This document shows, in pieces, positions 1 through 51,504 of a stretch of DNA of 51,504 nucleotides; position 1 is the stretch's first letter, and each line of letters opens with the position of its first letter. Made by a program: the position numbers and the translations under genes. Below the pieces are notes generated by a model. It saw only the letters and a program-made list of their open reading frames with translations. It had not been told where the DNA came from and did no database searches. Source of the DNA: Promethearchaeota archaeon (GTDB lineage: Archaea > Asgardarchaeota > Lokiarchaeia > Sigyniarchaeales > SOKP01); contig RDOA01000022.1 of assembly GCA_011364925.1 (NCBI GenBank), forward strand, positions 1-51,504, read 5' to 3'.

Positions 1-532
1 CCATAAAATGCTGAAAAATGCTATCCACTAGAAGTTTAACTTCAGTTTTAATATTATCGAAGGCGTTTTGGGTTTTTTTAATATTTAATTCTGTGCAGAA
101 CACATGATCCGTAGGAATGCTTAATGCATTAGCCACATTATACGCAAAGTGAGAATAACTAGTAGATCTAATGTAAATCTCCCATTGACTGCGTAGTTCT
201 GCCATTAGTTCAACAGATCCCGGTAACAAGCCGAGATTTTGTTTAGCTAATCTTATTAAATCCTCATCTGAATAAACAGAGATGTATAATGGGGCAATTA
301 ACCTCAGTGTATCACCTGGTTGGTAGTCTGGTACGTTCAGCTTTTCTTTGACGCCTGGAACATCGATTAGATAATCGTCGTAATCCGATAACATTTTATA
401 GAACTCTCCTGTGTTATATTTCTGTAATCCAAGGTTAGAATTCGTGCTCAATAATTTTCCTAACTCAGCAGCAAAATCGAGAACACTAATTGGTCCTTCT
501 AAATCCCAACAACAAATATTCTTCGCGGTCAA
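1..532 (-). CDS. HAD-like phosphatase (archaeal COG4030/EhaR-like), C-terminus beyond window
   Basis: The reading frame is open from the TTG at 532 down to base 1, about 177 codons, and runs off the window edge. The N-terminus reads TAKNICCWDLEGPISVLDF; WDLEGP resembles motif I of an archaeal HAD subgroup in which the second acidic residue is Glu. A later stretch, IRSTSYSHFAYNVA, resembles HAD motif II with its conserved Ser/Thr. That pattern recalls COG4030 proteins and the EhaR subunit encoded near energy-converting hydrogenases, which suggests a phosphohydrolase of unknown substrate. No ATG lies upstream before a stop, so TTG is the only standard start. HAD fold likely; exact family less sure. 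Confidence 0.6.
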   Translation of the reverse strand, partial: MTAKNICCWDLEGPISVLDFAAELGKLLSTNSNLGLQKYNTGEFYKMLSDYDDYLIDVPGVKEKLNVPDYQPGDTLRLIAPLYISVYSDEDLIRLAKQNLGLLPGSVELMAELRSQWEIYIRSTSYSHFAYNVANALSIPTDHVFCTELNIKKTQNAFDNIKTEVKLLVDSIFQHFM

Positions 533-667
533 ATATTCAAACTCTAATAGTTAATATTATAAGATATATTCAGATGAATGGTTATTGTTTATATTTAATT
601 CTAATTGTTTCTGTGTTAATTCGCCTATATTAGTAGAAAATAAGGAGGACAAACTAAACTAAAAGGG

Positions 668-1159
668 TTACATTGAAAGTTCGAATATATCTTGTATAGA
701 TTTTTCTTTTCTTTCCCTTTCAATAATGTGACGCCAATTAGGTAAAATTGTATCAAATGCTTTTTCTGTAAGGTTAACAAGCTTATCATCAGAAGAAGTT
801 AAAAAATAACTCAGAGCCTTTAACGCTCTTTTATCCTTTATCCTTGTTAGGCTTTCAATAATAAATATAATTCTTAACTTGTCGGCTTCCGTTTCTGGTT
901 TATTAATCTCTACTTCTAATTTTTCTAAAATCATAAGAGTCGCTCGCCCATCTTCAATTTTCCCTAATGCTTCTATTATTCGATTTATTACGATAGGATC
1001 CCTCTCACTTTTTAAAGCGCGACATAATAAGTTGACAGCTCGACCATCTTGGAGAAATCCAAGTTGTCTAGCTGCTTCAGCTCGTTTTTCTGATTCCTTC
1101 GCGTGGAAGACTTGTTTTATTAGGTTGTTAAATTGTTCGTTTTTCGCGTGCCAACTCAT
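668..1159 (-). CDS. HEAT-repeat (PBS-lyase type) protein
   Basis: This 163-residue all-helical protein contains two to three HEAT-like repeats. Examples are AARQLGFLQDGRAVNLLCRAL near residues 29-49 and IIEALGKIEDGRATLMILEK near 61-80; the G-x-x-x-D-x-R-A pattern is typical of short PBS-lyase HEAT repeats. Such repeats usually form protein-binding scaffolds, so no enzymatic role is implied. It has no signal peptide or membrane segment and seems to be transcribed alone, about 130 nt upstream of the HAD-like gene on the same strand. The partner is unknown. Confidence 0.75.
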   Translation of the reverse strand: MSWHAKNEQFNNLIKQVFHAKESEKRAEAARQLGFLQDGRAVNLLCRALKSERDPIVINRIIEALGKIEDGRATLMILEKLEVEINKPETEADKLRIIFIIESLTRIKDKRALKALSYFLTSSDDKLVNLTEKAFDTILPNWRHIIERERKEKSIQDIFELSM

Positions 1160-1257
1160 AATCTAAATAGATTCAAAATCCAAATTATTATAATTTGTTC
1201 TTTATAAATTATAATTTTTTAAGTAATTAACAAAAATCTATGAATTGAAGTCTACCC

Positions 1258-2580
1258 CTATTGTAGAAGTGAATCCATGTGATTAATTCTTTTTTGAAGT
1301 AATCGTTTAGTTCCAATATCTTTTCTATAAAACAATCTACCACTAATGCATTGAACTCCTTGTTCAGCTACTTTTTCTGCACTTTCCAAGTCGTTAGCTA
1401 TCCCAATGATGCCCATAGCTCTTGAAGTTGTTGTATAAATACTATCACCCTCTCTATAAACAGACGCATAGTAGTATTTTGCTCCAATTTGCTCTAGTTT
1501 TTCCTTATCTATGATTACTAATTCATCCTTTTTTGGAGAAATAGGGTACCCTTCAGGAGCCAAATATTTACACACTGTAGCTTTGTTTTCAAATTCAATA
1601 TTTGGTTTTAGATTTCCATTAATAATACCAGTGCAAATATCTAAGAAATTTGTTTTTAAGAGAGGTAATATGTTCATTGCTTCGGGGTCTCCTAATCTAG
1701 CGTTAAATTCAATTAGCTTAATGCCTTTTGCGGTTTTGATGTAGCCCCCATAAAGGAATCCTTTGTATTCTACTCCGGTTTCTGCTTTTGTTGCCGCTAC
1801 CACTTTCTTCATGTCTTCAAGCGCTTCGTTAACATCTTTTTGTGTAATATATGGCATAAGGTGGTCCTCCATTGAATAACTCCCCATACCCCCCGTATTG
1901 GGGCCTGAATCGTCTTCGTAAGCTCTCTTATGATCTTGAACAAGAGGCGTAGCGATTACTTGCTTACCATCAACGAACGTTTGGAGAGTAAACTCTTCTC
2001 CCTCAACTTTCTCCTCGAGAAGAAAAGAAGATTTTTGAGCGACTAAAGTTTGGCAATAATCCATTATGTCTTGTTTAGAAAAAAGATGATCTCCGTAGAC
2101 TTTTACTCCTTTCCCTCCTGTCAAACCATCTGGTTTAACGACTACATTTTCTAAACCTAAATCCTTGATATAACTTTCTACATCAACCATAGAATTGAAG
2201 TTTTTACTTCTGAGATTTGAGTTTATCTTATATTTATCAAGTAGAGCTCTGGTGAATATCTTAGAACCTTCTAACTGAGCGGCTTCAATTCTCGGACCTA
2301 CGCACGGAATTCCATTTCTTTCCAATGCATCGACAATTCCGATAACTAAGGGAGCTTCCGGACCAACTACTGCAAAATCTATACCGTTTTCTTTGGAAAA
2401 CCCTATAATTTCCTTAAAATCAGATTCAGAGTGAACTTTTATCCTTCTATTACTTAGATCTTCTAACCCAGCGTTTTTAGAACTCATAAATGCGTATAAT
2501 TCGGCTCCACTTCTAACTAGGGTTTCGCCTATAACATGTTCTCTCGCCCCATGACCAATTATGAGTGTTTTAACAGTCAA
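1258..2580 (-). CDS. purD: Phosphoribosylamine-glycine ligase (GARS)
   Basis: PurD catalyses ATP-dependent ligation of glycine to phosphoribosylamine in cytosolic purine synthesis. At 440 residues it has normal family length. Landmarks: IGHGAREH near the N-terminus (usually GSGGREH), GPEAPL at 73-78, ATP-grasp loop VVKPDGLTGGKGV at 147-159, GEEFTLQ near 194-200, DSGPNTGGMG at 224-233 and EFNARLGDPE at 291-300. The start is TTG at 2580: it places the Rossmann beta-strand (VKTLIIG) at the usual position and no ATG lies upstream in frame. No other purine genes are adjacent, so the gene stands alone here. Confidence 0.95.
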   Translation of the reverse strand: MTVKTLIIGHGAREHVIGETLVRSGAELYAFMSSKNAGLEDLSNRRIKVHSESDFKEIIGFSKENGIDFAVVGPEAPLVIGIVDALERNGIPCVGPRIEAAQLEGSKIFTRALLDKYKINSNLRSKNFNSMVDVESYIKDLGLENVVVKPDGLTGGKGVKVYGDHLFSKQDIMDYCQTLVAQKSSFLLEEKVEGEEFTLQTFVDGKQVIATPLVQDHKRAYEDDSGPNTGGMGSYSMEDHLMPYITQKDVNEALEDMKKVVAATKAETGVEYKGFLYGGYIKTAKGIKLIEFNARLGDPEAMNILPLLKTNFLDICTGIINGNLKPNIEFENKATVCKYLAPEGYPISPKKDELVIIDKEKLEQIGAKYYYASVYREGDSIYTTTSRAMGIIGIANDLESAEKVAEQGVQCISGRLFYRKDIGTKRLLQKRINHMDSLLQ

Positions 2581-2698
2581 TTTTTATACTCTCTAATAAA
2601 TGAATTTCTTATGAATACTAGGATTATTTAATTGAATTTAAATTGTATTGCATCAAAATTAAAGTAATTATTAATCAAAGATTATTATTCAACCAAAA

Positions 2699-3370
2699 TT
2701 ATTCATTTAAAAAGTAGAGATATCTATTATCTATCTTTTTTCTAACTACAACATTATACTTTTTCAATATATTGAGATATTTAGCAAGAGTATCTATATG
2801 CATTTTCAATTCATAAGAGAGTTTTGATTTGGTTACACCAAGATCATCTTTTTTTAGAAATTTTATGATTTCTCTGCTTTTTTCCTTTGATATAAAGTAT
2901 TTAGAAATTATGTTATCAAATCCTTTTGTAGCGTCAAAATAAACTTCATGCTTATCTAAAACTTCTTTATGAATAAAATCAAATTTTAATAGCATGTTTA
3001 GGTGCCACACAACTACATGGTTGCTATAGTTTAATTCGTTAACGATTCTGTTGAAATATGTTCCAGGATTATCAACAATGTACTCGTAAATTTTTTTACG
3101 CTTCTGATTCTCTAAAACATCGCTCTTAGCAAGTTTCGATCCTTCAACTAAGAATTTTTTTTTTGTTAATGATTTTAAAATTGCTTCAATACCTTCTCTA
3201 TTAAAATTTAATGAATCTAATCTCGCTCTATAAATAATGTAAGGAATTATTTCTTCAAAAGTAAATTGTCGGTTTTTATCCAAATAATCATGAACGATCT
3301 CCAGTATTGTTTTTTCTTGTTCTGCTAGCTTTAATATCATTTTATCTGTAAAGCCTCGTAGAATCATCAA
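2699..3370 (-). CDS. Winged-helix DNA-binding protein
   Basis: This 223-residue protein has a central winged-helix segment. NPGTYFNRIVNELNYSNHVV followed by VWHLNMLLKFDFIHKE matches the archaeal pattern in which a short helix pair precedes a xWHLxxLxxxxxI recognition helix and wing. A second wHTH-like segment follows in the last 55 residues, and the first 85 residues are another helical domain. The frame overlaps the end of the upstream membrane-protein gene by 29 bases. An in-frame ATG at 3340 would begin just past that gene's stop and is an alternative start. The overlap implies co-transcription and possibly translational coupling. Targets are unknown. Confidence 0.75.
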   Translation of the reverse strand: MMILRGFTDKMILKLAEQEKTILEIVHDYLDKNRQFTFEEIIPYIIYRARLDSLNFNREGIEAILKSLTKKKFLVEGSKLAKSDVLENQKRKKIYEYIVDNPGTYFNRIVNELNYSNHVVVWHLNMLLKFDFIHKEVLDKHEVYFDATKGFDNIISKYFISKEKSREIIKFLKKDDLGVTKSKLSYELKMHIDTLAKYLNILKKYNVVVRKKIDNRYLYFLNE

Positions 3371-4724
3371 GTCGATCTTTTTTTTGTTGCTCAGATTTAT
3401 TTATCATTTCGTTGAAAACTGCCTTTCTTTCTTCTGGAGTTAAAGAGATCATTTCCCGGACAAAGTCCACTAAATCATCCTCTTCCCACTCAAACATATT
3501 AATAATTTTAAAAAAATCTTCAGATAGTGCGGTCAACTCCATTTTTTTAATGTTAGAATCTGTATCAGATGATAAGCTTTTTAACTGGTTTAATATTTTT
3601 TTATTACTTAATAATGATTCCACCTTTTTAGTACTAAATTTCACGCTATTATGTCCAATACCCTTTTGTATATTTAATTTAGAATAATGGTCTTGAAAAA
3701 TCCGTTCTCTATAGTGATATACCGCATATCCGATACTAATACTTGTAGAACTTAGAAGGGCGATAAAGATTATTAGGAACCAAGGTTCGTTAACTACGGT
3801 ATCAAATTTATAAATACCCTCGATCCCAACCTTAGGATCATGATAAATATGTATTCCTTGAGAATAAATTAAGTATATTCTTTGTTCATCCTCTTCATAG
3901 TCATCAACACCGATATTGCTACTTGCAATTTCTTTAGAAATGCCATCAATAGAAGCATTGTTTTTCCATTTAAAAATTCCTGTAAATTTATTTATTTCAG
4001 TACTAACTCCTTGTTCGTTTTCAGAATACTTTCTCACTTCGTCTTCAGTTTCATTTTCTTCTCTATAATTATTTTCAGATTCTAAGGATGTATATAAAGC
4101 TAGCTGGGAGCTACTATTAAGAAAAGGAAAATTTGAAAGCTCAATCTCAATTTTTGATTGAACGGGTGTAATTAAAGTGTCATTAATTAAAAAGAATTCT
4201 TCAGAGAAGTAAATATGGGCGGTGAAAATGCCATTTGTAGTATTTACTATAAAGTAATGAAGCTTAGTATCTGATGTAATGCTTATCTGAGAATATTTAA
4301 CCGGTTGAAAATTGTCAAGGTTAAACTCCTGAATAGTATCGTCAATACTCGGATCGTAAAGCTGATTCCCATTGATATCAACAAACTCTATAAGCTTTCG
4401 AAAAATTATTCCAAATTCTAATTCAAAATTGGTTAAATTTTCAGACGTTTTCTGGGATTCGTAACTAACTTCTATTCTCAATCCATCGCTATCGTTGGTT
4501 ATTTCAAGTTGGATCTCATCAATAGTCTCTCCACTACGAAGTGTGGATTCAACTTTAATTTTATCGGCTTCTATATCGATATTGATATTTCTTTTATTGA
4601 GTTCTTCAAATTTGTCATCAATCCCATCGTTATCATTATCAGAAGCAAAAATTAATTTAGAGTTTAAACTCGTGAATAGTATTCCCATAAGAATCGTTAA
4701 AAAAATTAGTTTCTTTCTATCCAA
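3342..4724 (-). CDS. Signal-peptide membrane protein with Ca-binding-like motif and cytoplasmic tail
   Basis: The 460-residue protein begins with a signal peptide (MDRKKLIFLTILMGILFTSL) followed directly by SDNDNDGIDDKFEE, a DxDxDGxxD loop like those in thrombospondin type-3 or dockerin calcium sites. About 270 predicted extracellular residues follow, with several N-x-S/T sequons. A transmembrane helix (WFLIIFIALLSSTSISIGYA) lies near 314-336, and about 124 residues rich in charge form an inside tail. The extracellular part is clearly paralogous to the next upstream gene at 4874-5902, which lacks the tail. Fusion of an outside sensor-like domain to a tail, in one operon with a wHTH protein, suggests signalling, but function is unknown. 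Confidence 0.75.
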   Translation of the reverse strand: MDRKKLIFLTILMGILFTSLNSKLIFASDNDNDGIDDKFEELNKRNINIDIEADKIKVESTLRSGETIDEIQLEITNDSDGLRIEVSYESQKTSENLTNFELEFGIIFRKLIEFVDINGNQLYDPSIDDTIQEFNLDNFQPVKYSQISITSDTKLHYFIVNTTNGIFTAHIYFSEEFFLINDTLITPVQSKIEIELSNFPFLNSSSQLALYTSLESENNYREENETEDEVRKYSENEQGVSTEINKFTGIFKWKNNASIDGISKEIASSNIGVDDYEEDEQRIYLIYSQGIHIYHDPKVGIEGIYKFDTVVNEPWFLIIFIALLSSTSISIGYAVYHYRERIFQDHYSKLNIQKGIGHNSVKFSTKKVESLLSNKKILNQLKSLSSDTDSNIKKMELTALSEDFFKIINMFEWEEDDLVDFVREMISLTPEERKAVFNEMINKSEQQKKDRLDDSTRLYR

Positions 4725-4873
4725 TTTTAGTTCCCTTCTAAATTTTCACTCGAGATATTAATTATTTTTGATAAATTTCTTAAATCGGCAACTTTAAGAT
4801 TATTCTTTAGACTTGATTAAAAACCTTTGGCTTTATAAAATAAAAAAAAAATATAATATTTTGTTTTAGATCT

Positions 4874-5902
4874 TTATTCTTTTCTTGTTCGTCTTCTTAG
4901 TACAACAACTAGAATTACTCCAACAATTCCAACACTAGATACAATTGATATAATAATTATAATTGGTATGTTTGATGGGGAATCAGGAATCGACATAATA
5001 CCCATTACAGGATCATGATATATGTGATTTCCGCGAGCATAGTTCAAATACATTTTCTGCTCGTTTATGTCATCATCATCAACTTTCAGCGGACTTGCTA
5101 AGACTTTCTTAGAAATTCCATCAATTGTTGCGTTTTCTGCCCAAGCAAAGAATCCTGCAAAATCGACATTGGACGTAACAACGCTTTTTTCATGGCTGGA
5201 GTGTCCATCTTCTTCGTTTTCAGTATGTTCGTTTAGTTGGTACTCTGTTCCTGATTCCAGTTTGGTATATAGCGCAAGTTGGGAAGAGCCATGGATATAG
5301 TTGAAGTTAGAGATTTCAATGTCTATCTTCGTCTGCGTTGGTTTGACGAAAGTTCCATTAATAATATCAAATTCTTCTGCTAAGTAAATATGTGCTCTAA
5401 AAACACCATCTGTAGTATTTACAATAAAATAATGCAATACAGTATCCCCAGAAATACTTGACATAGAGTAGACAACAGGATGGAAGCTGTTTATTAAATA
5501 TTCTTGAATTGTGTTATCAATTGAAGGATTATAAATACCATTACCATCCATATCAACGAACTCGATCAATTTCCGAAAAGTAACGCTGAATTCAACTTCT
5601 AGTTCAGTATCATTTCCGGTCGAAATATCTTTTTCATAACCGATTTCTATGCTCACTCCTTCACTTTCATACCCTATCTTCAATTTAATTTCGTCTTTTC
5701 GAGCTCCATTCCTTAAAGTTGACTCAATTTGGAATTCACCCGAACCAATTTGAACTTGAACATCTCTCTTCTGTTGTTCCTCGATATCATCATCGACTCC
5801 ATCGCCATCATTGTCAGCTGCCAGTACTAAACTCGATGAACTATTTAGAATTAAAACACCTAAAAGTAAAATCCCAAATAAGCTGTATTTATTTAATTTC
5901 AT
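4874..5902 (-). CDS. Secreted/membrane-anchored paralogue with Ca-binding-like motif
   Basis: The 342-residue product has a signal peptide ending near LVLA, then ADNDGDGVDDDIEE, a DxDxDGxxDD calcium-type loop. A beta-rich extracellular domain follows, with a single C-terminal transmembrane helix (about 311-333) ended by a short RRRTRKE stop-transfer tail. Shared stretches with the downstream neighbour include KLIEFVDxxGNxxYxPSIDxTIQE and LHYFIVNTTxGxFxAHIY, so the two genes are a tandem duplication that has diverged. It has a His/Glu-rich loop (HTENEEDGHSSHE) and no cytoplasmic domain. It is separated from the downstream paralogue by about 150 bases. I do not recognise a named family. Confidence 0.75.
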   Translation of the reverse strand: MKLNKYSLFGILLLGVLILNSSSSLVLAADNDGDGVDDDIEEQQKRDVQVQIGSGEFQIESTLRNGARKDEIKLKIGYESEGVSIEIGYEKDISTGNDTELEVEFSVTFRKLIEFVDMDGNGIYNPSIDNTIQEYLINSFHPVVYSMSSISGDTVLHYFIVNTTDGVFRAHIYLAEEFDIINGTFVKPTQTKIDIEISNFNYIHGSSQLALYTKLESGTEYQLNEHTENEEDGHSSHEKSVVTSNVDFAGFFAWAENATIDGISKKVLASPLKVDDDDINEQKMYLNYARGNHIYHDPVMGIMSIPDSPSNIPIIIIISIVSSVGIVGVILVVVLRRRTRKE

Positions 5903-6293
5903 TACAATTTTCTCCTAATTTTCTGATTTGTTTTTAGAAATTTTTATCAATATAAAATAAATCCTCAATTTCATTATATAAACCAAAATGGTAAAACTTT
6001 GAACTAAGAGGTTATCAAAAAGGTTTTTCCGACTAATTGTTAATCGATTTCAGCAATCATTCGAAATGTAGCAGTCTGATATACAATATTCTAAATCAAG
6101 TTAGTTTTAAATTTCGTTTGTTTTAAAATTTGATTTGGAACTACCTAACTATGAAAAATTCCTTAGGAGTTTCATAATCTAGCATCAAAATCCGAAGTTA
6201 ATAATACAAGTTAATAATTTATGTTAAATTTAATTAAAAGTGACTATCAGAAATTACATTAACTAAAATACAGATAGCTGATAACTAAATATT
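5903..6293. other. Intergenic region between divergent genes, with imperfect dyad
   Basis: This 391-base AT-rich gap separates the divergent genes at 5902 (minus) and 6294 (plus) and must hold both promoters. No ORF or RNA gene is evident. The only structure I see is an imperfect dyad at 6150-6176: TATGAAA and TTTCATA arms around a CCTTAGG core. It could be a regulator site or a hairpin. AT-rich stretches such as those around 6222-6240 could be TATA elements but are not distinctive. Confidence 0.4.
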
Positions 6294-8945
6294 ATGAAAG
6301 CTAAAGGTATATTCACTCTAACACATGAAAGATTAAGGTGTGCCGCTATGCCTTTAGGTGGTATAGGAACAGGCACTATCGCTTTGGGAGGCGATGGACT
6401 TTTAAAACAGTGGCAAATAACTAATACAGTGAATCATCGCGCTTTCGTGCCCAATAGCTTTTTTGCTGTAAGAACTACAGTTCTAAATAGCTCAAACGAT
6501 AATCCAATCACTCGAGCGCTCATATGCACTAAACCTCATGAAGGAAAAGATTTCATTCCCGCCAAATCTGTAAGTGATCATAGAATCACTAGCAACATGA
6601 GAGAGTTCTTTGAGAAATTACCCCAAGTTGAGAATATTATATTTGATGGTGAATATCCCATCTCTTTTTTAAAATTCGAAGACCCTAAACTCCCCATAGA
6701 GATAAATTTGACAGCGTTTAATCCTTTTATACCGTTAGATCCAAAAAGTTCTGGTTTACCGATAATAATCTTTCGATTTGCTATTAAAAATGTATCAAGA
6801 GAGCCAATTGAAACGATATTGTTGGGAAATTTAATGAATTTCTTAGGATGGGATGGAATAAAAACAATTAGAGGAGAAATGGATCCTCTTTTTGGAGGAA
6901 ATCAGAATATCCATCGAAAAGTCGACCATTGGAATGCCTTAAGTATGAAATCTAATACGCTTCTTAAAACGGATAAAAGGTATGGAAGTTTAACGCTCGC
7001 TATTGATCATGAAGATGTCATGGTGGCCCCTCAATGGAATAATTTAGATGATTTTTGGGCACAATTTACGGAGAAGGGTGCATTCCTAAGCAATAATTCA
7101 GAAGAGGGAAGCGAACTTGGAAAAACGTGGACTGGCAGTTTAGCAGTAAAGAAAAGGTTAGATTCCAACGAAGAAGTGGTTATCAATTTCTTTATAGCGT
7201 GGAATTTTCCGAATCGGCATGTAGATTGGCACATTAACTATTCGTTAATTGAGGACACTAAATCTGAATACTGGATAGGGAACCGATATAACGAATGGTT
7301 TAAAAATTCTTTAGATGTTGTTAGATATGTTAAAAATAATTTACAATTACTTACTGAGTACACATCTAAGTTTCACGATGTGTTTTATTCCAGTACCTTA
7401 CCACCTGAAGTTTTAACATCAGTTTCAGCTACTTTTTCGACTATTAGAACTCCTACTTGTTTTTGGATAAGGAATGGATCATTCCACGGATTCGAAGGGT
7501 GTGAAGGCGCATCAACAGGAGGAAGTTCAGGGGGTTGTTGTCCATTAAACTGTGCTCACGTTTGGAATTACGAATTTAGCTTGGCTCATTTATTTCCTAC
7601 GCTAGAAAGAACCATGAGAGAGACAGAGTTCAAAATTCAACATAATTTAGGGTATTTACCGCATAGAACGGTTCTTCCACTATACCTCCCTCAATTTGGT
7701 GAAATACCTGATAGGGGCGATGTTCCTCCTGCTATTGATGGAATGTTTGGTATGATTCTTAAGATTTATCGCGATTATTTGATCACTAGAGATCTAGACT
7801 TTTTAAAGGGAGCTTGGAATCATATTCAAAAACTTATGGAATTTATTTTTAAAGAATACTATGACAATTCCAAAGGAACTATAACTCGCTCTCAACCGAA
7901 CACTTACGATTGTTCTATATATGGCTTAAACACATTTATCGGATCACTTAACCTTGCTGCATTGATTGCTTGTGAAAAAATTGCTTCAAAACTAAATTTT
8001 CTTGATTGGGCAAAAAAGTATAAAGAATTGTATACCACGAGTCGAGAAATCTTAGATAAAGTGTGCTGGAACGGCGAGTTTTACATCCAAAAATATGAAG
8101 AAAACGAGGTAAAAGATTATCAGTATGGTATTGGATGTTTTTCAGATCAATTAGTTGGTCAATGGTGGGCTTTTTATTTAGGTTTTGGATTCATCCTCCC
8201 TTCAGATCATGTTAAGAAAGCAATAGATGCAATAATAAAATACAATTTTAGGAAGTCTCTAAAAGGTTTTAAGCAAACACCTCGAGTTTTTGCTTCTCCG
8301 TCAGAATCTGGTCTATTGACTTGTTCGTGGCCAAATGGAGGAAGACCTAATACTCCAACATATTACACAGATGAAGTATGGACGGGTCTGGAATATGAAG
8401 TAGCAGCGTTAAATATCTATACCGGAAATATTCATGTGGGTTTGAAAGTAATAGAAGCTATTAGAAAAAGATACGACGGTTCTCACAGAAATCCATGGAA
8501 CGAAATAGAGTGTGGAGATCACTATGTTAGACCCATGTCATCGTGGACCTTATTCCATGCTCTTACTGGAATCCTATATTCCAAAGAGTTTTATCAGTTT
8601 TCTATTGCCCCCAAAATTAATGCAAGTGATTTCAAGTCATTCTATATTACAAATTCCGCCTGGGGGGTAGTAAAGCTACAGGTATCGGAGGAGAAAATAA
8701 TATTTTTATTAAGAATTTCCTTTGGAGAGCTAATGTTAAAATCAATACACCTTGAACTTCTAGAAAACATTGCAAATCGTAAAATCCAAAGTTGTGAGAT
8801 AATAAATTCAAAAGATGAACTTAGTATTAGCACGAAAACTGATAAGAAGAACTTTATCATCGATATTTTATTACCTAAAACAGTACTCCTGAAAGAAAGT
8901 CAACATTTTCAGGTTGATATAAAGATCACAATGGAAAAAAAATAG
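6294..8945 (+). CDS. GH116 family glycosidase (GBA2-like beta-glucosidase)
   Basis: This 883-residue protein matches GH116, the family of human non-lysosomal glucosylceramidase GBA2 and archaeal beta-glucosidase/xylosidases. The N-terminal domain opens with MPLGGIGTGTIALGGDG (19-35), the family hallmark. The (alpha/alpha)6 catalytic domain holds GFEGCEG near 399-405, where the nucleophile Glu is expected by comparison with GBA2, and NTYDCSIYG near 536-544, whose Asp539 corresponds to the acid/base. Near the end of that domain come TYYTDEVWTGLEYEVA and HRNPWNEIECGDHY. There is no signal peptide, so it is probably cytosolic. It is a lone forward gene; the substrate cannot be read from sequence. 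Confidence 0.9.
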   Translation: MKAKGIFTLTHERLRCAAMPLGGIGTGTIALGGDGLLKQWQITNTVNHRAFVPNSFFAVRTTVLNSSNDNPITRALICTKPHEGKDFIPAKSVSDHRITSNMREFFEKLPQVENIIFDGEYPISFLKFEDPKLPIEINLTAFNPFIPLDPKSSGLPIIIFRFAIKNVSREPIETILLGNLMNFLGWDGIKTIRGEMDPLFGGNQNIHRKVDHWNALSMKSNTLLKTDKRYGSLTLAIDHEDVMVAPQWNNLDDFWAQFTEKGAFLSNNSEEGSELGKTWTGSLAVKKRLDSNEEVVINFFIAWNFPNRHVDWHINYSLIEDTKSEYWIGNRYNEWFKNSLDVVRYVKNNLQLLTEYTSKFHDVFYSSTLPPEVLTSVSATFSTIRTPTCFWIRNGSFHGFEGCEGASTGGSSGGCCPLNCAHVWNYEFSLAHLFPTLERTMRETEFKIQHNLGYLPHRTVLPLYLPQFGEIPDRGDVPPAIDGMFGMILKIYRDYLITRDLDFLKGAWNHIQKLMEFIFKEYYDNSKGTITRSQPNTYDCSIYGLNTFIGSLNLAALIACEKIASKLNFLDWAKKYKELYTTSREILDKVCWNGEFYIQKYEENEVKDYQYGIGCFSDQLVGQWWAFYLGFGFILPSDHVKKAIDAIIKYNFRKSLKGFKQTPRVFASPSESGLLTCSWPNGGRPNTPTYYTDEVWTGLEYEVAALNIYTGNIHVGLKVIEAIRKRYDGSHRNPWNEIECGDHYVRPMSSWTLFHALTGILYSKEFYQFSIAPKINASDFKSFYITNSAWGVVKLQVSEEKIIFLLRISFGELMLKSIHLELLENIANRKIQSCEIINSKDELSISTKTDKKNFIIDILLPKTVLLKESQHFQVDIKITMEKK

Positions 8946-8969
8946 TATGAGCTGACCAATAACTATGAT

Positions 8970-9494
8970 CTAATCGAGAAGTTTTTGCTTAAACACTTCA
9001 ATTGTATCTGAAATTTCGTTTAATCGTACTGAAAACTCTTTAGGTTTTAGTTTTCTTAACTTTTCAAAGTTATTAATAATTTCCTTAAATTCGTTAATCC
9101 AAATTTTCATCAAAATCTCGCTTTCTTTCCCTTCAATTCTCCTATTAAGAATATTTGTAATGGATGAATTCATTTTATCCATCAACTTTTTTTCGTTAAT
9201 CGTATACGAGATTTTAAGGACATCCTGTTGAGTTTTGAGTTGTTGCATGTCCTCTTGCATCGTAGTTTTGTGTTGTAATAGTTCATCGTTAAATTTTTTA
9301 ATCATATCCATAATAATTTCTTCTTGAGTCTTTATGGTTTGTTCAATCCGCTCCTGGCTATATAAGATATCGCGTTTGATGGAGTCTATCTCTTCTTTAA
9401 TAAATTGAATCTCTTTCTCAGTGTTATTTACTTGATCAATTAAGATTTGAAAATCTTTAAGCGTTATTTCTTCAATTTTATCTTTTTTAGGGAT
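8970..9494 (-). CDS. Coiled-coil protein, partner of upstream GTPase; no standard start codon
   Basis: The first in-frame ATG is at 9311 (113 residues), but the same frame is open and strongly coding for 61 more codons upstream. It reads as heptad-rich coiled coil (for example IQFIKEEIDSIKRDI), up to a TAA. No ATG, GTG or TTG lies in that extension. A strong Shine-Dalgarno AAGGTGAT (9500-9507) sits five bases before an ATC codon at 9492-9494, so I place the start there, giving about 174 residues. The stop of the small GTPase gene lies 16 bases upstream, so the two form an operon. It is probably a binding partner or effector of that GTPase. Function unknown. Confidence 0.7.
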   Translation of the reverse strand: MPKKDKIEEITLKDFQILIDQVNNTEKEIQFIKEEIDSIKRDILYSQERIEQTIKTQEEIIMDMIKKFNDELLQHKTTMQEDMQQLKTQQDVLKISYTINEKKLMDKMNSSITNILNRRIEGKESEILMKIWINEFKEIINNFEKLRKLKPKEFSVRLNEISDTIEVFKQKLLD

Positions 9495-9499
9495 TTCTT

Positions 9500-9507
9500 A
9501 TCACCTT
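9500..9507 (-). promoter_or_regulatory. Shine-Dalgarno site before a non-standard start
   Basis: On the minus strand the bases read AAGGTGAT, a near-perfect match to the archaeal anti-SD. It ends five bases before the ATC proposed as start of the coiled-coil gene. It lies in the short gap after the GTPase stop, so it can only serve the downstream gene. An overlapping GTG reaches a TAA after five codons. Confidence 0.65.
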
Positions 9508-9510
9508 AGA

Positions 9511-10479
9511 TTATTCCAGCTCATTGGATTCTAATTCCAAAATTGAATCTAATTTTAATTCAAAATCTTTCTTCAGATTAGATAAATCTTCCAAGGATTT
9601 ATCAATACTATTGATTAAAGTGTCGATAGGAGCTTTTTTTAGATTTGATATCAGATCGGAAATAATTGATAGGTTGTTCTTGAAGGCTATGATTATATTT
9701 TCTTTAATCAGATTCTTATCGATATTGTTCTCTTGAATTTGTTTTAGTTTTTTAATTTCTTTAAGAAGTAATGGTTCGCTATTAGAAACCTGAACATTTT
9801 TTTTAACAATCGTTGGAATAATTTTATTGTAGAGACTATTCGGATCAATATTATCTAAATTTATAATTAATTTCTCTAAATCTTCTTTAGATTTGCCAAT
9901 AGATTCCAAGAATTTGTTAGAAATGCCAACAAATTGTTGTATTTTACTGTCCTTTTCTATTTTTTTCAGGAAATTGAATATAGCTAATGAAAATACTTCA
10001 GAAATATTATCTTGAGTCTTAGCTGAAACAAATATAATCGGGATTCCTTCAATTTGATATTTCCGTATATTATTTAGAAGTATTTCTGAGTCTTCTGGTT
10101 TTATTAAATCAGATTTATTCCCTATTAGATAAGTTATGCAATCTGGAGAATATTGGGTTAAATTTTTCATGTATGTGTGGAGCAGTTCTTGTAATGTTTC
10201 TTTTGGATTTTTTAGGTCAAAAATTAGTAAAGCGGAATCTAAATTACTAAAGAAAACGGGATTCATTGGATTAAAACTTCTTTGACCTCCAATATCCCAA
10301 ATATTTAATCTAATATGATTCGAAGGCAATTTGTATTCTTTTCTTTGGATGTTACTGCCAATCGTAGGAACATACATCACTGGGAACTCTTTACCTAAAA
10401 TAGCATTAACTATCGATGTTTTACCAACGCCCCATTGTCCCATCATTGTAAGTTTAATATTGATTTCAGAGACAATCAT
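9511..10479 (-). CDS. Ras/Arf-like small GTPase with long helical C-terminal extension
   Basis: The 322-residue protein begins with a complete Ras-superfamily G domain (1-175). It has P-loop GQWGVGKT at 14-21, switch I Thr in VPTIGSN (about 39), G3 WDIGGQ at 61-66, G4 NKSD at 121-124 and G5 SAK at 152-154. The DxGGQ form of G3 resembles the Arf, Rag and Arl groups more than Ras. No N-terminal myristoylation site or C-terminal prenylation motif is seen. Residues 180-322 are predicted helical or coiled coil, unusual for small GTPases, and may bind the coiled-coil protein encoded just downstream. It is likely a molecular switch in an Asgard cytoskeletal or membrane process. Confidence 0.9.
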   Translation of the reverse strand: MIVSEINIKLTMMGQWGVGKTSIVNAILGKEFPVMYVPTIGSNIQRKEYKLPSNHIRLNIWDIGGQRSFNPMNPVFFSNLDSALLIFDLKNPKETLQELLHTYMKNLTQYSPDCITYLIGNKSDLIKPEDSEILLNNIRKYQIEGIPIIFVSAKTQDNISEVFSLAIFNFLKKIEKDSKIQQFVGISNKFLESIGKSKEDLEKLIINLDNIDPNSLYNKIIPTIVKKNVQVSNSEPLLLKEIKKLKQIQENNIDKNLIKENIIIAFKNNLSIISDLISNLKKAPIDTLINSIDKSLEDLSNLKKDFELKLDSILELESNELE

Positions 10480-10602
10480 AGTCCGTCATTTGAAAAAAGA
10501 TAAATTAAATTTCCAGTGTATTAATTGTTAATTAATACTTTATCTATATAAATTTGCTTTAACTCTCGTCAGAATCAGTCACAACATGCATTAATTGACT
10601 CA

Positions 10603-11199
10603 TTAACTCATAGAATTTTCTTCTTTTTTATTTGCAAATTTCTTATAGGCGAACACAATCCTTTGTATCACTGTGATGTTTGTCCCAATAGCTAGGAATA
10701 CCATCGTCCAGTAAATTGCAGTAGGAAACCATAACTGGAATATCGAACCAATTAAAAGGATTGGGACTCTATCCGTTCTCTCCAGCAATCCAACGCCGTA
10801 CAAATTTGGCGTTCCTAAACTCTCAATTTTTGCTCGTGTGTATGATGTTAAAAAAGCTCCTGCAATCGTTATTAGACCAATGTATAAATCTGTGTAACCA
10901 CCAATTATAATACCTATAAAGATAAGATAATCTCCAATTCGATCTAATGTAGAATCTAAAAACGATCCCAATTTGGTCGGACCTTGGAGACGAGCAACTA
11001 CACCATCTAATTGGTCAAAAAACTCTACTAAAATTAAACTAATTATAATTAAAGACAAAAATTGAATAACAGAAAATAGGAACACACAAATCGCAAAACA
11101 TAGTCCTAAAATCGTCAATACATTTGCAGGTATTTTCTGCAATTTCTTTCCTAAAGGAAGTAGTAGTCTTTCTGAGTATTTTTTAACTCTTAGTAACAT
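10603..11199 (-). CDS. CDP-alcohol phosphatidyltransferase family membrane enzyme
   Basis: These enzymes transfer a phospholipid group from a CDP-activated lipid to an alcohol, making polar lipid head groups. The 198-residue protein carries the complete signature D62-x2-D65-G66-x2-A69-R70-x7-G78-x3-D82-x3-D86, which coordinates the metals. It has about six transmembrane helices, the usual size. The motif LLERTDRVPIL after the active site resembles archaetidylinositol-phosphate synthases, so an archaeal inositol-type lipid head group is a plausible product, but the acceptor alcohol is inferred only. It appears monocistronic. The ATG at 11199 is the natural start, with positive residues before the first helix. 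Confidence 0.9.
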   Translation of the reverse strand: MLLRVKKYSERLLLPLGKKLQKIPANVLTILGLCFAICVFLFSVIQFLSLIIISLILVEFFDQLDGVVARLQGPTKLGSFLDSTLDRIGDYLIFIGIIIGGYTDLYIGLITIAGAFLTSYTRAKIESLGTPNLYGVGLLERTDRVPILLIGSIFQLWFPTAIYWTMVFLAIGTNITVIQRIVFAYKKFANKKEENSMS

Positions 11200-11302
11200 C
11201 TTATTCTTAAATTTTCCTATATTTCAGATATTCAGATTCTAAATTATAAGATTTATAATAATTGATTATTAATTAATGCAGATAATAGAAAAAAAAAGAA
11301 TA

Positions 11303-12787
11303 TTAAATTCTATATATCGGATAAAATTTCTTTTCTAGATAAGCCATGAAATAATCAGGGTTTAAATCTTCTCCTGTAACTCTTTTAATTAATTCTCTAG
11401 CGCGATAAATCTTTCCGTATTGATGGATGTTTTCTCTCAAGAACGCCAGTAAGTTGGAAAAATTACCTTTCTCATATTCTTTGTGTAATGTAGGATGGTG
11501 CTTAAGTGCGGTGTTATAAAATTGAGCTCCATAGAGATTTCCTAAGAAATAACTTGGAAAATAACCGAAACTCCCCCCAGACCAATGGATATCTTGTAAT
11601 ACACCATCAGAGTTAGTCGGAGGTCTAATTCCAAGGAGATTTTCCATTTTTTCATTCCATAATTCAGGTAATTCCTTTACTTGTACATTACCCTCTATAA
11701 TATCTTTTTCCAATTCGAACCTAAGAATTATATGCATACCGTAAGTAACCTCGTCAGCTTCGACGCGAATTAGCGATGGTTGCACAGTATTAGCACTCCG
11801 ATAGAAATCTTCCACACTTTTATTTTTTAAATTATTAGGAAAAGTCTCTTTAAGTTTAGGAAACCAATATTTCCAAAATTCTAAACTCCTACCAACCATA
11901 TTTTCCCACATACGAGATTGAGATTCGTGTACTCCCATCGAACATCCACTTGCTAACACCGAATCGTGAATTTCCTTCACTAATCCCATTTCATATAGAG
12001 CATGGCCGCATTCATGAATTGAGCCAAAAATACAAGTTGAAAGGAAGTTTTCGTCAATTCGAGTTGTAATTCTTGTGTCTGAAGAAGATAATGAAGTCGT
12101 GAATGGGTGTACCGATTTATCCTGTCTTCCTTTATTGAAGTCGAAATTTAAGCCTTTGACAACTTCGACGCTGAAGTTCCATTGTTTATCTTTATCCCAT
12201 TTCTGGGTAAGAATTGAAAAATCAGGCTTATCGCTAGAGTCATCTAACTTTTTGATGATTGTATTAAGCTTTTGCTTGGATTTTTTGAAGATACTAGCAA
12301 TCCAATCGTATGTAGCCCCCGGTTCATAGAGATCAATAAGCGTGGAGTACGGATCGGGGTGAGTTGCTAGTTTTTCTGCTACCTGAATTTGAAGTTCGAT
12401 CGTCTTATCTAGAAGTGGTTCGAAAATAGAAAAATCGTTTTTTTGTCTTGCTTCTACCCATTTAATATGACTAATAGAGGCTGTTTTTGAAATTTCTTCT
12501 ACCAATTCAGTTGGTAACTTAACTTCTTGCTCATGATCTCTTTTTGCTTCGCGTAATGTAGCGCTATCTGTTAAATCTAATCCAGTTAGCTTTTCAGCTT
12601 CCTTAATTAAGTATCCTATTTTGTCAGAAACCAAGCGCTCATGCGCAATTCTGCTCATTAGGGCATTTTGCTCTGCTCGAGCTTCAAATGATCCTTTAGG
12701 TAAATTCACTTGCTCGTCCCACCCTAACACATAGCGTACATAATTAAGACGAGTTATTTCCGTAAATTCTTTCTTCAGCTCTTCCAT
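11303..12787 (-). CDS. M32 family metallocarboxypeptidase (thermostable carboxypeptidase Taq type)
   Basis: The product is a cytosolic zinc carboxypeptidase that removes C-terminal residues from peptides. About 494 residues fit the family. The zinc motif HECGH lies near residue 260 in GSIHECGHALYEMG. Other M32 marks are HPFTTSLSSSDTRITTR before it, GVHESQSRMWENMVGRS after it, and RVEADEVTYGMHIILRFELE further on. An in-frame ATG also exists at 12808. I prefer 12787 because a TATA box at 12828-12835 predicts transcription beginning near 12805, leaving the first ATG at or before the RNA end. The gene stands alone. Confidence 0.92.
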   Translation of the reverse strand: MEELKKEFTEITRLNYVRYVLGWDEQVNLPKGSFEARAEQNALMSRIAHERLVSDKIGYLIKEAEKLTGLDLTDSATLREAKRDHEQEVKLPTELVEEISKTASISHIKWVEARQKNDFSIFEPLLDKTIELQIQVAEKLATHPDPYSTLIDLYEPGATYDWIASIFKKSKQKLNTIIKKLDDSSDKPDFSILTQKWDKDKQWNFSVEVVKGLNFDFNKGRQDKSVHPFTTSLSSSDTRITTRIDENFLSTCIFGSIHECGHALYEMGLVKEIHDSVLASGCSMGVHESQSRMWENMVGRSLEFWKYWFPKLKETFPNNLKNKSVEDFYRSANTVQPSLIRVEADEVTYGMHIILRFELEKDIIEGNVQVKELPELWNEKMENLLGIRPPTNSDGVLQDIHWSGGSFGYFPSYFLGNLYGAQFYNTALKHHPTLHKEYEKGNFSNLLAFLRENIHQYGKIYRARELIKRVTGEDLNPDYFMAYLEKKFYPIYRI

Positions 12788-12827
12788 AACATTCAAATTT
12801 CTACACATCTATTTTTTTGATTTTCTT

Positions 12828-12835
12828 TTTATATA
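12828..12835 (-). promoter_or_regulatory. TATA box of the M32 carboxypeptidase gene
   Basis: The minus strand reads TATATAAA preceded by CGCC, a good TATA element. With the usual 26-base spacing it predicts a transcript starting near 12805, giving a leader of about 18 bases to the ATG at 12787. Confidence 0.55.
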
Positions 12836-12918
12836 GGCGATTTTAATAAAGGTAAATAAAAAAAATTTACTTTCTATAAAAGCTAGCAATAAATGTAAAA
12901 AATTAAGAAATAATCTCT

Positions 12919-14415
12919 TTAAGAAAGATCGTGTTTCACAAACACTTCTGCTGCTAAACTAACATCCTCAATAGTGAGAGGTCTTGCTAGGGTTTTTTGT
13001 AGTTCTGTTAGAAGTTGTTGGCATAAATTTAACGATAACGAACTTCCGCGTTTTTCAATCATTTGTTTAAGGAGTCGTGAAAAATCGCTTTTTTCTTCTT
13101 CTTTTTCCTCTTTAAAAATCTCCAATACAGGACGTTTTTCCTCAGGGATGACCTTATCAATATCGAGAGTAATGTCTTCTTTATCGATTTCTTCCGTTTC
13201 GGAACCACTTGCTGCAGTAAATAGCACGAAATCTTCCGTTTTTTGTTGAATCTTTTTTGGTGACTTCGGGATTTCTATTGGAGGTGGTTGAACCTGGTCA
13301 TGACTTGTTGGTAAGGGTTGTACTTTAATTCGACTCGTAAATTGAATCCTTCCTGGTATTTCAAATTTCTTTTTTGCATCGATATCCTTTCTAATTTTAA
13401 CTTGTTCGTCAACCTTTTCTTGCAAACTTTCAATTTTATCTTTAAGAGTAGCAATATAAGTAAAATCTTGATATTCATTTGAGATTTTTACTAATTCTTT
13501 ATATTTTGCAATCGCGAGAACGAAATTGCCCTCGTTTTCGACATTTATGGCCTCGTTATACAATTGGTTGAAATTGTGGGGAAGTAATTTTTTCAGATTT
13601 AAACTTCTGGCAATCAATTTATTTATCTTTTCCTTTGCCCCGGCGTCTACGAGAGAGATTTCTTCTAAATTCTTGATATTTATCTCGTTTTTAACTATCC
13701 TTATGTCTTCGTCTCTAACTAAATCCCGCTTATTACCAACGATCAAGAGTTTAGAGAATTTACTTTCTTGTTTCTGTAAATCTAGGAAATGCTTTATTAC
13801 TCGTAGATGGTAATTAGATAAATCAAACAAGAGAATTACTAAATCAGACCCTTGGATGAATTTTGACCACAAAAGCGAAAAGTTGTCCTTTAACTCAAAA
13901 TCCCACAGATCAAATTTCAAGTTGTCTATAGAGTATGTCGAGGCAGTTGCAAAATTCATAATGGCACGCTCTCCATTATTCTTGAACATGTTAAAAAGCA
14001 TAGTTTTTCCAGAATTATAAGGTCCGACAATAGCTATTTTAGAGTGCAAAACATACTGTTGTTCTCTTAAAAAATCTACGAACTCACGTTTAAGGTTGGT
14101 TGTAGTATTTATATCGTGTGGTTCCGGAAATAATTCCGAGAATTTTTTTATTGTATTTTCTATCGCTGGACCAACATATTCAAGCGTGTCTACGAGATCA
14201 GTTATGAATAAGAATAACATATTTCTCTCTGATCTATGAAATATTTGATAGTGTTCTGAAACTGGTCTTTGGAATGTTTTGCCTAACATAGGCATATCAA
14301 TATAAGACTGAATTATTTTAAGTACATTGTTTAATTCATCGTCTCCAAGTGCCAGTGCGTAAGTGTGATTGTATATGCAATCATTTTTATGAAAAATGTG
14401 AATTTGACGTAGCAT
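12919..14415 (-). CDS. Longin-like domain fused to small GTPase with C-terminal extension
   Basis: The 498-residue protein has three parts. Residues 1-110 (MLRQIHIFHKNDCIYNHTYA...) look like a longin/SNARE-like domain: a beta hairpin with a conserved IY-x3-Y element, then helix, strand and helix. A G domain follows, with P-loop GPYNSGKT at 131-138, WDFEL at 171-175 in the G3 position (lacking the usual GQ), GNKRDL at 227-232 and a G5-like DAGAKEK near 257. The last 210 residues hold a coiled coil (about 290-345), a Pro-rich linker and a helical end. Loss of the switch II Gln suggests slow or altered hydrolysis. Longin plus GTPase recalls the eukaryotic SRP receptor and vesicle factors, but its role here is unknown. 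Confidence 0.75.
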   Translation of the reverse strand: MLRQIHIFHKNDCIYNHTYALALGDDELNNVLKIIQSYIDMPMLGKTFQRPVSEHYQIFHRSERNMLFLFITDLVDTLEYVGPAIENTIKKFSELFPEPHDINTTTNLKREFVDFLREQQYVLHSKIAIVGPYNSGKTMLFNMFKNNGERAIMNFATASTYSIDNLKFDLWDFELKDNFSLLWSKFIQGSDLVILLFDLSNYHLRVIKHFLDLQKQESKFSKLLIVGNKRDLVRDEDIRIVKNEINIKNLEEISLVDAGAKEKINKLIARSLNLKKLLPHNFNQLYNEAINVENEGNFVLAIAKYKELVKISNEYQDFTYIATLKDKIESLQEKVDEQVKIRKDIDAKKKFEIPGRIQFTSRIKVQPLPTSHDQVQPPPIEIPKSPKKIQQKTEDFVLFTAASGSETEEIDKEDITLDIDKVIPEEKRPVLEIFKEEKEEEKSDFSRLLKQMIEKRGSSLSLNLCQQLLTELQKTLARPLTIEDVSLAAEVFVKHDLS

Positions 14416-14563
14416 TTTTTTCTATATGTTTTTTTATCAAGGAAACCTTTTATTAGCTTTAATAATATATATTTAAATTCTCATTAATATAGTTTACAAT
14501 TTTCTGTAAGATGAAGCAAAACTTAATCGAAAAGTTTAGAATCTGTGTTAAACATATCACCAA

Positions 14564-15562
14564 TTGAAAATTGTAACATTGCTAAGTAAAAATTTCAGAA
14601 AAATGCCGCTAGAACCAGAACACATTGAGAAGTTCCTTGAAGATGACGGTGACGCCAAGTTTAAATCAGAATTATTAGAGCTATTAAGAAGAAGAATAGA
14701 TAACTTATGTTTCAAAGAATGTGAAATCGATAGGATTCAATGTACATTAACCCCTCTCTGCACGCATAGAACATTATTAAAACTTAGATTATTAAATGGA
14801 CTCACTATTGAAGACCAACCAAAATTCTGTTATAGCGTACATAAAAACATTATTTTTCGCGATTTTAGAAATAAAACTGTAATATACAAGCCCAATGATG
14901 CTTACTTATACTTAGTGGACTTTTTTGATGTATTTTTCCATGGTGATTATAGAAAACTAAATAAACATTTTTCTAAAAAGGAATTTAAAGACGCGAGTAA
15001 AATCTTTGATGACAGAATAAATAACAGAGAAGAAGATTTTCAATATCGATTATCGAAAGATCAAAATTTTATGATATTTAAATACGAAGATAAAATTCAC
15101 GTATGTTTCATTAATGAGAATTACGTCCTTTGCAATGCCAATAGAGAGAATATAACAAATCTCGAACTTCTTTTATGCTTATGTAACCTGTTTAAAACCA
15201 TATATTTTCCAGAAGTAAATTTACGATTAAATGACTCTAATTGCGTAGAAATCACTATACTAATACCTAAAGACGCTCTTTTAAAAATTGGTAATTCCCC
15301 ACCGACAGAGGATGGATCCAAACGAGATGAATATCTTTGGAATGTTTTTTACGAAGAATTGGATGCTTTAAGCCAGTTCTGTAAGGAGATTAATATATTT
15401 ATGGATAAGAAAGAAAATTTGGCGATAAAATTAAATATTGGAGTTATGCCAGAAGTTCGAATGAATGAAAAGTCAGACGCAACCTTACGTTATCGAGATT
15501 TAAGGTTAATTTTTAACATACTTTTTCGCTTGTATAATGATTTTTACATATTACATGTATAA
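14564..15562 (+). CDS. Uncharacterised protein with N-terminal Cys cluster
   Basis: I do not recognise this 332-residue protein. It has an N-terminal CFKECEIDRIQCTLTPLC cluster (Cys at about 49, 53, 61 and 67, followed by His) that might bind zinc. Mixed alpha/beta segments follow, and there is no membrane helix or signal peptide. The longest frame starts at TTG 14564; an ATG at 14603 (residue 14, MPLEPEH) is the more natural start, giving 319 residues. It is followed 30 bases later by the HEAT/charged-helix gene on the same strand, so the two are probably co-transcribed. It diverges from the longin-GTPase gene, which may point to a related process. Confidence 0.6.
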   Translation: MKIVTLLSKNFRKMPLEPEHIEKFLEDDGDAKFKSELLELLRRRIDNLCFKECEIDRIQCTLTPLCTHRTLLKLRLLNGLTIEDQPKFCYSVHKNIIFRDFRNKTVIYKPNDAYLYLVDFFDVFFHGDYRKLNKHFSKKEFKDASKIFDDRINNREEDFQYRLSKDQNFMIFKYEDKIHVCFINENYVLCNANRENITNLELLLCLCNLFKTIYFPEVNLRLNDSNCVEITILIPKDALLKIGNSPPTEDGSKRDEYLWNVFYEELDALSQFCKEINIFMDKKENLAIKLNIGVMPEVRMNEKSDATLRYRDLRLIFNILFRLYNDFYILHV

Positions 15563-15601
15563 AGTTTAAGAGTAAAAAAAATAATTTATAAGGTGAATAA
15601 A

Positions 15602-16840
15602 ATGACAGAAAGAGATCAGGAAAATCCAGAAATTATAAAAATCAGAGATTTTGTGAAAGATGGAAGGATTGATGATGCTGTAGATATGATCGCACTATAT
15701 CTTGGAGACTCTAATCAAGACAATTACCTTAACCGGTTAGAAGATATTATTGAACTATTATTAGCTCTTCATGGCGGAAGAACTGTTTTAAGATTCTTAA
15801 TAGAAAGGATGATCATTGACATTCCATCTTTATTAGAAAACTTATCTAAACGCGATTCAGTTTTGCGTTATTCATTCTTGCTTTTATTAAAACCGCTATG
15901 TGAAAACGAGTGTGATTTATTTCTTCCTCATACAGAAGATTTATTAAAATCGGAGGATCCTAATGTAAGGGAAGCAATTTTGCAATTAATTATTTTTGTA
16001 GCAGGGAGCGAAGCAGATGTTGAAGACGAATCATTGATTAATGAAATTTCTCTGGCATTGGCAGATGATAAAGAGTTCGTAGTTGAGAAAGCCGTTCAAG
16101 CTTTGATTTCAATTGGAGAAAAACACCCATTATTGGTCACTAAAGCTGTTAAAAATCGCGCAAAGGAATATCCAGACGATGAAGAATTAAAAACAGCAGT
16201 GGATTCAGTTTTAAAATCAATCGTAACCGTCGAAAAAATTGATAAAATAGTAGAAGAAATCCCAACAGAAACCCCAACAGAAGATGAAATCATAGAGAAG
16301 GAAGAAACTGAAATAACCGATAAAAAAATTGAGTTAAAGAAAAAAGAAATCGAAATCAAAAAGAAAAAGATAGAATTAGAAGAGAAAGAAAAAGAATTAG
16401 CAGAGAAATTAATATTAGAGAAAGAAAAAACACTTAAATTAAAAGAAGAGATGCTCGAACAAGATAAAACTGCTCCATCAGGAGAAGATTTAATCCCTAA
16501 AAAGGCTAAAAAACAGCTAAAAAAGGAAGAATCGGATATTATTGATAAAGAACTCGAACTTAAGAAAAAAGATTTGGAAATTAAAAAGAAAAAGATTGAG
16601 TTGGAGATGAAAGAACGTGCAATTGAAGAAATGGAAATCGAGGAAAAAGAAAAAGCATTAAAAATAAAAGAAGAATTGATCGAAAAGGAAAGCGAATTAT
16701 CTCAAGCAGAAATTGAATTAAGACAAAAAATTATAAAAGAAAAAGAACAAAAAATAATAGAAAGGGAAATTAAACGGGCGGTCGAAGAGTTTATGGTTCT
16801 TGACGATGAAGAAAAAGACGAAGAAAACAAAACTGAGTAA
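15602..16840 (+). CDS. HEAT-repeat protein with long charged E/K-rich helix
   Basis: The SD sequence GGTGA at 15592-15596 lies five bases before the ATG at 15602, which fixes the start; the overlapping GTG at 15593 is part of that SD. The 412-residue protein has a HEAT-like N-terminal half (about 1-200, for example EDPNVREAILQLI and DKEFVVEKAVQALISIGEKH). From about 225 to 400 it is almost entirely Glu/Lys/Ile/Leu, with a duplicated block centred on ELKKKEIEIKKKKIELEEKE and ELKKKDLEIKKKKIELEMKE. This could be a coiled coil or a rigid single alpha-helix. A scaffold or spacer role is likely; no enzyme motif is present. Confidence 0.75.
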   Translation: MTERDQENPEIIKIRDFVKDGRIDDAVDMIALYLGDSNQDNYLNRLEDIIELLLALHGGRTVLRFLIERMIIDIPSLLENLSKRDSVLRYSFLLLLKPLCENECDLFLPHTEDLLKSEDPNVREAILQLIIFVAGSEADVEDESLINEISLALADDKEFVVEKAVQALISIGEKHPLLVTKAVKNRAKEYPDDEELKTAVDSVLKSIVTVEKIDKIVEEIPTETPTEDEIIEKEETEITDKKIELKKKEIEIKKKKIELEEKEKELAEKLILEKEKTLKLKEEMLEQDKTAPSGEDLIPKKAKKQLKKEESDIIDKELELKKKDLEIKKKKIELEMKERAIEEMEIEEKEKALKIKEELIEKESELSQAEIELRQKIIKEKEQKIIEREIKRAVEEFMVLDDEEKDEENKTE

Positions 16841-16862
16841 TAGTATGGTTTTAAATCTCTTT

Positions 16863-17861
16863 CTAATTGATTTTATCTTCTGTAATTGGTGTAATATATA
16901 ATCGCTTCACGATTTTTCTAATTTCTTCTACTTTTACGCTATCTGGAGGAAGACCCTTTTGAATCTCTTTAGCAAGGCCGTAAGCGAGCTCTATGTAATT
17001 TAAATCTTCTAGAAACTCAACGATCTGGATTTTATAATCGCTATCTTCAACGTCAGCTCCGTATTCCATTAATTTCTCTTTCAAGAGTAAATCGATTTTG
17101 TCAGTTCTTTCAATGTGCTTAACTTTTTTAACTAATTGTTTAAAAGAATTGAAAATATTATAGAGCTCTGAACGAGGATAATCGTCAATGTTTCTTAAAA
17201 CATAAAAAATAAATAATTCTGCTTTTTCATAGCGCTTTGTTTTTAAACTTATTTCTAAGAGTTCAAGAAGCGCTTGTTCGTAAAGAAATTTACTCTCTAC
17301 ATTAGGAACAATCTTCTCAAAAATCCAATCGATTAAATTTGGTTGGTTAAATTTTTCTATTATGTCAATTAGGAATTTTATAATAGAAAAATACAACTTG
17401 GCATTTTCTGTTTTAGTTGCCGTTAAAAATGAGACTAACGCGTACTTAATTCGTCCCATTGCATCTTCTAAATTAATTGGAGTTTCAGCAAATTTATAAA
17501 AAGCAGATTCTAAAATTGGTTGAATTTTCTCTCGGTTTTTAAAGTCATATACAAAATATTCGCTCCAATTTGGCGATAATTTCTCCTTTGTGTCCTTTAC
17601 TTTCTCTTTCTCTGGAACTTTAGTTTCTACCTTATGTTGAGCTTCAGAAAGTTCTTCAGTTAGAGTTTTTGCTTCTTCATCAGATAACAATTCTAAAATG
17701 ATTTTATCTTTAGTGTTAGGTACAATAAGCTTGAAAAAGACCTCTCTTTCCTCATCAAATAATGCGTCTCTTAAATCCTTTGGGAAAGTAATTCCTGTCT
17801 TCGTCTTTTTAACTACATTTTGATAAAAGAATTCGGTATCTTGTTTCTTTTCTTCTGCCAT
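16863..17861 (-). CDS. Uncharacterised protein with SpoVT/AbrB-like N-terminus and helical repeats
   Basis: The first 60 residues, including TKTGITFPKDLRDALF and FFKLIVPNTKDKIILELL, resemble a swapped-hairpin AbrB/SpoVT-type module: a G-x-T-x-P-K-x-x-R/L pattern, then two strands. A charged linker (about 65-95) leads to roughly 230 residues of helices (about 100-332) resembling TPR or HEAT-type superhelices. It has no catalytic motif or membrane helix. It lies 52 bases downstream of the gene at 17914 on the same strand, probably one transcript, and converges with the HEAT/charged-helix gene 22 bases away. AbrB-like domains normally bind DNA, but here that is a guess. Confidence 0.6.
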   Translation of the reverse strand: MAEEKKQDTEFFYQNVVKKTKTGITFPKDLRDALFDEEREVFFKLIVPNTKDKIILELLSDEEAKTLTEELSEAQHKVETKVPEKEKVKDTKEKLSPNWSEYFVYDFKNREKIQPILESAFYKFAETPINLEDAMGRIKYALVSFLTATKTENAKLYFSIIKFLIDIIEKFNQPNLIDWIFEKIVPNVESKFLYEQALLELLEISLKTKRYEKAELFIFYVLRNIDDYPRSELYNIFNSFKQLVKKVKHIERTDKIDLLLKEKLMEYGADVEDSDYKIQIVEFLEDLNYIELAYGLAKEIQKGLPPDSVKVEEIRKIVKRLYITPITEDKIN

Positions 17862-17913
17862 ACTTACTGTAAAGAAAATATATTTTTTAATTATATGTTT
17901 GGACTTATAGGAT

Positions 17914-18507
17914 TTATCCTGTGATATTAACTAGTTCTACTCCTCTTATATCGTAGTTTTTATCGATGAAGCATAAAATCGCGTGTCCTTTATGGTTGTA
18001 AACAAGGGGGACGGGATAAGATTCAGCGTTATCGACAAAACTCTTTTTAACTATAACTGGAAGTATTCCATTGCAAACCATACAAGGCACTTTAAGCTCT
18101 ACAACCGTCTTTATTTCATTAAATGTTTTAATAATTTTATCAACTTCGTCTTTAAATGGGTTTAAAACTGTAGTGGAGAAGTTATCATACATAATGTACG
18201 AATCGATATCATAGATCTCATTAAAAACCTCAGCTACACGTTCGATTAGAGCTTCTAACAATTGAAACTGGACTTCGTTGGTAGAACCTGCAGTATAAAT
18301 AAGGTTTTTTAACCTAATGTGGACGATTTTCATATTTCCTCTAAACATGTGAAAGAATATATTGCTTACAGGGTTTTGTTTTATAACATTTAGGTCCAAT
18401 ATAAAACTTTTATACGATCCTTCAGGTTTCCATTCAAATACTGTGAACTGATCAGTACTAATATTAATAAATTCAAGATCCTGTAAAATTCGTGAGTAAT
18501 CAGCCAT
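17914..18507 (-). CDS. Uncharacterised protein with CxxC...HxxH motif
   Basis: This 197-residue protein has no family I can name. Residues about 58-110 (MKIVHIRLKNLIYTAGSTN then a long helix) could be part of a longin/Roadblock-like alpha-beta fold. The C-terminal part contains CMVC (about 142-145) and later YNHKGHAILCFID, giving a CxxC...HxxHxxxC set that might coordinate zinc. No signal peptide or membrane segment is present. It is the first gene of a probable two-gene unit with 16863-17861. The ATG at 18507 has no in-frame rival nearby. Confidence 0.6.
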   Translation of the reverse strand: MADYSRILQDLEFINISTDQFTVFEWKPEGSYKSFILDLNVIKQNPVSNIFFHMFRGNMKIVHIRLKNLIYTAGSTNEVQFQLLEALIERVAEVFNEIYDIDSYIMYDNFSTTVLNPFKDEVDKIIKTFNEIKTVVELKVPCMVCNGILPVIVKKSFVDNAESYPVPLVYNHKGHAILCFIDKNYDIRGVELVNITG

Positions 18508-18702
18508 ATCTATCTAAACTCGCTCGAATATTTTCGTGTTCAATTAGTTCTGAAGAAATTTAATTGAAATTATATTTTGAAATTTTAAATAACACAAATA
18601 AGTTATGGTAAATATATCTGAGTTTTCCCATTAATAATTATACTTGAAAATAAGAAAATTAAGTTCAAAATTATTTTTAAATTTTCGAATATATTATTTA
18701 AA

Positions 18703-19536
18703 ATGATGAGTTTTGCGTTAATAAACAATGTAAGGATATCTTATCGTGCTTATGGAAATGGCTTTCCCGTCATCTTAATCCACGGGTACGGAGCAAAAAA
18801 GGAAATATGGAAACCTCAAGTTATAGATATTAGTAAAAGGTTTCAAGTAATTATTTTTGACTTACGAGGAACTGGAGAAAGCGATCGCCCTAATATGCCT
18901 TATACTATGCAAATACTTTCAGAAGATGTAAGTAGTTTAATGAATTTTCTGAAATTCAAGAAAGCGCATATTATTGGGAGATCTTTTGGAGGAATGATCG
19001 CACAAAACTTTACGCTACTTTATCCAGAAAAGGTTGAAAAATTAGTGTTAATCGCGACTAATTACGGCATGCACGATACAGAGTGGGTCGATATCCCTAA
19101 AAAAGGGCGTCTTACGGAAATTGAGACATTGAAACATGATCCACTCAAAGCTTTTAAAGAAAAGTCTAAATGGGTTTTTCACATCAGATTTAGAAAGGAG
19201 CTAGAAGCTAATCCGACCAAAAAATTTCACAATGCTTTTTCAATGGAAGATCTTATTAAAGAGAGTACTATCAATCCCTCAAGACCACAAGATATAATAA
19301 ACCAAGCTGAAGCTATGAAAACCCATTATACTTTAGAGAGATTAGGCGAGATTAAATGCAAAACCCTTCTTATAGCTGCTTCACACGATCGACAAACTCC
19401 AGTCTCGGTTATGAAAGAGATGAACGAAAGAATTCCAAATAGTGAGCTTAAAATTATACAAGAAGCAGGTCATTTTATGACGCTCTCAAGAGCTCCAGAA
19501 GTGAACAAAATGATTCTTGACTTTTTAATGGATTAA
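18703..19536 (+). CDS. Alpha/beta-hydrolase fold esterase or related enzyme
   Basis: At 277 residues this is a standard-size cytosolic alpha/beta hydrolase. It has oxyanion motif HGYGAKKEIW (27-36), nucleophile elbow GRSFGG with Ser94, catalytic Asp in AASHDRQTP (about 229) and His in EAGHFMT (about 257). The FDLRGTGESDRP stretch after strand 4 is typical of proline-iminopeptidase, esterase and C-C hydrolase groups, so the substrate cannot be assigned. The start has two adjacent ATGs (18703 and 18706). It precedes the acyl-CoA ligase gene by 118 bases on the same strand, making a link to acyl-ester metabolism possible. Confidence 0.88.
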   Translation: MMSFALINNVRISYRAYGNGFPVILIHGYGAKKEIWKPQVIDISKRFQVIIFDLRGTGESDRPNMPYTMQILSEDVSSLMNFLKFKKAHIIGRSFGGMIAQNFTLLYPEKVEKLVLIATNYGMHDTEWVDIPKKGRLTEIETLKHDPLKAFKEKSKWVFHIRFRKELEANPTKKFHNAFSMEDLIKESTINPSRPQDIINQAEAMKTHYTLERLGEIKCKTLLIAASHDRQTPVSVMKEMNERIPNSELKIIQEAGHFMTLSRAPEVNKMILDFLMD

Positions 19537-19654
19537 TTCGCTGGGTTTCACCTATTTTGATTTAGACATAGTTGTACGAAAATAGAAGAAGGTTTTTATA
19601 TTAATAACTTGAAATTCTTAATAATTATACCATTAAAACAGATTTGAGATTTTT

Positions 19655-21343
19655 ATGAAAGATTACTCTGAATGGGAGCCTATTTATGATTATAATAACG
19701 AATCACCCTACTTAGAAAATCCAAATAGACCGTGGCTGAAGTATAGACCATCTAATGTTCCAAAATCTATAAAATTTGATCCTATACCTGTTCATGAGCT
19801 AATAAAATTGTCTGCTCAGAAGTTTTCAAATAATGTATGTGTACATAATAAATCAGATGGTAAAAAATACACTTATCGAGAACTGGGTTATATTACTGAT
19901 AAGATTGCAAATGCGTTAATCCAAATGGGCGTAAAAAAGGGAGATTGTATAGGAATAATGACACCGAATTGTCCAGAATTCATTTTTTGCTGCATAGGAA
20001 TAATGGAAACAGGCGCAATTGTAGTCCCAATTAACCCACTACTAAAGGAAAACGATGTAGCGCATATAATTAAAGAATCAAGGAATATGCGAACTATATT
20101 TGTCCATAAAGGAAACCTTAGAACAATCAAAAAGGCACAAAAAGATATAATCGAAAATATCATTCTTTTAGAATCGAATATATCCAAAGAAGGAACAATA
20201 ACACTCGAAGATTTTATTGAAGATATCACACCTATTCAACCAGAAATAGATTTGGATCCATCAAATGATATTGCAGCTCTATTGTTTACAGGTGGGACTA
20301 CGGGTTTGCCGAAAGGAGTTATGCTAACACATACAAATCTAGTTTCTTGTACCCTCTCAACTTTATTAATGCGTGGAGAACCAGAAGAGGGGGAAGAAAG
20401 GTTTGGTAAAACGGTTAACTTATCACTACTTCCCTTGTGTCATTCTTTTGGCTTTTTGGTTATGATCGCAGCAGTTTTCGGGGCTGCTATGTTAATAACG
20501 TTTCCTTCTTTCAACGCTTCTGATGTTCTGGAAGCAATTGAATATTTTAAAGTCGACAACCTTGTTGCTGTTCCAGTTATGTATCAAATGTTAATAAACC
20601 ATCCTGATTTTACGGAACGAGATTTATCGAGCCTTGAAACGGCACATTCAGGATCAGCTGCTCTACCGCAAGAATTAAATAAGAAATGGGAGGAGATCCT
20701 AAGATTTAAGGTAGGACAGGGATTTGGATTAACAGAGACTTCACCAGTCACTCATGCGGCAGCTAAATGGATGCCAGAAATACGTTCAAACAGCATAGGT
20801 GTTCCAATTATTGATACTGATGCTAAAATCGTCAATCCAGATACTTTAGAAGAACTGGATACTGGCGAACTTGGAGAACTAGTTATACGAGGGCCTCAAA
20901 TAATGAAAGGGTATTGGTATAATCCCGAAGAAACAAAAAAAACAATTGTTGATGGTTGGTTGCGAACCGGTGATCTAGCAAGGATGGACGAACAAGGTTA
21001 TTTCTATATAGAGGGCCGCTCAAAAGATATCATTAAATATAAAGGATATAAAGTAATGCCGTATGAAGTGGAAGAAAAATTGTATGAGCATCCCGCAATT
21101 CACGAAGTTGGCGTCGTTTCAGCACCAGACCAGAATATTGGTGAGACTATTAAGGCGTATGTAGTTCTAAAACCTGAATATAAAGATGGGAAAATTACAG
21201 AACGTGAAATAATAGAATGGGCTAAAGAACGACTTGCAGCGTATAAATATCCTCGCCAAGTGGAGTTTATAAATGTGCTACCTCGCACCGCTGTAGGAAA
21301 AATATTCCGGAGAAAATTAAGGGAAAGGACAATGAAAAGTTAA
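19655..21343 (+). CDS. AMP-forming acyl-CoA synthetase (fatty-acid/aryl-CoA ligase type)
   Basis: This ANL-superfamily enzyme activates a carboxylic acid to acyl-AMP and then acyl-CoA. It is 562 residues, full length. Motifs are P-loop FTGGTTGLPKGVMLTH (about 211-226), GFGLTETSPV, GWLRTGDLARMDEQGYFYI with the conserved Asp, and the hinge GRSKDIIKYKGYKVMPYEVE. The C-terminal catalytic Lys sits in PRTAVGKIFRRKLR. The fatty-acid side chain specificity is not determined by what I can see. It could supply acyl-CoA to the acyl-CoA dehydrogenase at 41.4 kb. The gene lies between the alpha/beta hydrolase and amidase genes, all forward. Confidence 0.93.
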   Translation: MKDYSEWEPIYDYNNESPYLENPNRPWLKYRPSNVPKSIKFDPIPVHELIKLSAQKFSNNVCVHNKSDGKKYTYRELGYITDKIANALIQMGVKKGDCIGIMTPNCPEFIFCCIGIMETGAIVVPINPLLKENDVAHIIKESRNMRTIFVHKGNLRTIKKAQKDIIENIILLESNISKEGTITLEDFIEDITPIQPEIDLDPSNDIAALLFTGGTTGLPKGVMLTHTNLVSCTLSTLLMRGEPEEGEERFGKTVNLSLLPLCHSFGFLVMIAAVFGAAMLITFPSFNASDVLEAIEYFKVDNLVAVPVMYQMLINHPDFTERDLSSLETAHSGSAALPQELNKKWEEILRFKVGQGFGLTETSPVTHAAAKWMPEIRSNSIGVPIIDTDAKIVNPDTLEELDTGELGELVIRGPQIMKGYWYNPEETKKTIVDGWLRTGDLARMDEQGYFYIEGRSKDIIKYKGYKVMPYEVEEKLYEHPAIHEVGVVSAPDQNIGETIKAYVVLKPEYKDGKITEREIIEWAKERLAAYKYPRQVEFINVLPRTAVGKIFRRKLRERTMKS

Positions 21344-21413
21344 ATATTAACTTTTTAATTAAGAGAATTTTCTAAGTTTAAAATAATTAATTGCTACGAA
21401 GATGTGATAAGAT

Positions 21414-22832
21414 GTGAAGAAAGAAGAAATATGTTTTATGCCCGCTTTTGAGATGTTAGAAACTATTAAAAATCAAGAATTAACGTCTGAAGAAATAACT
21501 GAGATTATTATTGAACGAATTGAAAAAATAAATCCAATTATTAACGCTTATTGCACTACTACTTTTGATTTAGCTCGAGAAATGGCAAGAAGAGCGGATA
21601 ATAAAGTAAAAAAAGGTGAAAAACTAGGATTATTGAATGGGATTCCTACATCAATTAAGGACCTAAATAATATAAAGGGGATTAAAACTACTTATGGTTC
21701 TAAGATTTTTGAAAATAACATAGCTGATCATGACGACATTGCTGTTAATAGGTTAAGAAAAGAGGGATGTGTCTTTCTAGGAAAAACTAATACGCCTGAA
21801 TTCGGTTTTAAGGGTGTGACAGAAAATTTAATTTTCGAGCCTACGCGTAATCCATGGAATTTAGAACTCACGGCAGGAGGCTCTAGTGGAGGAGCAGCTT
21901 CAGCAGTAGTAGCTGGACTAGGACCTCTGGCTCAGGGATCAGATGGGGGAGGATCGATACGTAATCCTTCAAGCTTTTGCGGAGCATACGGTCTTAAAAC
22001 AAGTTATGGAAGAGTTCCAAGATACCCTTCAATATTCCCTATAGATTTGAATATTTCTGTAATTGGTCCAATCGTCCGATATGTTAAGGATGCAGCGCTA
22101 ATGTTGGATGCCATGAAAGGTCCATTTGAAGGTGATAAATTTTCACTACCTAAAGATGGAATTCGATATATTGATAAAATTAATGAAGTTCCCGAAGGAA
22201 TAAAAATAGCGTATTCCTTAGATTTAGGTCACGCAAAAGCATTAGACCCTAAGGTTGAGAGGAATGTATTAAATTCTGTAGAATTATTTCAAAATTTTGG
22301 ATGGACCGTTGAACATGTTAAAATGAAAATGCGAAAAGCTACAATCTCTTTTAACACCATCTATACATCTGAGTATGCGTATAATTTGAAACCTTATTTG
22401 AAGAAGTGGAAAGATAAAATAGATCCTAACTTAATAAAATTAATCGATGCCGGTTTAAGTTATGATGGAATGGCATTACCAAGAGCTATAGCTATTCGGG
22501 ATCAAATGTATAAAACCATTTATAACCTTTTCAAAGATTATGATGTTATAATAACTCCTTCAACTGCTGTTCCTGCTTTTGAATTGGGAATAATGAATCC
22601 TTGGAAAATAAATGGGATTAATGTATCTCCAACTGGTTGGACACCATTTGCATTTCCATTCAATATGACAGGACACCCTGCAGCAAGTATTCCTTGTGGG
22701 TGGACTAATGAAGGTTTACCTATTGGAATGCAAATAGTTGGTAATAGGTTTGATGAACTTACGGTTTTACAAGTTTCAAAAGCGTTCGAAGAAATGGCAC
22801 CTTGGCAAGATAAAAAACCTAATATTACATAA
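21414..22832 (+). CDS. Amidase signature family hydrolase
   Basis: The 472-residue enzyme has the complete Ser-cisSer-Lys triad of the amidase signature family: Lys82 in PTSIKDLNN, cis-Ser157 in TAGGSSGGAAS and nucleophile Ser181 in GSDGGGSIRNP, with the canonical 24-residue spacing. The C-terminal TGHPAASIPCGW and GLPIGMQIVG blocks are also typical. It starts at GTG 21414, which keeps the EICFMPAFEM segment found at the beginning of many amidases. It is not clearly GatA: no GatB or GatC is nearby and the sequence reads as a general amidase. It follows the acyl-CoA ligase by 70 bases. Confidence 0.92.
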   Translation: MKKEEICFMPAFEMLETIKNQELTSEEITEIIIERIEKINPIINAYCTTTFDLAREMARRADNKVKKGEKLGLLNGIPTSIKDLNNIKGIKTTYGSKIFENNIADHDDIAVNRLRKEGCVFLGKTNTPEFGFKGVTENLIFEPTRNPWNLELTAGGSSGGAASAVVAGLGPLAQGSDGGGSIRNPSSFCGAYGLKTSYGRVPRYPSIFPIDLNISVIGPIVRYVKDAALMLDAMKGPFEGDKFSLPKDGIRYIDKINEVPEGIKIAYSLDLGHAKALDPKVERNVLNSVELFQNFGWTVEHVKMKMRKATISFNTIYTSEYAYNLKPYLKKWKDKIDPNLIKLIDAGLSYDGMALPRAIAIRDQMYKTIYNLFKDYDVIITPSTAVPAFELGIMNPWKINGINVSPTGWTPFAFPFNMTGHPAASIPCGWTNEGLPIGMQIVGNRFDELTVLQVSKAFEEMAPWQDKKPNIT

Positions 22833-22942
22833 CTTGCATAATTTTTTATTTTAATTCTGTTAAACTATTCTTCTTTAAAGTAATATTAAATATGCTTAGT
22901 TAAATGGATAATCGTGAAAAGAATCACTGGTAGAATGTAAAA

Positions 22943-23785
22943 ATGAATAAGAAACATTTGAAAAAGGAAATAGCTGAATTTCAAGGGACTGAGTTAACAC
23001 AAGAATATAGCAATTTAGATTTCACTATAGTACTCATTCGACCAGAACACGCCGCTAACATCGGTTCTATAGCCCGAATAATGAAGAATTTTAATTTCAA
23101 CAATCTAGTTGTATTTAATCCAGTTGAAAACGCAGAAATCATTCAAAGCCACCACACTCAAGGATTTGCCATGCATGGAAAGGATATCCTATTAAATGCT
23201 CAAATTATTGAACTCGACAATCAAAATACACACTTAAATAAGTATAAAGAATTAATGCAACAATTTGATTTAGTAATAGCGTCTACTGCAAAAGGAATGC
23301 ATTATAAAAATGTTAGAAGGTTATCGATTTTTCCTAAAGATTTACAATTTCCTATATCTGATAGCCCTGTAAAAATTGCTATAGTTTTTGGAAAAGAATC
23401 GCGTGGTCTTACAAACGAAGAAATAGAACTCGCAGACATGCTAATTAGGATTCCCTCCAGTGACGAATATCCTACATTAAACCTATCTCACGCTTGTGGA
23501 ATAATTCTCTACGAAATCTATAATAAAATTCATAAGCTTTCTTTGGGAAGAGGACCCAAACCAGTTATGTTAGCAAGTAGAAGTGATAAACAGATTCTAT
23601 ATAAAATGATTAGAGATATTGTCAATAGCTTAAAGATTCGCGCCTATACAGCAGAAAATGTTTTATTTGCTTTTAAAAACGTGTTTGAAAGAGCAGTCGT
23701 CTCTAAAAAAGAATTAAACCTTATTTTAGGAGTCTTTTCAAAGCTTAATTCCCTCTTGAAAAAAAGAAAAATATATAACGATTGA
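22943..23785 (+). CDS. TrmJ/SpoU-type RNA 2'-O-ribose methyltransferase
   Basis: The SPOUT-fold enzyme transfers a methyl group from SAM to a ribose 2'-OH in tRNA or rRNA. Motif 1, IRPEHAANIGSIARIMKNF (about 32-50), motif 2, IVFGKESRGLTNEEI, and motif 3, IPSSDEYPTLNLSHACGI, fit the TrmJ/LasT branch: the NxGS/AR and NLSxA elements are present. The C-terminal 80 residues are helical, as in TrmJ. It is 280 residues, in range. In archaea TrmJ modifies position 32 of tRNA, which is the best guess for the target. It converges with the small wHTH gene ten bases downstream. Confidence 0.9.
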   Translation: MNKKHLKKEIAEFQGTELTQEYSNLDFTIVLIRPEHAANIGSIARIMKNFNFNNLVVFNPVENAEIIQSHHTQGFAMHGKDILLNAQIIELDNQNTHLNKYKELMQQFDLVIASTAKGMHYKNVRRLSIFPKDLQFPISDSPVKIAIVFGKESRGLTNEEIELADMLIRIPSSDEYPTLNLSHACGIILYEIYNKIHKLSLGRGPKPVMLASRSDKQILYKMIRDIVNSLKIRAYTAENVLFAFKNVFERAVVSKKELNLILGVFSKLNSLLKKRKIYND

Positions 23786-23794
23786 AAAAATGTC

Positions 23795-24013
23795 TCAAAC
23801 TGCTTGATAATAACGTGGTTTTCTAGAATTAATGACAATTAACTTCTCAGGCATATCATTCACTATTCTTTTAATAACCTTGGCGAGCGCGTTATGTGTG
23901 TCGTATCCCATTGCGTTTGCCCATTCACTCGCAGTAGATCTCCCCATTTCTTTTAACTTATCGAGACAAATTTGTTCAAACGTTCTTGGTACTATCTTTT
24001 TTGTTTTTAAAAT
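23795..24013 (-). CDS. Small winged-helix-like protein starting at a non-standard codon
   Basis: The frame encodes about 72 residues that look strongly coding: TFEQICLDKLKEMGRSTASE, then WANAMGYDTHNALAKVIKRI and a wing-like KLIVINSRKPRYYQA. This is a compact wHTH pattern. Upstream of it the frame has no ATG, GTG or TTG before a stop. A full GGAGGT Shine-Dalgarno (24022-24027) lies eight bases before an ATT at 24011-24013, which I take as start. A TATA-like element at 24050-24063 predicts a transcript starting near 24030. The first standard in-frame start (ATG at internal Met23) would remove the first helix. It probably binds DNA; its target is unknown. Confidence 0.7.
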   Translation of the reverse strand: MLKTKKIVPRTFEQICLDKLKEMGRSTASEWANAMGYDTHNALAKVIKRIVNDMPEKLIVINSRKPRYYQAV

Positions 24014-24021
24014 TACTTTTT

Positions 24022-24063
24022 ACCTCCTCTTTCACTTATTCTAATGGATAAATTTAATATATT
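24022..24063 (-). promoter_or_regulatory. TATA box and Shine-Dalgarno of the small wHTH gene
   Basis: On the minus strand, an AT-rich TATA-like stretch (24050-24063, centre about 24056) is followed by a predicted transcription start near 24030 and then GGAGGT at 24027-24022. The spacing gives a leader of about 17 bases to the ATT start. This supports translation from that point. Confidence 0.55.
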
Positions 24064-24356
24064 TACAAAAACACATTGAGGATGAATTACATATAGAATA
24101 GGTTTTCAAAACTTCCCAGGGCGATACGAGAAGTGGAACGTTTTTTTGCAATCTCCTAGTATTCCAATATACTATATATCTAGATTTAAAATTAGTACTG
24201 AGGCTATTTAAAAGATAATGTTAGATTTTTGTAGAGTTATACAACTTTTATGTATAAGAGTTCAAATTAATCTATATGACATATCCAACACTGAGCTAAT
24301 TTTTCTCCCGACATAAATGGATTTTCATTGACAAAATCGTATTTAATTTTAATAAG
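24064..24356. other. Intergenic region, no clear gene
   Basis: AT-rich and without a convincing ORF. A short patch of higher GC at 24111-24134 can form only a 5-bp stem (ACTTC with GAAGT) before a run of seven T at 24141-24147. I do not call it a terminator or RNA. Confidence 0.3.
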
Positions 24357-24542
24357 TTATAAAATTATGATTGAATTTGATAATGTAATCCCAAATTTAT
24401 AAGAGTTCTTTAAGTAGCATAATAGTCTTTGAATTAGCTCTATTTCATTAGCAGGATTACCTTCGTTTAATTTAACCCATTTAAATATTTCTTCAAAATT
24501 GGGAATATTTTCCCGCACTGTGGTCAATAGTTGAGAGGACAT
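24357..24542 (-). CDS. Possible small protein of 61 residues
   Basis: This short ORF reads MSSQLLTTVRENIPNFEEIF and continues as amphipathic helix. It is preceded on the same strand by TTTATATAAA (24578-24587), about 40 bases before the ATG, which would place a transcript start near 24556. No family is recognised and there is no good SD. The TATA is symmetrical and may instead serve the structured RNA on the other strand. It could be a real small protein or a chance ORF; I rate it slightly below even. Confidence 0.35.
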   Translation of the reverse strand: MSSQLLTTVRENIPNFEEIFKWVKLNEGNPANEIELIQRLLCYLKNSYKFGITLSNSIIIL

Positions 24543-24577
24543 GCATAAATTTACAATAAACCGACAAAGTGAGGTAA

Positions 24578-24587
24578 TTTATATAAA
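24578..24587 (+). promoter_or_regulatory. Symmetric TATA box upstream of structured RNA candidate
   Basis: TTTATATAAA is a symmetric TATA element. Read forward, a 26-base spacing puts transcription start near 24609, just before the long inverted repeat that begins at 24617. Read in reverse it could drive the small ORF at 24357-24542. Confidence 0.5.
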
Positions 24588-24616
24588 TCAGAAGTGTTTG
24601 ATGATCTGACAATCAA

Positions 24617-24730
24617 GACTCCTGTGCCACCTTGGATTTTTGTCTTTTGGTAGCGCGATAATATAAAAATTGCGCCATGCTTATCCTATACTAATTTTGA
24701 CCATTTCGTTAGGTCATGGCGACAGGAGTC
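24617..24730 (+). ncRNA. Candidate structured RNA with three-way junction
   Basis: The 114-base segment is bounded by a long inverted repeat. GACTCCTGT (24617-24625) pairs with ACAGGAGTC (24722-24730), and GCC (24626-24628) pairs with GGC (24718-24720), leaving one bulged G. Inside are two hairpins: GCGCGAT (24653-24659) with ATTGCGC (24669-24675), and TGACC (24698-24702) with GGTCA (24712-24716). The fold is a closed three-way junction, richer in GC than its surroundings, and lies about 30 bases after a TATA box. It lacks 5S rRNA, tRNA, SRP and H/ACA hallmarks that I know. A foldback mobile element is the main alternative. The strand is inferred from the promoter. Confidence 0.5.
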
Positions 24731-24960
24731 ATCCTTATTCATAGATTAAAAATATTCAGTTAAATTTTAACCTAAGTTTAAACTTTTCGATTGAAAGTTA
24801 GGTATTGTAAGACGCAATGCCATAATTAATCATAACGCTTATTAAATCTTCGCGTTAATTTATTCTTATCAATTAAAACCCTATTACAAAAAAACTGTAT
24901 TACAATAACATTCGGCGGTATTCCTACCCACAATAAGTGAGCGTGCTTTTAAAATAAAAA
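24731..24960. other. Intergenic region, no gene recognised
   Basis: AT-rich spacer after the RNA candidate. I see only weak 4-5 bp hairpins (for example AACGC at 24835 with GCGTT at about 24853) and no ORF of note. Confidence 0.3.
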
Positions 24961-24970
24961 GATATATATA
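24961..24970 (+). promoter_or_regulatory. TATA box for the wHTH/membrane-protein pair
   Basis: GATATATATA centred near 24966 predicts a transcript starting near 24992. That lies after the ATG at 24976 and five bases before the ATG at 24997, so it favours the latter start with an almost leaderless mRNA. Confidence 0.55.
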
Positions 24971-24996
24971 GCCTAATGTGGTATTTTTATTTAACC

Positions 24997-25461
24997 ATGT
25001 CCCAATCGTATAAAGATTTCTTAGAAAAATACAGTATTGACGATTTTAAAACGAGTTTAAAGCTTGCTGGACACACAAAAGTAGATTTCTACAACGATAT
25101 TGACAAGTTATTGAAAAGTATGAGTACAATCTTCGATAAGCTCGCAACTATTGGAACTATGAGAGGCGCTCAAGTATTAATGGCTATTGCAAAGTTATCT
25201 GGGCCAGATAGTGTGGTAAATAAGACAGATGTGAAAAATTGTCTGAATGTTGATAGATTGGAGAAAATATTACCAGCGATTGAGTATCTAGAAAAATCAA
25301 AATACATTAAGATTGAGGAAAAAACAAAAAAGTTTCATATTATCAAACTAAATGAAGAAGATTTTCCAGATTTACGAGTATTCAGGGAGATTATTCAGAA
25401 ATATTGGAAATCACCACAGGAAGAAGTAACACAAGCAAAGAAATGGAGTGAAATTAAGTGA
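24997..25461 (+). CDS. Small winged-helix-like regulator, first gene of a pair
   Basis: The chosen start at 24997 (MSQSYKDFLEKY) follows from the TATA position; an upstream ATG at 24976 would lie outside the transcript. The 154-residue protein is mainly helical. Residues about 55-130 (MRGAQVLMAIAKLSGPDSVV, then LEKILPAIEYLEKSKYIKIE and a strand) have the order of a winged-helix domain, where DRLEKILPAIEYLEKSKYI would be the recognition region and wing. It overlaps the downstream membrane-protein gene by four bases (GTGA), indicating translational coupling. It may sense through that partner. No named family. Confidence 0.65.
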   Translation: MSQSYKDFLEKYSIDDFKTSLKLAGHTKVDFYNDIDKLLKSMSTIFDKLATIGTMRGAQVLMAIAKLSGPDSVVNKTDVKNCLNVDRLEKILPAIEYLEKSKYIKIEEKTKKFHIIKLNEEDFPDLRVFREIIQKYWKSPQEEVTQAKKWSEIK

Positions 25462-26459
25462 GGAACTCCTTAAAAAGCGTAGCAGAGTTGAATTTTGAGG
25501 ATGAGCAGGGCTATCTAGCTTCTGTCAAGACAATTAGGTCAGAGTATGTTAAGAAAGCGCTAAAGTCAGCGGTGTATATTTCTATTGTTATTTCCGTAGC
25601 GATTTCATATCTACTTTATGCGTATCTACCATATATCAAAGTAAACTTCTTTAATAAACTACTCATAACTGAAAACCCTAGTTCCGAAACTGCTGGCTTT
25701 CCCTTAAATTTAACTATAAGTTGGGCTCTCTTTAGCACCTGTATTTTCTTGGTGATATATTTTGTTCGATTGGGTCAAGTAAAATTTACACCTTCTTTAA
25801 TTAAATATATCAAAAAGGAAACGAAATATGCGGGATTCGAATTTATACAAAAAATCGAGAGTGTCGGAATATTTATTATCCTTACAGCAGTCTCCATAGC
25901 AATTTTCTTTTATATAGACACGAGACTTATCCAATTCAACGACACATTCTGGAGCTTATTTTTCCAATATTCGTTCTTCGCCTATTTATTGGTAAACTTG
26001 ATTCTCCCTATCATTCTCATTTATAGAAACGATAAATTTGTAATTAAAGTAAAAGATAATGTATTCGTTCTATGTGAACTACATTACAAGGTACGAAAAA
26101 AGAAAAGTTATGATCCAAATTTATTAGGCATAATTTTAACATCAAATCGATTATGTTCTAAGTTTGACCAATCAGGAAAATTTATTTACTCCAAAATTTC
26201 AGAAGATAGATGGTTAATAAGAAACGAACCCTCTACAATAAAGCCATTTCTCCACTTTGAAGAGTATTCTGTTCCCTTAAACTTCCAAAAACAATTTTTA
26301 AACATTGTTCTAGCTCTTAACGATTGGGAAAATAATTACATTTCAAACTTCAATTCTATGAACTATTACTTTTCAAACACATTTCCATATCATAAATATG
26401 GAACGAAACCAGAAGAAAAATCAGATCATCTTATTTACTTGAAGTTCTTAAATCGATAG
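25458..26459 (+). CDS. Membrane protein with four helices and large soluble C-terminus
   Basis: This protein of 333 residues starts at a GTG inside the GTGA overlap with the preceding gene. Four hydrophobic helices are visible: YISIVISVAISYLLYAYL (about 40-57), LTISWALFSTCIFLVIYF (about 85-103), VGIFIILTAVSIAIFFYI (about 137-154) and FFAYLLVNLILPIILI (about 173-188). The remaining 140 residues are soluble and mixed alpha/beta. No family is recognised. The coupled translation with a wHTH-like protein suggests that the two act together, for example as a membrane-tethered regulator, but that is inference. Confidence 0.7.
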   Translation: MRNSLKSVAELNFEDEQGYLASVKTIRSEYVKKALKSAVYISIVISVAISYLLYAYLPYIKVNFFNKLLITENPSSETAGFPLNLTISWALFSTCIFLVIYFVRLGQVKFTPSLIKYIKKETKYAGFEFIQKIESVGIFIILTAVSIAIFFYIDTRLIQFNDTFWSLFFQYSFFAYLLVNLILPIILIYRNDKFVIKVKDNVFVLCELHYKVRKKKSYDPNLLGIILTSNRLCSKFDQSGKFIYSKISEDRWLIRNEPSTIKPFLHFEEYSVPLNFQKQFLNIVLALNDWENNYISNFNSMNYYFSNTFPYHKYGTKPEEKSDHLIYLKFLNR

Positions 26460-26593
26460 ATCTATTCTTCTTTGGTAATATTCTTCGTAGAAATTTTTAT
26501 TGACAAAAAGAGCTACATTATTAGGATTTCTTATCTTTAGAAAATAGAGAAAAAAGTAATATTTACTTATAGTTCCCTACAGAAGGATAGTTG

Positions 26594-27235
26594 TTAGATA
26601 AAGTATTTCTGCTGAAGCTTAACATAGCTATTATGCTCTGTAAATTCTTCCTCAACAAGATTCGCTACAATTCCATATAACTGCCGAAACAATTCCTCTG
26701 GGAATGCTTTATGCTCGAATACTATATCACAAACTAATTGCTCAGTTAACACTTGGGAATTTACAGGCTTGTTATAAAGCAAAAATTTCATTAATGCAGA
26801 ATCGATTTTAGACTTAACAATCTTTTTAATAATCTCTAAACTTAAGTCTCGTTCAGGATCAATGAAATAAGGGAAATTCATGTCGTCAAGAATCTTTATA
26901 TATCCAAAACTGGACGAAATCTTCTCAACAGAATATTCTAACGAGCTTATATCTAAATTAAACCTTTCGCAAAAATCCTTTTTACTTTCGTGAACAGGAA
27001 ACGCAAAGGGATGTCTTGTAACTATGTAATATGCCGCAATAAAAAATTTATACAAATTATGTGGAATTTTACCTTGAATTCTTAAATACCTATAAGTTAA
27101 AGAGACGGTGTCAATTATAAAATCGCAATCAATGTCAAACTGCTTTAAGAATTCTTCTCCATCTTTGACTAAGTCGATAGTTATCCTATCTTTCGTGTTT
27201 AATTCTTCAAAATTTGAACTATATAATTCTAACAT
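26594..27235 (-). CDS. Cyclin/TFB-like helical protein
   Basis: This protein of 213 residues contains a helical core, residues about 30-115, with a cyclin-box look. IPHNLYKFFIAAYYIVTRHP followed by FPVHESKKDFCERFNLDISS resembles the helix pair of TFIIB/TFB repeats, where a conserved A-A-x-Y-x-x-x-R helix precedes a K-x-F/I-x-x-x-F segment. No zinc ribbon is present, so it would not be a complete TFB. A transcription-linked or scaffold role is possible. It is divergent from the RHH regulator gene, with a palindromic site between the two. Assignment is tentative. Confidence 0.5.
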   Translation of the reverse strand: MLELYSSNFEELNTKDRITIDLVKDGEEFLKQFDIDCDFIIDTVSLTYRYLRIQGKIPHNLYKFFIAAYYIVTRHPFAFPVHESKKDFCERFNLDISSLEYSVEKISSSFGYIKILDDMNFPYFIDPERDLSLEIIKKIVKSKIDSALMKFLLYNKPVNSQVLTEQLVCDIVFEHKAFPEELFRQLYGIVANLVEEEFTEHNSYVKLQQKYFI

Positions 27236-27328
27236 TTAACACACACAGCCTTAGCATTTTACTTTTTCTCAAAGGAATATCGAAATATCACTTTGATATT
27301 ATATGAATAACACTAATATTATTTAAAT

Positions 27329-27355
27329 GTGATGCAATTCGCATCACTTCGATGC
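27329..27355. promoter_or_regulatory. Palindromic operator between divergent genes
   Basis: GTGATGC-AATTC-GCATCAC (27329-27347) is a perfect 7+7 palindrome with a five-base spacer, followed by a further inverted copy of the half-site (GCATC-ACTTC-GATGC, 27341-27355). The three half-sites share the GATGC core. The cluster sits just before the AT-rich TATA-like stretch at 27365-27377 that would drive the RHH gene. RHH proteins bind such repeats as dimers or tetramers, so autoregulation is the simplest reading. Confidence 0.6.
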
Positions 27356-27436
27356 ATTTTTTGAAAATATTTAAATATGGAAAGTTTTTCATATCTATTA
27401 ACAGTAAAGATATCGACATAAATATGAAACAATAAA

Positions 27437-27895
27437 ATGACATCTGAAAGCACTGAAGACGAGAAGAATAAGCGAATAACAGTTAATCTTGATGATATCG
27501 ATTTTAAAATAGTAGAAACACTTGAAGGAGTTATCGCAAGAAAAAAAGCATCTGTTATCGCTCAGATGATTAAGGAGTGGATAAACCAAAATTCCGAACG
27601 AATAATGAAAACATGGGATATCGATCTTGCTGGTATAAGAAGGCAAGTGTTAGCGGAAACTAAAGGTTTAGCAATAAAAGAAGAACTTCAGGACTTGGAT
27701 AAAGAGGTAATAAACCAACTACCAAAATTATTTAAAACTATAAAAAGTATAAACATCGATGAATTAGCAGAATTAGTAGAAGTTAATCAAAGAACTCTAA
27801 AAAGAGTCATTTTTGGTCATAGAGATGAACTTCTATCGTTAGGTTTAGACTTAAAATATGAAAATGGCTTAATCACAAGAGCAATTAAAGAATAA
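27437..27895 (+). CDS. Ribbon-helix-helix DNA-binding protein with helical C-terminus
   Basis: The 152-residue protein begins with a charged tail and then a ribbon-helix-helix domain at residues about 12-52. KRITVNLDDIDFKIVETLEG provides the beta ribbon and first helix, and RKKASVIAQMIKEWINQN the second helix. This fits the CopG/Arc/MetJ fold. The C-terminal 95 residues are helical, with a second HTH-like stretch near IDELAELVEVNQRTLKRVIF, so the protein may have two DNA-contacting elements. An upstream palindrome is the probable operator. A leader of about 38 bases separates the predicted transcript start from the ATG. Confidence 0.75.
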   Translation: MTSESTEDEKNKRITVNLDDIDFKIVETLEGVIARKKASVIAQMIKEWINQNSERIMKTWDIDLAGIRRQVLAETKGLAIKEELQDLDKEVINQLPKLFKTIKSINIDELAELVEVNQRTLKRVIFGHRDELLSLGLDLKYENGLITRAIKE

Positions 27896-27916
27896 AATTA
27901 AATCAAAAAAAATACA

Positions 27917-28084
27917 ATGAAATTTACAAAACTTAATCTAATTGGATCATTTGAAGTCATTAATATTGGAAAAGATATCTATTCAGGCGAAGAAAAAATG
28001 CTATTTGAAAATCGTCATCCGATTTTTAAAACGCTTATGAAATTAGAATTTGAGGAAGTTCTTCGTAATTTCTCAAATAAGTAA
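27917..28084 (+). CDS. Small protein of 55 residues
   Basis: A short reading frame beginning MKFTKLNLIGSFEVINIGKD and ending KLEFEEVLRNFSNK lies 21 bases after the RHH gene on the same strand. The balanced composition (beta-like start, helical end) and the position suggest a co-transcribed small protein. No family is recognised and no SD precedes it clearly. Confidence 0.5.
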   Translation: MKFTKLNLIGSFEVINIGKDIYSGEEKMLFENRHPIFKTLMKLEFEEVLRNFSNK

Positions 28085-28164
28085 TTATCCAAATTTTTAT
28101 TATTAAGCGATTAGTTGATCGCACGAATCTAAATATAATTCAACACTATTATGGATTTAGATTA

Positions 28165-30816
28165 TTAAGAATCTTGGATTAGTCCGAGATCTTCAAGAGC
28201 TTGAGTTATCACATCGAGAATTGTATCCGCTACTTCTTGAGAAAGTAAACCTCTATTTAGTAAACAACTTACAGTGCACCGGGAGAATTCCAGTATACAC
28301 TGGACGCAATACAACTTACAATCGATATCAAGATTCATTGAAGACATAATAAGTGCTTTTTCAATCATTCCTGCCGCTGTTTTAAGAAAGAACATTAAAC
28401 AATACCGATAACTCCAATTGACATGATCTTCAACGTAATCTCCTAGATTAAGGAGGTTGACCTCAATCTGAGCTAAACTAGCTCCAAGTTCGGTGCCGGA
28501 GGAAACGCCCATTAACATTACTATATTATTCCTTATTTCGTGGATAGAATTTTCAATATATTTCGCGTGTTCGTCTTCTATACAATCAAACCAGTTTAAA
28601 AATTCAGTTTTAAACTCAACAATTTGTACCATTAGTTTCGCTAACGCGTCGTGATACAATCCACACGAAACGCTTCCATTTTCAGCGTATTCAAACGCTT
28701 CGTACAAGTACTCTTGAGCTCGCGTTAACTTCTTGTTAAGACAAAAGGCAAGGTGCTCATTAAGAGTCTCATTAATATAAATTTTCAACTGTTCTATTTG
28801 CCATATAATATATTCGTGCATTTGGAAAAAGACATTTTGAAAGACTCCTCTCAGAGTAGATGTTAACGTATCGTTAGGGCGATCGTTATCAGCATCCTCA
28901 ACATAGATCACAATTTCAGGAGTTCTACTCTTGAAGAGCCAGTTATTTTTTAGAATGTAAGAGTAAGTGTTTTCAACTTGAACTTTCGATAAAGGTGAGG
29001 TTAACTCTCCATTTATAAGAAAATATACTTCTCCGATTCCGCTATAATCGGTTGCATCGAATGTAACATTTATCTCGTATATATCCGGAGATATAACTAG
29101 ATTTGATAATTCAGGGGGATTAACATCATCGTCTACTATCTCTTGCTCTTGTGACAATTCAGAAGTGAGGGAATCAATAATTAGGGTACGATCATCATCG
29201 TTATCTCTGGCGGATATTGTAATTGTGTAAAAACCAAGGTTGGAAGGCAGATTCCAAGTTCCCGATTCAGTGCCATCTAAAGGGATTGTGTAATTAGTTG
29301 ATCCTTCTGTAGATTCATAATTGATTGTTATATTTATTTCGCTTAATCCCGAATCCGCATCCGAAACAATCCAGTCGAAATAGCCAGGGTCGTTGTCGAA
29401 GCCACTACCAACATATTGGATGTCAATATCAGGAGGTGTATTGTCGTCATCTACAATTAAATTTGAGACTATCGCAGTACTTGTTAACGCATCATTTGGT
29501 CTATCACTATCACTATCCTTGGCAACGATCTCAATAGTGTAATTACCTAGAGAATTCGGCAAATTCCATGTTCCTGTTACGTTACTCCCTAGGTCTATAG
29601 AGTAGTTGCCTAAACCTTCTGGAGAATTGAAAGTTACCCCTATATTTATTTCACTTAATCCCGAATCAGAATCCGAAACGCTCCATTCAAAATAACCGGG
29701 ATTGTTATCGTCACTATCACCGATGTATTGAACTATAATTTCTGGAGGCGTATCATCATCGTCTACAATGTTTATCGAAACGGATATAGTCCGTGTTAAT
29801 CTATCGTCTGGGCGATCGTTATCGTTGTCAGTGGCGCTAAAAGTAAACCCGTGATTTCCAAGCGATCCTGGAACCGTATATGTTCCAGACGGATCTATGT
29901 AAAGCCCTGACGCGTCCGAGGCGGATATAATAATTACTCCAGGATCGTTATCTGTCCCATCTCCGTTATAACTATAGGATATCGTAGGGCGCTGTGCATC
30001 GTCATCTATAATTCTAATTTCTGCTGACATTGTGGATGGACAACCGATTACATTCTCAGCTTCTACGTATATAGCATGCAATGCGGGAATATTAGGAACA
30101 TCATACTCGCCGAGTGAAAATCCAACAAGTTGGCCATCAACCCAAACATTTACCGAGTCTTCATCGATACGGCTCTCTGGATCACTTGCATAGACATTCC
30201 ATTTGCCCGGATTCGCGTCAGTACCATCTCCATCTAGATAATCGATGCTAATAATCGGTGGCGTATCGTCACCCGCGGGGCTAGCAGCTATTAAATCTAC
30301 AAAAAAATAACGATCTCCCCCACTTACGATATAACTGCGATCTTCAAATCGAACCCAGACTTTTTGAATGGATCTCGACTCGTCAAGGGGGATGACATGA
30401 AATCCATTCGGCTTTTGGGAGGTTCCATCCGACGTACCATCAGTATAATAAACCACTATCGATGTTGTTTGCGTTTGAGCTGCATTGATTGCAAAAAAAT
30501 CCAGATAGAGCTCGTCACACTGTATCTCATCAAAGAAAAAGTATAGATTTACATAAAAATCAAAGTACGCACCACCCCAGTACCACGCTGCTTGTATACC
30601 AAGAGCATTATCGTCATTCTCGTATACCGATTCTAAGTCTCCGGAAATCCTTTCTCCACTTACAAGCGAATACCCATAGGGGCGAATATCACAAACCCCA
30701 AGTTGGACATCTTTATATGCTAAAAGAGGTGAAAATGAGAAGGAGATGATAAACATTGACATTAAAGTTAAAATTTTAATTTTGAACAAAAATTTGTTAA
30801 ATTTTAACTTTTTCAT
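28165..30816 (-). CDS. Large secreted protein with tandem Ig/cadherin-like repeats
   Basis: The 883-residue precursor has a signal peptide (hydrophobic core about 14-33, ending near LLAYKDV). An N-terminal beta domain (about 35-190) is followed by at least five repeats of about 70-95 residues, from about 190 to 640. Each opens with a DDDxxPPxI element, several then continue with a DGDGTDxDPG or DxDNNPG Asp-rich loop and a SDxDSGLxEINI strand, and NDxxTST ends are shared. The repeats look like Ca-binding extracellular Ig/cadherin-type domains. The last 240 residues are helical and Cys-containing, with no C-terminal anchor. An adhesin or surface-layer component is likely. The start is set by GGTGA seven bases before the ATG. 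Confidence 0.8.
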   Translation of the reverse strand: MKKLKFNKFLFKIKILTLMSMFIISFSFSPLLAYKDVQLGVCDIRPYGYSLVSGERISGDLESVYENDDNALGIQAAWYWGGAYFDFYVNLYFFFDEIQCDELYLDFFAINAAQTQTTSIVVYYTDGTSDGTSQKPNGFHVIPLDESRSIQKVWVRFEDRSYIVSGGDRYFFVDLIAASPAGDDTPPIISIDYLDGDGTDANPGKWNVYASDPESRIDEDSVNVWVDGQLVGFSLGEYDVPNIPALHAIYVEAENVIGCPSTMSAEIRIIDDDAQRPTISYSYNGDGTDNDPGVIIISASDASGLYIDPSGTYTVPGSLGNHGFTFSATDNDNDRPDDRLTRTISVSINIVDDDDTPPEIIVQYIGDSDDNNPGYFEWSVSDSDSGLSEINIGVTFNSPEGLGNYSIDLGSNVTGTWNLPNSLGNYTIEIVAKDSDSDRPNDALTSTAIVSNLIVDDDNTPPDIDIQYVGSGFDNDPGYFDWIVSDADSGLSEINITINYESTEGSTNYTIPLDGTESGTWNLPSNLGFYTITISARDNDDDRTLIIDSLTSELSQEQEIVDDDVNPPELSNLVISPDIYEINVTFDATDYSGIGEVYFLINGELTSPLSKVQVENTYSYILKNNWLFKSRTPEIVIYVEDADNDRPNDTLTSTLRGVFQNVFFQMHEYIIWQIEQLKIYINETLNEHLAFCLNKKLTRAQEYLYEAFEYAENGSVSCGLYHDALAKLMVQIVEFKTEFLNWFDCIEDEHAKYIENSIHEIRNNIVMLMGVSSGTELGASLAQIEVNLLNLGDYVEDHVNWSYRYCLMFFLKTAAGMIEKALIMSSMNLDIDCKLYCVQCILEFSRCTVSCLLNRGLLSQEVADTILDVITQALEDLGLIQDS

Positions 30817-31256
30817 CTACGACTCACCTTATCTGTTACGATTAAATCTAACTAAATAATTGTTTTGGCTGTATTTAAAGGTTCTAATTGAAGCCCTTCC
30901 TTTAAAAGCGTCAAAAAATGGTGGTAAAAAAATTTTGAATTTTTTCACACAAAAAAAGTAACATAAAAAAACTGCAGAAAAGAGAGCCAGAGATAGAATA
31001 TTAACAATCATCATTAGCGGGAATATGGAGATCGATAAGAATTTTGTATGAAATCAATTATATGCGCGCTTTTACGCAAGTATTAAGGTAAAATTGTATT
31101 CACATATTAATTCACATTTCTTTCCTTTCAATCTTTATAATACGTATATATTACATATGGCAATTAATCGGAATTGTTATTTAATTAATGAATCTATAAA
31201 TTAGTTAAGCAATAGCTTAATTAAACTTGAATTTAATCAGAATAGGGAATAGAAAA
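30817..31256. other. Intergenic region with promoter of the secreted-protein gene
   Basis: Besides the promoter described separately I see no supported gene in these 440 bases. An AT-rich segment around 31140-31160 (TATAATACGTATATATTACATA) probably holds the TATA element of the forward small gene at 31257. A 61-residue minus-strand ORF at 30829-31014 is not convincing. Confidence 0.4.
30824..30880 (-). promoter_or_regulatory. TATA box and SD of the secreted-protein gene
   Basis: Minus-strand CTTTAAATAC (30871-30880) predicts a start near 30849. GGTGA at 30828-30824 follows, seven bases before the ATG at 30816. The leader is about 33 bases. Confidence 0.55.
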
Positions 31257-31460
31257 TTGAGTACTGAAAAAATTAGGAAAGCAATTCGAAAAAGATTAGA
31301 GGAAATCTATGCATCCGAATTAGAATATCAGTATGATCTCTCTAAAGTTGTCATTCCATTTTCAGAATTTTTTAAAAAGACTGATAGTGATGATGAAAAC
31401 GAAAAGTCTCCCAAAAAAGGGAAAGAGGAATATAAAAAACTTTTATTAAAAGAACTTTAG
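31257..31460 (+). CDS. Small charged protein
   Basis: The frame opens at TTG 31227, but an AGGGA SD-like motif (31241-31248 area) precedes a second TTG at 31257, giving 67 residues starting MSTEKIRKAIRKRLEEIYAS. It is a basic helix followed by an acidic/Lys-rich tail (DSDDENEKSPKKGKEE). There is no membrane segment and no recognised family. It stands alone between the secreted protein and the M28 peptidase. The helix-rich N-terminus is compatible with a nucleic-acid or protein binding role, which is only a guess. Confidence 0.5.
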   Translation: MSTEKIRKAIRKRLEEIYASELEYQYDLSKVVIPFSEFFKKTDSDDENEKSPKKGKEEYKKLLLKEL

Positions 31461-31673
31461 CGAAGAGATAATAAAATTCGATTCAAATTTTGCTCCAATG
31501 CTTATTAGATGAAAAAACTCGTTTTGAACTAATAATTACATTCAATTTTTCTTAGTTTAAATGCATTAAAACTGTAATGCTTAAATAATAAGAATCAAGG
31601 TTAATCAATATAGCAAAATATTTTTAACATTTGAATGTTAAATTAAGAAGTTGGAACTTTAAAACAGAATGAT

Positions 31674-32834
31674 ATGATAGCAGAGAATCGCATTAAAAAA
31701 AATCTTAGAAAATTTAGCTTTCCTCGATTATCTGGAACGAAATACGAATTAGAAGCTTTCAACCATGTAAAAAGCGAAATAGAAAACTTAAATCTAGATT
31801 TTGAAGTTCAAAATTTTACGTTCAGTTCGTTTTATTCTCGAACTTATCCCAAAGTAGCATTTACTTCCGGATCATTAATATTCTTTACGCTCTACTTGAA
31901 GTACCACCTTATTGTCTCAACGATCTCGCTTGTACTATTTGGTTTTATTTTAATCTCATCCGTACTCATGACAAGGAAACCTGAAAAAATCCGGTTTCTC
32001 AAGAACCTTAACTCTCAGAACTTACTAGTTAAAATAAAATCTATTTCAAATAAATTAAAAAGTAACGAAAGAATTGCGTTGTTTATAAGCCATTTAGACT
32101 CAAAAAGTCAAAAGTTTACAATTCGACTTCGAATAAGAATGATTAAATTATGGATTGCTACAACAATTATATTAGGTTGTTGTCTCCCATTTCGGTACTT
32201 AATTAATTGGCGATTTATGGACCTTTTTTATGTAATAGCAATGTTTCCTCTAATTATGAACCTTTTTTCTGCTCTTTTGATAATTCTTAACATTACAAGT
32301 AACAAATCTGAAGGAGCGGTTGATAATGCTTCAGGTATCGCCTGTAATTTAGAACTTTTGAATCATTACAGTAATAAAAAAAACAGATTAAGTAACTACG
32401 ACATGTGGTTTCTTTTTACAGGAGCCGAAGAATGCGGAACGATGGGAGTTCGGCATTTTTATAATACACTCAAACAGTATAATCCAAAATTATCTGTAGT
32501 GTTTAATTTTGAGTCTATTGCACATAATGTTTTTTTGTTCCCTGGAGGACAAGAGGGGGATAACGCTCAAGATATTAACTTCTTACTCTTAAACAACACC
32601 AGGAACTTGAAAATTCAACATTACATTACCAATAGAGTTCTTGGTGCCCATTCTGACGGAGGGTTTCTGGGAGATAAAGGTTTTCAAGGATATGGAATTG
32701 GTGAAGTAGATGCTTATAGTTATATGCATACTCCAAACGATACGTTGGATAAAATTAACACGGGAATATTGAAAAAACTATGTTTAGTCTTAACAGATAG
32801 TTTGAAAAAGCACGATTCTACTTTTTTCGACTAA
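31674..32834 (+). CDS. Membrane-embedded M28-family metallopeptidase
   Basis: The 386-residue protein has an M28 zinc-aminopeptidase core interrupted by membrane segments. Candidate metal ligands and catalytic residues are His140 and Asp142 in ISHLDSKS, Asp217 in GAVDNASG, Glu251/Glu252 in TGAEECG, and later AHSDGGF and MHTPNDT (about His352). Two hydrophobic regions, at about 62-99 and 158-207, place helices before and within the catalytic domain; the second is inserted between the HxD and DNAS motifs. This is unusual for M28, which is typically soluble or has N-terminal helices only. It is probably a membrane peptidase; substrate unknown. Confidence 0.8.
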   Translation: MIAENRIKKNLRKFSFPRLSGTKYELEAFNHVKSEIENLNLDFEVQNFTFSSFYSRTYPKVAFTSGSLIFFTLYLKYHLIVSTISLVLFGFILISSVLMTRKPEKIRFLKNLNSQNLLVKIKSISNKLKSNERIALFISHLDSKSQKFTIRLRIRMIKLWIATTIILGCCLPFRYLINWRFMDLFYVIAMFPLIMNLFSALLIILNITSNKSEGAVDNASGIACNLELLNHYSNKKNRLSNYDMWFLFTGAEECGTMGVRHFYNTLKQYNPKLSVVFNFESIAHNVFLFPGGQEGDNAQDINFLLLNNTRNLKIQHYITNRVLGAHSDGGFLGDKGFQGYGIGEVDAYSYMHTPNDTLDKINTGILKKLCLVLTDSLKKHDSTFFD

Positions 32835-32934
32835 AAATAGTTACAAGAAATAGTTACGAGAATTTATGTAAAACTTTTAAAAATAGGTCTTTTCATATAA
32901 CTTAATAATATTAAAATTAAATGAGGCTAATGCA

Positions 32935-33294
32935 TTGGAAGAAGAAGAAAATGGCTATGCTTTAGACGAAAAAGAATTAAATATATTCTACGAGGTATTA
33001 TTTAAAAGAATTATGAATATTATGGAAGACCCAGATGTGGATGTTAACCCATTTGAGAATATGATAAAGATTTTAAGCCGATTGAGCGAAATATTTAGTT
33101 TCAAAAGCATGATAACCGTGATTCCTGCGTTAATCGCGTATTCCATAAAATACGGTATTATGGTTGAAAAGGCTTACGACGAAGACTTAACTAACCTCAA
33201 GGAAGACCAACAAGGATATGGACAAGAAGAAGAAAATGAAAGAAAACGAGATGTAATCCAAAAAGATTTAGATAAACTCAACATGTATCTATAA
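32935..33294 (+). CDS. Small helical protein of unknown function
   Basis: This ORF of 119 residues starts at TTG 32935, preceded by GAGG at eight bases. The sequence is helical (LDEKELNIFYEVLFKRIMNI, then SFKSMITVIPALIAYSIKYG) with an acidic N-terminus and a charged C-terminal helix. One weakly hydrophobic stretch near 58-75 is probably a buried helix rather than a membrane anchor. No family is recognised and neighbours give no clue. Confidence 0.5.
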   Translation: MEEEENGYALDEKELNIFYEVLFKRIMNIMEDPDVDVNPFENMIKILSRLSEIFSFKSMITVIPALIAYSIKYGIMVEKAYDEDLTNLKEDQQGYGQEEENERKRDVIQKDLDKLNMYL

Positions 33295-33386
33295 AAATAT
33301 CTATTTGTTTATTAATTTTAATTCTAAATAAATTCATCAGTTTTTTATAGCTTAAATGCGTATAACCTAAAAGAAAGTGATATTGA

Positions 33387-34013
33387 ATGGACATTGTCAT
33401 TAAACAACTTGATTCAAGCCTTTTAGATGATTTTTTATATTATTTTGACAGGGTAGCCTTTACCGACAATCCTGAATGGTCTGGATGTTATTGCCAATTC
33501 TACTATTTTGAAGGAAAAATAAAAGATTGGGCTCAACGAACCGGTAAAGAAAATAGGGAAGCAGCAATAAAATTAATTATTTCAGAAAAGATGAATGGAT
33601 TCTTAGTATATCACAATGGAAATCCAATCGGGTGGTGTAATGCTAATTCAAAAGATTTTTATCCAGTATCAAGTCAAGATGAGTATCCTGTAGTTTATTT
33701 GCCAGATATTTTTACTACTGGTATTAAACAACAAGATAGAATTACTAATTATGTATCTGAGGGAAAAACTGCTTCTTTTGTCTGCTTTTTAATTGCTCCA
33801 GAGTAAAGAAAGAAGGGGATCGCAAGAAAGTTATTAGAATTTATTACGGAATATTATACCACTAAAGATTTCGATTTTATTGAAGCTTATCCAAGAAAAA
33901 ATGTGAAGTTCACATATTGTGCAGAAGGTCCAATGTCTCTCTTTGAATCTGAAGGATTCTTAATATATAAAGAGTTTGATGACTTCTATATAGTAAGAAA
34001 AGAATTGAAATGA
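33387..34013 (+). pseudogene. GNAT-type acetyltransferase interrupted by an in-frame TAA
   Basis: The first 139 codons encode a GNAT-like N-terminal half with NPIGWCNANS and SFVCFLIAPE. At 33804-33806 a TAA follows, and the same frame then continues without a shift for 68 codons: RKKGIARKLLEFITEY, EAYPRKN and a C-terminal strand-helix, ending at TGA 34011-34013. The sequence APE-stop-RKKGIA matches the GNAT acetyl-CoA loop in which APEYRGKGIA is usual, so the TAA replaces a Tyr codon (TAT/TAC) by one base. Everything else is intact. This is either a recent nonsense mutation, a readthrough product, or an assembly error. Only the C-terminal half carries the CoA site, so the truncated product would be inactive. 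Confidence 0.85.
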
Positions 34014-34151
34014 AAGCCTTTCAGCATTTTTTTTAACAAAAAATGGATCAAAAAAGGAAAAAAAAGGTTATTGTTTAGATTTTAAGATTTCTTTAATTTA
34101 TTGCTTATTAGGATTGAAGCAACGGATAAAATGCTAAGTAGAATTAAAATG

Positions 34152-35336
34152 TTACACTTCTTTTTTTTTTTCAATTTTTCTCTCTATTAACTTAGAAAAA
34201 AAGTAAAGACCTAATCCTACTAAAAATCCTATTGTAATGTTAAAAATTAGACAAAATAATGCGGATACAACAATAATCGGCATTGTTTTCAAACTATAGT
34301 CCTTGAAGGAAATTTTTGCCAATAAGAGGGCAGTATATAATAACATAGCGCCTAATATAGCTTGAGGAAACGCGCGAAATATCAATAATAAGGTTTCGGA
34401 TAAAAATAGTCCAAGAAAAATCTCCAAAATTCCTTCCAAAATCATCGATCCTCCTGTCCTTGCTCCAAACGCGTACTGAGAAGCTAAACCTCCCGATCCA
34501 TGACATAAAGGCATTCCTCCTAAAAAGGGATTAATAATGTTCATAATACCCATATTAAGAGCGAGATCGCTGGCAGACACTACATCCTTTTTTTCAGGAA
34601 ATAATTCTTTAATAAGGCTTACTGTAGCTATCATCACATTGGTTAAAGTGAGAAAAAGCTGAGCTATACCAGCGATTATCATGCCCCACAAAATATTATC
34701 CCAATCAGGGATTTGAAATGTAAAAACGGGCAATTTGATAGAGATATCAGATAAAGTAATGGACTGATTCCATATAATTAGAAGTATCCCGAACACTACT
34801 AAAATTATCGAAGAAGGAACTTTTTTAAATTTAAAAGAAACTAAGATAACAGCAAACGAAATAACGCCTATTAGAATATCAGTACCTATTAATTGTAACG
34901 CAGTCCAACCTAAAATTAGCCCTAAACCCAATTGTATCCCCCGAACTGAAACTTGAGGAATTTTCCTTACAATCTTTTCTAAAAATTTAGTAAATCCTAA
35001 AACTGTCCATATTATTCCCGTTCCAAATCCCGTTGAAATAACTAAATTAGGACTCCAAGCTTGAGATATTGCTATTGTCCCTATTGTCTTTTGAGGTTGG
35101 ACTGGTAGTGGTAAGTTAAATCTAATTCCTAAGACAATATTAGTAACTCCCAAGCACAAAAATATGCCAGCAGGATTTAACCCAACGATTGAGATATAAC
35201 CTATAACGAAGGGAATTAATGTGCCCCAATCCCCAAGTGATCCAGCAAATTCTCTTAAATTGAACTTGGCAGAAAACCTCTTTCGAGTGGAATGTGGTTC
35301 CATCTCTTCTTTGGGCATTTCAGAAGTGTTTCCCAT
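34152..35336 (-). CDS. MOT1-type molybdate/sulfate transporter
   Basis: This integral membrane protein matches the MOT1 (MFS_MOT1, SulP-related) group of molybdate transporters. Signatures are EFAGSLGDWGTLIPFVIG near the start, PLPVQPQKTIGTIA, and the diagnostic GGMPLCHGSGGLASQYAFGA. About ten hydrophobic helices are visible. The ATG at 35336 (MGNTSEM) is preferred over an in-frame start at 35366 because the leader between has no SD, but this is uncertain. The 3' end has an 11-A tract; a one-base-shorter frame there would add a hydrophobic tail of about 24 residues (see findings). Molybdate uptake is the likely role, by family. Confidence 0.88.
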   Translation of the reverse strand: MGNTSEMPKEEMEPHSTRKRFSAKFNLREFAGSLGDWGTLIPFVIGYISIVGLNPAGIFLCLGVTNIVLGIRFNLPLPVQPQKTIGTIAISQAWSPNLVISTGFGTGIIWTVLGFTKFLEKIVRKIPQVSVRGIQLGLGLILGWTALQLIGTDILIGVISFAVILVSFKFKKVPSSIILVVFGILLIIWNQSITLSDISIKLPVFTFQIPDWDNILWGMIIAGIAQLFLTLTNVMIATVSLIKELFPEKKDVVSASDLALNMGIMNIINPFLGGMPLCHGSGGLASQYAFGARTGGSMILEGILEIFLGLFLSETLLLIFRAFPQAILGAMLLYTALLLAKISFKDYSLKTMPIIVVSALFCLIFNITIGFLVGLGLYFFSKLIERKIEKKKEV

Positions 35337-35491
35337 AATAATAGACTTAAATGAAAAATAAACCAAGTAGTACTGAAGTTTAATTATTAAAAAAATTTAT
35401 TATAAAGTGTAGTCTAAAAGTATATTAAAACTTAGTAATTTTTTACAAGGCAGAAAATTTAGTTATAACTTAGAAATCCGTGAGTATTATT

Positions 35492-36382
35492 ATGGTCGAA
35501 TCAAAAATTGAAGGAGTCCCTTTTTTTATTGTTGATGTTTTTGCAGAACGTAAGTATTCTGGAAATCAACTCGCTGTAGTAATAAGTGGAGACATTTTTA
35601 CCAGCGAAGAAATGCAGCGAATTGCAAAGGAAATGAACTATTCTGAAACTACGTTTGTCACTTCGGTTGAAAACGCAACCGTGAGAATATTTACTCCAGA
35701 AGTCGAATTACCTTTTGCGGGTCACCCCACAATTGGGACCGCGTTTGTCATGCAACAGGAATTTATGAAAGGAAAAATAACAACAATGACCTTAAGTCTA
35801 AAAATTGGTGAAATTCCAATTCTATTCAAGTATAAAGGCGATCATTTGACTGAGACGTGGATGGAGCATAAGGATCCAATTTTTGGCGGTTATTTTGCCC
35901 CAGATCTAATTGCTGATGTTTTGAATATCGACGAAAGCGATATTGATAAAAGATTTAAAATTCAAGAAGTCTCAACAGGGATTCCAACTATTATTGTGCC
36001 GTTAAAATCCTTAGATGAATTAAAACAAGTGAAGATAAATAAAGTCAAATACGACGCTTTGATTCACAATACTCAGGCTAAGACAATTCTAGTTTTTTGT
36101 CCAGAAACTTACGACAAGGCAAACGATCTAAATGTAAGATTCTTTGCCGATTACTATGGTGTTCCTGAAGATCCAGCTACGGGGTCTGCTAACGGTTGTT
36201 TAGCCGCTTACCTGGTGAAACACGACTATTTTGGTAAGAGTCGGATTGAGATACGCGTTGAACAAGGGTTCGAAATAGGGAGAGAATCAATATTGTTGCT
36301 AAAAGCTGAAACGAAAGGTGGAAAATATTTCGTTACCGTAGGAGGTAAAGTGATCCTCGTTGCTAAAGGGGTTTTATACTAA
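35492..36382 (+). CDS. PhzF-family isomerase-like protein
   Basis: The protein has the two-domain diaminopimelate-epimerase-like fold of the PhzF family: FFIVDVFAERKYSGNQLAVV at the start, the catalytic-Glu segment MNYSETTFV near residue 50, PFAGHPTIGTAFV and, in the second half, GVPEDPATGSANGCLAAYL. At 296 residues (from ATG 35492; GTG 35480 is an alternative) it is typical. PhzF proteins isomerise or epimerise varied substrates, and no phenazine genes are nearby, so this is a general isomerase of unknown substrate. Confidence 0.9.
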   Translation: MVESKIEGVPFFIVDVFAERKYSGNQLAVVISGDIFTSEEMQRIAKEMNYSETTFVTSVENATVRIFTPEVELPFAGHPTIGTAFVMQQEFMKGKITTMTLSLKIGEIPILFKYKGDHLTETWMEHKDPIFGGYFAPDLIADVLNIDESDIDKRFKIQEVSTGIPTIIVPLKSLDELKQVKINKVKYDALIHNTQAKTILVFCPETYDKANDLNVRFFADYYGVPEDPATGSANGCLAAYLVKHDYFGKSRIEIRVEQGFEIGRESILLLKAETKGGKYFVTVGGKVILVAKGVLY

Positions 36383-36494
36383 ATCTCGACTTTTAAAACC
36401 AAATTCTACTTCTTTATATATTTCATTCTAGAATATCCTACAAATTATTCTTCTAATTTAAATTGGAAACTAAGACTCCAAATAATTGAAAAAG

Positions 36495-36707
36495 ATGCAA
36501 AATAATATGGCTCCAAACACTTCTAAAAGAAAAGAATACGACAAAGATTTTGGAATAGAACTCAAATTATCCGAAATTGTAATTTCGTTTAAAAAATTAA
36601 TCAACCAAATTTCACCTATAGATGTTTACAACGGAGAAGAAAACATCCCCTTCTCTAAAAAAGAAGCAGAATTCCGTAAAGTACTTAAAAGTGAATTTCT
36701 GACTTAA
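36495..36707 (+). CDS. Small protein of unknown function
   Basis: A 70-residue frame starts at ATG 36495 (an upstream TTG at 36486 is also possible). It reads as helical with a basic start (NTSKRKEYDKDFGIELKLSE) and a C-terminal KKEAEFRKVLKSEF helix. No family is recognised. It lies about 110 bases after the PhzF gene on the same strand and converges with the four-helix membrane protein 66 bases downstream. Confidence 0.45.
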   Translation: MQNNMAPNTSKRKEYDKDFGIELKLSEIVISFKKLINQISPIDVYNGEENIPFSKKEAEFRKVLKSEFLT

Positions 36708-36773
36708 TTTTAAAAATGAAGTTCATAATGTGTTGAAAATTTGCTTAAAAAATAAAAAAAGAAAAAGATTTGA

Positions 36774-37175
36774 TTATTTACCCCTTTCTTGATCAAAGTA
36801 AAACCAGGCAAAAGCGACAAAGAAAAATATTAAAATGCCAATTTGAATCCAAACTATAAATGGATTCCCATAATTGGGAAACATAAATACAGCAACAATT
36901 TGGACAGCTGTGCCTATGAAAAGCCAAACGATTTCCATTTGTACAACGATCTTCACCTTTTGCCATTTAGTCTCTCTCCAACATAGTAGTGAAGCTGCAG
37001 CGAGTCCTATAAATACTGCTCCTAAAATGCGTCCAGTAACAGGATCATAATACTTCCAACCAGTTATATCCTTATAGAGTTCAAGTATAAAGGTAAAAAT
37101 TAATCCAAAAATGATAGCAACAAAGAAATGTATTAGAAATGTTAATTTTAGCAGTTTCGAGATATCTTCTTTCAT
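36774..37175 (-). CDS. Small four-helix membrane protein
   Basis: This protein of 133 residues has four hydrophobic helices: FLIHFFVAIIFGLIFTFIL (about 13-31), ILGAVFIGLAAASLLCW (about 50-66), MEIVWLFIGTAVQIVAVFMF (about 79-98) and FIVWIQIGILIFFFVAFAWF (about 106-125). Loops are short and charged. The order recalls small DUF-type or DoxX-like membrane proteins but I do not assign it. It is a lone minus-strand gene about 150 bases downstream of the alpha/beta-hydrolase gene. Confidence 0.7.
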   Translation of the reverse strand: MKEDISKLLKLTFLIHFFVAIIFGLIFTFILELYKDITGWKYYDPVTGRILGAVFIGLAAASLLCWRETKWQKVKIVVQMEIVWLFIGTAVQIVAVFMFPNYGNPFIVWIQIGILIFFFVAFAWFYFDQERGK

Positions 37176-37322
37176 ACTTTCTTCTCACTCTTTCATTTAT
37201 TTTAGTATTTTCTAATTCACGTATTTATTTTATTTCGAATTTCATTAAAATAAGCTATCTGCTCTACAATATAAATCTTACTCATGCACCAATTAACAAA
37301 TTATTGAAGAAGTTAGATTTCG

Positions 37323-38111
37323 TTATTTGTTTAGTTTAATAAAATCTGATAGAGGATTGAAATATTCCTCTTCGAAAGCAAGGATATTATTATGTCCAGC
37401 ACCTTCGATTAATACAAATTTTTTGTCGATACCATCTGGCAAATTTTGATAAAGCAAGTTAGCTTCTGAAGAAGGTATTATCCAATCAAGAGTACCATGG
37501 ATAATCAATGTTGGCTTGGTAAACTTCTTTACTCTAGTATCGTTTGAATAGGGATTTAGTGATTCTGGTGTTAGGATTGGACTACTTATCCTAAAAAGGT
37601 TCACCATCATATTATAAGTACTAGCAAATCCACTTTCGAATATTATACCACGCAAATTAATGGGATTATTTGCTCCAATTTCGGCAGCACAGATACTCCC
37701 TAAAGACCTTCCTTGAACGAATAAAGAATCAATTAGATTCTTACTTTCCATCCATTTAGTGAATGCTGTGTAAATAGGCATCGCATCAGAGATTAAGCTA
37801 GAATAAAAGGGCTTCCCGGTGCTGAATCCGTATCCCCTAAAATCGACTACTGCTAAATTTACGCCACAATCATGAAACATCGGTGCTATGTATTGATAGT
37901 CTAAGGCAATTTCTCCGTTTCCATGAAACAACAATATTGTAGGAACATTTGTAGCGTTCTTAAAAAAGAATCCTCCAATCACAATCTTTTTGTTAATATG
38001 AAACTTAAGAATTTCGACATCTTGTTCTAAATTGTTAGGAATCGCCGTCTTTCGAGGATAAAAAACTACATTCGAAACTGTGGGATTATCAATCAGAGTG
38101 TGCTTTTCCAT
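37323..38111 (-). CDS. Alpha/beta-hydrolase (serine esterase-like)
   Basis: The 262-residue enzyme has oxyanion motif LFHGNGEIALDY, nucleophile elbow QGRSLGS with Ser136, catalytic Asp in IIHGTLDWIIP (about 212) and His in EGAGHNNIL (about 241). The DFRGYGFSTGKP stretch before the elbow resembles the bem46-type hydrolase group. It lacks an N-terminal signal or membrane helix, so a cytosolic esterase or peptidase-like role is most likely. Start ATG 38111 is unique. Confidence 0.85.
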   Translation of the reverse strand: MEKHTLIDNPTVSNVVFYPRKTAIPNNLEQDVEILKFHINKKIVIGGFFFKNATNVPTILLFHGNGEIALDYQYIAPMFHDCGVNLAVVDFRGYGFSTGKPFYSSLISDAMPIYTAFTKWMESKNLIDSLFVQGRSLGSICAAEIGANNPINLRGIIFESGFASTYNMMVNLFRISSPILTPESLNPYSNDTRVKKFTKPTLIIHGTLDWIIPSSEANLLYQNLPDGIDKKFVLIEGAGHNNILAFEEEYFNPLSDFIKLNK

Positions 38112-38305
38112 AATTGTTGTTTAAATACGAATGTATCTTTTTAAATTCTTCTTTTCTGCGTTGAAAAAGACATTTTTATTAATTTTAAAAATTTATAAGA
38201 TTTGACATAATATTGTAAATACACTCATAAGTAAAGCTAAGACTTAATTATGAGGAGTATTATTATTTAAACATAAATTTCTATATCGATAATAAGTGAC
38301 ATAGC

Positions 38306-38977
38306 ATTCTTTTCGAGAGATATGATATTCTAACTCACCGGATTAATCGACATTATTTAAGAGTTATTGGAATTCTTATTCCTATTTTTACTATAATTAT
38401 CTCTGTCAGTATTTACGCAACAAACGATGCTTCTTTCAGCTTTCTAACCCACTATTTAAGCAATTTAGGAGGAGGTCCCAGTGGATCTGGCATTATCTTC
38501 AATGTCGGAATCATGATTTCAGGCGTGTTAATGATATTTTTTTTCCTTAATTTAAGCGCGTATTTACGTAGAAAAAAAGCGAACGTGTTTCTCATCTACC
38601 TTGCGTTTATCCCTAGCTTAATATCATCGATTGGGACTTTCTTTACGGGTTTTTTTCCGTACACTTCTACCCAAGTATTGCATAACCTTTCAGCGAGCAC
38701 TTTTTTCATGGGAGGATTTGCGTATTGCATTTTGTATGGATTCTGTGAATGGATAACTAAAGGAATATCTAAAAGGCAAGCTATTTCAGGATTTATTGTT
38801 GCTTTATTCTTCCTTCTTTTCATCATATTTACAGCAATAAATTATTATAATCCTGCGTTAGCTTTAGAAGAATCTCATCTTACTGAATGGTTACTCATTT
38901 GTGTTTTGATGTTTTGGGTTATTCAACACGAAGCTATTATGACTTTGGATAAGAAAAGGGCTTCAAAAAAAGATTAA
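38306..38977 (+). CDS. DUF998-like membrane protein, no standard start codon at the true N-terminus
   Basis: The shortest standard ORF starts at ATG 38513 (154 residues), but the same frame is open and plainly coding for 69 codons before it. That stretch includes RINRHYLRVIGILIPIFTII (first helix), YATNDASFSF and LSNLGGGPSGSGIIFNVG, the family landmark. No ATG, GTG or TTG lies in it before a stop. The best non-standard candidate is ATT at 38306, six bases after an AAGTGA SD-like site. It makes a six-helix membrane protein of about 223 residues, like a second DUF998 gene at 48197. A frameshift near an out-of-frame ATG at 38322 is the main alternative. Function unknown. Confidence 0.7.
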   Translation: MLFERYDILTHRINRHYLRVIGILIPIFTIIISVSIYATNDASFSFLTHYLSNLGGGPSGSGIIFNVGIMISGVLMIFFFLNLSAYLRRKKANVFLIYLAFIPSLISSIGTFFTGFFPYTSTQVLHNLSASTFFMGGFAYCILYGFCEWITKGISKRQAISGFIVALFFLLFIIFTAINYYNPALALEESHLTEWLLICVLMFWVIQHEAIMTLDKKRASKKD

Positions 38978-38995
38978 GATAAAAAAAAACATAGA

Positions 38996-39745
38996 TTACT
39001 TTTCTGCTTTTCCTTGCTTTTCTACGGTCTCGATAGCTTGCTTAATTGCCTCTGGATCGCCCAAATAGTAGTGCTTAATTGGTTTAAGGTTATCATCTAG
39101 TTCATATATTAAGGGGATTCCAGTAGGGATGTTCAATTTAATTATTTCTTCCTCAGATAACTCATCTAGATATTCCACGAGAGCTCGTAAACTATTACCA
39201 TGCGCAGATATTAATACTTTTTTGCCTGCTTTCACGGTTGGAGCAATCGTTTCGTGCCAATATGGTAAAAATCGTTTCACAGTATCTTTTAGACTCTCAG
39301 TTAAGGGGATATCTTTAGGATCTAAATCCTTATATCGCACATCAGTCCCGGGATATCTTGGATCTGATGTTTTAAGGGCGGGTGGAGGAACATCGTAACT
39401 TCTACGCCAAATAAGCACTTGTTCTTCCCCCACTTCAACTGCCATTTTTGCTTTAGAATATCCTTGTAGCGCACCATAATGTCGCTCGTTCAATCTCCAC
39501 GATTTAAACACCGGTATCCACATTAAATCTAATTCATCAAGTACAATCCATAGTGTCCTTATCCCCCTTTTGAGGAAAGAGGTATACGCTATGTCAAAAG
39601 TAAAGTTGTTCTCTTTCAACACTTTACCTGCCTTCTCTGCTTCTAAAATTCCTTTCTCTGAGAGATCTACATCGGTCCAGCCAGAAAATCTGTTTTCTTT
39701 ATTCCATACACTTTCTCCATGTCGGAGGAGCACTAATTTTTTCAA
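38996..39745 (-). CDS. gpmA: 2,3-bisphosphoglycerate-dependent phosphoglycerate mutase
   Basis: The enzyme interconverts 3- and 2-phosphoglycerate in glycolysis/gluconeogenesis. The 249 residues match the dPGM family: [20 protein letters not shown] at the start with His9 the phospho-histidine, [11 protein letters not shown] with conserved Glu, RRSYDVPPP and [10 protein letters not shown] with the second His. It is the bacterial-type, cofactor-dependent enzyme; many archaea use the cofactor-independent form, so lateral origin is possible. It converges with the DUF998-like gene 18 bases away. Confidence 0.94.
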
Positions 39746-39860
39746 TATTCAATACCATTAAGAAATAAATTTAGGTTTTTAAATTCCGATTAATTATAAT
39801 ATTAACTAATCAATTGGTAGTTTTAATATAAGAAGACTATGCTTTTAGGTGTTTTGAAAA

Positions 39861-40526
39861 GTGCAAAAAAAAGGTATCTTAAAGGGAGGAAACCGTAAAG
39901 AAGCAATATGGAATCGAACAAAACTTGGCGAACCATTTAAAGAAGCTCTAGATAGGTTTAGAAAAGAAGTATTACCTCGCAAGGATTTTGATCCTACTTC
40001 TCTATTACAATTTGGATTATTTATGGCTATGGCAGTAATAAATATTTTGAAGGAAACGGAAAAAAAATTAGGAAAGGAGGGTCAAGAAGTTATAAATAAC
40101 GCTTTAATTAAAACGGGGTATCAAATGGGAACCCAAATTCTTGAAAATCTTCAAGTACCTTCGGAAATTTCCGATATAGAATTGATGAGCTTTTTGGCAA
40201 CGGTTATTAATACACAAAGTTGGACATCAATTGAAGACCCGCGAATTGACAGCGATGATCAATGTTCTTTGGACATCATTTGGTGTCCGTTGCAAGATAT
40301 CTACAGTCCTTTTGATTGTCGAGTTCAAAGATATTTAGTGCAAGGAATAACTAACGCTTTTAAAGATTCTGGCTTCTTGTCTAGCGAATATCAAGTGGAA
40401 TTTAAGTCGACGATTCCAGCAGGAGCAAAAACTTGCCACTTTGTAATAACGAAGAAAAAACCGAATGAAACTGATAAATGGGAAGAGTACTCGAAAATTC
40501 TCGAGAAGAAAGCGTTAGAAAAATGA
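39861..40526 (+). CDS. ATC-hydrolase-like (L-2-amino-thiazoline-4-carboxylate hydrolase family) protein
   Basis: This protein of 221 residues starts at GTG 39861 and is helical in the first two thirds. The last third, CPLQDIYSPFDCRVQRYLVQ then STIPAGAKTCHFVI, resembles the pattern of L-2-amino-thiazoline-4-carboxylic-acid-hydrolase-like and V4R-type proteins: conserved Cys residues and a G-x-x-x-C-x-F strand. I consider the ATC-hydrolase family more likely, but the reaction here is not shown. No signal peptide is present and the neighbours give no pathway. Confidence 0.5.
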   Translation: MQKKGILKGGNRKEAIWNRTKLGEPFKEALDRFRKEVLPRKDFDPTSLLQFGLFMAMAVINILKETEKKLGKEGQEVINNALIKTGYQMGTQILENLQVPSEISDIELMSFLATVINTQSWTSIEDPRIDSDDQCSLDIIWCPLQDIYSPFDCRVQRYLVQGITNAFKDSGFLSSEYQVEFKSTIPAGAKTCHFVITKKKPNETDKWEEYSKILEKKALEK

Positions 40527-40648
40527 CATCTGTAGCTTGATATATATCAAGATATATAGAAATCTTATTGTCTAAACTTAAATATTTAAAATGAGTATTA
40601 AGAATTATCTGATTATCTAAGATTAACCCGTAATAATTGAATAAAAGA

Positions 40649-41347
40649 ATGAATTACAAAAGGATTTGTAAGATTTCCGTCTTGTTTTTATTAATATTTT
40701 TAATCAAGTTCCCTAGTTCTCTCTCTAACGCAACAATATTAGGCGAATCTGAATTTCCCGCTGAAAAAGATGACACATTCGTTTGGGAAACCGTAAATGC
40801 GACAGAATCATGGTATATTGATGTTGATTATGTAAGATTTACCGTTTCTGACATATATAATGAAACGTTCAACTCTCATAATTACTTATTTATGAACTAT
40901 ACTCTCGAATTTTATCATCGATATAATTGGGTTCCGAAATATGAGAACTCTTTCTATATGGCTTACAATAAGACCTTAGATTATTTAAATTGGTCCATGG
41001 AAGGCTATCGAAATGGAAATTTATTTTTATTCCCAACACCGGTAAATTACACACTAATTGGAGAAGCAGTAGAAACTTTAGGCTATTTAAACTTCTCAGT
41101 TAACGGAACAAAAATTATATTTAACAATCAAATCAACAACACGAGAATTGAGATAACCATAAATCCTTTGGGTATTGCTACAATCATCGAAAAAATTACT
41201 AACGATACTACGATTTATAGGTGGGAACTAAAAACAGAAACAATTATCGTGAAAGTTCCATTCGGGATGTATTTTATATCCATTTCGATTATATCGATCA
41301 CTATCCTCACATTTGTTAAAACAAAGAAATTGAAGAATAGAACATAG
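40649..41347 (+). CDS. Membrane-anchored extracellular protein with many glycosylation sequons
   Basis: The chosen ATG 40649 gives 232 residues: a signal peptide (ICKISVLFLLIFLIKF), a soluble extracellular domain and a C-terminal transmembrane helix (MYFISISIISITILTFV) ending in a KTKKLKN stop-transfer tail. N-x-S/T sequons are common throughout the extracellular part (for example NATE, NETF, NYTL, NKTL, NWSM and NGTK), suggesting heavy N-glycosylation, as in archaeal surface proteins. A TTG at 40637 is an alternative start. No homologous family is recognised. Confidence 0.7.
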   Translation: MNYKRICKISVLFLLIFLIKFPSSLSNATILGESEFPAEKDDTFVWETVNATESWYIDVDYVRFTVSDIYNETFNSHNYLFMNYTLEFYHRYNWVPKYENSFYMAYNKTLDYLNWSMEGYRNGNLFLFPTPVNYTLIGEAVETLGYLNFSVNGTKIIFNNQINNTRIEITINPLGIATIIEKITNDTTIYRWELKTETIIVKVPFGMYFISISIISITILTFVKTKKLKNRT

Positions 41348-41437
41348 CGGTATTTTTCCTTCTAAATTCCTAAAGTTTTAGATATAATCACCATTAAATT
41401 CAGTATCAAAATTTCAATTTTCAAAAGATGAAAAGGA

Positions 41438-42970
41438 TTGAGTGGAGAATATTTTTTTTGGTGGACTGAAGAACAAAAAGCTATATATAAAGACGTTCGC
41501 CAGTTTGTAGAAGATAACTACGAAGAAGCAGAAGAATACTTTTGGAACACTAAATTTCCTTGGCCATTGGTTAAAAAAGTAGCGGAAAAAGGCTACTTTG
41601 GAGCCGGAGTTCCAAAAGAATTCGGTGGATTGGAATTAGGGGCAACGGGAAGTTGTATAGTCGCGTCCCAATTGGGGAGACTCTACGCGGTAGGACACGT
41701 TTTTACCGTAAGTATGTTAGCAGGATTGGAACAAATATTAAGATTTGGAACAGAAGATCAAAAACAAGCGTGGCTTCCTAAAGTCGCAAGAGGGGAAGAA
41801 TTAGGCGCTTTATGTATTACCGAACCGTTTGCAGGATCAGACGCTGCTAATGTTTTTACATCAGCAATTAGGGATGGAGATGAGTGGATTTTAAACGGAA
41901 AAAAACGATTTATCACGGGAGCTGGTGTGTCCGATAGGTACTTTATATACGCTAAAACGAGCGATGATAAAGCCACTAGAAAACAATATGGACATATAAC
42001 CGCTTTCATGGTTGAAAAAGGTCGACCAGGATTTAGTTTAGAAAAAGTTAATCCCTTAATTGGCTTTGATAACGTCCCAAATGGATACATTGACTTTGAT
42101 CACGTAAGAATCCCGGATAGTAATCGAATTGGTGCCGTTGGTAACGGTTGGAATGTTATGATGGCAGGATTAAACTTTGAGCGTTTAATCGGGGCGGCTG
42201 TGTTTAGTGGGTTGTTTGAAGATCTTATTAAGTTATTGTTCAATTTTACAAAAAGGCGAGTTCAATTCAATAGAACAACTAATCAATTTCCAGGAATCCA
42301 AGATGGAATTGCTGAAATTATTTCCAAAGCAAAAGTATCAAGTCTGTATTCTTACCACTGCGCCAAATTACTGGACGATGGTAAAGAACCGATGGTAGAA
42401 GCTTCTATAGCTAAGATGATCAACACAGAATACGCAAGAGAAATAGCGATTAAAGCCATCCAAATCTTAGGGGGAGACGGTTTAACCAAATTTTTACCGG
42501 TTGAACGATATTTACGCGAGGCTAAAATTGGAGAAATAGTAGCAGGAACTAACGAAGTACAAAAAATGATCATTTATCGTTTTTGTGCTATGCTTCCTTC
42601 CTATACCCAAGATATCAGGTTAAGATGGAACGAGAAAGTAAACGCGCCCGTGATTTCAAATCGTGAGTCTGAATTCAAGGGACTAGATGTAACCGAAGAA
42701 AATGTGTTGAAAGTAATCGCCCACGATTATAAAGTAAATCCTGGTTTGTATATGACTCCCGATGATGTGCGTGAGGACATCGGGGGCGGTAGATCGGAAC
42801 TAAGGAAGATTTTCGAACAATTAGAAGAACAAGGATTAATTGTAACTCATAGAGATCGTTCAGAAAAAATAGTTTTAGTTAAGGCTACCTACGAGGGATT
42901 ACAGAAATCGTTTCCCAAAGAATATTACCAATGGTTTCCGGATTGGTACGACGATGCGGATAAGTTTTAG
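41438..42970 (+). CDS. Acyl-CoA dehydrogenase with C-terminal winged-helix-like tail
   Basis: The first 400 residues form a complete acyl-CoA dehydrogenase: WTEEQKAIYKDVRQFVEDNY, YFGAGVPKEFGGLELGATG, the FAD-contact CITEPFAGSDAANV, a middle beta domain with NGKKRFITGAGVSD, and C-terminal QILGGDGLTKFLPVERYLRE with IVAGTNEVQK. It should oxidise an acyl-CoA with FAD and pass electrons to an ETF. From about 420 an extra 90 residues resemble a winged helix (TPDDVREDIGGGRSELRKIF and LEEQGLIVTHRDRSEKIVLV). The fusion is unusual (see findings). The start is TTG 41438. The partner acyl-CoA ligase lies 20 kb away. Confidence 0.9.
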   Translation: MSGEYFFWWTEEQKAIYKDVRQFVEDNYEEAEEYFWNTKFPWPLVKKVAEKGYFGAGVPKEFGGLELGATGSCIVASQLGRLYAVGHVFTVSMLAGLEQILRFGTEDQKQAWLPKVARGEELGALCITEPFAGSDAANVFTSAIRDGDEWILNGKKRFITGAGVSDRYFIYAKTSDDKATRKQYGHITAFMVEKGRPGFSLEKVNPLIGFDNVPNGYIDFDHVRIPDSNRIGAVGNGWNVMMAGLNFERLIGAAVFSGLFEDLIKLLFNFTKRRVQFNRTTNQFPGIQDGIAEIISKAKVSSLYSYHCAKLLDDGKEPMVEASIAKMINTEYAREIAIKAIQILGGDGLTKFLPVERYLREAKIGEIVAGTNEVQKMIIYRFCAMLPSYTQDIRLRWNEKVNAPVISNRESEFKGLDVTEENVLKVIAHDYKVNPGLYMTPDDVREDIGGGRSELRKIFEQLEEQGLIVTHRDRSEKIVLVKATYEGLQKSFPKEYYQWFPDWYDDADKF

Positions 42971-42990
42971 AACCAATTTTTTTTCATTAT

Positions 42991-43365
42991 TTATTCTTCA
43001 ATTTTAAAATCATTAATTAAACTAACATTATTATTTACATCTATAGCAACGGCTAACAACTTAATTTCTTCTTCGTCTTCAAATTCTGGATCGATCATCA
43101 CAAAATAAAAGACTTCATCGCTTGCATTGTATCCCATCTCTAATTCTCCGCAATTCTCTGGTAAGATATTTAAAATATCTTCAGAAGCGTGTTTTTTCAC
43201 GATTTCAAATATTGCGTTTTCAATATTGGATTGTTCTTTTCGAATCTCCTTTATTTTTGAGAAATCAAATTGTCCCATTGATTCTCCCGCTTTTGTATTT
43301 AACTCGTCCCATTCCTTAAAGAGATCGCTTATTTCTGACATAGCTAGTCTATTACTCAGACTCAA
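42991..43365 (-). CDS. Small uncharacterised acidic protein
   Basis: This 124-residue frame begins at 43365, with a second in-frame ATG at 43341 (MSEISDLFKEWDELNTKAGE) that may be the true start. The N-terminal half is helical and the C-terminal half strand-rich and acidic (DPEFEDEEEIKLLAVAIDVN). There is no motif I can name and no membrane segment. It converges with the acyl-CoA dehydrogenase gene. Confidence 0.55.
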   Translation of the reverse strand: MSLSNRLAMSEISDLFKEWDELNTKAGESMGQFDFSKIKEIRKEQSNIENAIFEIVKKHASEDILNILPENCGELEMGYNASDEVFYFVMIDPEFEDEEEIKLLAVAIDVNNNVSLINDFKIEE

Positions 43366-43437
43366 AATAAATGTTTTTATTATCCTAAAAATAATAGAAC
43401 ATTCTATTCAATATTTATAAAAAGAAAAGATGTACTT

Positions 43438-43707
43438 CTACAGTCTAATAATCCAAATTAAGAGAATAAAGAATCCAAAAAATGCTGCCACGAAAAATAT
43501 TGGTACTATTGCCATCCAAGGCGAAAAGGGGCCAGATTTAGTGTCTTTTACTTGCTTCTGCTCTAGCCGTGCAATTTTTTGTTCTAGCTCTTCAATTTTA
43601 ACATCTTTATCTTCGGAATCTGATTTTTCCTCAAATTGAAATCCGCAATATGAACAATAACTTGATACAGAATCTCTTTTAGCGCCACAATTTTGACAAT
43701 AAAGCAT
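43438..43707 (-). CDS. Zinc-ribbon membrane protein
   Basis: The 89-residue protein begins with a zinc ribbon, CQNCGAKRDSVSSYCSYCG, with two CxxC knuckles. A short coiled coil (IEELEQKIARLEQKQV) follows, then one transmembrane helix (AIVPIFFVAAFFGFFILLIW). This zinc-ribbon plus membrane-anchor layout is common in small archaeal and bacterial proteins of unknown role. It is a lone gene. Confidence 0.75.
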   Translation of the reverse strand: MLYCQNCGAKRDSVSSYCSYCGFQFEEKSDSEDKDVKIEELEQKIARLEQKQVKDTKSGPFSPWMAIVPIFFVAAFFGFFILLIWIIRL

Positions 43708-43792
43708 AATATCCCCTAAAACAATTCTTTAAGAATGAATTTAATTTTGATTAAATTAATTATAATTATAATACGAGAAGGTTTTTTTAAAT

Positions 43793-44734
43793 ATGCTGAA
43801 ATTAAGTTCTAACAATATGAAGACTCCTTTAGCTCATACTTACTCAATCGTCGCAAAAGATCCTAAAACGGGTGAGATGGGCGTCGGAGTACAAAGTCAT
43901 TATTTTTCTGTAGGTAGTATTGTGTCTTGGGGTGAATCGGGAGTGGGAGTCGTAGCTACTCAATCTCTCGTTAATGTATCTTTCGGAATAAAGGGACTTG
44001 AGTTACTAAAACAAGGAAAATCGCCTAGAGAAGCCTTAGATATCCTCCTCGCCGCTGACGAAGGAAGAGAAGTAAGACAAGTAGCAATTTTAGACGTTCA
44101 AGGAAGGGTTGCTACTCATACCGGGTCAAAATGCATTAAACACGCAGGACACATCGAAGGAAATAATTATTCGGTACAAGCAAACATGATGCTCACTGAT
44201 AAAGTATGGCCTACGATGTCAAAAACTTTTGAGTCCCACAAGGATCTTCCCCTCCCGGAACGAATTATCAAGACTCTAGCATCTGCCGAATCCGTTGGAG
44301 GCGATATTAGAGGAAAACAATCGGCTGCAATTTTAATCGTTGGCGGAAAGAAAGTTGAAAACAAATGGGAAGACAAACTAATTGATTTAAGAGTGGAAGA
44401 TCACGAGCAACCCGTGGAAGAACTTGCAAGAGTACTTAGGCTTTATAGGGCTTACAAGCACATGGATGAAGGTGATATGGCTATGGAACATAGCGAAATG
44501 AAAGCGGCACTCAGAGAATACGACACTGCTCTTAATATGTTTCCAAAGAATCTTGAAATGAAATTTTGGACAGCTGTAACTTTGGCAAATAATCAAAATA
44601 TTGAAAGAGCAATTGAACTATTCAAGGAAGTATTTAGAGTAGATAATAATTGGCGATTGTTGGCAGAAAGATTGCCTGAAAGTGACCTATTAAACGTTTC
44701 TAAAGAAGAACTCGATAAAATTCTCTCTCTCTAA
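43793..44734 (+). CDS. DUF1028 family protein with C-terminal TPR-like repeats
   Basis: The 313-residue protein has an Ntn-hydrolase-like DUF1028 domain at about 9-220. Landmarks are HTYSIVAKDPKTGEMGVGVQ, SWGESGVGVVATQSLVN, HTGSKCIKHAGHIEG and VQANMM. The C-terminal 90 residues contain TPR-like helices (AALREYDTALNMFPKNLEMKF then LANNQNIERAIELFKEVF). DUF1028 proteins are predicted amidohydrolase-like but have no firm biochemistry that I know. The start at 43793 is followed by a second ATG at 43817. Confidence 0.85.
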   Translation: MLKLSSNNMKTPLAHTYSIVAKDPKTGEMGVGVQSHYFSVGSIVSWGESGVGVVATQSLVNVSFGIKGLELLKQGKSPREALDILLAADEGREVRQVAILDVQGRVATHTGSKCIKHAGHIEGNNYSVQANMMLTDKVWPTMSKTFESHKDLPLPERIIKTLASAESVGGDIRGKQSAAILIVGGKKVENKWEDKLIDLRVEDHEQPVEELARVLRLYRAYKHMDEGDMAMEHSEMKAALREYDTALNMFPKNLEMKFWTAVTLANNQNIERAIELFKEVFRVDNNWRLLAERLPESDLLNVSKEELDKILSL

Positions 44735-44753
44735 TTCTCTCTTTTTTTCTTAA

Positions 44754-45245
44754 CTATTGAAATTGGTTTAAATAATCGACTTTGGTAATTAGAAAAAACA
44801 TGACTTTTGAATCTTTCCCCTCATGAAAAAAATCACCCATATACTTCATTCCAGACCTCTCAGCAACTTTCCACCCTCGCACATTTCCTTGTTCTACATA
44901 AGCTACGATCTTTACGAAATCATCGTTTTGAAATATGTGATCAAAAACTTTCCTTAAAGCCTCAATTGCGTAACCATTCCCGGTATATCTTGGAAATAGC
45001 GTATAAAAGCACTCAATTGTTTTGTCCATTTCGTAGATCCGTAGAAATATATAACCAATGATTTGATGAGACTCTCGTAATTGTAGCAAAAAGCAATAAA
45101 CATCTCGTTCCTTATAATAACTAAATATAGGATACTCTTCTTCGGGGAAAGTGTCATTTACTTTATTAATTAGTAATTCGTAATCTTCTTGTGTCAATTG
45201 ACGAATGTATAATCTTTTTGTTTCTAACGGCTCAGTAAGTTTCAT
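44754..45245 (-). CDS. GNAT acetyltransferase, RimJ/RimL type
   Basis: The 163-residue enzyme has the four GNAT motifs: ETKRLYIRQLTQEDYELL at the start, IIGYIFLRI in strand 4, FPRYTGNGYAIEALRKVFDH as the acetyl-CoA loop and helix (R-x-x-G-x-G/A form), and VEQGNVRGWKVAERSGMKYM at the end. This is typical of RimJ/RimL-like N-acetyltransferases acting on protein N-termini or small molecules; the substrate is unknown. It is a lone gene. Confidence 0.88.
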   Translation of the reverse strand: MKLTEPLETKRLYIRQLTQEDYELLINKVNDTFPEEEYPIFSYYKERDVYCFLLQLRESHQIIGYIFLRIYEMDKTIECFYTLFPRYTGNGYAIEALRKVFDHIFQNDDFVKIVAYVEQGNVRGWKVAERSGMKYMGDFFHEGKDSKVMFFLITKVDYLNQFQ

Positions 45246-45322
45246 TGATAAAAGAATCCTAAAGGATACTATCTTTTTTACTTGTTAAGAATAAGAAAAG
45301 TAAAGAAAAATAATAAATATAA

Positions 45323-45709
45323 TTAATTAGCAAGTAATTTTACGCTTTTTAACAGCTGTTGTGGTCTAATTCCGTAGAGAAACGCCGAATGAAGCATCTT
45401 TACTTCTTTTTTTATGTATCCATTGTTTTTTTCTCGCGTTTTGTAAAATCTCGCAATCTCTTTTAATTTCGAATTAGTAACATCCTTTGAATTACTCAAT
45501 TGCGAAAAATAACCTCCAAACGCAGTAAACATGTTATGCATTAGCTCAATCTCAATATCTGAAAACGATCTTGAGCAATTTTTACAGATTACTCCGTAAG
45601 AAGTCCCCATTTTTTTTATGGTAATTTCTGGATTTGCGTTGTTGTGACAAATTCTGCATTTTACAAAGTTAAAACTCTTCTTCTCTTTTACAAGCTCAGG
45701 AGTTATCAT
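45323..45709 (-). CDS. Zinc-ribbon protein, last gene of a GTPase operon
   Basis: This protein of 128 residues has CRICHNNANPE and VICKNCSRSF, a pair of CxxC knuckles about 20 residues apart that should bind one zinc. A helical C-terminal region follows. It lies ten bases downstream of the 386-residue gene and in the operon with the GTPase and Roadblock genes. It may be a small adaptor or regulator of this module. No named family. Confidence 0.65.
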   Translation of the reverse strand: MITPELVKEKKSFNFVKCRICHNNANPEITIKKMGTSYGVICKNCSRSFSDIEIELMHNMFTAFGGYFSQLSNSKDVTNSKLKEIARFYKTREKNNGYIKKEVKMLHSAFLYGIRPQQLLKSVKLLAN

Positions 45710-45719
45710 GAAGTCCAGA

Positions 45720-46880
45720 TCAGTCTAGAGTATTTAAACAAAAATTATGCTCAAGATCATCTAATTTTTTTAATAACCAATTTTTAAATTCTTTAAAATC
45801 CTTAATAGAGGGTATTGGCTCGACGGCTTTGTTAGTTTTTTCTTTTGTTATCTCTGAATTTCTTTGAGAACGATTTTTTGTAGGACTAATCTCTTTTTTA
45901 ATGCTAAAGGGTTTTACAGAGGAAATTCCCAACTTATCGAAAATGTCCTGAAAATCAGATTGATCGTTTTCATCTAAGTGAGAATTTTCGTTTAATTTTT
46001 GTATCCAAGTCGCAATAAAGTCTTGAGAAATCCCTTTTTTCCAATGATGGTTCCTTAAGTAATTATATAACTTGTTTGGATAATAAAGCTGGTCAAGCTC
46101 TAAATGAGCAGGATTGACTTTTTCTGCCCTATAATCGTGAAGTAGCTGAATAAATTTCTGTCCGATTTTTCGATTAGTCTTCAAAATAAATTCGTATTCC
46201 TCAGAAAAGTCCTTAATCGGAACCGTATTCTTTTCCTTTACTTCCGCTTTTGGCCTTTTAACTTCAGGAATTTGAACATTGAAATATTGCTGCGTAAAGG
46301 ATAAAATTTTGTCCCAATATATCTGGTCGTATTCACGCATAAGGGTAGGAATTTTATCAGGATTGTTGTAATTGTTAATTTCAGTAAAAATCTTGCTTGC
46401 TAACCTCTTGATTTTGGAAACCTCATCCAATAGAACTTGCTCGTTTTGGGAAATCTGAAAAAGGTATTGTTCAAACTTGAGGTTTTCTCTTTCTGATTGA
46501 TAATTAAGGAATATCCGATTTTTTTTATTATAGAAAATGTATTTATTACTGTTCGCTAAATGTTCTACACTATCAGAGGTGTTGATAATGCAGCGAATGT
46601 TTTGGTATTCCATAATTTTCTCTAGATCTTCTGCACATACATTTAAAAGGAAATAAAGGGTTGGTTGTTGCGAGTATGAATTGGTCGATTCAAACTCAAT
46701 TATGTCGTGGATATTACTTAAACCGGTAGAATCAATATCTACTATATCATGACCAACAGTAAAACAATCTAAAGAATGAAGGTGTTTTACATCAACATAT
46801 GGGAATATAACCAGATTTTTCTGCTTAAAAAATAAAATGTCGAAAAACTCCGGGGTTATAAAATCGTATCCGGTGTCCAT
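45720..46880 (-). CDS. Uncharacterised protein in a Roadblock-GTPase operon
   Basis: I do not recognise this 386-residue protein. Its first 130 residues look like an alpha/beta fold (LVIFPYVDVKHLHSL, TLYFLLNVCAEDLEKI), followed by helices and a basic, Ser/Thr-rich linker near 320-350 (KNRSQRNSEITKEKT). It lies 27 bases after the GTPase gene and ten bases before the zinc-ribbon gene, so it belongs to one transcript. It may be an effector or regulator of the GTPase. Confidence 0.6.
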   Translation of the reverse strand: MDTGYDFITPEFFDILFFKQKNLVIFPYVDVKHLHSLDCFTVGHDIVDIDSTGLSNIHDIIEFESTNSYSQQPTLYFLLNVCAEDLEKIMEYQNIRCIINTSDSVEHLANSNKYIFYNKKNRIFLNYQSERENLKFEQYLFQISQNEQVLLDEVSKIKRLASKIFTEINNYNNPDKIPTLMREYDQIYWDKILSFTQQYFNVQIPEVKRPKAEVKEKNTVPIKDFSEEYEFILKTNRKIGQKFIQLLHDYRAEKVNPAHLELDQLYYPNKLYNYLRNHHWKKGISQDFIATWIQKLNENSHLDENDQSDFQDIFDKLGISSVKPFSIKKEISPTKNRSQRNSEITKEKTNKAVEPIPSIKDFKEFKNWLLKKLDDLEHNFCLNTLD

Positions 46881-46907
46881 AATGTTCTCAAACTTCCGAT
46901 TTCGATT

Positions 46908-47573
46908 TTATCCTCTAAAATAATTGAAAATGATTTGAATCATTAAATCTTCGAAACACTCCCTAACTGAATCTCCCTCTAATGCGACTGTTGGATATAC
47001 CACGAGCGTTTTATCAGCGTATTCTTCCGCTTGAGGCAACCCGAGCTCTTTTTTAAATCTTTCAAGAGGGATTGCCGAATCAATATCTCTTTTATTTAGC
47101 TGGATCACATATGGAATGTTCTTATCTTGTGTAAAGCTGATTAATTCTCGAAAACTTCGCTTGTTTTGTTCCATTTTTTCTGGATCGGAATCGGCTACAA
47201 ATACAACGCCATCAGCTCCATCAAGAACATACTCTCTCGTTGACAAAAAGCGCTCCTGTCCTGTAGCTGTAACAATCTGGGTTATTATATTGAATTTAAT
47301 ATCTTTAAGGTTCAGATAAAAAGACAACCTAACTGAATCTTGCCACAAAGTTCGTCCGTCAGTTGTTTCAATGGAATAACCTGAATTTAATTTTACCCCG
47401 CTAAACTTCTCTCTAAGGCGATAGTAATTGGTGGTTTTACCTGATTCTCCGGGACCCCAATAAACGACCTTAAACTGTAACACCTCTTTGAGTATGTTCG
47501 TGCTCGAATCATTACTCAGAACTGCCTCTTCTTCCTTTTTATCTTTTGAATTAACTATCAAGTTTTCATCCAC
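46908..47573 (-). CDS. MglA-like small GTPase
   Basis: The 221-residue protein has a Ras-like G domain at about 33-210: FKVVYWGPGESGKTTNYYRL with P-loop GPGESGKT at 40-47, G3 TATGQERF at 102-109, G4 LNKRD at 149-153 and a likely G5 in VYPTVALEGD. The G3 TATGQ rather than DxxGQ and the residues around the P-loop resemble MglA, the bacterial/archaeal polarity GTPase. The partner gene at 47586 encodes a Roadblock protein, as in MglA/MglB pairs. A charged N-terminal extension of about 30 residues precedes the domain. It starts at GTG 47573, 12 bases after the Roadblock gene stop. Confidence 0.9.
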   Translation of the reverse strand: MDENLIVNSKDKKEEEAVLSNDSSTNILKEVLQFKVVYWGPGESGKTTNYYRLREKFSGVKLNSGYSIETTDGRTLWQDSVRLSFYLNLKDIKFNIITQIVTATGQERFLSTREYVLDGADGVVFVADSDPEKMEQNKRSFRELISFTQDKNIPYVIQLNKRDIDSAIPLERFKKELGLPQAEEYADKTLVVYPTVALEGDSVRECFEDLMIQIIFNYFRG

Positions 47574-47585
47574 CTCGAGTGAATA

Positions 47586-48131
47586 TTAAGTCGATTCAAA
47601 TACTTTCTTCTTGAGATCTTTTAGGTGGTCTTTGAGTTCCTGTTCGGACATCTGTAGTTTATTCATAATCTCCTGACTCTTTGTGATTTCCTGCTTTAAC
47701 TTAATTGAAAACTTTTTCATCTGAAGAATTAAAACGCCAATATTAACCATATTGTCTACAAGCAGTACAACTAATATCTCCCTTTTGCCTTTCTTAACAA
47801 GCACGATATCGCCTATGGATTTTACATAAAGTTGTAAGTCTTTAAAGATCAAAGTAGCGCGGACTAACGCGTCAGAATCGAAAAAATCTTGCGCTTGGCG
47901 AGCGACTCCGTATAATGCCGCACCGATTGAGCTCAGATCCCAGTAATTTAACTTTCGATCAAACCGGGAATCTATTGCTATTATTTTAGCGTCTTGATCT
48001 ATTGCTATCAAGCCATAGATATATCCTTTCCTAGTTAACATTCCGTAATTGTAGCGTATCTCGTCGAGAACATTAGAGATTTTGTTCTCGTAAAGCGCTT
48101 TTGGTACATATAACGTCATATTTTCTTTCAT
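47586..48131 (-). CDS. Roadblock/LC7 (MglB-like) protein
   Basis: The 181-residue protein has a Roadblock/LC7 fold at about 10-135: YIYGLIAIDQDAKIIAIDS, LSSIGAALYGVARQAQDFF (central helix), ATLIFKDLQLYVKSIGDIVL and ILVVLLVDNMVNIGVLIL. A C-terminal coiled coil (about 140-181) follows. Roadblock dimers act as GAPs or scaffolds for Ras-like GTPases, and MglB stimulates MglA. Given the adjacent MglA-like gene, it is probably the cognate regulator. GGTGA lies directly before the ATG at 48131 and 12 bases before an internal ATG, so the start is uncertain. Confidence 0.85.
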   Translation of the reverse strand: MKENMTLYVPKALYENKISNVLDEIRYNYGMLTRKGYIYGLIAIDQDAKIIAIDSRFDRKLNYWDLSSIGAALYGVARQAQDFFDSDALVRATLIFKDLQLYVKSIGDIVLVKKGKREILVVLLVDNMVNIGVLILQMKKFSIKLKQEITKSQEIMNKLQMSEQELKDHLKDLKKKVFEST

Positions 48132-48196
48132 TCACCAACGATTGTGATTTGAACATCTAATGATCTTTTTCTTTTTAAAGAAAAAATTTTGTTAAT

Positions 48197-48862
48197 TTAC
48201 GCTTTAAAAATATAATACGCTAAGAAGACCATAAACCCAACAATTGAACTTAGTAAAAACCATTCCATGAGGGGAATACTGATAATAGAATAAAGGATTA
48301 CTAAAAAAATAGGGACAACTAATCCAAAAACCCCTAAGTTCTTTAACTTACACCTATGAGAAAGAATTATGTTTAAACTAAAAAAGAAAATCGAGATAAT
48401 ATACCCACCGAACGAAAAAAATGCTGTTAATCCATGATAAATCTGTCCTGGACCGGCTCGGTCAAGACTAAACACTCCTAACAGGATATAACTTATGTTC
48501 CCAACTACTCCTGATACTGCTCCTAATTCTAAAAAGAGAATTGAATGTTTAGATTCTTTGTACCGGATTCGAAGTTTCTTTCTACCATAATATTCAGTAG
48601 GAAGACTTATTAATCCTCCAAGAACGCAAGTTAAATCGTTAAAGTAAGGAAATGGAATAACATTTTTGCTACCTAAATCGCTAATATAATTTAAAGTGAG
48701 GTTAAAACCATAAAATGACGAAATTATCACATTAATGACAAGTAAAGCAACATATATCGCCGTTCCATAGAAGAAAAAACTAGCATACCGCGGGATTATG
48801 ACTCTATTCTGCTCATTTAGCTCAGTAATTTCGTAACCATCCAATTCTTGTTTAGTTATCAA
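48197..48862 (-). CDS. DUF998-like membrane protein
   Basis: This 221-residue protein has six hydrophobic helices, beginning at AIYVALLVINVIISSFY (about 35-51) and ending with the helix FLLSSIVGFMVFLAYYIF. The middle stretch LNYISDLGSKNVIPFPYFND is the DUF998 landmark (S-x-L-G). It is distantly related to the gene at 38306-38977, which shares YLSNLGGGPSGSGIIFN at the same place. Role unknown. It lies upstream of the Roadblock operon, 65 bases away, so may or may not belong to it. Confidence 0.8.
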   Translation of the reverse strand: MITKQELDGYEITELNEQNRVIIPRYASFFFYGTAIYVALLVINVIISSFYGFNLTLNYISDLGSKNVIPFPYFNDLTCVLGGLISLPTEYYGRKKLRIRYKESKHSILFLELGAVSGVVGNISYILLGVFSLDRAGPGQIYHGLTAFFSFGGYIISIFFFSLNIILSHRCKLKNLGVFGLVVPIFLVILYSIISIPLMEWFLLSSIVGFMVFLAYYIFKA

Positions 48863-48946
48863 ATTCTTCTCCGTTCGAAACTAAATTTTTCCTTTGCAAA
48901 TAATTCAAATCTCGATATTTAAAAAAAAAATTGTCGACAGAAATTA

Positions 48947-49819
48947 ATGGAGTTTAAAAACTTTAATTTGGATAATTATTTAATCCTAACGCATATTCTC
49001 ATGATCGAGCTAAAATTAAAGCAATCGGAATCATTCGAACATCTCAGAATAAAAGAGTACTTCTACGAGAACATTCCCATCGATAATGAAATTGATGATA
49101 TTAAAAAAGAACAACCAATTGGTAATCGTAAAGCAGATGTTTACTGTAAGCTAGTTAATGGAAAAGAGATCGTAATCGAAATCCAACATTCAATGATACT
49201 CACCAAAGATCTCCTCCAACGCACTAAAGAGTACAACGATAATGGTTGCTATGTGCTCTGGGTATTCAACGGTAGCGCCTTTGAGCGTTATCCGAACATC
49301 GAAGACAACATTTCTATGTTGAGTTTCGAGAAATGCTCTCACATTCTCTATCGCGGTCGAGTATATTACATCAATATGACAAAACAAGGCATTCACAGCC
49401 CTATATATCCTCTCCATTTTGCTAACTTTTACGAAAGAAAGAATTCAAACTATGGTTTTTGGTATTACCGTAGGTCCATCAACAAAAAAACTATAATACC
49501 GGGGAATATTCCGTCTTTATTTTTTAAAACTTTTAAGAACAATGGATACAAATTAGCTGGTTTTTACGATGAGAATATTCGACAAATGTGTGTTCATGAG
49601 CTCCAACAGCTATTAATGGACTACGAGAGTATCGATAAAGAAATTAATAGTATTAAGAAATTGAAACCTCATCAAAAGAAACTCTTCATTATCATAGCAA
49701 TGTATGGACAGCAATATGGATTACACCTCATTTTTAATGTGTTATCGCACCTAAAGGTTGTTACAAAAGGAGATTTTCCCTATTTGAATACTGTGTATCA
49801 GTTTTTAAGGTCTAGTTGA
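48947..49819 (+). CDS. CoiA-like nuclease-fold protein
   Basis: The 290-residue protein resembles competence protein CoiA, a restriction-endonuclease-like fold: SFEHLRIKEYFYENIP, then NRKADVYCKLVNGKEIVIEIQHS, which carries the D-x(n)-E-x-Q catalytic pattern, and RTKEYNDNGCYVLWVFNGS. In bacteria CoiA aids recombination of incoming DNA. The C-terminal 130 residues are helical and less recognisable. It stands alone here, which does not show its role. The ATG at 48947 is the first possible; an internal ATG 18 codons later would still keep the domain. Confidence 0.8.
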   Translation: MEFKNFNLDNYLILTHILMIELKLKQSESFEHLRIKEYFYENIPIDNEIDDIKKEQPIGNRKADVYCKLVNGKEIVIEIQHSMILTKDLLQRTKEYNDNGCYVLWVFNGSAFERYPNIEDNISMLSFEKCSHILYRGRVYYINMTKQGIHSPIYPLHFANFYERKNSNYGFWYYRRSINKKTIIPGNIPSLFFKTFKNNGYKLAGFYDENIRQMCVHELQQLLMDYESIDKEINSIKKLKPHQKKLFIIIAMYGQQYGLHLIFNVLSHLKVVTKGDFPYLNTVYQFLRSS

Positions 49820-49835
49820 TATTTCGATGGTTTAT

Positions 49836-50765
49836 TCACACAATTTCTAAAGTCGAATTTTTCGTGAAAACTAATTCTTTTTCGTTGGTATAACTATTGG
49901 TTCTTACAGCCACATTCGAAATCACTACAGTGTCTTGATCGCTAATTATTTTTAAGCATTCAATCGCGTTCATTCCCCATATAATAACTCGAATCGTTGT
50001 TGAGTCGTCACTCAGGAGTAATTTGAGTAGAAATGTCTTTTCGCCAGATTTTTTAGTGATTTCTTTGAAAACTTCGATTTGAACCTGACCATATATCTGT
50101 TTGAGGTAATTGAACTTCTTTACTAACTCCGATATCCCTTTCATAGATTTTGATTCCAATTCGTTCTTCCTCGAAGCAACACTATCTATGTTTTCTAAAC
50201 GATCCTTAAAGTCTTTATTTCCGATTTCAGGAGAAAAAATTATTTTGCCTCTTTTACCAATATGGAGTTCTAAATTATCTTGTCTTCCTCTTTTACAATA
50301 AGCTCCAACGATTCGGATTAGTTCGCCAACTCGAAAATTTTCACTCTTAATCAAGTCTACCTTTTCGTCCCACAGGATAACTTTAATTTCCTGAGTAATG
50401 TCTCCAAACAAGAACGAAACGACTTTACCTACGGTTCCATCCTTTCTTAAAAACTCTCTTGGTTCGTAAATCTTAAGAATTTTGCCAAGTAAAACTACAT
50501 TCTTCATATCTTCTTTAACTTCTGATAATTCAATCGTAAATTCGTCGTAATCGATTTTTTCTTCGAATTCTTTATAATTTTGCTCCTCTATCTCGGGCGA
50601 TTGGATGTGTATGCCGTTTTCTTTAGCGATTATAAACAAAATGCCTTGCTTTGACATAAATCCTCCAAATTCGTTCTCTTTATGCCGTACCTGCTTCTCT
50701 AATTCTATTTCTGAAATACCTGAAGCTAAAATCATTCGATAAAGTTCATCTATAGAGATACTCAT
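49836..50765 (-). CDS. RPA-like single-stranded DNA-binding protein (two OB folds)
   Basis: The protein has an N-terminal helical DUF2240/RPA-type segment (MSISIDELYRMILASGISE... GFMSKQGILFIIAKENGIH). The first OB fold, at about 85-180, includes VVLLGKILKIYEPREFLRKD, KVILWDEKVDLI and GAYCKRGRQDNLELHIG, and a second OB-like domain spans about 220-310 (KTFLLKLLLSDDSTTIRVII). This is the domain order of archaeal RPA homologues involved in replication and repair. I prefer the ATG at 50765, which gives 309 residues; the longer ORF from 50789 adds eight. Confidence 0.85.
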   Translation of the reverse strand: MSISIDELYRMILASGISEIELEKQVRHKENEFGGFMSKQGILFIIAKENGIHIQSPEIEEQNYKEFEEKIDYDEFTIELSEVKEDMKNVVLLGKILKIYEPREFLRKDGTVGKVVSFLFGDITQEIKVILWDEKVDLIKSENFRVGELIRIVGAYCKRGRQDNLELHIGKRGKIIFSPEIGNKDFKDRLENIDSVASRKNELESKSMKGISELVKKFNYLKQIYGQVQIEVFKEITKKSGEKTFLLKLLLSDDSTTIRVIIWGMNAIECLKIISDQDTVVISNVAVRTNSYTNEKELVFTKNSTLEIV

Positions 50766-50891
50766 ATTCCTACTTAGTTGATCATACACTTAAGTATAAA
50801 ATCAAACACCCTTATTTAAAAAAAAAATAATCGTACTAAAAAGAAAGAAATGAAATATAGAAAACGGAAATTTCAAAATAGCGCTTTGCAT

Positions 50892-51461
50892 TTATTTTCG
50901 AAAAATGTATACATCGTGAAAAGAGGTTTCTTTTAGTTCTAATGATAAATGCAAACCATTAACGTATTTTCTTGGATCCACAGCATCTGGATGATCTGGA
51001 TGTTTACTTGCCCGAATTTTGGCTATAGATTGGGCTTTTGGTTCAAAGATGCACAACACTCCACTAGGTTTGAGCACCCGAAAGCTTTCGTTAAATGCTG
51101 CTTGTCTATCGTGAATGTGATGTAAAGAACCTGATATAAAAATCGCATCGAATGATTCGCTCGCAAAAGGCATTTTTTCAGCGTTAAACGGTTTGTAGGT
51201 TATTAAATGTTCCACTTCTGCTTTTTTAGCGGTTTCTAACCAATTTTGTTTTGCGTATTCGGACTTATCGCTTTCTAATTCTCCAGTAAGCACTTTATAA
51301 CCGCTTAATGCTAGCGTTATTGCCATTCTACCCTCTCCAGTTCCCACATCTAGGATTTTCGCTTTCTTATCTAACGCGAGATATTCTAGAATTGGTATGG
51401 TGTTTTTGAAAATAAAATCAAACTCAGAACCTAAATGCTTCTTAACTTCGTTAATCTCCAT
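50892..51461 (-). CDS. Class I SAM-dependent methyltransferase
   Basis: The 189-residue protein has the Rossmann-like methyltransferase core: motif I ILDVGTGEGRMAIT (about 37-50), acidic loop LTGELESD, motif with ESFDAIFISGSLHHIHDRQA and the post-motif FRVLKPSGVLCIFEPK. The family is broad, so the acceptor cannot be named. The protein is slightly short at its C-terminus but looks complete, ending at a normal stop. It starts at ATG 51461, 43 bases from the end of the window, which hold no other gene. Confidence 0.88.
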   Translation of the reverse strand: MEINEVKKHLGSEFDFIFKNTIPILEYLALDKKAKILDVGTGEGRMAITLALSGYKVLTGELESDKSEYAKQNWLETAKKAEVEHLITYKPFNAEKMPFASESFDAIFISGSLHHIHDRQAAFNESFRVLKPSGVLCIFEPKAQSIAKIRASKHPDHPDAVDPRKYVNGLHLSLELKETSFHDVYIFRK

Positions 51462-51504
51462 GTTAAAAAGTAAACTTAGAGAATATTTATTGTTTGTATT
51501 TAAG

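Follow-up and report, generated by a model that had tools for sequence, protein, structure and literature searches.

Comparative genomics has provided a number of orphan structured RNAs in bacteria and archaea (PMC2864571, PMC11109978). Such RNAs are conserved, intergenic and recognised by covariation, with no function assigned; the Lokiarchaeal RNA described in this work resembles them in these respects, but it matches no Rfam model and is limited to a single Lokiarchaeal family. Another point of comparison are the eukaryotic Sm-class snRNAs, for which AAUUUUUGA has been described as the Sm site and AAUUUGUCUAG as that of U7 (PMC6954390). Judged by sequence alone, the RNA is similar to Sm-class snRNAs, including U7, in having a single-stranded AUUUUUG beside stem-loops, and it differs from them in showing no homology to snRNA models, in placing the loop inside a closing helix and in lacking any context of spliceosome or histone processing. 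The Lsm proteins of archaea have U-rich RNA and sRNAs among their ligands (PMC10779274). Like the archaeal sRNAs bound by SmAP/Lsm, our RNA is, as far as its letters tell, small and intergenic, and it combines a U-rich site with a 3' tail rich in U. Its stem is freely replaced and its loop invariant, which is the reverse of a stem-recognised RNA such as Y RNA. The Y RNAs of Ro60 RNPs are, like the Lokiarchaeal RNA, about 100 nt long, with a closing stem, a pyrimidine-rich internal region and several paralogues per genome. In a typical archaeal sRNA one would expect far less conservation of sequence and structure than is found here.

The RNA element is located in the window, i.e. the whole stretch of 51,504 nucleotides that was analysed, between a SpoU-methylase gene (22943-23785, + strand) and a gene for a 161-aa hypothetical protein (24976-25461, + strand) with no match in Pfam or NCBIfam. 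The original prediction had described, at 24617-24730, a 12-bp closing helix of nine plus three pairs around two hairpins, and this fold was reproduced, with a minimum free energy of -37.4 kcal/mol on the + strand, whereas dinucleotide shuffles average -22.4 +/- 3.2 (z -4.65; none of 200 as stable). The minus strand of the element likewise folds well (z -4.5). GC content of the element match is 41%, compared with 21-36% in the surrounding DNA, as had also been claimed. The element and its flanks consist of the following parts:

24578-24587, + strand: putative TATA box TTTATATAAA, seen in the sequence; it would imply a transcript start near 24609
24616-24731, + strand: whole RNA element, covariance-model match (117 model positions)
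24617-24628, + strand: closing helix P1, 5' strand (9 + 3 pairs), from the fold; 12 of 12 P1 pairs covary in the family
24629-24631, + strand: short ACC/GGU arm closing the core loop, 5' strand, from the fold
24633-24650, + strand: nearly invariant core loop UGGAUUUUUGUCUUUUGG, with the Sm-site-like AUUUUUG at 24636-24642
24649-24651, + strand: ACC/GGU arm, 3' strand, from the fold and family pairing
24653-24675, + strand: hairpin P2, GCGCGAU (24653-24659) with AUUGCGC (24669-24675), from the fold; 6 of 6 modelled pairs covary
24676-24697, + strand: linker Y, unpaired, pyrimidine-rich in most copies and different between paralogues
24698-24716, + strand: hairpin P3, UGACC (24698-24702) with GGUCA (24712-24716), from the fold; 5 of 5 modelled pairs covary
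24718-24730, + strand: P1, 3' strand, with a bulged G at 24721, from the fold and family covariation
24731-24738, + strand: 3' flank ATCCTTAT, the window copy's form of the conserved YCYUUU tail and probable transcript end

In the window copy P1 is formed by nine continuous pairs (24617-24625/24722-24730) and three further ones (24626-24628/24718-24720) around the bulged G. The ACC/GGU arm, a third short arm, was added by the homologues, in which 95.5% of its cells are paired and two of its three pairs show two-sided change.

Plain DNA search of relatives gave matches in 60 of 97 genomes, with at most 7 per genome, while covariance model R1 matched 23 of the 24 genomes of the genus. The covariance search across Asgard genomes proposed as a check was carried out with model R2 over 228 genomes of the phylum, and in the window's Lokiarchaeal family (f1) it matched 62 of 65 genomes, the three genomes without a match being 70%, 78% and 64% complete. 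The window copy itself scores 73.9 bits with R1 (E 9.4e-17, genome), 87 bits with R2 (E 5.3e-19) and 86.7 bits with R3. In 14 genomes from sister families of the order R2 found no match at E <= 0.01, and laxer filters together with model R3 gave nothing below about E 0.2, also in the single-contig 4.4-Mb genome G066. Several candidates from outside the family were rejected: the sole other R2 match in the phylum (G144) is weak and misses the core motif, six loci (L262-L267) reach only E 0.3-1, a locus upstream of Tes in sister family f2 (L231) has no fold (z +1.2), and core-motif matches in viruses (L164-L166) are due to chance, in unrelated sequence without the structure. In an independent pattern scan of GTDB genomes all 92 of 92 named loci belonged to Lokiarchaeota/Lokiarchaeia assemblies; since these loci were retrieved by exact core sequence, invariance of the core is to be judged on the covariance-model matches, where it holds too.

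The number of copies ranges from 1 to 11 per genome, and they are dispersed and intergenic. A search for further copies, also suggested beforehand, revealed a second one in the window's genome, at C20:6100-6216, about 73% identical to the window copy; the two are less alike than orthologues from different species. The C20 copy (G000:C20:6100-6216, equal to L039:1501-1617) represents the canonical form, with an R1 score of 148 bits versus 74 for the window copy. It precedes a Tes-like radical SAM gene, with a small membrane protein in divergent orientation on its other side, at a site which is kept across several genera. Membership in a multi-copy, strongly covarying family goes beyond what could be seen from the letters of the window.

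Among 77 distinct copies, standard pairs occupy 94.2% of cells compared with 75.8% in shuffles, and two-sided changes, the compensatory changes that were to be sought in homologues, affect 25 of 26 pairs (295 cells versus 62 in shuffles). When the partners were slid by one to three columns every measure collapsed, and 91 distinct rows used earlier gave the same picture of covariation. The family alignments were fitted to the model's own structure and are biased toward it; the changes are nonetheless visible by eye. In P1, GACTCCTGC/GCAGGAGTC is swapped in other copies for GGTCCTTATC/GATAAGGACC, AGGTCCCTG/CAGGGACC or TCCTTCCA/TGGAAGGA, and genus g2 has P1 replaced entirely, while GACC/GGTC of P3 becomes GACGC/GCGTC. 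G-U cells outnumber A-C cells in the family alignment (85 vs 35), therefore the + strand is favoured. Orthologues of the main orthologous site (class A) are 83% identical within the element, and 57% in the DNA 20-140 nt downstream, which is the level of shuffled sequence. The element is thus almost certainly a structured functional RNA, and the massive compensatory change, together with varied gene contexts, some of them convergent, supports the original reading as a structured non-coding RNA with a three-way junction. The nearly invariant 18-nt loop, 25 of 26 covarying pairs and presence in 62 of 65 genomes imply an important function that annotation of Lokiarchaea has missed.

A foldback element or a small mobile element of non-autonomous kind (MITE, REP-like or IS605-type end), its fold being under selection at the DNA level, could also account for the scattering of 1-11 copies over a genome, for the perfect inverted ends GACTCCTG/CAGGAGTC that most copies have, for a few truncated ones (L104, L109) and for folding on both strands. 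We regard this as highly improbable, as copies within one genome have diverged whereas those at fixed orthologous positions stay conserved, the unpaired loop is invariant within freely covarying helices, G-U is preferred over A-C (85 to 35), and transposase or recombinase is missing among the neighbours listed. Many dispersed copies with target-site duplications were named in the original prediction as the mark of a foldback element; the copies are indeed dispersed, but they are few, several stand at orthologous positions in many species and no transposase neighbour was detected; MITE-like near-identical copies within a genome were not found, the pair in the window's genome being about 73% identical. 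No transposase or recombinase occurs among the 25 of 88 neighbour families listed, nor, at lineage-specific sites, among the 25 of 27 and 17 of 17 neighbour families listed. At the class D locus gene order differs between genomes with and without the element, and no clean insertion junction was seen.

The element had been said to fit no familiar RNA class, and this holds: none of the 4227 models of Rfam 15 gave a gathering-threshold match in the window or in 7 family-carrying loci, and matches forced up to E = 10 were at chance level, far below threshold. Two of these, snoR160 and RyfD, were rejected as below gathering. Neither ARAGORN (tRNA/tmRNA) nor the Rfam model of 5S rRNA found a match. 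As for C/D or H/ACA guide RNAs, there was no family match, only the sub-threshold snoR160 match, offset from the element, and no snRNA family model showed homology, U6 reaching only E 1.9 and 12 bits on the opposite strand. A small protein gene was rejected as well: some class A copies could be read as ATG..MTPAPPWIFVFW*, yet the copies do not share the start codon, and the MTPAPPWIFVFW frame is not kept, as the segment before the core shifts by single bases between copies (read by eye). In a partial search of the open-access literature we found no description of this RNA, which may still be published. It is near certain that the element represents a class of RNA, and we could link this class to no family already described, although RNAs that are structured and free-standing are well known in general. 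The archaeal SRP RNA model RF01857 found nothing in the 100%-complete genome G000, although control archaea match it, probably because the SRP RNA is divergent or falls into a gap of the assembly.

The claim of an own TATA box stands in part. TTTATATAAA is present at 24578-24587, and 160-nt stretches upstream of the relatives are enriched for TTTAAATA (68 vs 9 expected), at varying distances that usually lie further out than in the window; the frequency of the octamer by itself does not reach significance in the window (13 occurrences vs 10.4 expected), and neither upstream DNA nor TATA position is conserved between the window copy and its orthologues. For the window copy an own TATA box is a plausible candidate only. 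One constant TATA position was rejected, as distances range from about -33 to -140, and thus start sites differ between copies. Directly downstream of the copies the first six positions have the consensus C C Y T T T, with T at 0.82-0.87 at positions 4-6, and 75 of 115 copies have TTTT in their first 16 nt of flank (24.3 expected); the window copy has CCTT only. In the mechanism that we propose, the RNA would be transcribed from its own promoter and the U-rich tail would end the transcript.

The class A site is flanked by the small membrane protein (divergent) on one side and the Tes-like gene on the other; the latter matches Pfam Radical_SAM, and its top NCBIfam match is tetraether lipid synthase, a partial sequence scoring below cut-off. 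Wherever this gene is seen, class A lies upstream of it on the same strand, typically with 300-500 nt from element start to the ORF, so that a cis-acting leader (riboswitch or attenuator) of the downstream gene has to be considered. Such positioning upstream of one gene class was found at the class A locus only. Other copies precede unrelated or opposite-strand genes (L076, L082, L090, L096, L114, L120 and others), a U tract follows the copies (75 of 115 with TTTT, as above), and sister families have Tes genes without the RNA, all of which makes a cis-acting leader very improbable for the family; at the class A site itself a cis role may exist. The remaining sites include that of the window, one between convergent genes and many unique ones, with no consistent downstream gene; these unrelated contexts argue for a free-standing, trans-acting RNA. 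On one contig two copies (L107:3156-3277 and L107:7913-8000), in the same orientation, flank the same three genes.

The loop UGGAUUUUUGUCUUUUGG carries 1.9-2.0 bits at nearly all columns (77 distinct copies) and is unpaired except for the flanking ACC/GGU arm. It was present in all 30 of the first 30 loci, and it is unaltered where the enclosing helix wholly differs; constancy inside a replaced helix is a signature of a protein site or tertiary contact. We consider a protein-binding site the most likely role of the loop, which P1, P2 and P3 would hold out in single-stranded form. Its AUUUUUG agrees with 7 of the 9 bases of the snRNA Sm site AAUUUUUGA: in GAUUUUUGU, compared with AAUUUUUGR, AUUUUUG is identical and the flanks differ, and the segment is unpaired and followed by hairpin P2. 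The segment GAUUUUUGUCUUUU resembles the U7 site. An archaeal Sm-like protein (SmAP/Lsm) bound to AUUUUUG may tentatively be named as the leading candidate partner. U5 runs come readily in genomes of high AT content, and relatives without the RNA should have SmAP as well; both count against it. No long antisense complement of the core loop exists elsewhere in the window's genome.

Taken as a whole, the reading that we favour, and hold to be fairly probable, is that of an independently transcribed, trans-acting RNA which would form an RNP via its invariant loop. Near-universal presence within f1, the invariant loop inside replaceable helices and one copy at a conserved position across genera would also suit a housekeeping or scaffold RNA with several paralogues per genome and a partner other than SmAP, e.g. 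a lineage-specific RNP with another RNA-binding protein. Its copy number of 1-11, with many lineage-specific copies, and its absence from 14 of 14 sister-family genomes, unlike universal housekeeping RNAs, render this somewhat unlikely. It is doubtful, too, whether the Lokiarchaeal RNA is an Asgard RNA with a genuine Sm site, on which a SmAP ring would sit beside the flanking helices in a prokaryotic snRNA-like RNP with several paralogous RNAs per genome. If that were true, an snRNA-like RNP would exist in the archaeal group nearest to eukaryotes, and the Sm-site-like loop bears on Sm-ring RNPs with dedicated RNA partners in Asgard archaea, hence on the origin of eukaryotic snRNPs.

For the trans-acting RNP we further conjecture that linker Y, variable and mostly pyrimidine-rich, is free to contact other RNAs. 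Many copies have, 20-75 nt upstream of P1, a leader complementary to Y, e.g. AAATAAAATAGGG:CCCTATTTTATTT, with both sides changed in GGATCAG:CTGATCC (L148), AATATAGGG:CCCTATATT (L111), ACAAAATAGG:CCTATTTTGT (L138) and AATAGGA:TCCTATT (L099, L134). Using one representative for each of 26 upstream clusters, own leader with own Y exceeded swapped pairs in 10 of 10 random draws (z 2.7-3.4, p 0.0002-0.0048); as one cluster holds 75 copies, this is support for the pairing and not proof. Neither the window copy nor class C has the pairing. Where present, it would mask Y.

In an antisense sRNA the linker, CCCUCCUCCCCCUAU in the commonest type, would block purine-rich ribosome-binding sites, which is compatible with the favoured trans-acting RNP. 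The linker is C/U-rich, like anti-Shine-Dalgarno CCUCC, it differs between paralogues, and the leader may gate it. In the window's genome its complements are no commoner than in controls (8 vs 10 for the C20 copy; for the window copy only itself), so no antisense target is claimed, and CCUCC is missing from the window copy and several classes; antisense action on ribosome-binding sites is accordingly improbable. Pairing of the leader with the core (AAGATAAAAATTT, class A) was suggestive, with a mean z of 2.5 against Markov shuffles, but it was rejected, being near chance elsewhere and confounded by A-richness. At L039, L160 and other class A loci a block AAGATAAAAATTTA is repeated about 70-115 nt upstream of P1; it could pair with the invariant core over 13-14 bp, including G-U, and may be a promoter-proximal element or a self-masking leader, such pairing being not clearly beyond chance outside class A.

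Some copies depart from the common form. The apparently decayed L104:1606-1719 and L109:5598-5697 keep the core and have lost one P1 strand, and the related L127:5093-5241 and L163:5897-6045 carry a ~30-nt insertion in linker Y that can fold into a hairpin by itself (CUCCGUG..CACGGA). One contig has, ~5 kb away from its normal copy, a second member (L140:6924-7002) which is shorter, at 79 nt, and strongly diverged, with a CTGAATTTTTGTCTTTTGG core. In genus g2 (L172-L195), with up to 10 copies per genome that differ in their P1 sequences, pairing between the equivalent leader and the 3' tail lengthens P1 to at least 20 pairs, and P3 is often reduced.
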